Source: Phycisphaerae bacterium (GTDB taxonomy: Bacteria; Planctomycetota; Phycisphaerae; UBA1845; PWPN01). From it: DNA of 34,200 bases. Below are positions 1 through 34,200 of this stretch, piece after piece. Position numbers and translations under genes: made by a program. The notes below the pieces were generated by a model. That model was not told the origin of the DNA and ran no database searches. It saw only the letters and a program-made list of their open reading frames with translations. The DNA is taken from positions 1-34,200 of the forward strand of contig JAAYDF010000041.1 of the NCBI GenBank assembly GCA_012729395.1, in the 5' to 3' direction. The stretch's first letter is position 1, and the number at the start of each line of letters is the position of its first letter.

Positions 1-516
1 CCGGACAGGTTCGTTTGTGCGATGCGACATGAACGAGCCTTACAGGCTCGCCTCGAATGCAGGGTGACCGCCTCCCCAGGGCTTCACCCTGGGCTGTCAG
101 AACGACCCCGTTGGGGTCGGCAGGGGAATGGGAAAGCGGGCCGGTTGGATGGGAAAACGGACCAGGCGCGTTTGTGGTGGCTTCCCAGCAGAGAAGAACC
201 GCTTCCTGACGGGCGCGGCTCTGCTTGTTGCCGTCGATGGGAACCGGACAGGTTCGTTTGTGCGATGCGACATGAACGAGCCTTACAGGCTCGCCTCGAA
301 TGCAGGGTGACCGCCTCCCCAGGGCTTCACCCTGGGCTGTCAGAACGACCCCGTTGGGGTTGGCAGGACAATGGGAAAACGGGCCGGGTGGATGGGCAAA
401 CGGGCCAGGCGCGTTTGTGGTGGCTTCCCAGCAAAGAAGAACCGCTTCCTGACGGGCGCGGCTCTGCTTGTTGCCGTCGATGGGAACCCGACAGGTTCGT
501 TTGTGAGATGCGACAT
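1..516. repeat. 243-bp tandem repeat, about 2.1 copies
   Basis: The unit starting at 1 returns at 244 and, partially, at 487, so the period is exactly 243 bp with only a few substitutions. Each unit carries compact inverted repeats: CCCAGGG/CCCTGGG (75-93 in copy 1) and CGACCCC/GGGGTCG (103-119), plus a GAGCC/GGCTC stem near 35-50. Each also holds the motif CTGACGGGCGCGGCTCTG, which recurs in a variant at 5153-5170. Because 243 is a multiple of three, a frame stays open across the copies with an 81-residue repeat. I do not regard it as a gene: there is no ribosome binding site and no recognisable domain. The left edge is cut by the window, so the copy number is a minimum. Confidence 0.85.
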
Positions 517-859
517 CGCTGATCCCGTCAAGCGGATGGTTTGCGAGGGGCGCCACCCGGGGACTTGCGTCCCCGGCTCGTGTGCATGATCCGCGACCGG
601 CTACGAGAGCAGATTCGTCACTCTCGCGACTTGCGTCCCCGGCTCGCTTGCAGGATCCGCGAGGAGCGACATGGCAGAATCGGTGGCGTACAAGTCGGAC
701 GATGGGACAATGGACTACGTTTGTCTGTTGTGGCCGAAGCATACGCCGGTCGCCACAGCTTGTCGGGCGCGGCAGGCGGCGGCGGAGGGGGCGACGGCTA
801 CGATCAGTCGTGAAACGCTCGACGGTCAGGTTCATCGCCTGATTGCGCGGCTTGACCGT
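517..859. other. Gene-free stretch with a 66-bp imperfect repeat
   Basis: No credible gene is seen. The segment GACTTGCGTCCCCGGCTCG occurs at 562-580 and again at 628-646 (offset 66 bp), each time followed by a related TGCA.GATCCGCGA sequence. The rest is GC-rich sequence downstream of the minus-strand oxidoreductase gene. No obvious intrinsic terminator with a T-tract was found. Confidence 0.6.
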
Positions 860-2806
860 TCACGCGTACGCCCGGATCTCGAAGACGCGGGCGCTGGGGT
901 CGCCTTGGGTGGCCTTGATGGTCAGGCGGATTCCGCCGGCGGTCAGTGGCTCGAACGTGTGGATGCGTTTGCGCTGGTAGTTGCCCTCGACGGTGGCCAC
1001 GGTGCGGGCGGTTGAGCCGTCCAGGGCGCTCAGTTCATAGTCCCGCACGGTCTCAGGCTGGGCGGCACGGACCATCCGAGCGGTGTGCCCGTCGCTGTGC
1101 GACAGGGTCAAGTGTCGTTGCAGGCCGGTGTCGAAGACCAGGTGCACCTCGCGGATTCGTTGCGGTTCGGGGAACTGCAGTTCAATCCAGTGTGGTCCGC
1201 TGTGGGCGGGGTCGGAGACCCAGCGGTTGGTCTGGTCGTTGACGCGGCGATGGATGCCATTGATGACCTGTGAGGCGGCGCCGTCGGCGGTTTCACTGGA
1301 AGCCCGGACGCGGGCTTTGCGAGCCAGGTCGAGCGGGTCGCGGTTACTGATGCCGAGAATGTAGGCGTCGTCCTTGAGTAGCAGCTGCTGCAAGTCGCCG
1401 ATCGCGTCGCGGCCGAGCTCACGAGGCAGGCATCCTCGGTGGGCGCACATCGCCGCCGCGGTGCCCACCGCCTGCCCCATGACCGCGCAGGTGGCCATGA
1501 CCCGCGTACTGCCGAAGGCGACGTGGCTGGCGCTGATGTTCCGTCCGGCGAACATCAGATTGGCGACGTTCCGCGAATAGAGGCAGCGGTAGGGGATGTT
1601 GTACAGGGGGATGCGGATCTGGATGGCCGGCCGTTCGGGGCTGTAAATACCTTCCGGCGGGTGGAGGTCGATCGGCCAGCCGCCGAAGGCCACGCCGTCC
1701 TCGAATCGTTCGCCGGCCTTGCAGTCTTGCTCGCGTAGCACGTAGTCGCCGAGGAATCGGCGGCTCTCGCGTTTTCCAGGCAGGAAGCCCAGCCACTCCA
1801 GAGCCCAATTCTCGCTTTTTGGGTGGTGACCGCTGTTCTTGATGTGGTCCCAGACACCCAGTGCGGCGGCCATCAGTTCCTGGCGGATGCGCTCGTTATC
1901 CTTGATGGTGTCCAGTTCGCCGCCCCATTCGACCCACCAGTAACCGTATTCCCAGCCACCGTGCGAGCGGTGAGGCAGATCCTGGCAGTTGGGGAACCTG
2001 CGGATCCACGGTGGTGGTTGAAAAGGCATCGGCCGGTCGTGTTGGCGAGTGATGAACAGGAGCGTGCTGCCGAGCACTTTGTTGTCGGCCTGGGGCGGGG
2101 CGAGGGATTCGCTGTATTCGCTCTGAGCTTCACGGCCCATGCGGAAATCGGCGCCGGCCTCGACCCCGAGTCGACCGTCCCCGGTGCAGTCGAGGAAGAC
2201 CTTGCCTTGGATGGTGAACAAATCCTCGGTGCCGTGCCGGCTGGCCAGCGCCGCGGTGATGTGTTGCGGTGATGCCATCTGCACACCCACGCAGTGCGTG
2301 TCGAGCAGCAAGGTGATGTTCGGCTCCCGGCGGACGGCATCGTAAAGCACGAGGTCGAGCATGGACGCCGAGCGTTGGGGGTTACTTACCGCCTCGGTCA
2401 GCCGCAGTTCCTCGATGATGCCCGTCTCTCGCGTGTCCGTCTGCCCGCTCAGGCCGCCGCCGTCCGCGCCGACGATGTGCATCCGCACTTCGCTGGAGGC
2501 GTTTCCACCGAGGACCGGCCGATCTTGAATCAGTACCACCGAGGCTCCGTGGCGTGCCGCGGCCAGTGCCGCGCAGACACCGGCCATCCCGCCGCCCGCG
2601 ACGACCACGTCCGCATCGAGCGTTTGTCGGGTGACCAGAGAGCCCGGTCCCACGGCCGGATGCCCGCCGGCCGCTCCCGGACTCGTCGGTTCCGCGCGAG
2701 CCGTTTTCGATCCTGTGCCGGTCAGGAGGCCGGCCATGACGGTGGTGCTCGTGCCGAGCAGTACATCGCGTCGTGAGACGTTTCGGGAATCCTGCTTGCG
2801 AGCCAT
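860..2806 (-). CDS. Tat-exported FAD-dependent oxidoreductase (FAD_oxidored family) with C-terminal carbohydrate-binding-like domain
   Basis: 648 residues. I chose the ATG at 2806 because AGGAGG lies 9 bases upstream; a TTG three codons earlier abuts that site. Residues 11-18 (SRRDVLLG) plus a hydrophobic stretch form a twin-arginine signal, so the protein is probably exported with its cofactor bound. A Rossmann dinucleotide-binding motif GGGMAG is at 71-76, followed by the LGGNASSE motif (about 99-106) typical of the FAD_oxidored (PF12831) family common in planctomycetes and Bacteroidota. The last 130 residues or so, after a linker, look like an F5/8-type-C or discoidin-like beta-sandwich (HWIELQFPEPQRIREVHLVFD). 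The substrate is unknown; a sugar or sugar derivative is inferred from that domain and the neighbouring glycan genes. The next gene in the same direction, gpmA, is 123 bp upstream of the start. Confidence 0.9.
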   Translation of the reverse strand: MARKQDSRNVSRRDVLLGTSTTVMAGLLTGTGSKTARAEPTSPGAAGGHPAVGPGSLVTRQTLDADVVVAGGGMAGVCAALAAARHGASVVLIQDRPVLGGNASSEVRMHIVGADGGGLSGQTDTRETGIIEELRLTEAVSNPQRSASMLDLVLYDAVRREPNITLLLDTHCVGVQMASPQHITAALASRHGTEDLFTIQGKVFLDCTGDGRLGVEAGADFRMGREAQSEYSESLAPPQADNKVLGSTLLFITRQHDRPMPFQPPPWIRRFPNCQDLPHRSHGGWEYGYWWVEWGGELDTIKDNERIRQELMAAALGVWDHIKNSGHHPKSENWALEWLGFLPGKRESRRFLGDYVLREQDCKAGERFEDGVAFGGWPIDLHPPEGIYSPERPAIQIRIPLYNIPYRCLYSRNVANLMFAGRNISASHVAFGSTRVMATCAVMGQAVGTAAAMCAHRGCLPRELGRDAIGDLQQLLLKDDAYILGISNRDPLDLARKARVRASSETADGAASQVINGIHRRVNDQTNRWVSDPAHSGPHWIELQFPEPQRIREVHLVFDTGLQRHLTLSHSDGHTARMVRAAQPETVRDYELSALDGSTARTVATVEGNYQRKRIHTFEPLTAGGIRLTIKATQGDPSARVFEIRAYA

Positions 2807-2929
2807 GCGCCTCAACCTCCTGTATGCGTCCGTCGGTCATCCCACTGCGGGAAGACCGGGCTGATGAGCAGGCGGTGAGCATACCGAGCGCGCCGCCTGC
2901 CCATCGCGATGCTGAGCGGTCGAACCCGC

Positions 2930-3682
2930 CTACTTCTTGCCGGCCTTGCCCTGGGCGGCGACGGCGGCCATGGCGGCCTTCACCTTCTCAGGGTCGCCCA
3001 AGTAGTAGTTGCGGATCGGCTTGAGGCTATCGTCCAGCTCGTAGACCAGGGGCATGCCCGTCGGGATGTTCAGCCCGACGATCGCTTCGTCGCTCACATT
3101 GTCGAGGTACTTGACCAGGGCACGGAGGCTGTTGCCGTGGGCGGCGATCAGCACCCGCTTCCCGAGCTTGATCGTCGGGGCGATGACATCATGCCAGTAG
3201 GGCAGGAACCGCTCGACGGTATCCTTGAGGCATTCGGTCAGCGGTAAGGCACCCTCGGTCAGGTCGGCATAGCGCGGATCGTGACCCGGGTAGCGCTCGT
3301 CGGTTTTCTCCAGAACCGGCGGGGGGGTGTCGTAGGACCGTCGCCAGACGAGCACCTGCTCCTCGCCGAACTTGGCCGCCGTCTCCGATTTGTTGAGGCC
3401 CTGGAGGGCGCCGTAGTGCCGCTCGTTGAGACGCCATGAGCGGTAAACGGGAATCCACATCAGGTCCATGTCGTCCAGCGTGATCCACAATGTGCGGATA
3501 GCCCGCTTGAGCACCGAGGTATAGGCCACGTCAAAGGTGTAGCCTTCCTTGCGGAGCACTCGGCCGGCCTCGTGGGCCTCTTTGATACCGGTCTCGGACA
3601 GATCCACGTCGGTCCAACCGGTGAACCGGTTCTGCTTGTTCCAGTCGCTTTCTCCGTGCCGCAGCAATACAACCTTATGCAT
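2930..3682 (-). CDS. gpmA: 2,3-bisphosphoglycerate-dependent phosphoglycerate mutase
   Basis: 250 residues, the usual length for the cofactor-dependent enzyme, which interconverts 3- and 2-phosphoglycerate in cytosolic glycolysis and gluconeogenesis. The phosphoacceptor motif LRHGESDWN is at 7-15 with His9, ERHYGALQG is at 87-95, and the second active-site histidine is His182 in [14 protein letters not shown]. The YPGHDPRY region that covers the active site is at about 131-138. The C-terminus is Lys/Ala-rich ([18 protein letters not shown]). The ATG at 3682 is the family start; a weak GGAG lies 10 bases upstream. It is transcribed in the same direction as both flanking genes, 67 bp from the NamZ-like gene, but nothing shows that they share a function. 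Confidence 0.95.
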
Positions 3683-3749
3683 CGATGACTGTCTCCATTT
3701 GCACTTTGTGACTATTCATCTCCGGCATTGCCTGATGCAGGGCCGGGGT

Positions 3750-5015
3750 TTACTCCGGATAAATCAGGTACTTGGCCCGCACCTTCATAAACGCTTCGAG
3801 CGGTTCGCGCCAGAGGTTGGGCAGGGTCTCGGGTCGGTCGGAGGTCTTCACCGCTTTCAACACCTGCTTGTTGAACAGCAGGTTGTCAATCTTGTCGACC
3901 TCGAACTTGTCACCGCCGAGCGTTTTGAGTGCCCACCCGATGGTCAGGCCGCTGCGTATCGTTTGGAGGGCGTTGCGGTCGGTGACGATGATGTAGACGC
4001 CCTGGCAGGCCTGCTTGGCGAACTTGCTAGAGGTGGGGGTGAACTCGATGGGCACGAATCGCAGGCCGGGCAGTTGGGCGGCATTCAGCAGGGCGGACAG
4101 CTTCTGTCCGTCAACCCACGGTGCGCCCAGCAGCTCGAACGGCTGGTCGGTGCCGCGGCCGACGGAGACGTTGGTTGCCTCGATGAGCCCGACGGCCGGG
4201 TAGAGCGTCGCCTGCGTCAGGTTGCGCATGTTGGGCGAGGGATTCACCCAGGTCAAGCCGGTCTCGTCCCACCACATGGCCCGCCGCCAGCCTTCGACCT
4301 GCACCACCTTGAGATCACAGTTGATCTCGTATTCCTTGTTGAACATGTGGGCGAGTTCACCGACGGTCATGCCGTGCATGACGGGCAGGGGGCCGTAGCC
4401 GGTGAAGAGTCGCTCCGACCGGTCGTTGATGGGGCCGTCGACCGCCAGGCCGGTAATGGGATTGGGACGGTCGAGCACCACGACGCGGATCTTGTGCTTG
4501 GCCGCCTCCTCCATCGCAAAGCCCATGGTGGCGACGTAGGTATAAAACCGGGCGCCGATGTCCTGGATGTCGAAGACGATGGTGTCGACGCCCTCAAGCA
4601 TCTCGGCCGAGGGGCGGCGGGTTTTGCCGTAGAGACTGAAGACTTTGAGGCGGGTCGCCTCGTCGACCGTATCGCCCACGTGCTCATCGAGCGCGCCGTA
4701 GAGGCCATGCTCTGGCGAGAATAGCTTGACCACCTTGACGTTAGGGGCTTTGACCAGCAGGTCGACCAGTCGGTTGCCGTCACGGTCTCGGCCGGTGTGG
4801 TTGGTGATGATGGCGACGCGTTGGCCTTCCAGGAGTTTGTAGTTGTCGCGTTTGAGGATATCAAGGCCGCAGAGCACCTCGGCGGGAGGCCCGGAGGCGT
4901 TCCGCATGCTCGCGTTGGCAGCTTCCGCTGAGCGGCTTGCAGGGCTCGCGGTCAGCAGGAACGCGGCGGTCAGCATCATCGTTACCGCAGGTGTCCAGCA
5001 CTTGTTCATCGTCAT
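3750..5015 (-). CDS. Secreted exo-beta-N-acetylmuramidase NamZ-like protein (DUF1343, GH171)
   Basis: 421 residues from the ATG at 5015, which has AGGAAAGG just upstream; a second ATG two codons later (5009) is also possible. A longer open frame runs back to 5240, but that part is translated hairpin repeat and is rejected. Residues 1-32 form a signal peptide (hydrophobic VTMMLTAAFLLTASPAS, then ASRSAEA), so the enzyme acts outside the cytoplasm. DUF1343 signatures are clear: TNHTGRDRDG at 71-80, FSPEHGLYG at 99-107, VFDIQDIGARFYTY at 147-160 and DRPNPITG soon after. Characterised members remove terminal MurNAc from peptidoglycan fragments. A role in cell-wall recycling or in use of foreign peptidoglycan is inferred; the local genes do not decide. 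Confidence 0.88.
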   Translation of the reverse strand: MTMNKCWTPAVTMMLTAAFLLTASPASRSAEAANASMRNASGPPAEVLCGLDILKRDNYKLLEGQRVAIITNHTGRDRDGNRLVDLLVKAPNVKVVKLFSPEHGLYGALDEHVGDTVDEATRLKVFSLYGKTRRPSAEMLEGVDTIVFDIQDIGARFYTYVATMGFAMEEAAKHKIRVVVLDRPNPITGLAVDGPINDRSERLFTGYGPLPVMHGMTVGELAHMFNKEYEINCDLKVVQVEGWRRAMWWDETGLTWVNPSPNMRNLTQATLYPAVGLIEATNVSVGRGTDQPFELLGAPWVDGQKLSALLNAAQLPGLRFVPIEFTPTSSKFAKQACQGVYIIVTDRNALQTIRSGLTIGWALKTLGGDKFEVDKIDNLLFNKQVLKAVKTSDRPETLPNLWREPLEAFMKVRAKYLIYPE

Positions 5016-5086
5016 GCCCTTTCCTGATAGATCCTGATTTCCCAGATCCACAATCGCTCCAGGTTCACCAAGCAAAGCCGTGCTTC

Positions 5087-5170
5087 CCAGAAGAGCCGCG
5101 TCTTCTGGCAGAGCCGCGACCGTCAGGGAGCGGAGGCTCCAGGGACCGCCCCCTGACGGTCGCGGCTCTG
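5087..5170. repeat. Double hairpin element (REP-like)
   Basis: This lies in the 355-bp gap between the NamZ-like gene and spmA. Two perfect inverted repeats abut: CCAGAAGA (5087-5094) with TCTTCTGG (5101-5108), then a 20-bp arm at 5109-5128 with its exact complement at 5151-5170. The longer stem can extend four more pairs past one mismatch. The arm contains CCTGACGGTCGCGGCTCTG, a variant of a motif inside the 243-bp repeat at the window start, so this is a dispersed family member. No T-tract follows on either side, which argues against a simple terminator. The remaining gap (5171-5370) shows no gene. Confidence 0.8.
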
Positions 5171-5370
5171 CTCGGGTCGCGGTTTGCCGGCCAACCTTGA
5201 GCGGTGTGGCAACGGCGTCGCCCCGGCGTACGAGGGGCATTGTAACCGGGGAGGGCGGTGGATGCGAAGAGCGCGGGTGGGCGTGAACTACGGTCCGTCC
5301 GAGGGTACCATGCCGCTCGGGGCGAATCGTGGAACTCGCCCACAGCTCGACGCGTCACGGAGCATGAACC

Positions 5371-6159
5371 ATGTTGAACAAAGTCTGGTTCGCGTTGTTA
5401 CTCATTGGCCTGCTGTATGGCTTCGGCAAGGCGATGTTGGGCAGTCCGCCGGGTTTGGAGGCTCAGACGCCGGCCGCTACCGCGACGGCATCTGCAGACG
5501 ATGACTCGCGGGCGGATCAGGCTGGCGTCCCGGCCAAGCCGCCCAGTCGGTCTGAGATGATGACGGATATGGGCCGCAAGCTCACCACCGCAGGGCTCGA
5601 CGCCGCGAAGGGGAGTGTTGAAATCTGTATCGGGCTGATTGGCGTGATGGCCCTGTGGCTGGGTTTCATGAAGATCGCGGAGGATGCGGGCCTTGTGGCC
5701 ACGTTGGCCGGCCTGCTACGACCGCTGCTTGGCTGGTTGTTCCCGGATATCCCCAAGGATCATCCCGCCGGTGGGGCGATTGTCATGAACATGGCCGCGA
5801 ATATCCTCGGCTTGGATAATGCCGCCACCCCGTTGGGGCTCAAGGCCATGCAGGAACTACAGACGCTCAATCTGCAACCCGACACCGCGACCAACAGCAT
5901 GGCGATGTTCCTGGCCATCAATACCAGCAGCATTACCCTGCTGCCCTTCACGATCATCGGGTACCGGGCCTCGATGGGTAGCGCCGACCCCGCGGCCCCG
6001 GTCCTGGCCATGATCTGTGCGACGACGTGCAGCACGATCGCCGGTGTTGTCGCCTGCCGATTCTTGCAGCGGTTCTATCCGGTGCCGCGGCCGCCGACTG
6101 CCTCCGACTCATCAGACAGCAAGAAGGCCGCTTCGACCGGCCAGGAGGTGGCCCGATGA
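5371..6159 (+). CDS. spmA: SpmA-like nucleoside-recognition (Gate) membrane protein
   Basis: 262 residues; the ATG at 5371 has CGGAG 8 bases upstream. The first 25 residues form a membrane helix. A Pro/Ala-rich linker (about 30-60) follows, longer than in Bacillus SpmA, then several helices. Family landmarks are the segment starting MNMAANILGLDNAATPLG (about 139-156) and AMFLAINTSSITLLPFTIIGYR (about 178-199). Together with SpmB it forms the two halves of a Gate-domain membrane unit. In Bacillus these proteins affect spore core dehydration. In non-spore-formers the role and the transported substrate are unknown, so the symbol indicates homology only. The stop overlaps the spmB start (ATGA), which points to translational coupling. 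Confidence 0.88.
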   Translation: MLNKVWFALLLIGLLYGFGKAMLGSPPGLEAQTPAATATASADDDSRADQAGVPAKPPSRSEMMTDMGRKLTTAGLDAAKGSVEICIGLIGVMALWLGFMKIAEDAGLVATLAGLLRPLLGWLFPDIPKDHPAGGAIVMNMAANILGLDNAATPLGLKAMQELQTLNLQPDTATNSMAMFLAINTSSITLLPFTIIGYRASMGSADPAAPVLAMICATTCSTIAGVVACRFLQRFYPVPRPPTASDSSDSKKAASTGQEVAR

Positions 6160-6740
6160 ATTCGCTGTTCCTGCTCATGAGGGATAGATTGCTGGACACG
6201 GCGCACATGGCGAGCCAGTGGGCGGTGCCCGCGATTTTTCTGGTGATTATCCTAGTTGCCTGGAACCGCCGGGTGCCGATGTACGAATCCTTCGTGACCG
6301 GCGCCAAGGAAGGGTTCAACATCTCTGTCATGATTATCCCGTACTTGGTGGCGATTCTGTCGGTGATCGCGGTCTTCCGGGCGAGCGGGGCCCTCGATGA
6401 TATCAAGACGGGGCTCAACTGGATGCTGGCCTTCGTGGGTTTGGGGCACCACGGCGACAAACTCGAATTGCTGCCGCTGGTGTTGATCCGTCCACTGTCG
6501 GGCGGCGGTGCTCGCGGGGTGATGCTCGACCTGTTCAGCCAACACGGTGCGGACAGCTTCATCGGCTATGCCGCCAGCGTGATCCAGGGCAGCACGGAGA
6601 CGACGTTTTACGTGGTGACCGTGTACTTTGGGTCTGTGGGTGTTCGGAAGATCCGACACACCTTGTGGGCCGGCCTGATCGCGGACTTGGTCGGCGTGGT
6701 CGCCGCTCTGTTTTTCACCAGTTTGCTGTTTCGGGGCTGA
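6156..6740 (+). CDS. spmB: SpmB-like nucleoside-recognition (Gate) membrane protein
   Basis: 194 residues. The start ATG at 6156 overlaps the spmA stop and has AGGAGG eight bases upstream; longer upstream readings lie inside spmA and are rejected. The protein has about five hydrophobic segments. Recognisable SpmB sequence is IRPLSGGGARGVMLDLF (about 109-125), then IGYAASVIQGSTETTFYVV and a C-terminal helix pair around WAGLIADLVGVVAALFF. It is the partner of SpmA, and the two genes form a two-gene operon. The GSTETT segment is the most conserved feature of the family. The substrate is unknown. Confidence 0.88.
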   Translation: MNSLFLLMRDRLLDTAHMASQWAVPAIFLVIILVAWNRRVPMYESFVTGAKEGFNISVMIIPYLVAILSVIAVFRASGALDDIKTGLNWMLAFVGLGHHGDKLELLPLVLIRPLSGGGARGVMLDLFSQHGADSFIGYAASVIQGSTETTFYVVTVYFGSVGVRKIRHTLWAGLIADLVGVVAALFFTSLLFRG

Positions 6741-6780
6741 TCGCAGAGTCTTGGCCGGTGGGTCGAGATCGGGGCGCGAC

Positions 6781-6813
6781 GCGGGGCGGGGGATGTCGAA
6801 CGCTTTGCCCCGC
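6781..6813. terminator. Possible stem-loop between converging genes
   Basis: GCGGGGC (6781-6787) can pair with GCCCCGC (6807-6813) across a 19-base loop, 40 bp past the spmB stop and between converging genes. There is no T-tract, so a terminator role is only suggested by position. Confidence 0.3.
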
Positions 6814-6855
6814 GGATGGTGAGTTACGCCCATTCCATACTGACTGGTCGGCGCG

Positions 6856-7416
6856 TCACTTAACGCGATTCGCGAAAGTGCGGCCGAAATCCTGGCCTAA
6901 CCGGGGCTTGACGCGGCCCAGCCAGGCGGTGGTGAGGGCAAACGCGATGGATGCTCCCATGCCCCAGCAAAGCTGCTCGCGGACGGCCGACAAGGCGGCG
7001 GCATCACCTTCATCTGCCTGTCGTGCCACCAGCGTGCGCAGCCTCACTGAGCCGTCGCGCATGTACAGGTGCAACATGGGCAAACACAGGGCGACCAGGA
7101 GCATCTTGACCACGAACCAACGCATTCGCAACAAGGCCTTCCAGATGGACAGGAGCAGGAGCAGGCCGGCCAGCATGGCGAGCCACAGACCCGGGAGGAT
7201 TACCCAAACGTATGCCGCATGAATGGTGTCGGCCTGTTGGTGCCCTGCGGCGGGGTCCGTCGGCGAAGCCTGGAGCACGATCACCAGCAGGAGGATTTGT
7301 CCGCCCAGAAAAGCGGCTACGCCGAGCAGCTTGAGCATGAGCAGATAGGGGCGCGTACCCCGGCCCCAGCGGCGACCGTGAATGTTCTCGTGCGTTTTGT
7401 CCGCAAGCTTGCCCAT
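6856..7416 (-). CDS. Four-helix integral membrane protein, DUF2269/HemJ-like
   Basis: 186 residues from the ATG at 7416; the open frame continues upstream into the repeat array, but that part has no protein character. The start has no clear Shine-Dalgarno sequence. Four membrane helices are visible: about 24-45 (LKLLGVAAFLGGQILLLVIVL), 64-91 (YVWVILPGLWLAMLAGLLLLL), 99-118 (VKMLLVALCLPMLHLYM) and 145-163. The pattern of a short loop, an Arg/Trp/Phe-Val-Lys-Met-Leu-Leu helix and a small cytosolic tail resembles DUF2269/CopD/HemJ-type proteins, but I cannot confirm the heme-ligand histidines. Function unknown. It converges with spmB. Confidence 0.7.
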   Translation of the reverse strand: MGKLADKTHENIHGRRWGRGTRPYLLMLKLLGVAAFLGGQILLLVIVLQASPTDPAAGHQQADTIHAAYVWVILPGLWLAMLAGLLLLLSIWKALLRMRWFVVKMLLVALCLPMLHLYMRDGSVRLRTLVARQADEGDAAALSAVREQLCWGMGASIAFALTTAWLGRVKPRLGQDFGRTFANRVK

Positions 7417-7454
7417 GACAGCTATTGTGCGGCCCCGAACCGTCCTACGCAACG

Positions 7455-8010
7455 GACCAGCCAACGAGCTCGAAACGCAATCGCCGGGATGCGCCAACGC
7501 CCCCGAAGCGCAAGCAATCGTCAGGATGCGCCAACGAGCCCGGAGCGCGAGCGACGGGATTGTGGAGCGTCAGCGACGTACTCTCGCGTTCCCGGCGTAA
7601 CCCACTCGCTCGCGCTCGGGGCTCGTCACCCGCTCGCTCGCGCTCGGGGCTCGTCACCCGCTCGCTTGCGCTCGGGGCTCGTCACCCACTCGCTTGCGCT
7701 CGGGGCCCCCGAAGCGCAAGCAATCGTCAGGATGCGCCAACGCCCCGGAAACGCAAGCAATCGCTGGAATCCGCCAACGAGCCCGGAGCGCGAGCGACGG
7801 GATGGTGGAGCGTCAGCGACGTACTCTCGCGTTCCCGGCGTAACCCGCTCGCTTGCGCTCGGGGCTCGTCACCCGCTCGCTCGCGCTCGGGGCTCGTCAC
7901 CCACTCGCTCGCGCTCGGGGCTCGTTACCCACTCGCTCGCGCTCGGGGCTCGTTACCCGCTCGCTTGCGCTCGGGGCTCGTCACCCGCTTGTTTGTGCTT
8001 CGCGTGTGTT
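7455..8010. repeat. Array of 28-bp tandem repeats with inverted copies
   Basis: The right half of each block consists of 28-bp units (CCCRCTCGCTYGCGCTCGGG plus GCTCGTCA). They occupy 7601-7684 (three full units, then a partial one to 7706) and 7844-7983 (five full units and a degenerate sixth). The left half of each block, for example around 7530-7552 and 7774-7796, carries GAGCCCGGAGCGCGAGCGA, the reverse complement of the unit with one mismatch. Each block is therefore a large imperfect palindrome around a shared core that includes GCGTCAGCGACGTACTCTCG. The two blocks are offset by exactly 243 bp. There are no unique spacers, so it is not CRISPR. The gap 7417-8110 contains no credible gene. 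Confidence 0.88.
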
Positions 8011-8034
8011 CCTTCCCTCGGAGGCTGCCGCCGC

Positions 8035-8040
8035 TATAAT
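8035..8040 (+). promoter_or_regulatory. Candidate -10 element (TATAAT) for cysH
   Basis: A perfect TATAAT stands just past the repeat array and 71 bp before the cysH start. No good -35 is seen at 16-18 bp spacing (the region reads CCTTCCC). In this GC-rich context the perfect -10 is still notable. The cysH leader would be about 60 bases. Confidence 0.45.
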
Positions 8041-8110
8041 CTCGTGGTCATGGGGGCGGCGGTACGTGCCCACGTCCCATGGCCAATGGTTTGTGCGAGC
8101 TGGAGCGGCC

Positions 8111-8842
8111 ATGGAAAGAGACGTTGCGGCCCGATACGACCTGCCGGCCCTGAACACGGAGTTCGAGAAGCGATCTGCCGCTGAGGTCATCGCTTGGGCC
8201 GCCGCTGAGTTCGGTGATGACTTGGCGGTGTCCTCCTCGTTTGGGGCGGATAGCGCCGTCATGCTCCACTTGGCGACGCAGATGAAGCCGGATGTCAAGG
8301 TCATCACCGTCGACACCGGGTTTCTTTTCGGCGAGACGGTTTGTTTTCGCGAGGAGTTGGCTAAGCGACTGAATCTGAATCTGCTCGTATACCGCCCAGT
8401 GATTTCGCGCGACGAGTTCCTGGCGGAGCACGGGCGGATGTGGCGGTCCAACCCGGACGCCTGCTGTGCGTTCAACAAGCGTGAGCCCTTCGAACGGGCC
8501 AAGCGGGAGCTGGGTATCCGGTGTTGGATGACCGGCTTGCGGCGCGAGCAGTCGGAGACGCGCAAATGCACGCCGATTGTCGGCCGCGATCATGCGGGTT
8601 TGGTGAAGTTGTGTCCGATTGCGCTGTGGACGGCTCGTGATGTGCACGAGTATCTTATGCGGCACGATTTGCCCTACCACCCGCTGCGCGAGCAGGGCTA
8701 CCTGAGCATCGGTTGCCAACCGGAGGAGGGTTATTGCACGCGGCAGGTCAAGCCGGGCGAGGATCCTCGGGCCGGCCGGTGGGCGGGCTTCGACAAGACG
8801 GAGTGCGGCTTGCACCAGTTCGATCAAGGGAGTGGTATCTGA
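8111..8842 (+). CDS. cysH: Phosphoadenylyl/adenylyl-sulfate reductase, probably APS type
   Basis: 243 residues; the ATG at 8111 has GGAG seven bases upstream. The long upstream frame is repeat sequence and is excluded. The enzyme reduces activated sulfate to sulfite in the cytosol with thioredoxin. The PP-loop nucleotide site is SSSFGADSAV (41-50). The catalytic cysteine is in ECGLH (Cys232). Cys118-Cys119 plus a second pair indicate the [4Fe-4S] form, normally APS-specific. That second pair is unusual: Cys202 and Cys209 are six residues apart (GCQPEEGYCT), where the family norm is C-x2-C, so four residues seem inserted. The reading frame is intact around this point. The gene overlaps the next one by one base (TGATG), suggesting coupled translation. 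Confidence 0.9.
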   Translation: MERDVAARYDLPALNTEFEKRSAAEVIAWAAAEFGDDLAVSSSFGADSAVMLHLATQMKPDVKVITVDTGFLFGETVCFREELAKRLNLNLLVYRPVISRDEFLAEHGRMWRSNPDACCAFNKREPFERAKRELGIRCWMTGLRREQSETRKCTPIVGRDHAGLVKLCPIALWTARDVHEYLMRHDLPYHPLREQGYLSIGCQPEEGYCTRQVKPGEDPRAGRWAGFDKTECGLHQFDQGSGI

Positions 8843-10152
8843 TGGGGCGTTCTGCATCCGAAGCAACAGATTCCGGGCGTCGGCCCTCATGGTACCGCCT
8901 TGCGCTGCTGGTCGGCGCGTTGACTCTGGGCGTCGGTATGACAGCCTGGGCACAGGATCCGGACCCGCCCGACGCGGTCGCGGATACGCAGCCCGCTTCA
9001 GCACCGGAAGACGACTTCGAAGCCGAGCTAGCCAATGATTGGAGCGACATCAAATTGCGCAGAACACCGCACGACGTGCACGAACTGTTGATTGACGAGA
9101 CCGCGGAGGACTTCCGTCGGGGCGAAACGGCGGAGGTTACGGTTACGTCCGCTCCCGCCGCCGTGTCCATTCGCAAGGCCCTCCGCGAGCGGCAGGGCGG
9201 CAAGTATCGTGTGGCGACCTACACTTCGCGCGTTATTCACACGGTTTTTCCTTTCAACGACCTGGTGCCGTCGTGGAATGTCAACGTCCCTGAAGGCACG
9301 GGTTTCGTGGTCCAGATCCGCGTGGGTCGGCGAGCGGGCGACTTCTGGACGGATTTCTACTACTTGGGTCGGTGGGGTAAGACGCCGGAGAAAGCAGTCA
9401 AGAAGGTGGTTCGCGACGAGAACGGGGCTATCGATATCGACTATCTGCGGGCCGAGCAGGCGTTCGATCGTATCCAGTATCGCGTGCTGCTCGTGACGAC
9501 TGATCCCGGCCACACGCCCGCACTTCGCCGGTTTGCGCTGGCGTACAGCAACACGCTCGATGATGCGGCCTTGGCTCGTGAGCATCGCTCGAAGGTGCGG
9601 CCCGGCGCGGCCGCCCGCTGGACGACGCGGTTGCCAGTGCCGTTCCGCAGCCAGCGGCATGAGGATCCCAAGATTGCCGGCAGCATCTGTAGCCCGACCT
9701 CGGTCTCCATGGTGATGGAGTACCGCGGTGCCAGTCAGCCCACCGCCCACATGGCGGAGATCATCTGGGATGAGGAGTACAAGATCTTCGGCAACTGGCC
9801 GCGCGCGGTGCAGGGAGCGTATCTGTTCGGCGTGCCCGGGTATTTGCGGCGGTTCGGCAACTGGGACGAGGTGCGGCAACAGATCGCCGCTGGCCAGCCG
9901 GTCATTGCCAGTATCCGCGTGAAGGAACTTGATGGTCTGCGGGGCGCCCCCTATCGCCGCTCCAACGGCCATTTGCTGGTTATTGTTGGGTTCGACGCTG
10001 ACGGTCACGTGCTCGTCAACGATCCCGCCGCACGGACTCCCGAGCAAGGCATGGCCGCCTACTACCTGGAAGATATGGATAAGGCTTGGCTGGACCACGG
10101 CGGCGTCGGGTACATCCTCACCGAGCCCGAAGTCGTAGCCGCCGGACAGTGA
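8842..10152 (+). CDS. Exported C39-like cysteine peptidase domain protein
   Basis: 436 residues; the ATG at 8842 shares one base with the cysH stop. An N-terminal membrane segment (about 19-36, ending AWAQ) looks like a signal peptide. Residues 40-270 form an unassigned region with a beta-rich look (NVNVPEGTGFVVQIRVG). The C-terminal 160 residues match Peptidase_C39_2: SICSPTSVSMVM holds the likely nucleophile Cys, GHLLVIVGF the His, and HVLVNDPAA the Asp. In this family such domains occur in exported proteins of unknown substrate, unlike bacteriocin-exporter C39 domains. No ABC transporter or peptide precursor is nearby. Its link to sulfate reduction through the shared operon is unexplained. 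Confidence 0.8.
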   Translation: MGRSASEATDSGRRPSWYRLALLVGALTLGVGMTAWAQDPDPPDAVADTQPASAPEDDFEAELANDWSDIKLRRTPHDVHELLIDETAEDFRRGETAEVTVTSAPAAVSIRKALRERQGGKYRVATYTSRVIHTVFPFNDLVPSWNVNVPEGTGFVVQIRVGRRAGDFWTDFYYLGRWGKTPEKAVKKVVRDENGAIDIDYLRAEQAFDRIQYRVLLVTTDPGHTPALRRFALAYSNTLDDAALAREHRSKVRPGAAARWTTRLPVPFRSQRHEDPKIAGSICSPTSVSMVMEYRGASQPTAHMAEIIWDEEYKIFGNWPRAVQGAYLFGVPGYLRRFGNWDEVRQQIAAGQPVIASIRVKELDGLRGAPYRRSNGHLLVIVGFDADGHVLVNDPAARTPEQGMAAYYLEDMDKAWLDHGGVGYILTEPEVVAAGQ

Positions 10153-10381
10153 GAACCAGTCTCACCGCAAGTGTATGGTTCGCGAGCAATTGCTCGTGCG
10201 GCACTGCTCCGTGAGCCGTGCGCTTTGTGTGCAATTCCCTTGGCCGCGTTTCGATGGAGGCCCATGGCGACCAGCCTGCCTTTCAGCGGCGGCGCCGGCC
10301 GTTGACAGTGGCCAACCGTCGCGTCCCCGTGTATCCTACCCGCTCCGGTTTGAACCTTGGTACCAGCGTGTGAGGTGGCAT
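10153..10381. other. Intergenic region with two perfect palindromes
   Basis: Just at the stop of the upstream gene, GTGAGA (10149-10154) pairs with TCTCAC (10160-10165). Next comes the 14-bp perfect palindrome CGAGCAATTGCTCG (10183-10196). No T-tract follows. TTGACA occurs at 10302-10307, but no suitable -10 lies at 16-18 bp. The GH127 gene follows, with GAGGTGG just before its start. Confidence 0.5.
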
Positions 10382-12739
10382 ATGACGCGTGCATGGATGT
10401 GGGTATCGGCCGTTCTACTGGGTCTTTGTCAGGTGGGCGCATCAGCCGCTGAGCCGACGCACGCCAAGCTGCGACCTGTCTCTTTTGGCAAGGTCACTAT
10501 TCAGGACAGCTTCTGGTCGCCTCGCATCGAAGCCAACCGTACGGTCACGTTGCCGCATAGTCTCAAGCACTGCGAGAACACCGGGCGGATCTCCAACTTC
10601 GCCAAGGCGGGCAAGCTCATCGAGGGCGAGTTCGAGGGCATTTACTTCAACGATTCCGATCTGTACAAAGTCCTCGAAGGGGCGGCGTATTCTCTGGCTT
10701 TGCACCCCGACCCACAGCTCGAAGCCCGCATCGACAGCATCATCGATCAGATCGCCAGCGCCCAGCAGCCCGATGGATACCTGAACACCTACTTCACGCT
10801 CAAAGAGCCCGACAAGCGATGGACCGATTTGGCGAAGATGCACGAGCTTTACTGTGCGGGTCATTTGTTCGAGGCCGCCGTCGCCTACTATGAGGCCACG
10901 GGCAAACGCAAGCTGCTCGATGTCGCGTGCCGGTTCGCCGACCACATCGATACCGTGTTTGGCCCTGGCAAGAAGATCGGCTACTCCGGGCACGAGGAGA
11001 TCGAGCTTGCTCTCATCAAGCTGGCTCGCGTGACCGGCGAGCAGCGGTACCGCAAGCTGGCTGAGTGGTTCGTCGAGATCCGCGGGCAGAACCGCGATCC
11101 CAAGGAGGAGTACTGCCAGGCCCACTTGCCGGTGGCCGAGCAGAGCGAGATTGTCGGGCATGCCGTCCGAGCCATGTACCTCTACGCGGCGGTGGCGGAC
11201 ATTGCCGGGCTGACCGGTCGCAGGGATTACATCGAGGCCATGGACCGGCTTTGGTTGAACGTCACCGGACGCAAGCTCTACCTGACCGGCGGGATCGGTG
11301 CTGAGGCCCGTAATGAGGGGTTCTCGGCCGATTTCGACCTGCCCAACGACAGCGCCTACGCGGAGACCTGTGCCGCGATCGGGCTGGCCATGTGGAGTCA
11401 CCGGCTGTTGTTGCTTCACGGAGAGGGGCGGTTCACCGACATCCTGGAACGCACGCTTTACAACGGCATCTTGTCGGGCGTGGCCATGGCTGGTGACAAG
11501 TTCTTCTATGTGAATCCGCTGGCCAGTCGCGGCCGACATCACCGACAGCCCTGGTACGGTTGTGCGTGTTGCCCGACGAATGTGGTCCGCTTCATACCGG
11601 CGTTGGGGGGCTACATCTACGCGACCAGCGACGACGGCGCATGGGTGAACCTCTATGTGGCCAGCGGCGCCGAGATGGATATAGGCGGCAACACCGTCAA
11701 GCTCAAGCAGGAGACGAAGTATCCCTGGTCCGGCCAGGTGCGCATTGCGGTCGAGCCGGCCAAGGAGGCCGTTTTCAGCGTCAACCTGCACATCCCCGCT
11801 TGGTGCGAGCAGTTCCAGGCCAAGGTGAACGGTTCGGTGTTGCCCAAGCTGCGGCAGGGTGTCGAGCATGGCTACCTCACGATCCGGCGGAACTGGAAGC
11901 CCGGCGATGTGGTCGAGCTGGACTTGGCTATGCCGGTCGTCCGAGTGCAGGCCAACCCGCGAGTGCAGGCCAATGTGGGGCGGCTGGCCTTGCAGCGGGG
12001 GCCGCTGGTTTACTGTCTTGAGGGAGTGGATCACGGCGGGAAGGTTCGCAATATGGCGATTCCGCGTGCCGCCACGATCAATGAGCGGCACGAGCCTGCA
12101 TTGCTGGGCGGAATCGTGGTCCTGACCGGCGAGGGCTTGGCGATCGACGCGGTGGACTGGACGGAAAGTCTGTACAGGCCCGCGCTGGGGGGGCGTCCGG
12201 TGACGCTCACGGCGGTTCCCTACTACGCGTGGGATCACCGCGAGCCTGGCGAGATGGTGGTCTGGATTCCGGAGGCGATTGGGATAGCCGAAGTGCCGCC
12301 CCCGCCGACCAGAGTCTCCGACGCCACCGTGACGGCCTCGCACTGCTTTGAACGGGACACGGTCGCGGCTGTTAACGACGGCGCGATACCCGCTTATTCG
12401 CACGATGGCGGTATTCCGCGGTTCACGTGGTATCCGCACCGCGGCACACAGGAGTGGATTGAGTATTCGCTGCCTCGGCCGCAGTTGGTAGACAAGGTGG
12501 ACGTCTACTGGTGGGATGACGCTGCGACGGGAGGCAACTGCCGGGTACCGCAGTCCTGGCGATTGATGTGGAAGCGGGGCGACGCATGGGAACCGGTGAA
12601 GGTTCACGGTGCAGCCCCGGTCCGTAAAGATGATTGGAGCCGGGTGACGTTTGACCCGGTGCCCACGATGGGACTACGCATTGAAGTGCGGTTGCAGGAG
12701 AACTACAGCGGCGGCATTCTGGAGTGGCGAGTGCCGTAG
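10382..12739 (+). CDS. GH127-family secreted glycoside hydrolase (beta-L-arabinofuranosidase-like)
   Basis: 785 residues. I chose the ATG at 10382 because it starts a signal peptide (VSAVLLGLCQVGASAAE) and has GAGGTGG just upstream. The GH127 (former DUF1680) catalytic barrel covers about 30-480. In the characterised Bifidobacterium enzyme a Glu and three Cys bind zinc, one Cys being the nucleophile. The matching residues here are Glu328 and Cys330 in ETCAA, and Cys396-Cys397 in CACCPTN. A beta-sandwich region follows (VQANVGRLALQRGPLVYCLEG). The last 140 residues form an F5/8-type-C-like carbohydrate-binding domain. It probably removes arabinofuranose or a related sugar from plant or algal glycans outside the cytoplasm; exact specificity cannot be read. 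The DUF1080 gene follows after 23 bp, suggesting an operon. Confidence 0.92.
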   Translation: MTRAWMWVSAVLLGLCQVGASAAEPTHAKLRPVSFGKVTIQDSFWSPRIEANRTVTLPHSLKHCENTGRISNFAKAGKLIEGEFEGIYFNDSDLYKVLEGAAYSLALHPDPQLEARIDSIIDQIASAQQPDGYLNTYFTLKEPDKRWTDLAKMHELYCAGHLFEAAVAYYEATGKRKLLDVACRFADHIDTVFGPGKKIGYSGHEEIELALIKLARVTGEQRYRKLAEWFVEIRGQNRDPKEEYCQAHLPVAEQSEIVGHAVRAMYLYAAVADIAGLTGRRDYIEAMDRLWLNVTGRKLYLTGGIGAEARNEGFSADFDLPNDSAYAETCAAIGLAMWSHRLLLLHGEGRFTDILERTLYNGILSGVAMAGDKFFYVNPLASRGRHHRQPWYGCACCPTNVVRFIPALGGYIYATSDDGAWVNLYVASGAEMDIGGNTVKLKQETKYPWSGQVRIAVEPAKEAVFSVNLHIPAWCEQFQAKVNGSVLPKLRQGVEHGYLTIRRNWKPGDVVELDLAMPVVRVQANPRVQANVGRLALQRGPLVYCLEGVDHGGKVRNMAIPRAATINERHEPALLGGIVVLTGEGLAIDAVDWTESLYRPALGGRPVTLTAVPYYAWDHREPGEMVVWIPEAIGIAEVPPPPTRVSDATVTASHCFERDTVAAVNDGAIPAYSHDGGIPRFTWYPHRGTQEWIEYSLPRPQLVDKVDVYWWDDAATGGNCRVPQSWRLMWKRGDAWEPVKVHGAAPVRKDDWSRVTFDPVPTMGLRIEVRLQENYSGGILEWRVP

Positions 12740-12762
12740 AAACGATTTGGAAAGGACAAGTC

Positions 12763-14157
12763 ATGAAGGCAACAAGGTTCTGGATGTGTGCGCTGACCGG
12801 CGTGGCGAGCTTGTGGCCGGTGTCGTTCGCTTGGGGCGAGGCGAAATGGGTCGATCTGTTCAATGGAAAGGATTTGGCCGGGTGGAAGGCCCTGGACCCC
12901 GCCCAGAACGAGTGGCGGGCGGCCGTTGCGGTCAAACCCGATCCTGCCGAGGAGACTCGCTTCACGATGACCGATGGCGAGGGTGTTCTGGTGAATGGGC
13001 CGCGTGGCAGCACCAGCAACATCTACACGGAGCACGAGCACGGCGACTGTGAGCTGCACGTCGAGTTTGTGGTGCCCAAGGGCTCCAACTCCGGCGTCTA
13101 TCTCATGGGCTTCTACGAGATTCAGGTTCTCGACAGTTACGGCAAGAAAGAGGTTGAGTACAGTGACTGTGGGGGCATCTATGGCCAGTGGACGGAAGAG
13201 AAGGGTACCTTCAATGGTCGCCCGCCCATGGTGAATGCTTCACGTCAGCCGGGCGAGTGGCAGAGCTTTGATGTTATCTTCCGTGCTCCGCGGTTTGACG
13301 AGCAGGGAAAGAAGATCGAGAACGCCCGGTTTGTCCGGGTGATGCACAATGGGCAATTGGTACACCAGCAGGTCGAGCTTCTGGGACCGACGCGAGCGTC
13401 CCTGCCCGGCCCTGAGAAGCCGCTGGGGCCCCTCATGCTCCAGGGCGATCATGGCCCCGTCGCCTATCGCAATATCCGCGTCCGCCCGCTCAAGGATGCC
13501 GGCGGCGTCGCTTGGTTCAATGGCAGAGACCTTACCGGCTGGCGGCCAGTCAAGGCGGACCGCAACGATTGGCGCGTGGCCGGGGAAGTCAGGATGGATC
13601 CCGAGGATAACAGGAAGCTGGTCATCACGGACGGTGAAGGTCTGCTCTGCAACGGCGCCGCGGGCAAGACGGGCCACTTGGTCAGTGAACGCGAGCACGG
13701 CGATGCCCATATCTACGTCGAGTTTCTCGTGCCTGCCGGGTCCAACTCGGGCATCTACTTGATGGGCAAGTATGAGCTTCAGATCCTCGACAGCTTCGGA
13801 AAGAAGGAGATGACCTACGTGGACTGCGGCGCGGTCTACGCCCGGTATGAAGCCAGCCGGGGCGAGTTCGAGGGCCACGCGCCGGCCGTCAATGCCAGTC
13901 GGCCGCCGGGGCAGTGGCAGACCTACGAGATCGCCTTCCGGGCTCCGCGATTTGACAAGGATGGGAAGAAAGTTGAAAATGCCCGGCTGCTTCGGGTCTT
14001 GCATAATGGGCTGCTCATTCATGAGAATCTCGAGCTCACCGGCCCGACGCGTGCGCCCACGCCCGGCCCCGAACGGCCGCGCGGGCCGCTGTTGTTACAG
14101 GGCGACCACGGGCCGGTTGCCTTTCGTAACTTCTACATCTGCGATCTGAGCGACTGA
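12763..14157 (+). CDS. Secreted protein with two tandem DUF1080 (3-keto-disaccharide hydrolase) domains
   Basis: 464 residues; the ATG at 12763 has AAAGGA six bases upstream. Residues 1-26 are a signal peptide. Domain 1 (about 28-240) begins WVDLFNGKDLAGWK and domain 2 (about 248-464) begins VAWFNGRDLTGWR. They are clearly related: both hold SNSG[VI]YLMG.YE.Q[VI]LDS.GKKE, then D.GG/GAVY, and end GP..LQGDHGPVA[YF]RN. DUF1080 is a LamG/GH16-like jelly roll, and some members hydrolyse 3-keto-glycosides. Most members have one such domain, so this is an internal duplication. It sits between GH127 and ackA and is probably co-transcribed with both (2 bp before ackA). Confidence 0.9.
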   Translation: MKATRFWMCALTGVASLWPVSFAWGEAKWVDLFNGKDLAGWKALDPAQNEWRAAVAVKPDPAEETRFTMTDGEGVLVNGPRGSTSNIYTEHEHGDCELHVEFVVPKGSNSGVYLMGFYEIQVLDSYGKKEVEYSDCGGIYGQWTEEKGTFNGRPPMVNASRQPGEWQSFDVIFRAPRFDEQGKKIENARFVRVMHNGQLVHQQVELLGPTRASLPGPEKPLGPLMLQGDHGPVAYRNIRVRPLKDAGGVAWFNGRDLTGWRPVKADRNDWRVAGEVRMDPEDNRKLVITDGEGLLCNGAAGKTGHLVSEREHGDAHIYVEFLVPAGSNSGIYLMGKYELQILDSFGKKEMTYVDCGAVYARYEASRGEFEGHAPAVNASRPPGQWQTYEIAFRAPRFDKDGKKVENARLLRVLHNGLLIHENLELTGPTRAPTPGPERPRGPLLLQGDHGPVAFRNFYICDLSD

Positions 14158-14159
14158 CG

Positions 14160-15377
<1,218 letters not shown>

Positions 15378-15527
15378 GGCTCTGCCTGTGGCGGTGGATT
15401 ACTTGGTGAGTACACCGCTGCCAGAGGAGAGCGACCTGCAAACCATTCGTGGCAGTGCCGCCGACGGATCGGTTGCAGGCCAGGCCGATGTGCCGGTGCA
15501 CAACGATATATGGAAGGAATGCGCTGC

Positions 15528-16349
15528 ATGCATGTCAACCTCGGCAAAGCCTTGCTGCTATGTTCGCTCTTGCTGCTGGTCGTTCCCGCGTGCCAACAGC
15601 CTGACGCTCCGTGTGTGCCCCGTGTCGCCGCGGATTGGACCCTCGACAGAGGCGGAGTCGTCCGCGGCTCGCGTGCCGACAAGAAGCTTGCTCTTGTGTT
15701 CACCGGGGGCGAATTCGGTGAAGGCGCCACCGAGATCCTCGATGCGCTGCAGGCCCGCGGTGTCAAGGCCTCCTTCTTCGTGACCGGCGACTTCACGGCC
15801 CAGCCGTCGCACGCAGCTTACCTGCGGCGCATGGTGGCCGACGGGCATTACCTGGGCCCCCATTCCCATGCCCATTTGCTCTACTGCCCTTGGGAAGACC
15901 GCAACCAGACACTTGTCACCCGCGAGCAGTTCAGAGATGACCTGAAAAGAAACATCCGCGAGCTGACCCGTTTCGGGGCCGACCGCCGCAGTATGCGGTT
16001 CTTCATTCCGCCTTTCGAGTTCTACAACGAGCAGATCGTGACCTGGACCTGTCAAATGGGACTCCTGTTGGTCAACTTCACACGCGGCACCCGCTCACAC
16101 GCCGACTGGGCCCCCGAAGGCCACCGTAGTTTCCTGCCCTCACAGGCCATCTACCAGGGCATCCTCGACTACGAGGCGGGCAATCCCGACGGACTGAACG
16201 GCTTCCTGCTCCTGATGCACGTGGGCTCCGGCCCGCAGCGGGCTGACAAGATGCACCCCTATGTCGCTCCCCTGGTCGATGAGCTCCACCGCCGCGGCTA
16301 CACGTTCGTTCGGGTTGACGAACTGCTGCCCATCCCGCCCGCCGAGTAG
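15528..16349 (+). CDS. Lipoprotein polysaccharide deacetylase (NodB-like) with variant metal motif
   Basis: 273 residues from the ATG at 15528, chosen because GAAGGA lies 9 bases upstream and a lipoprotein signal follows (LLLLVVPAC, lipid-modified Cys22). Two in-frame ATGs at 15510 and 15519 are less well placed. The NodB-like fold is clear: LALVFTGGEFGEGATEILDA (54-73), KASFFVTGDF (80-89) and the metal motif HSHAH (112-116). The canonical first motif T-F-D-D is replaced by F-T-G-G-E-F, so the usual catalytic and metal Asp pair is missing and Glu62 is the likeliest stand-in. I believe a subfamily with this variant exists in Bacteroidota and planctomycetes. It may deacetylate a polysaccharide or do something else. 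It follows ackA by 150 bp. Confidence 0.82.
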   Translation: MHVNLGKALLLCSLLLLVVPACQQPDAPCVPRVAADWTLDRGGVVRGSRADKKLALVFTGGEFGEGATEILDALQARGVKASFFVTGDFTAQPSHAAYLRRMVADGHYLGPHSHAHLLYCPWEDRNQTLVTREQFRDDLKRNIRELTRFGADRRSMRFFIPPFEFYNEQIVTWTCQMGLLLVNFTRGTRSHADWAPEGHRSFLPSQAIYQGILDYEAGNPDGLNGFLLLMHVGSGPQRADKMHPYVAPLVDELHRRGYTFVRVDELLPIPPAE

Positions 16350-16484
16350 TCACTTCACTATGTGCCATGGGCCGGCAAAGACCGCGGATACCCGCGAATC
16401 CAGCCGCATCTCTTGATTCACAGGTGATTCACGCGGCCGGCTTGTTGGTTTGTAGGCCTGCCGCGTGAGCTGTCGGCATGCCCG

Positions 16485-18074
16485 TCATTTTGGTTTCTGC
16501 TCGGACGCGGTCCCATCGCTTCCCCGTATCCAGTCCAGCAGCAGGCGGCGACCTTTCGCTTCTTCCCTTGGCTCGAGGGCTACGATTCTGATCGTGTGGT
16601 TGCCCGCCTGAAGGTCCGTCTCGGCCACCGTGATTTCAAAAGGCCCCGGGAACGGAGGGGCCTGATAGAGATCGATCGGTTCGCCAGCGGGTAGGTCGTT
16701 GAGCGCCAGGGTGAATCGCCCGCCGGCCTCTCCACGACAGGGCCGGGCCTTGATTGTGTACTTGCCGGGCCGGGGCACACTGAACGGTAGTGTGAGGGTG
16801 TCGCCCACCGCGGCAGCATCCCATTGCAGCCCGTGCTGCCCGCTGAACATCTCGCCCCAGAAGTGCATCCCCGCCTCGATGACCGTGCCGGCCGACGCTT
16901 CGGCCACGTCCACGAGATTCTCGGCTTCCCACCGGCCGTCGTCGCCGGCGTGGGGCCGCAAGTACCCGGGCATGCGCTCCGCCACGGCAGGAAGCTCCCT
17001 TCGCGAGGATGGATATCCTGCCTGATACCAGTAGGCGACGCTTGAGCACCAGTTGTGCTGGTCGTTGCCCTGCCAGCCGTGCTCGATGCCCACGCGAATG
17101 GATTCACGGAAAGGGATCGGGTCCGAAATATGGTAGCGGTAGATGTTCCACAAGTCGCCGGCCTGCCAAGCCTGCGGCCACTTCCACGGGTCGAGATCCT
17201 TGCCTCGTAGGTCGGGTGTGCATCGCTCCAGGATCCCGCTTGCGTTGAACCGGCCGCGGAGCGGCGCACCGAACTGTGGAAACGAGAACTCATGGCTGTA
17301 GCACCATGCTCCGCCGAAGTCATCCTCGGTGCCGGTGCCTTCGATCGAGGCGTGCGACTCGCCGTCCACATAGATCCGCACGTCGCCTTCGCCCCACCAG
17401 CCTTCGTCCTGCTGCTCGACGGACAGGTTGCAGCCGACGAAGTGCCCTCGTCCACCGTCGGTCTCCATGATGATGTAGGGTGTGCCGTGTTCCGGCGGAA
17501 AGGCCTGACGGTACGCGGCAAAGAAACGCAGCCCATCCCGAGGTGGACGCGACAGTCTGCGGTAGTCGATTTGGTAGTAGAGGGCGACGCAATCCTGGGC
17601 CCCGTCGTTGGCCACCTCGATTCGTGCCCGCTTCGTGAACGGCATCCGCCAGTACGAGTTGAGTCCGCCGTGCGTGCCCACGGCCAGCGGCTGGCTGGCA
17701 TAAGCGTAGGTCTGGGCGTGCCCCAGCCCAAAGAAGTCCCCCAGCGGGGCCTCGACGCACGGACCTTCGATGTCGTCGAACCAGATGCGAAGGACCAGCT
17801 TGCGCAGCGAGCTGCGCGAGGGATACATGTGCGTGAACCAGATGTGGGTGATCTCGGCCGGGCCCTCGATCTCCGCCAGCGTCAGGGCCTTGCCCGCCTC
17901 CACTCGCCTCATGTCCAGATTGCCGCCCGAGGAATCGCTGCTCGACACCCGCTGTGCCGTGTGGTTCTGAATGCGCGTCAGACTATCGAGCGTTTGTGCG
18001 ACGCCCTCCGCCTGCAAGAGACACACGGCAAGAGCGCTAAGCGAAACGAGGATAGACGGTCTGATGATGAGCAT
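16485..18074 (-). CDS. Secreted GH172-family protein (DUF2961) with C-terminal carbohydrate-binding-like domain
   Basis: 529 residues from the ATG at 18074, which has GAGG about 9 bases upstream and begins a signal peptide (ILVSLSALAVCLLQAEGVAQ). The frame extends 17 codons further, but those lack protein character. DUF2961 signatures include ITHIWFTHMYP (about 74-84), LRIWFDDIEGPCVEAPLGDFF (about 93-113) and the acidic motif EGTGTEDDFGGAW (about 246-258). The family, now GH172, includes alpha-D-fructofuranosidase and D-arabinofuranosidase activities and uses Glu residues. The final 120 residues (about 400 on) are an extra beta-rich domain with GKYTIKARPCRGEAGG, probably carbohydrate-binding. 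It converges with the deacetylase gene. Confidence 0.9.
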   Translation of the reverse strand: MLIIRPSILVSLSALAVCLLQAEGVAQTLDSLTRIQNHTAQRVSSSDSSGGNLDMRRVEAGKALTLAEIEGPAEITHIWFTHMYPSRSSLRKLVLRIWFDDIEGPCVEAPLGDFFGLGHAQTYAYASQPLAVGTHGGLNSYWRMPFTKRARIEVANDGAQDCVALYYQIDYRRLSRPPRDGLRFFAAYRQAFPPEHGTPYIIMETDGGRGHFVGCNLSVEQQDEGWWGEGDVRIYVDGESHASIEGTGTEDDFGGAWCYSHEFSFPQFGAPLRGRFNASGILERCTPDLRGKDLDPWKWPQAWQAGDLWNIYRYHISDPIPFRESIRVGIEHGWQGNDQHNWCSSVAYWYQAGYPSSRRELPAVAERMPGYLRPHAGDDGRWEAENLVDVAEASAGTVIEAGMHFWGEMFSGQHGLQWDAAAVGDTLTLPFSVPRPGKYTIKARPCRGEAGGRFTLALNDLPAGEPIDLYQAPPFPGPFEITVAETDLQAGNHTIRIVALEPREEAKGRRLLLDWIRGSDGTASEQKPK

Positions 18075-18200
18075 GTCGGGATCCTCAGATCGGGGCCTTG
18101 CTCCTGTATGTCCATGCGACCCCACTGACCCGCCTTGCGGGTCGCGCAGTCCGCCTCCGCGGGAGTCATGCGCTCAGCCGACCCGCCGAGACGCATTGAG

Positions 18201-19292
18201 TCACTCTTGCGGGCCGGCGTTTCGTGACGGCCGCCATCGCCGGAGCTGCTCGCCGTATTGCGGCAATGGCGGTTCCCCGTGTTTCGACACGTAATCGGCG
18301 TCGATGTATACCGCGAAGGTTGTCACGTGCCGAATGCCCCGCCGGCCGTACATATCCAAATCAGCGGCCAGGACTCGCGGATCAAAGGGAACCTTCACGG
18401 CTGGTTTCTTCCATTTGGAGAATAGCGATACGTCGAGCCAGTATTCCAGCACCTGGGCATCACCACGGCCAAAGACCTCGAGGTTCGCGTCCAGCATTTC
18501 AAACTCCTGCCGGCTCTTCGCGTCGTTGGCCTGCTCAAACGGCACATCGTAGCGACGGTGAATGGGGGCGTATTCGAGGAAAACGCCGGGCTTCCGCTTG
18601 ATCTGCCTGGGCGGCGGGAGCGTGTTGTGGTATGCCAGGTAGGCCACCTGAGCGGCGGAGTGCGTCTCTCGAATGGCGTCGAGGATACGCGTCGCGACGA
18701 GCAGAGCCTGATCGCTGTCGCTCAACTCCGCACACCGAGGGCAGCGGCACCAAGGACAGCCGTCGTCGCCCCAGTAGAAATATCGCCCGGTGGTGGGATG
18801 TAGGGTCTTCGCCAGATCCACAGCGTTCTGGGCCACCGTCTGCATGGCCAGTTCCGAATGGACGCACAGGTTCCATTCGCGAACCCGTGCCCCCTTGTCG
18901 TCCATGCGAAAGAGTTCCGGCGCCTTATCGAACAGCTCCCGCGGCAACAGATCCTGCATGGCGTGCAGTTCATACTCGACGTTCAGACCAAGCCGTCGGC
19001 AGGTGCGGAGGAACTGCTGTCCAGCCTCGGATTCGACGTAGTTGGCCAGTGCTCGAGGCGACCTGGTTGCGTGGAGCGCGATGGTGGTCAGCCCTGCCGC
19101 CGCGGCGCGTTCAGGCCAGTCGGTGAGCGTCAGGTCTTCGGGCGTCACCACGACGCCGCGCGTGTGGAAGAAGGGCTGGTCCTCACTGGGCCGGCTTGTC
19201 GAGGCGAGTGCCGTCCGGCCGACCGCCAGGCCGCAGGCCAGGGATTCGAGGAACCTTCGCCGGGTGATGTGTCTTGCCTTGTGTGTGTGCAT
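18201..19292 (-). CDS. Tat-exported DUF4838-like protein
   Basis: 363 residues. The start at 19292 gives a twin-arginine signal (TRRRFLESLACGLAVG, about 10-25). The middle contains GDDGCPWCRCPRCAEL (about 174-189), a Cys-rich motif resembling the C-x-x-C of DUF4838 proteins, and then LEYAPIHRRY near 240. DUF4838 is found with glycoside hydrolases, often beside alpha-glucuronidase-like domains, but has no established reaction. Four cysteines in 11 residues suggest metal or disulfide binding. A secreted sugar-related enzyme is inferred from the GH172 gene 126 bp downstream on the same strand. The start has only a poor ribosome binding site. Confidence 0.72.
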   Translation of the reverse strand: MHTHKARHITRRRFLESLACGLAVGRTALASTSRPSEDQPFFHTRGVVVTPEDLTLTDWPERAAAAGLTTIALHATRSPRALANYVESEAGQQFLRTCRRLGLNVEYELHAMQDLLPRELFDKAPELFRMDDKGARVREWNLCVHSELAMQTVAQNAVDLAKTLHPTTGRYFYWGDDGCPWCRCPRCAELSDSDQALLVATRILDAIRETHSAAQVAYLAYHNTLPPPRQIKRKPGVFLEYAPIHRRYDVPFEQANDAKSRQEFEMLDANLEVFGRGDAQVLEYWLDVSLFSKWKKPAVKVPFDPRVLAADLDMYGRRGIRHVTTFAVYIDADYVSKHGEPPLPQYGEQLRRWRPSRNAGPQE

Positions 19293-19457
19293 ACCATTAG
19301 CCTATCAACTTGCCGTCCGGAGAGCCATGTTCTCGCCCTGGCTGGGTGCCTTCCATGCCGCTGGCGGAACCATGTTCGCCAGGATACAGTATCGCCGGCG
19401 TCCTTGGCTACCCGCTTCGACGGTGTGCCAGGAAGGCCGGCTATAGGAGAAGGGCTC

Positions 19458-19721
19458 ATGCACGACAGGCATATGGTCTTTGGCATTCACATCACCGAAC
19501 GCATCCGCAACGCGGGGGAGATTCAGAAAGTTCTCACCCAGTACGGCTGCAATATCAAGACTCGGATCGGGTTGCACCACGTTGACGAGAAGGTCTGTTC
19601 GCCCGACGGGCTTATCCTCCTGGAAATGTGGGGGGACGAAGGAACCTGCCACGAGATGGCTGCTAAACTGGAGCAGCTCACCGGCGTGGAGGTCCAGAAG
19701 ATGATCTTCGACCATCCGTGA
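19458..19721 (+). CDS. Small ACT-type protein, TM1266 (iron-only hydrogenase system regulator)-like
   Basis: 87 residues; the ATG at 19458 has AGGAGAAGG immediately upstream. The single small domain shows an ACT-like pattern: FGIHITERIRNAGEIQKVL (8-26), YGCNIKTRIGLHHVDE (28-43), CSPDGLILLEMWGD (46-59) and a C-terminal LEQLTGVEVQKMIFDHP. This matches the family named for Thermotoga TM1266, often near [FeFe]-hydrogenase maturation genes and annotated as a putative regulator. No hydrogenase gene is present here. The ligand is unknown. It lies alone on the plus strand between minus-strand genes and is short but strongly supported by its ribosome binding site. Confidence 0.82.
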   Translation: MHDRHMVFGIHITERIRNAGEIQKVLTQYGCNIKTRIGLHHVDEKVCSPDGLILLEMWGDEGTCHEMAAKLEQLTGVEVQKMIFDHP

Positions 19722-19746
19722 CACGGCCTGCCAGGGAGAGCGATAC

Positions 19747-21495
19747 TCACTCGCTCTGTTGCGCCTCGGCCGGGCGGCCCAGAAGGTAGCCGAACACGAT
19801 CGTGATACCGACGCCCATGGGGAGATACCACGGCCAAGCCAGGTTGAATTGGCCTCCCAGGGGCTCATCCCCGATCAACGCCGACCAATGCGTGGACAGG
19901 GCGATCGCCGACGCCGCCAGCAGCCAGATCACCCGCGGAAACTCCCCAACCAACAGGTACCAGGCGTGCCGTACGTAAGTCTCCTGGTTCTTGATGCGCG
20001 GCAGCATCTCAATCTCATGAAACAAGGCGTAGAACCACAGAACGACCAGGGCTCCCACTCCTCCGATGAGCAGGTAATGAGCCCAAGCCTCGTGCCAGAT
20101 CATGCCGAACGCCGTCAGCACGGCAAAAGACGCACCGAACGCAATCCCGCGAGATGTCCGACGACTGGAAGAGAACGCCAACAGCAGTGAACCGATGAGC
20201 GCCCCGTAGGTGAAGCTCGTCAGTCTCAAGGCCAGGGCGACCACGTCTGAGTAAGCGTCCATGCTCTGGAATCCGAAAGCCGCCACGACCAAGGCCAGAC
20301 CCCACAGGAGAATGAACAGCCGGGCGTATTGTACCTGCGCTGGCTCGTCCGTCGGCATGTCTGCACGAGCACTCATGTTCAGCCAACGCAGCGTCGTCTG
20401 TGAGAGAGCCGCCACTGCCGCGTTGACGCTTGAAATGCCCGCGGCCAGAAGACCGGCGACCAGCAGTCCTTTCAGACCGGCCGGAAGGATCGCCGCTACG
20501 AACAGGGGGAAGATGTTGTCCGCGTTGACCGAGCCCGAGTGATCAGTGAACTGATCCGGATAGTCAAGGCAGTAGACGAACATCCCGATGCCGACGAACA
20601 GCAGCACAAGCACGAACACTTGGTTCAGACTGCTGGCGATGATTGCCTTGCGGGCTTCCCCTGGTGAGCGGCAGCAGAACAGGTACTGGGCGTTCATCTG
20701 ATCCGCGCCGTTGGATGCCAGCGTGTTGAACGTACTACCGAAGAGGCCTGTCCAAATGGTTAGCTCCAGTGCGTAGTCGAAGTTGAAGTCCAGCAATCGC
20801 AGCTTGCCCATCTGTGAGGCCTCAGCGAGCATGTGGCTGAACCCGCCTTCGGACTGCGTGATCAGAAACAGGGCGGTGGCCAGTGCGCCCGCCACGAGCA
20901 CGCCGAACTGCACCACGTTCGTCCATACCACTGTGCGCAAACCGCCGATCGCCGCCCATAGTACCGCGAGAGCGGCTACAACAAGGATGGTGGTCGGCAT
21001 GGACACACCCGTGATCAGCTGCATGACCTTGGCCAGAATGAAGACGCGGGCTGACTGGCCCACAATCGCGCTCAGCATGAACAACGCGCTGGTTACCCGC
21101 TCGGCCCCGAGCCCGAACCTCCGACCTACGTATTGGTAGGGGCTGTATAACTCGTCCTCGTAAAAGGCCGGAACGAAGTAGTACCCGATGATGAATCTCG
21201 CCAGGATGGCCCCGATCGCCAGTTGCAGATAGACAAGAGATCCGGAATATCCCAGTGAAGGAACACCGGTGTAGCTTGCGGCGCTGACTTCCGTTGCCAT
21301 CAGGGCGAAGCAGATCGCCACCCAAGGCAGATTGCGGTCCGCGAGGAAGAAGTCGCGAATTGTCTTCGAATCACCCTTCATCTTGAGGGCGAAGATGGTG
21401 GTGCCCACCAAGGAAAGCACAATGATGAACCAGTCAAACCCGTGGAGGGGAGAACCTAAACAAGCCTGGGACAGAAGGAGATAGGAACTGCACAT
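19747..21495 (-). CDS. Sodium:solute symporter (SSS family)
   Basis: 582 residues from the ATG at 21495, with GGAGGAG 8 bases upstream. About 13-14 hydrophobic segments are visible along the whole length. SSS landmarks are the opening helix DWFIIVLSLVGTTIFALKMK, the FFLADRNLPWVAICFALMATEVSAASYTG region (about 54-80, the usual sodium-site area), Y.YVGRRFG (about 122) and SNGADQMNAQYLFCCRS (about 258-274), typical of sugar-type members. It probably imports a sugar or uronate with sodium across the inner membrane; the substrate is inferred from the neighbouring GH172, DUF4838 and esterase-like genes. It ends 25 bp from the opposed ACT-protein gene. Confidence 0.92.
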   Translation of the reverse strand: MCSSYLLLSQACLGSPLHGFDWFIIVLSLVGTTIFALKMKGDSKTIRDFFLADRNLPWVAICFALMATEVSAASYTGVPSLGYSGSLVYLQLAIGAILARFIIGYYFVPAFYEDELYSPYQYVGRRFGLGAERVTSALFMLSAIVGQSARVFILAKVMQLITGVSMPTTILVVAALAVLWAAIGGLRTVVWTNVVQFGVLVAGALATALFLITQSEGGFSHMLAEASQMGKLRLLDFNFDYALELTIWTGLFGSTFNTLASNGADQMNAQYLFCCRSPGEARKAIIASSLNQVFVLVLLFVGIGMFVYCLDYPDQFTDHSGSVNADNIFPLFVAAILPAGLKGLLVAGLLAAGISSVNAAVAALSQTTLRWLNMSARADMPTDEPAQVQYARLFILLWGLALVVAAFGFQSMDAYSDVVALALRLTSFTYGALIGSLLLAFSSSRRTSRGIAFGASFAVLTAFGMIWHEAWAHYLLIGGVGALVVLWFYALFHEIEMLPRIKNQETYVRHAWYLLVGEFPRVIWLLAASAIALSTHWSALIGDEPLGGQFNLAWPWYLPMGVGITIVFGYLLGRPAEAQQSE

Positions 21496-21781
21496 GATTC
21501 GAACTCCTCCCCGATGACGGGGGCTCGGGTTTTCTCGCACCGCGGAAATGAAGCGGCTGCCGTCGAGCCGTCACCGGCTCGTTGCCGCTCGGTCATGCTA
21601 ATCCCTACCCGCGGCCGGAAAGCTTGTCAAGCGCCACGGAACGCCTGTCGTTTCCCAGATCGCACATGGCGAGGACCGCCGAGGCGGGGTGCGCCCCCGC
21701 GTTTCCGGGCGTCTGGCTGGGACTTGGCACCGGACAGGACCGAGCAATGACGGTGGAGCAGTCAGCCGAAGAAGGAATCGC

Positions 21782-23986
21782 TTATCTCCGTGGCGTCCAC
21801 TTCTGTGCGGCTATCCAATGAACCGCGTTCTCGATGTCGGCAGGCTGTTCGGTGATGCGCACGCGGGCACCATGGGTTTGGGCGGCGGACTGGACCCACT
21901 GAGAGGGAAACGCGGGACCGACGTTGTGGAACCATGCCGGGCCTGCAGTGGCGACGCCCGCGGCACACTGGAGGCCCCCGAGGCGGCGAATGCCGGGCAG
22001 ATTCACGGAGCCCAGATAGACTTCGTCGCTTGCGACGTCGAGCCGCTGGAGGTCGACGACGGTGACTACGGGTACTGTCTCAGTGATCCAATCGGGAATC
22101 ACAGCGCGGGCCATGAGCATGGCCGGGCCCAGAACACCGAAGCCCACGAGGTTGACACGTTCCAGCTTCTCGTAGTCCGCCAGCAGGACGCCGAGGATGG
22201 TGGCAAGGTCGTAGGTCGCCTCGGCCAGGTCGGTTCGATTGAAGGTGGTGAAATAGGCCGTCGTGCCGCGGGCTTTGCCGACAAACGCTGTGGCTTGTTC
22301 AAAGGCTTGGGCGATCGTGGGGGAATCGGTGGAATCGATGGGTCTGGTGGGCTGGCCGGGAAGTCGGAGCTCGCCAACGCCGAAGGGCTCGACGAAGACT
22401 ACGGTATCAGGTTTCTGCTTGCTCATGGCGGCCAAAACGAAGGCCTCCATCTGTTCGGCGATCGCGACACCTTCTGGATGAGCAAAGATCGTGATGCCAC
22501 CGCGCGGCCGGGGACACAAACGGGTGTCAAGCTGGAATGTGCGGACGACCCGCTGATTGCGGACGTAGTAACGCTCGACCGGGTAGGGGGGGAAGCCTGC
22601 CTTCTCGACGAACTCCTGATTGGCCCGCAGGGCCTGTTCACTCAACCAGCCGTTCATGAAAAACGGCTTGTCGGTCTTGGGAATGACCTGGACCTGCTCA
22701 CACCGAGGCAACTCGCTGCTGATGGCGTGCATGAGCCCGGCCTGGAAGTGCCAGCTAAGCAGACCCAGATCACGCGGGTTCGTGGGGGACATGGAGTCGA
22801 GCTTGGCCTGGGCGGCGGTAATCATCTCGTTCAGCAGTTGGGCGGCGGAGTGGGCCCGAGCGGGGAGGTTATCACCCTCGCGGAAACAAAGAAGGTCCTC
22901 GTCGGCTTCCACGGTGAAGGGTGACTCTGTGACCACTGGTCCGCCGGGCTTGCCGAACAGATGCTGGGCGAGAAACTGATACACCGCGGCCCGGCTGGCT
23001 TGGTTGAAGTTCGTGGGGCCCTCGATGTGGACGTTTCGGACATCCTTGGCTTGCCCGTAAAGCTCGTAGATCGAGTGGATCATAGGGAACTCAACGGTAG
23101 GCGTATTGCGGGTGTGATCCTCGCTGGCGCTGACAAAGAGGGCGGGGCGGGGCGCCACGCACGCGGCCAGCTCCATGTTGTTCGTGTCGATCCGCAAGCC
23201 GGGAGCGTTTTCGCAGGGGCAGCCACCCTGCATGTTCGCGGAGACCGCGCAGACGGCGGCGACGGCCTTGACGCGGTCGTCGAGCGCGGTCAAGAGCAGA
23301 CCGTGCATACCTCCCGCTTCTATGCCTACAATGCCGAGACGCTGGCGGTCCACCTCAGGGAGCGATTGGAGGAGATCAAGCCCTCTAATACCGTTCCAGA
23401 TCTCAAGCCCCATCGACGAGATGCCCCAGAGAGCAAGCTGTGGCGTGTCAATCACATGCTCGATCTGCTGACGACTATCGCCGAAACCAACCATATCGCA
23501 TACCAAGACAACCGTCCCAAGCCGGGCGAGGGTCACGCAGGCAGCCGCAATGGAGCAGGTGTCATCGTGCTGCAGACGCCCACGGGGCCAATGCCCGTGT
23601 AGCATGAGCACGGCGGGAGTCTTGCCGGGCACTTTCTTAGGGCGGTAGAGATTCCCCGTGACCAGAAGGCCGGGCACGCTTTCGAAGCAGACCTTGCTGA
23701 TCGTGTACGTGCCCCGGTCGAGCAGGTCCGATTCCTCGGGACGCAGTGGTGTTCGCACGGGTTCAGGCCAGAGCCCTGCGGCGAACTGGATCTGGCCCTT
23801 GAGCCAGGCCCGGCGGGTCTCCCAGTCAGTCAGCGTCGCAAAACTCGCCGGTTGGAATGGGGTGGTCGTCTCGGGGAGGTCCTGCCAGCGTAGCTTGGCG
23901 GGGGGCAACTCAGGGTGATCGGTCGCCCCGGCCGGGATCGCACCGGCCAGCAGCAACAGGCAGATAGCCAAACTGCTTCGCTGCAT
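21782..23986 (-). CDS. Secreted acetyl-xylan-esterase-like two-domain alpha/beta-hydrolase lacking the catalytic Ser and His
   Basis: 734 residues from the ATG at 23986, with an ideal AAGGAG 8 bases upstream and a signal peptide (LAICLLLLAGAIPAGATD). The long frame upstream to 24304 is rejected. Domain 1 (about 40-345) is an alpha/beta-hydrolase: LMLHGHWPRG (127-136), CDMVGFGDS (163-171), CENAPGLRIDTNN (258-270) and the ASED segment with Asp290. The nucleophile elbow, expected G-x-S-x-G, reads G-I-E-A-G with Glu223. The usual catalytic His in the HNYN-type motif is Thr325 (PTNFNQASR). Domain 2 (about 480-734) looks like a second, weaker alpha/beta-hydrolase fold with GFGVLGP. As written, domain 1 should not work as a serine esterase. 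Binding, a different chemistry or decay are possible. Confidence 0.85.
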   Translation of the reverse strand: MQRSSLAICLLLLAGAIPAGATDHPELPPAKLRWQDLPETTTPFQPASFATLTDWETRRAWLKGQIQFAAGLWPEPVRTPLRPEESDLLDRGTYTISKVCFESVPGLLVTGNLYRPKKVPGKTPAVLMLHGHWPRGRLQHDDTCSIAAACVTLARLGTVVLVCDMVGFGDSRQQIEHVIDTPQLALWGISSMGLEIWNGIRGLDLLQSLPEVDRQRLGIVGIEAGGMHGLLLTALDDRVKAVAAVCAVSANMQGGCPCENAPGLRIDTNNMELAACVAPRPALFVSASEDHTRNTPTVEFPMIHSIYELYGQAKDVRNVHIEGPTNFNQASRAAVYQFLAQHLFGKPGGPVVTESPFTVEADEDLLCFREGDNLPARAHSAAQLLNEMITAAQAKLDSMSPTNPRDLGLLSWHFQAGLMHAISSELPRCEQVQVIPKTDKPFFMNGWLSEQALRANQEFVEKAGFPPYPVERYYVRNQRVVRTFQLDTRLCPRPRGGITIFAHPEGVAIAEQMEAFVLAAMSKQKPDTVVFVEPFGVGELRLPGQPTRPIDSTDSPTIAQAFEQATAFVGKARGTTAYFTTFNRTDLAEATYDLATILGVLLADYEKLERVNLVGFGVLGPAMLMARAVIPDWITETVPVVTVVDLQRLDVASDEVYLGSVNLPGIRRLGGLQCAAGVATAGPAWFHNVGPAFPSQWVQSAAQTHGARVRITEQPADIENAVHWIAAQKWTPRR

Positions 23987-24173
23987 GGTGAAGTCTCCTT
24001 GCCGATAACCACAAGGACCGGCCGCTCTCCTTCGTGCCGCCGTGGCGGTCGTCTCTTCTGGATGAACTGGCTCGCTCCAATGTCTCCGCTTCGATACCCT
24101 ATTGTCCCGTCGGCCCGCGAGCTTGTCCATAGATGACGTATCAGCGGGCCGGCTTTTCGGGTAGGGTGGCGAC

Positions 24174-25241
24174 ATGGCAATGCCAGCATCCAACTCACGA
24201 TCCGTTGCTGACACCGCCTCTGCTGGCCCTGAGTCGGGCCCGAAGCTGCAATCGGTCGCTTCGCTGCTTGGCCAAGTGATCGAAGGCGATAACCTCGTTC
24301 TCATGCGCAGCTTGGCGGAGGAGCAGGCGGATCTGATCTATGCCGACCCGCCGTTCTTCACCGGGAAGATCTTCAGCGTGTCCCCAGGCAGGACGAGAGG
24401 ACGCAAGAGGGCCAAGGCGACCCCTGCTGCACAAGGGCTGTTGCCGGGACTGCTCGCGAGTCCGGAAAGTGCAGACGAGGATCAGAGTTCTCGGCCCGAC
24501 GGTGACGCAACCCGCGGAGTCTCGATACCCGTCCCACGCACTCCCCGCACGTCACAGGCTGTCGAGGCGCAGGGCTTCGTAGATTCCTGGCGGGGGGGGA
24601 TGGAGAGCTACCTGACTTTTCTGCGGCCAAGGGTCGAGGAGATGCGCCGGTTGCTCAAGCCCACGGGTACGCTTTATCTGCACCTCGATTGGCATGCGGT
24701 GCACTACGCCAAGGTGATGTTGGACGAGGTCTTCGGATACGACAACTTCTTGAATGAGATCATCTGGTCTTATCGCACGGGGGGCTTGAGCCGGCAATGG
24801 TTCGCCCGCAAGCACGACACGATTCTTGTCTATGCCCGTCGGCTTGGTCAGCACAAGTTTCACGTGCAACGCGGGGGATCTTTCCGAACGGACGGACTGC
24901 TCCGCGACGAAGCCGGCCGACCTTACAAGAATACTCGGTCCGGCCGTCTCTACTTTCATCCCGACGGGCCGACGATGACTGACGTCTGGGAAATGCCTTT
25001 CTTGTCGACCGTCTCACGCGAGCGAACGGGCTACCCCTCTCAGAAGCCGGAAGCCTTGCTCGAACGTATTCTGCAAACCGGCACGGATCCAGGCGACGTG
25101 GTCGCGGACTTCTTCTGCGGAAGCGGAACCACCTTAGCGGTCGCCGCGCGCCTCGGTCGCCTGTGGTTGGGTTGCGATTGCTCCCGCGACGCCGTCCGCA
25201 TCACCCGCCAACGGCTCCCCCAAAAAATAGTGTCAGGATGA
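24174..25241 (+). CDS. Site-specific DNA methyltransferase, adenine/N4-type, orphan
   Basis: 355 residues; the ATG at 24174 has GGTAGGGTGG a few bases upstream, and a second ATG two codons later is possible. The catalytic motif DPPF is at 58-61 (LIYADPPFF) and the AdoMet-binding motif FCGSGTT is near 312-318, so catalytic precedes binding motif, as in beta-class enzymes. YPSQKPEALLERIL precedes motif I, as in Mod/N6-adenine methyltransferases. Between them EIIWSYRTGG and a presumptive target-recognition region are seen. An insertion-like, low-complexity stretch occupies about 67-125. No restriction endonuclease gene is adjacent, so an epigenetic or orphan role is inferred. The target base and sequence cannot be read. 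The stop codon lies in the terminator stem that follows. Confidence 0.88.
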   Translation: MAMPASNSRSVADTASAGPESGPKLQSVASLLGQVIEGDNLVLMRSLAEEQADLIYADPPFFTGKIFSVSPGRTRGRKRAKATPAAQGLLPGLLASPESADEDQSSRPDGDATRGVSIPVPRTPRTSQAVEAQGFVDSWRGGMESYLTFLRPRVEEMRRLLKPTGTLYLHLDWHAVHYAKVMLDEVFGYDNFLNEIIWSYRTGGLSRQWFARKHDTILVYARRLGQHKFHVQRGGSFRTDGLLRDEAGRPYKNTRSGRLYFHPDGPTMTDVWEMPFLSTVSRERTGYPSQKPEALLERILQTGTDPGDVVADFFCGSGTTLAVAARLGRLWLGCDCSRDAVRITRQRLPQKIVSG

Positions 25242-25273
25242 TTTTCTCGGCCCCGCAAAAATCATCCTGACAC
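25230..25273. terminator. Bidirectional intrinsic terminator
   Basis: A perfect 16-bp stem, GTGTCAGGATGATTTT (25230-25245) with its complement at 25258-25273, has a 12-base loop. Read on the minus strand it is followed by TATTTTTTGG, a good T-tract ending the MinD/NifX operon. Read on the plus strand it is followed by CCTTTTC and ends the methyltransferase gene, whose TGA (25239-25241) lies within the stem. Confidence 0.88.
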
Positions 25274-25335
25274 CCTTTTCAGCCCAATTGCGTCACGTCG
25301 GCGGGTACCCATGGGGCTGTAGACCATCGCGGCGG

Positions 25336-26367
25336 CTACGCTCGAACCTCCGCTCGGCCACACTCGAGTTGCGCCACGACCGCTGCCCAGACCGCGCGGA
25401 TGTCGGCCGCGACACCATCCTCGCTCATCTCAACTACGGTTTGCCGTTGAATTTGGGCATGCGTAAACGCTCGGTCGTAACGAATCCTACCCGCCAGCGG
25501 AACGGACTGCTCGCGGCAGTAGGCTTCGATACGTGCCGCAATGTCCGGGTTAAGATCCCATTTGTTAATGCACAGAGCCGACGGAATACCGAAATGGCGG
25601 GCCAGTTGCAGAACACGTTTGAGATCGTGCTCTCCGCTCAACGTCGGCTCGGCAACCGCCAGCATCATGCTGGCGCCGGTGACTGATGCAATCACCGGAC
25701 AACCGATGCCCGGAGGCCCATCCACGATAATCATCGGTACATCCTGCTTCTCGGCCGCACGGCGGGCTTCCTGCCGCACGGTAGAGACCAGCTTGCCCGA
25801 GTTGCTTTGGGCGATCCCCAACTTCGCGTGAACCATCGTCCCACAACGAGTCTGCGACACGAACCATTCGCCGCACAGCCTTGGACGAAAGTCAATCGCC
25901 TTCTCCGGACAGAGGTTGACGCATACCCCGCAACCTTCACAGGCCACGGGATCGACTGAAAAACCGCCCCCGCCCGCCACTCCCATGGCCACACTCATGG
26001 CGTGAATCATGTCGTTCGCCCTCGCGGGGCACGACCGCCTGCAAACGATACAGTTCTCGCAGTCGTAACGGGCAGCGCGAAGACCTCCATCGAGTTCCTC
26101 CGCCGGCGCTCGCGACGAAATGGCCCCGAATCGACAATGCGCCAGGCACGCACCGCATCCGGAACAATCCTCCTCGCGAATCACCGCCTGGTGCCCACTG
26201 TAGAAGTCGTGGCGATCCAGCACTTTCGGCGAAAGCACCAAGTGCAAATCCGCGGCGTCCACATCACAATCGGCAACAACGCACCGCCCCGCCAACACCG
26301 CAAGCGACGCGGTAGTCGACGTCTTGCCCGTCCCGCCCTTGCCGCTGATGACAACCAGTTCCTTCAT
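25336..26367 (-). CDS. MinD-type P-loop ATPase with three inserted [4Fe-4S] ferredoxin motifs
   Basis: 343 residues. The deviant Walker A motif GKGGTGKTS is at 9-17, with signature Lys10, and DGPPGIGCP (near 217-225) gives the MinD/Mrp switch region. Between them sit three C-x2-C-x2-C-x3-C motifs: Cys68-78, Cys103-113 and Cys143-153. The operon partner has two, so this copy carries an extra one. Such ATPases belong to the SIMIBI group and are thought to load or carry Fe-S or metal clusters in an ATP-dependent way. In Desulfovibrio a pair of them works with the NifX-like orange protein. The start ATG overlaps the partner's stop (ATGA), so the two are translationally coupled. It is the last gene before the terminator. 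The exact client is unknown. Confidence 0.92.
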   Translation of the reverse strand: MKELVVISGKGGTGKTSTTASLAVLAGRCVVADCDVDAADLHLVLSPKVLDRHDFYSGHQAVIREEDCSGCGACLAHCRFGAISSRAPAEELDGGLRAARYDCENCIVCRRSCPARANDMIHAMSVAMGVAGGGGFSVDPVACEGCGVCVNLCPEKAIDFRPRLCGEWFVSQTRCGTMVHAKLGIAQSNSGKLVSTVRQEARRAAEKQDVPMIIVDGPPGIGCPVIASVTGASMMLAVAEPTLSGEHDLKRVLQLARHFGIPSALCINKWDLNPDIAARIEAYCREQSVPLAGRIRYDRAFTHAQIQRQTVVEMSEDGVAADIRAVWAAVVAQLECGRAEVRA

Positions 26368-27251
26368 GAGGCTTGACTCTCACAGGCCAACGGCGACGAT
26401 GGCGAGACGGCCGCGATCTTACTCAGTTCCGCCAGCAGCTTGCTGAAAAGGTCGCGGTACTCCGGCGAAATCATGGCGGCGAGTTCACCCCGCGAGTAGG
26501 CCTCGGCGATTCGCCGATCATCGGGGATCTCCGCAAGAATGCGGATCTGCTGATCGCCGCAATACGTCCAGGTGTGGCGATTACCCGTGTCCGCCCGGTT
26601 GATGACCACACCAAGCGGCAACCCGAGACACCGAACCATCTCAACCGCCAGCCGCAGGTCATTTAATCCGAACGGCGTCGCCTCCGTGACCATCAACACG
26701 AAGTCCGATCCTCGTACCGTCTCGATTGCGGGGCACGACGTACCCGGCGGAGCATCAATCACCGTCACCTCGGTCCGTGGCGGCGCATCCTTCACTTGCC
26801 GAATCAACGGCGTACACATCGCCTCGCCTACATTCAGCACACCGTGGGTGAACTGTACGCCTTGGGCCCAGCCCATTTCCAGCATGCCCAGTTCGCGGGG
26901 CTCTTCCCGAATAGCGCCCGTCGGACAGACAAGCGTGCAACCTCCGCAGCCATGGCACAGCTCGGCATAAACCAGTACCTTTCCGCCAAGGGGTACGATC
27001 GCGCTGAACTGGCATACCTCGCCACAACGCCCACATTGCGTGCACTTGCTTTCATCGACACACGGCACGAGGCGCGTGGCCGGCCGGCGAGTCAACCAGT
27101 TCGGCTTGAGAAACAGATGCCCGTTGGGCTCCTCGACATCACAGTCCACATAAGCGACGGTACGGCCCGCCAAAGACGCGACGTAGGCCAAGTTCGTCGC
27201 GACGGTGGTCTTGCCCGTTCCCCCCTTCCCGCTGGCTACCGAAACTCTCAT
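26364..27251 (-). CDS. MinD-type P-loop ATPase with two inserted [4Fe-4S] ferredoxin motifs
   Basis: 295 residues from the ATG at 27251; upstream sequence AAGGTTG is just before it and the earlier in-frame start is unsupported. Walker A is GKGGTGKTT (8-16), with signature Lys9. Two ferredoxin motifs follow, Cys70-Cys80 and Cys99-Cys109 (C-x2-C-x2-C-x3-C). The switch motif is IDAPPGTSCPAIE (near 167-179). It is paralogous to the downstream 343-residue ATPase and the pair probably forms a heterodimer, as proposed for the ORP ATPases of Desulfovibrio. Cytosolic. The gene is 80 bp below the DUF89 gene on the same strand. Confidence 0.92.
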   Translation of the reverse strand: MRVSVASGKGGTGKTTVATNLAYVASLAGRTVAYVDCDVEEPNGHLFLKPNWLTRRPATRLVPCVDESKCTQCGRCGEVCQFSAIVPLGGKVLVYAELCHGCGGCTLVCPTGAIREEPRELGMLEMGWAQGVQFTHGVLNVGEAMCTPLIRQVKDAPPRTEVTVIDAPPGTSCPAIETVRGSDFVLMVTEATPFGLNDLRLAVEMVRCLGLPLGVVINRADTGNRHTWTYCGDQQIRILAEIPDDRRIAEAYSRGELAAMISPEYRDLFSKLLAELSKIAAVSPSSPLACESQAS

Positions 27252-27331
27252 CAACCTTAACCTCGCAGGGCCGCAACAAAGCCCCTGTTCATTCACACGA
27301 ACGTATCAAAAGTCCCTCTCGGCCCCACTCG

Positions 27332-28189
27332 TCAACCACCTCGCCGGATCACCAGACGCCCTACCTCGCAGCCAAGATCCCGGGCAATCATGGAACATTT
27401 GGCCTTAAGCAGGAAGAACAACCCCTCGCGATGGCAATCGCTGAGCGTCTCATAGTTGCCCTGCCCCTTCGAGATAATCAGATCAGCGGCGTCAAACCGC
27501 TCTCGAAAAGCATCGCTGCAGGCCTCAAGCACCGTGCCGGGGATATCCGTCCCATTGTCGATCACCTCGACAAGCTCAGTGAGGCCGGCCGCCTCCGCGT
27601 CTTCTCGGGTCGCGTCGTTAATGACCGGTGCACCCTTGACTACAAGAGTCACCTTTTCGGTCGGCAATCGCTCGATCAACAGGCGATCGAAAACGATTTC
27701 ACCGGCGTTGTCGGCCAGATAGAGAATACTCCCCGCCGAGCCAACCGCCCCACGCAAATCATCGATCCCGGCTCGATCCGGCACAGCCTGGAGCGCTTCG
27801 CCGATCGAGCCACTGACCTCCTCGGCCGTCAGGTGCGACTTCACCCCCAGGTCCACGACATTGCCCGCGATCGCAAGCATCACCGCCAGCGCGAACGGAT
27901 CCTCGGCCTTCGCCGTGCGCGCAGCCAAGTCCGGGTACATCTGGAGCGCGAATGCGTTCGCCTGCTGCTTGGCCGCGCGGTAGGGATCGGGTAACGCAGT
28001 CAGTTCGCGAATGCGACGGTGAATAAGCTGCCCCATCACCGGCGGAGGTTGGTCAAACCGCATCGTCGCCGCGACAGTCAGCGTTTCCCGCAACAACTGC
28101 TCATGCACCGCCGGCGAATCCGTCACCCGCCGAGCCGAATCGATAGCCTGTCTGACAAAACAGGGCACACAATCAAGGTAAGTCCGCAC
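27332..28189 (-). CDS. DUF89/ARMT1-like protein, metal-dependent phosphatase family
   Basis: 285 residues. The start is GTG at 28189, with CAGGAG five bases upstream. Near the N-terminus is LDCVPCF (Cys7, Cys10), a C-x2-C found in the bacterial and archaeal DUF89 branch. LADNAGEIVFDRLL (about 157-170) supplies the conserved Asp-Asn of the metal site, and VVKGAPVINDATREDAE follows. The family is related to damage-control phosphatases that remove phosphate from sugar phosphates or damaged cofactors. The physiological substrate is unknown here. Its place inside the MinD/NifX operon suggests a link to cofactor or metal handling, which is inference. Confidence 0.85.
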   Translation of the reverse strand: MRTYLDCVPCFVRQAIDSARRVTDSPAVHEQLLRETLTVAATMRFDQPPPVMGQLIHRRIRELTALPDPYRAAKQQANAFALQMYPDLAARTAKAEDPFALAVMLAIAGNVVDLGVKSHLTAEEVSGSIGEALQAVPDRAGIDDLRGAVGSAGSILYLADNAGEIVFDRLLIERLPTEKVTLVVKGAPVINDATREDAEAAGLTELVEVIDNGTDIPGTVLEACSDAFRERFDAADLIISKGQGNYETLSDCHREGLFFLLKAKCSMIARDLGCEVGRLVIRRGG

Positions 28190-28252
28190 AACTGCTCCTG
28201 GCTCGACCCTGCGATGGGGCTCAAACGAGATGCCGTTCTCCCGGCACCGCGG

Positions 28253-28618
28253 TCAGCTCTCCTTGGACTCCGCCGATTCCAGGCCCGCGATACGCTGCTG
28301 AACCTGCTCCAGCGTCTTGGCGAGTTGGCTGGTCTGGTTCCGCAGCATCTCCAACTCGTTCACGGAGGCCGACGCCGCGACGAACGGAACACCAACGCCG
28401 GGTGCTTGCCCCCGTGCCCAAAGAGGCAAACCAGTCGCGTAGAACTGATGCCGCCATCCGCGACGACCGCCGCCTCGCCCTCGCCCAAACCCCATTCCCA
28501 GCCCACGTCCCGGCATCGGGCTCGCGAATCCGGGAACCGTGTTCCCAACACAATAGCCCATACCGCGACCCGTCATCGGCCCCATTCCCATTGGTCCAGT
28601 TCCATCGCCAGCCGGCAT
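28253..28618 (-). CDS. DUF5320-like Gly/Met-rich small protein with C-terminal coiled coil
   Basis: 121 residues; the ATG at 28618 has AGGAGG seven bases upstream. The first half is rich in Gly, Met, Pro and Arg (GDGTGPMGMGPMTGRG, then GFGRGRGGGRRG), as in DUF5320 proteins of anaerobes. The last 40 residues (NELEMLRNQTSQLAKTLEQV and on) form a likely coiled coil for self-assembly. Only one Cys is present (Cys23). The family often neighbours NifX-like proteins and MinD ATPases. Methionine-rich segments could bind soft metals such as copper, but no function is established. Genes on both sides are in the same orientation. Confidence 0.85.
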   Translation of the reverse strand: MPAGDGTGPMGMGPMTGRGMGYCVGNTVPGFASPMPGRGLGMGFGRGRGGGRRGWRHQFYATGLPLWARGQAPGVGVPFVAASASVNELEMLRNQTSQLAKTLEQVQQRIAGLESAESKES

Positions 28619-28710
28619 GTCTGATCCTCCTTATTCCAAGCCCGTTGTTTCCCACGGATCGCACAACCCTCCTGACGGGCGTGGTCGACCCACGAGAATC
28701 CGTGCTCAAG

Positions 28711-29157
28711 TCATACTCCCTTGCGGTTTCTCCCCATCCGTCTCGGACGTCCCCTTGACGCCTCGTCGCACCCGTTCGATTGCCAACACCCGCCTCCGCG
28801 CCCTCCGCGAAACCGCCGCCGACCACAGCAGCCCGGCATGAGAAAGGCGCCGTCCTCCAGAGTCGCGGCCAGGAAGGACTGCATGACCTCCTCTACTTGG
28901 CCGCAGATCTGAGAAACCACCTCTACTCCCGCCGATTGCAGGGCCAGCTCCAACGGCCACGAGATTGCTCCACAGATGAGCACATCCGTGGGGAGGTCCG
29001 CTACTTGCCGAGCACGCAATGCGGGATCGGCGACAGTCAATGGAACATCGCGACGCCCGACTTCGCGTTTGTCGGTGACGTCGACGAGCAGAAGACTCCC
29101 CGCGACATCGAACACCGGGGACACCCGCCCTTGCCAATGGGGGATCGCGATTCTCAT
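28711..29157 (-). CDS. NifX/NifB-family (dinitrogenase iron-molybdenum cofactor domain) protein 1
   Basis: 148 residues from the ATG at 29157, where homology begins (MRIAIPHWQGRVSPVFD). No Shine-Dalgarno sequence is present, and the sigma54-like promoter lies only 14-29 bases away, so the transcript may be nearly leaderless. The NifX fold covers about 1-105, with DVLICGAISWPLELAL (58-73) typical. The C-terminal tail is rich in Gly, Arg and Cys (PGCCGRRRFRGGRGGGCW, Cys110, Cys111, Cys124, Cys130), a likely metal-binding extension. Such proteins bind Fe-Mo, Fe-S or Mo-Cu clusters. Without nitrogenase genes it is more plausibly an ORP-type carrier. It is the first gene of the minus operon. Confidence 0.87.
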   Translation of the reverse strand: MRIAIPHWQGRVSPVFDVAGSLLLVDVTDKREVGRRDVPLTVADPALRARQVADLPTDVLICGAISWPLELALQSAGVEVVSQICGQVEEVMQSFLAATLEDGAFLMPGCCGRRRFRGGRGGGCWQSNGCDEASRGRPRRMGRNRKGV

Positions 29158-29170
29158 CGCAAGAAGAACA

Positions 29171-29186
29171 CACACTTCCCGTGCCA
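29171..29186 (-). promoter_or_regulatory. Candidate sigma54 promoter for the minus operon
   Basis: On the minus strand it reads TGGCACG-GGAA-GTGTG. The -24 half matches the consensus TGGCACG perfectly, but the -12 half has GT where GC is expected. The implied start lies within a few bases of the first ATG. TTGCA-type palindromes sit about 96-129 bp upstream of the -24 element. Confidence 0.5.
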
Positions 29187-29225
29187 GCCGATTAGCTTCC
29201 AGGTGTTTGCGTATAACACCTGTTT

Positions 29226-29241
29226 TTGCACTAGGTTGCAA
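29226..29241. promoter_or_regulatory. TTGCA-N6-TGCAA palindrome (variant operator)
   Basis: TTGCA (29226-29230) and TGCAA (29237-29241) are inverted across six bases, extendable to TTTGCA/TGCAAA. It differs from the N3 sites by three extra spacer bases, so it is a weaker candidate for the activator's binding site. Confidence 0.4.
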
Positions 29242-29247
29242 ACACTT

Positions 29248-29263
29248 CGGCACGGAGCTCGCC
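29248..29263 (+). promoter_or_regulatory. Weak plus-strand -24/-12-like match
   Basis: CGGCACG-GAGC-TCGCC keeps GG and GC at sigma54 spacing, but three consensus bases differ. It points toward the activator gene about 265 bp away. It may be chance in GC-rich DNA. Confidence 0.22.
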
Positions 29264-29275
29264 GATACAACAAGA

Positions 29276-29288
29276 TTGCATCCTGCAA
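29276..29288. promoter_or_regulatory. Upstream activating site: TTGCA-TCC-TGCAA palindrome
   Basis: A perfect 5-bp inverted repeat with 3-bp spacer. Its centre is about 120 bp upstream of the inferred start of the minus operon, the normal place for a sigma54 activator site. The same architecture recurs at 30896-30908 before the plus operon. Confidence 0.65.
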
Positions 29289-29308
29289 CGCTGCAACCTC
29301 ATGAACAC

Positions 29309-29321
29309 TTGCATTTTGCAC
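29309..29321. promoter_or_regulatory. Second TTGCA-N3-TGCA site, overlapping a possible activator promoter
   Basis: TTGCA-TTT-TGCAC matches the operator with one mismatch. Its centre is 33 bp from the perfect site, close to three helical turns, as in paired activator sites. TTGCAT here, with TAGTAT at 29332-29337 (17-bp spacing), could also be a weak sigma70 promoter for the activator gene. Binding could then repress it; this is speculative. Confidence 0.45.
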
Positions 29322-29339
29322 ACTTCGGTATTAGTATGA

Positions 29340-29481
29340 CAGCGCTGGATGGGGCTGTCTGGTAGTGGCCGCCCCCCGTGGCGGCCGCGGACAGGCTGTG
29401 GCGGCCGGGGCCTGAAGGTCTATCGCCGTCCAGCGGCCGCCAGAGGCGGCGGCCGCTACGGGAAGACACCATCCAGCGCTG
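29340..29481. repeat. MITE- or REP-like palindromic element with 13-bp terminal inverted repeats
   Basis: CAGCGCTGGATGG (29340-29352) and its exact complement (29469-29481) bound a 142-bp GC-rich element. Inside are several GGCGGCCG repeats and a 10-bp perfect hairpin, AGCGGCCGCC (29432-29441) with GGCGGCCGCT (29448-29457). It lies between the operator cluster and the activator gene, in its leader. There is no gene in it and no target-site duplication that I could establish. Together with the operators it accounts for the gene-free stretch 29158-29528. Confidence 0.72.
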
Positions 29482-29528
29482 GCGTACGAAGCGACTACTG
29501 TGGCGAATACACGGGAGAACCTTTGGCT

Positions 29529-30893
29529 ATGACCGTCGCGTCTGATTCGCAATCTCAGGATGTCATCCTCGACTCCATCAACGAGGGGGTATTCACCGTC
29601 GACCTCGACTGGCGCATCACGGCCTTCAATCGGGCGGCTGAACGGATCACGGGAATCGATCGGCCGGAGGCTCTGGGCAAGCCGTGTTGCGAAGTCTTTC
29701 GCGCGAGCATCTGCGAGAATGAGTGCGCGTTACGCCGCACACTGACCACCGGAAAGCCGATCGTCAATGCCACCGCACATATCGTGAACCACCTCGGCAA
29801 CCGCATCCCCATCCGCATCTCCACCGCTCTGCTTCAGAATGCGGACGGCGTCGTCATCGGAGGAGTTGAGTCATTCCAGGATTTGAGCCAGATCGAGCAA
29901 CTGCGAAAGGAGTTGCAGGCAAGATATACATTTGAAGACATCGTGGGTCGCAGCTCGGCCATGACGAGCCTCTTCACAATTCTGCCTCAGATTGCCGAGA
30001 GCGACAGCACGGTACTGATTGAAGGGGCCAGCGGCACCGGCAAAGAGCTGTTCGCCCGAGCCATTCATAACCTGTCGCGCCGCAGAAACAAACCTTTCGT
30101 AGCCATCAACTGCGCCGCCTTGCCCGACACGCTGCTGGAATCGGAGCTTTTCGGCCATAAGGCCGGCGCGTTCACTGACGCCCGCAAGGACAAACCCGGT
30201 CGATTCTCTCTAGCGGACGGCGGGACCATCTTTCTCGATGAGATCGGTGACATTTCGCCCGCTATGCAGGTGCGTCTGCTCCGCGTACTACAGGAACGGT
30301 GCATCGAACCCCTCGGCTCGCTCAAATCGGTCAAAGTGAACGTCCGCGTCGTGGCCGCCACCAATAAAGACTTGGCCAAACTCACGCGAGCCGGCAAATT
30401 CCGCGAGGACCTCTTCTACCGCGTCCGTGTGGTCTACCTGAGACTGCCCAACCTTCGCCAACGTCGTGAGGACATTCCCGTGCTGATCGATCGGCTGGTC
30501 ACCAAGTTCAACCGGCTTCAAGGAAAGGATCTCGCGGGCGTATCCAACGAGGTCCTTGCCCGGCTCATGGAGCACGATTATCCCGGCAATGTTCGCGAGT
30601 TGGAGAACATCATCGAACAGGCGTTCGTCCTGTGCAGCGGCGGGTTGATCGAACTACACCACCTTCCTCCGGAACTCCGCCCCGCCACGGGGCAAGTGGT
30701 CGGCGAACACGGTAGCCCGACCACCCTGGAGGCGATGGAGCGAATCATCATCGCCGAGGCCCTGCGCCGCCATCACGGCAATCGGCAACGGGCTGCCCGT
30801 GAGCTGGGCATCAACGCCAGCACGCTTTACCGCAAACTAAGCTCGCTGAGAATCGAGACACCGCCCACGGACGGTCGCAGTCGCCGTTGCTAA
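29529..30893 (+). CDS. Sigma54-dependent transcriptional activator: PAS, AAA+, Fis-type HTH
   Basis: 454 residues from the ATG at 29529 (GGGAG about 11 bases upstream; the frame upstream runs into the repeat element). A PAS domain covers about 8-125, with CCEVFRASICENECAL carrying Cys53, Cys54, Cys62 and Cys66. That suggests redox, metal or Fe-S sensing. The AAA+ domain has Walker A GASGTGKE (166-173), the sigma54-contact loop as GAFTDA (213-218) instead of GAFTGA, and Walker B GGTIFLDEIGD (231-241). The C-terminal HTH is NRQRAARELGINASTLYRKL. It should activate sigma54 promoters. It sits between the divergent operons, as DVU2106 does in the Desulfovibrio ORP locus, and the shared TTGCA palindromes are its likely sites. 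Confidence 0.93.
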   Translation: MTVASDSQSQDVILDSINEGVFTVDLDWRITAFNRAAERITGIDRPEALGKPCCEVFRASICENECALRRTLTTGKPIVNATAHIVNHLGNRIPIRISTALLQNADGVVIGGVESFQDLSQIEQLRKELQARYTFEDIVGRSSAMTSLFTILPQIAESDSTVLIEGASGTGKELFARAIHNLSRRRNKPFVAINCAALPDTLLESELFGHKAGAFTDARKDKPGRFSLADGGTIFLDEIGDISPAMQVRLLRVLQERCIEPLGSLKSVKVNVRVVAATNKDLAKLTRAGKFREDLFYRVRVVYLRLPNLRQRREDIPVLIDRLVTKFNRLQGKDLAGVSNEVLARLMEHDYPGNVRELENIIEQAFVLCSGGLIELHHLPPELRPATGQVVGEHGSPTTLEAMERIIIAEALRRHHGNRQRAARELGINASTLYRKLSSLRIETPPTDGRSRRC

Positions 30894-30895
30894 CA

Positions 30896-30908
30896 TTGCA
30901 GTCTGCAA
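30896..30908. promoter_or_regulatory. Upstream activating site: TTGCA-GTC-TGCAA palindrome
   Basis: This starts 3 bp after the activator gene's stop. It is a perfect inverted repeat with the same TTGCA-N3-TGCAA form as 29276-29288. Its centre is about 144 bp upstream of the inferred start site of the plus operon, and the sigma54 promoter at 31019-31034 is correctly placed downstream. Confidence 0.65.
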
Positions 30909-31018
30909 CATTACGCCATATCACGGATCGCGGCGGGCAGCTTCGACCCCCGGCACAGATCATCGTAACCGCCTGCCCATCAAAGTCTTGTGGCGAACAC
31001 GGACATTTGCCGTCCGGG

Positions 31019-31034
31019 TGGAACGCCGATTGCA
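31019..31034 (+). promoter_or_regulatory. Sigma54 promoter for the plus operon
   Basis: TGGAACG-CCGA-TTGCA differs from the consensus TGGCACG-N4-TTGCA at one position. GG and GC are spaced exactly 12 bp apart. Transcription would start near 31046, about 24 bases before the first NifX-like start. Confidence 0.75.
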
Positions 31035-31069
31035 GCAGGATATCCGGTTGCTCGCAGAAAGGAGTCCAC

Positions 31070-31432
31070 ATGCGAATCGTAGTGACATCGCAAGGCGAGG
31101 GGCTCGATTCGCCCGCCGACCCGCGGTTCGGGAGGGCGCGATATCTGGTCCTGGTTGACACCGAGACCGGCGAATGCTCGTCGGTGGACAACGAGATCAA
31201 CCTGAACGCCCCACAGGGAGCGGGCATTCAGACAGGCAAAAGAGTCGTTGAGCTAAAGGCTCAGGCTGTCATCACCGGCCACACGGGGCCGAAAGCTTTC
31301 TCGGTACTCGACGCGGGCGGTGTAGCGATTTACACCGGGGCGTCGGGGACGGTCAGGCAGGCTCTCGAGCAGTTCAAGGGAGGCACGCTGCAGAAGGCAC
31401 AATCCGCGGATGTCGAAGGTCACTGGGTCTGA
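31070..31432 (+). CDS. NifX/NifB-family (dinitrogenase iron-molybdenum cofactor domain) protein 2
   Basis: 120 residues from the ATG at 31070, with AAAGGAG six bases upstream. The fold is the NifX type throughout: MRIVVTSQGEGLDSPADPRFG (start) with the common DPRFGRA segment, QGAGIQTGKRVVELKAQ (about 49-65) and AVITGHTGPKAF. It has almost no Cys in the body (Cys36 only). The DVU2108-like orange protein, a known member of this domain family, holds a Mo-Cu sulfide cluster, so a metal-cluster carrier is plausible. Its cargo cannot be read. It is the first gene of the sigma54-controlled plus operon. Confidence 0.9.
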   Translation: MRIVVTSQGEGLDSPADPRFGRARYLVLVDTETGECSSVDNEINLNAPQGAGIQTGKRVVELKAQAVITGHTGPKAFSVLDAGGVAIYTGASGTVRQALEQFKGGTLQKAQSADVEGHWV

Positions 31433-31519
31433 TCGATGTCCCGCGGATAGCGTCACGGGCCTCCAGAAAGCACGAACCCGGTTTGATGTTTTCCAAGAGC
31501 GATTCCACAGGAGCAGATG

Positions 31520-31858
31520 ATGAAGATTGCCGTACCAGTCGCCAATGGTCGTTTGTGTCTCCACTTTGGGCACTGTTCGCAGTTCGTGGTGCACGAGGTG
31601 GACACCGAAAGCAAGAGAACCCTGAAACGGGAGTACCTCACTCCGCCAGCTCATGAGCCTGGAGTTCTGCCGCGCTGGCTTCATGAGCAAGGCGTGAATG
31701 CCGTCATAGCCGGCGGCATGGGGCAGCGAGCACAGGATTTGTTCGCGCAGAACGGCATTCAGGTTATCGTGGGGGCACCGGATGGAGACCCGGACACGAT
31801 CGTTGCGGCCTATCTGTCAGGAACGCTGGAAGCCGGTGACAACGTCTGTGACCACTAA
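31520..31858 (+). CDS. NifX/NifB-family (dinitrogenase iron-molybdenum cofactor domain) protein 3
   Basis: 112 residues from the ATG at 31520, six bases after AGGAG; the ATG at 31517 is only three bases away and less likely. The sequence begins MKIAVPVANGRLCLHFGHC, with the metal-relevant HFGHC near 15-19, then VNAVIAGGMGQRAQDLF and GIQVIVGAPDGDPDTIV. The C-terminus is NVCDH. The Cys-His-rich start and end could bind a cluster. It is the third NifX-family protein of the locus; the thioesterase gene starts inside its end, so the two are coupled. Confidence 0.87.
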   Translation: MKIAVPVANGRLCLHFGHCSQFVVHEVDTESKRTLKREYLTPPAHEPGVLPRWLHEQGVNAVIAGGMGQRAQDLFAQNGIQVIVGAPDGDPDTIVAAYLSGTLEAGDNVCDH

Positions 31859-32321
31859 CCTGAGCCATCAGTGTCATCCGTGTTGTCTGGTTTGCGGCAG
31901 CGATCGCCCGGATGGCTTGGGGCTGCGTTTTGAACGGCAACCCGACGGAAGCGTTGTGGCGCAGTTCGACTGCAACGCCGTTTTCCAGGGATACCCCGAT
32001 CGTCTGCACGGCGGGGCCGTGGCCATGTTGCTCGACGCCGCGATGACGCACTGCCTGTTTTCGCGCAACATTGCCGGCCTGACCGCGAAGCTCAGCATCC
32101 GGTATCATCGCGGCGTGATGTTGGGCATATCGGCCGTCGTACGTGCGAGAATCGTAGACGCAGAGTCTCCGCTCTACTACCTTGAGTCCGAGGTTCTTCA
32201 AGGTGATGATGTCTGTGCGGCAGCCAAGGGCACGTTCTGTGACTCCGCATGTGGCGAGCTTGTTCGCGACGCGATTGCGGATCCTTTGCGAAACTCGGAT
32301 CATCTCTCGCCTGGTGCATAG
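31836..32321 (+). CDS. Hotdog-fold thioesterase-like protein
   Basis: About 161 residues if started at GTG 31836 (GGA upstream), overlapping the NifX-like gene by 23 bp; GTG 31848 is an alternative. A four-Cys cluster CHPCCLVC (13-20) runs into GSDRPDGLGLRF, the typical opening of PaaI-like acyl-CoA thioesterases with a CxxC. YPDRLHGGAVAMLLDAAMTHCLF (about 53-75) is the hotdog active-site helix, with the usual His-Gly-Gly and Asp67. The reaction would be acyl-CoA or thioester hydrolysis in the cytosol. The substrate is unknown. Its presence in the MinD/NifX cluster is not explained by the family. Confidence 0.78.
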   Translation: MTTSVTTNLSHQCHPCCLVCGSDRPDGLGLRFERQPDGSVVAQFDCNAVFQGYPDRLHGGAVAMLLDAAMTHCLFSRNIAGLTAKLSIRYHRGVMLGISAVVRARIVDAESPLYYLESEVLQGDDVCAAAKGTFCDSACGELVRDAIADPLRNSDHLSPGA

Positions 32322-32498
32322 CCAACACCACGAGACAGCCAGCGACCTGGAGTCGAGGGCGCGGAACTGAGTGCCCGGTACACAAGTCACGGGGGGCTGC
32401 GTTTGAAGACACGGAAGCTCGCATCCTGACGCTCGATGGCAAAGGGGGTTGGTGCCTCGGATTGGCAGACCGGACACACGGCGAAGAAAGGGTTGATC

Positions 32499-33365
32499 GT
32501 GACAACCACGCTTTCGGTCACCGTTCTCGTTGAGAACACCGCCAATCAGCGAGGCCTATTGGCCGAGCACGGCTTGGCTTTCTGGGTTGAGTGCAACGGA
32601 CAGCGCTTCCTATTCGACACCGGGCAAGGGATGGCTCTCGCCCGCAACGCGGCCAAGCTCGGGATCGATCTGTCGGCCGCCGACGTGGTTATACTCAGTC
32701 ACGGGCACTACGATCACTCCGGCGGCCTGCAAGCCATCTTGCCAAGTTTGCGCCGGGCAGCCGTCTGTGCTCATGCCACAGCCTTCTGCGATCGCTTTGC
32801 TCATAGCCCCCAGACCGGTGCTCGCTCCGTTCGATCGCCCATCGAATCTCTGGACCGGCTCACACCGCACGTGCGCCAGATCATCGCGACAAGCAGCAGT
32901 CCCCTTGAGCTTGGTAAGGGGCTCTGGGTAACCGGGCAAATCCCAAGACGTAACGATTTCGAGGACGTGGGCGGGGCCTTCTACCTCGACCCAGCCTGTA
33001 CACAGCCAGACCCGGTCGCCGACGATCAAGCCATCTACGCGAAGACCGGCGACGGACTGGTCGTGCTGCTGGGCTGTGCGCACTCCGGCGTGGTGAACAC
33101 CCTGGACTACATTTGCGAATCAACCGGGGAAAGCCGTATCCATGCCGTGCTCGGCGGCATGCACTTACTGAACGCGGATGACAACCGCATGGAGCGGACC
33201 ATCCGCAGGTTGCGGGAGCTCGATGTGCAAAGAATCGGGCTGGCGCATTGCACCGGCTTCGGCGCCATGGCCCGGCTGCACCACGCTCTACCGAATCGAT
33301 GTTTTCATTGCGTGACCGGCACGCGAATTGAGATCGGCCCAGCCACGAGAGAGGCGAGAGCGTGA
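32499..33365 (+). CDS. Metallo-beta-lactamase-fold hydrolase (MJ0301/dihydropterin-type family)
   Basis: 288 residues from the GTG at 32499, seven bases after GAAAGG; an earlier ATG at 32436 gives unrelated sequence. The metal motif SHGHYDHSGG is at 67-76 (His68, His70, Asp72, His73). Later conserved parts are LLGCAHSGVVNTL near 193-205 and AVLGGMHLL. This resembles the family that includes the archaeal methanopterin-related enzyme and many uncharacterised hydrolases in anaerobes, which often lie near NifX-like genes. Function here is unknown; hydrolysis of a phosphodiester or cofactor-like substrate is possible. It is 177 bp below the thioesterase gene. Confidence 0.85.
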   Translation: MTTTLSVTVLVENTANQRGLLAEHGLAFWVECNGQRFLFDTGQGMALARNAAKLGIDLSAADVVILSHGHYDHSGGLQAILPSLRRAAVCAHATAFCDRFAHSPQTGARSVRSPIESLDRLTPHVRQIIATSSSPLELGKGLWVTGQIPRRNDFEDVGGAFYLDPACTQPDPVADDQAIYAKTGDGLVVLLGCAHSGVVNTLDYICESTGESRIHAVLGGMHLLNADDNRMERTIRRLRELDVQRIGLAHCTGFGAMARLHHALPNRCFHCVTGTRIEIGPATREARA

Positions 33366-33443
33366 TGGCATCTGGAAGCAGGATCGCATGGTCCTCACAG
33401 AATGCCTGAAGTAGTTGAGCTCTGACCGGTGGAGTGCCCACCC

Positions 33444-33923
33444 ATGACGTGCGACGTGCAGCCTATCGGGACCATTTACTCACCGTTTGGCGAACCGGCG
33501 GGTACGCCCATCCAGCCGGTGTTTTCCGACGACACGCCGGGCCGCGTCGAGGTCCTCGCGCCCTATGCCGAGGGCCTCGCCGACCTGGATGGATTCGATC
33601 GAATCTGGCTGCTGTACTGGTGCCACCAGTCGCCCGGGGCGAAGCTGCGGGTCGTCCCCTATCGGGATACGCAAGAGCACGGCGTATTCGCGACGCGTGC
33701 CCCGGCCAGGCCCAACCCAATCGGCCTGTCATGCGTGCGACTGCTGCGCATCGAAGGCAACATCCTGCACGTCAGCGAGTTGGACATCCTGGACGGCAGC
33801 CCTCTCCTGGACATCAAGCCCTACGTGCCCGAGTTCGACAGCTTCCCAACAGTCCGTAGCGGCTGGCTGGCCGCGAAACGAACCGAACGAGAAATCGCGG
33901 ACGACCGATTCCACCGCATATAA
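33444..33923 (+). CDS. trmO: TrmO-like tRNA methyltransferase (TsaA/UPF0066 family)
   Basis: 159 residues from the ATG at 33444, with GGTGGAG 9 bases upstream. The signature FATRAPARPNPIGLS is at 82-96, and LDGFDRIWLLYW (48-59) and DGSPLLDIKPYVPEFD complete the barrel. In E. coli, TrmO adds a methyl group to N6-threonylcarbamoyladenosine at tRNA position 37 with AdoMet. The archaeal and anaerobe proteins of this family are often found near MinD/NifX genes and their role there is untested. It is the last gene of the plus-strand run; a hairpin follows. Confidence 0.85.
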   Translation: MTCDVQPIGTIYSPFGEPAGTPIQPVFSDDTPGRVEVLAPYAEGLADLDGFDRIWLLYWCHQSPGAKLRVVPYRDTQEHGVFATRAPARPNPIGLSCVRLLRIEGNILHVSELDILDGSPLLDIKPYVPEFDSFPTVRSGWLAAKRTEREIADDRFHRI

Positions 33924-33951
33924 GCTTCCCCATGCTCGAATGGGGCCGCTT
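33922..33951 (+). terminator. Probable terminator after the plus operon
   Basis: CCCCAT (33928-33933) pairs with ATGGGG (33940-33945) across a 6-base loop. AAGC and GCTT can extend the stem past a 2-base internal loop. It begins at the trmO stop, and a short T run follows. Confidence 0.45.
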
Positions 33952-34200
33952 TGTATCGGGGGCTCTCACGGCTTGGTCGCCCTCAGCGCTCACCCGCTCG
34001 ATTTGGGAAAGGCAGGCTTGATCCTTACACCGAAGAACGTCGCAGGCTCGAAGCCCCCGGGCCGCGATGCTATACGCAACTTACCTCCGTCGAAATGAGT
34101 TAACCGCTTGAACCAGGAAGGCTTAAGGGCTGTTTCGGCTTTCAAATGTAGCCACGTACATTTCTGAAATAGTCCTTGACAAGATTCGTTATATGTGGTA
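33952..34200. other. Gene-free right end with possible -35 element
   Basis: No credible gene is seen. The last 60 bases are AT-richer. TTGACA stands at 34176-34181, a perfect -35 match; the expected -10 would begin at about 34199 and is cut by the window end. Confidence 0.35.

Follow-up and report, generated by a model that had tools for sequence, protein, structure and literature searches.

The gene at the centre of this analysis, located in a window of 34,200 nucleotides (the whole stretch of Phycisphaerae DNA that was analysed), probably encodes a functional, zinc-containing pseudo-esterase, which would have derived from an active CE19-like enzyme. In its N-terminal domain the nucleophile Ser and the catalytic His of a serine esterase are replaced by Glu223 and Thr325, respectively, while the third triad residue, Asp290, is in place. 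Missing catalytic residues in an intact and conserved fold are one element of the operational definition of a pseudoenzyme, and this combination was found here, the fold being a predicted one. The features of the gene and its product are listed in Table 1.

Table 1. Features of the probable pseudo-esterase gene and its product (positions in the window)
Feature	Position	Strand	Basis
Pseudo-esterase gene, two domains, 734 aa, secreted CE19-like homologue	21782..23986	minus	
Ribosome-binding site AAGGAG, 8 bases upstream of the ATG at 23986	23995..24000	minus	sequence read
Probable signal peptide, residues 1-22, cleavage after A-G-A	23921..23986	minus	translation; low pLDDT at 1-23
N-terminal CE19-like alpha/beta-hydrolase domain and linker helices, residues 31-440	22667..23896	minus	profile match to 6goc_A, VIA
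C-terminal second alpha/beta domain, residues 495-730, without elbow Ser	21797..22504	minus	
Glu223 (GAA), nucleophile elbow; Ser282 in BT1017	23318..23320	minus	alignment
Asp290, catalytic acid position kept; Asp352 in BT1017	23117..23119	minus	alignment
Thr325 (ACG), replacing the catalytic His; His388 in BT1017	23012..23014	minus	alignment
His132, putative zinc ligand/oxyanion-hole His (His preceding Phe202 of the BT1017 paper)	23591..23593	minus	alignment to BT1017
His177, putative zinc ligand; His244 in BT1017	23456..23458	minus	alignment to BT1017
Cys256-Pro-Cys258, putative zinc ligands; Cys315 and Cys317 in BT1017	23213..23221	minus	alignment to BT1017

The reading frame was taken from the ATG at 23986. 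A longer reading of 840 aa from 24304 overlaps the divergently oriented DNA methylase gene at 24174-25241 on the plus strand (N6_N4_Mtase, E 1.5e-43). The GC contents at the three codon positions of the N domain (0.66/0.47/0.76) are similar to those of the neighbour genes and are those of a working gene. Within the protein, Pfam AXE1 (PF05448) matches residues 97-245 with 30.2 bits, which is above the curated cut-off of 21, and an NCBIfam search with the 734-aa protein yielded no match at E 0.01. The AlphaFold2 model has a mean pLDDT of 86 and a pTM of 0.88, with pLDDT values of about 92-98 over most of the N domain. Among proteins of known structure, the best match is to BT1017 (6goc; phmmer 142.6 bits, E 1.2e-40), a pectin methylesterase of Bacteroides thetaiotaomicron with the triad Ser282-Asp352-His388, which was confirmed with alanine mutants of all three residues (PMC7939467). 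The profile match to 6goc_A has an E value of 4.9e-75, and the model retrieved 6goc with Foldseek at E 9.4e-22. In the VIA comparison, model residues 39-390 superimposed on 6goc with Z 38 and an rmsd of 2.5 Å (336 aligned residues, 31% identity), and all structures that follow in the ranking reach Z 25 or less. Thus, what the earlier note had called an esterase-like protein could be specified as a relative of BT1017, the CE19 pectin methylesterase, with a two-domain layout. Sequence, fold, and zinc-ligand positions agree with CE19 and the Ser-Asp-His triad does not; for this reason we do not file the protein as a CE19 enzyme but regard it as a triad-less homologue of CE19.

The earlier note had read the elbow as G-I-E-A-G with Glu223 for Ser, and this numbering proved exact: the translation contains the motifs G221-I-E223-A-G225 and G323-P-T325-N-F-N. 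A structure prediction, which the earlier note had proposed as a check, places both residues where an active esterase has its nucleophile and its His. In the AlphaFold2 model, residue 223 forms the elbow between strand 217-222 and helix 224-235, Asp290 lies in the loop after strand 282-287, and Thr325 lies in the loop after strand 316-321. An intact relative (L141) carries Ser253, Asp320, and His355 at the matching places in the fold. At the codon level, S223E requires a minimum of two nucleotide changes and H325T as well as W291H three each; ten deviating conserved codons together hold at least 16 nucleotide changes over 30 bases. A sequencing or assembly error was therefore dismissed as the source of Glu223 and Thr325, since multi-base changes in ten codons argue against it.

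The replacements were compared with the corresponding positions in relatives from two kinds of searches. Whole-genome similarity searches covered evenly drawn genomes from the same order (114), class (397), and phylum (392), and also took in 29 and 1 genomes from other classes, whereby the genus itself was represented by one genome. Relatives were fetched at E 1e-50 or better. In the N-domain alignment of the non-redundant sequences from these searches, which include a few distant paralogues from the same genome, Ser and His are each present at the two columns in 129/129 relatives. A genome-contig scan with an alignment query confirmed at least 582 relatives, of which the best 80 were kept (among them a Luteitalea locus, L197), whereas the same scan with the protein query alone gave 18 pattern matches and no relatives. 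After addition of these 80 loci, removal of 13 duplicate segments (none was removed for shortness), and omission of locus L221, Ser and His were found in 205/205 relatives each. The best 80 scan loci are biased to Ser because one of the two peptide patterns contains the Ser motif; the 129 relatives from the whole-genome searches are free of this bias. An Asp at column 290 is present in 204 of the 205 relatives. The exception, L053 (G451:C127), has the acid loop A-A-D-G-W-F, probably reflecting a shift of the Asp by one residue in the alignment.

The genome of the bacterium itself contains a paralogue (L002, G000:C223), its second-best matching locus, that resembles the pseudo-esterase in both domains, with 46% identity over query residues 39-430 (392 aligned residues) and 41% over 573-725, but differs in its intact triad motifs GASGGG, GDWT, and HNYN. 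A more distant paralogue from the same genome (L006, G000:C124) seems to comprise, in one open frame, two alpha/beta-hydrolase units that both have a Ser at the elbow (GHSHGA and GHSLGA), in contrast to the second domain of CE19-like proteins. The earlier note had asked whether Glu and Thr are conserved in a clade, but a clade with this pair was looked for among the 205 relatives and none was found. What was found is the case that the note had set against its own reading, namely that relatives keep the triad and this copy has lost it, since the change is shared by no clade and the paralogue from the same genome is intact. As judged from these alignments, the triad was lost in this single lineage, and the change is no clade marker.

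In BT1017, a Zn2+ ion is coordinated tetrahedrally by Cys315, Cys317, His201, and His244; in 6GOC the ion and the Ser are about 9 Å apart, and His201 is common to the zinc site and the oxyanion hole. The function of the zinc is a question that the authors raise themselves (PMC7939467). The family alignment places these ligands on His132, His177, Cys256, and Cys258; its BT1017 numbering is offset from that of the paper, with a shift of 5 at the GHF-motif His and of 6 at six residues. In the plain profile alignment His244 and His177 miss each other by a few residues, within a loop whose length varies. The pattern H,H,C,C at the four ligand positions is present in the pseudo-esterase and in 173/205 relatives. 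Other patterns are HHSC in 12 relatives and a gap at position 132 in 11. The first zinc Cys is replaced by Ser in 12/205 and by Asp in 3/205 relatives, which makes the zinc site variable within the family. With all four ligand positions kept, the pseudo-esterase would be expected to bind zinc.

For the question of decay or constraint we considered 52 columns that are conserved to at least 95% in the subfamily, the five distant paralogues being left out as an outgroup. The pseudo-esterase deviates at 11 of them (Q195E, T220V, S223E, G224A, T227M, Q228H, P244A, M247A, W291H, H325T, and Y327F). Eight of the 11 deviations are no more than five residues away from the triad, compared to 13 of the 52 columns (hypergeometric P 2e-4), and none of the eight conserved columns within three residues of the zinc ligands deviates (P 0.13, not significant alone). 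With the outgroup included, deviations were counted at 10 of 48 columns, and three distant paralogues had more of them; in this comparison L053, with nine deviating columns, ranks next to the pseudo-esterase. His228 and Phe327 are present in active BT1017 too and hence fall within family variation, so they no longer count as indications of a novel active site. Rate trees were built from 14 sequences, with many nodes weakly supported (bootstrap under 70). The N-domain branch of the pseudo-esterase is 0.739 compared to 0.350 for its neighbour L012, and its C-domain branch of 0.872 lies within the range of the others (0.019-1.186). The N/C ratio of mean patristic distances (1.356/2.114 = 0.64) is the highest, the 13 others ranging from 0.36 to 0.56, which points to a relaxed N domain next to a typical C domain. 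After removal of 12 active-site columns, the N-domain mean distance of the pseudo-esterase is 1.270, the second of the 14. An ortholog that shares the Glu/Thr change was not found among the 205 relatives, and purifying selection on the dead form is thus not directly demonstrable. In our reading, the protein is maintained overall, and selection has been relaxed or redirected on its catalytic face.

It might be that the gene was recently inactivated and is decaying without a present function. In this case it would make sense that the change occurs in a single copy among the relatives, that the N/C distance ratio is the highest of the set, and that an intact paralogue remains in the genome. However, 734 codons are free of stops and frameshifts despite the many base changes at the ten active-site codons. 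In a rough simulation of 400 trials, the gene was still free of stops in about 6% of the trials after 200 random base draws and in none after 400. Moreover, the losses cluster in the active site, the core outside of it and the zinc ligands are conserved, the C domain evolves at a typical rate, and the gene has a good ribosome-binding site. Overall, this does not look like simple decay, and we consider an inactivated gene rather unlikely. To this extent the interpretation in the earlier note, a pseudoenzyme and not random decay, is supported.

The alternative named in the same note, a new chemistry, finds no support, as the copy with Glu and Thr stands alone among its relatives. It would require a zinc-assisted hydrolase or other enzyme centred on Glu223, with His132 and its zinc nearby and with His228, His291, and Asp290 round the pocket. 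All zinc-ligand positions are kept, a Glu stands at the elbow in place of Ser, W291H introduces a novel His adjoining the catalytic Asp, and the distance of about 9 Å between zinc and Ser as well as the shared oxyanion-hole His in BT1017 (PMC7939467) would also suit such a site. Yet His325 is lost, which leaves an Asp-nucleophile-like mechanism without a base, His228 and Phe327 are no novelties, and the residue set is conserved in no clade. A Cys2His2 zinc is saturated, lacks an open site, and is usually structural, which makes zinc catalysis unlikely. We thus regard a new enzyme as quite improbable, and just as little speaks to us for the related idea that an esterase scaffold with a bystander zinc was converted, so that the elbow Glu and the zinc-His unit would form a zinc-dependent active or ligand-sensing site. 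Least probable of all, to a degree that we hardly reckon with it, is that esterase activity persists through an intact Ser-His located elsewhere, either in the second domain or with a shifted nucleophile. Nothing was found in its favour; two alpha/beta domains are present in the protein. The predicted elbow is at residue 223, and the elbow string of the second domain, G-F-G-V-L-G at 615-620, contains no Ser. Position 617 is Gly in the pseudo-esterase and in 54/74 relatives, Ser is absent from the six commonest residues at this position in the 74 relatives, and it stands third in the string once among the 25 elbow strings listed. The second domain is therefore seemingly non-catalytic family-wide, and the nucleophile is missing from both domains of the pseudo-esterase. 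A Ser-His pair elsewhere, which the earlier note had named as a finding that would speak against it, was thus not detected.

For the pseudo-esterase reading, we propose an active two-domain serine esterase of the CE19-like type (BT1017/TBR22-type) as the ancestor. In this lineage, Glu would have replaced the nucleophile Ser and Thr the general base His, with adjoining elbow and pocket residues being lost as well. The fold would have been kept together with the Asp, the zinc ligands beside the pocket, and an already non-catalytic second alpha/beta domain. The carboxylate of Glu223 would then lie in the former ester/oxyanion pocket beside the zinc ligand His132, a placement relative to His132 and zinc that is argued from the published distance of about 9 Å in BT1017. 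Given the alanine mutants of BT1017 (PMC7939467), a protein without Ser and His should not be able to carry out the two-step ester hydrolysis of CE19, and esterase activity is presumably gone. As two of the three triad residues are lost, the protein probably binds and does not cut. Its present role is probably that of a non-catalytic, secreted glycan-binding or accessory protein, which would most likely hold a glycan bearing uronic acids or esters or assist active glycan-degradation enzymes.

The neighbour genes fit with glycan breakdown: the region 10175-21540 harbours genes for a GH127 protein, a 3-keto-disaccharide hydrolase, an acetate kinase, a polysaccharide deacetylase, DUF2961 and DUF4838 proteins, and an SSF symporter. 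Further away, at 3750-5240 on the minus strand, lies a gene for a NamZ exo-beta-N-acetylmuramidase in which both the N-terminal and the C-terminal Pfam domain are present. When eleven neighbour proteins were compared to the surroundings of loci L100-L220, matches were restricted to DUF2961 (two loci), SSF (one locus), and the 3-keto-disaccharide hydrolase (two loci). Since the neighbour genes are not conserved around the relatives, the context is little informative on a partner or substrate.

CE19 is a small and little studied family: CAZy listed 251 members as of April 2022, of which a single one had a structure, and BT1017 is described as the sole functionally characterised member (PMC10483417). 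The protein reported here would be a natural pseudo-esterase within this family, and judged by the alignments it is the only such triad-less copy among the relatives examined; in the parts of the open-licence papers considered, no CE19 pseudoenzyme is mentioned. A natural copy that lacks the triad but has the zinc ligands offers a ready test of a structural role of the zinc. With BT1017 it shares the fold, the Asp, the four zinc-ligand positions, and a helical stretch past the domain. BT1017, in contrast, is active and carries Ser282 and His388 where the pseudo-esterase has Glu and Thr, and it ends in DUF3826 according to the domain description in PMC7939467, whereas the pseudo-esterase ends in a second alpha/beta domain. 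The latter layout is that of TBR22_41900 from Luteitalea sp. TBR-22, for which a predicted CE19 domain and a second alpha/beta/alpha domain without a zinc site have been described; this likeness is based on the published description, and the part of it that concerns this protein does not report a triad loss (PMC10483417). In functional terms, the inactive GH28 proteins of beetles offer an analogy from another enzyme family and organism: these catalytically dead pectinase relatives are reported to be still important for pectin digestion (PMC6549527).
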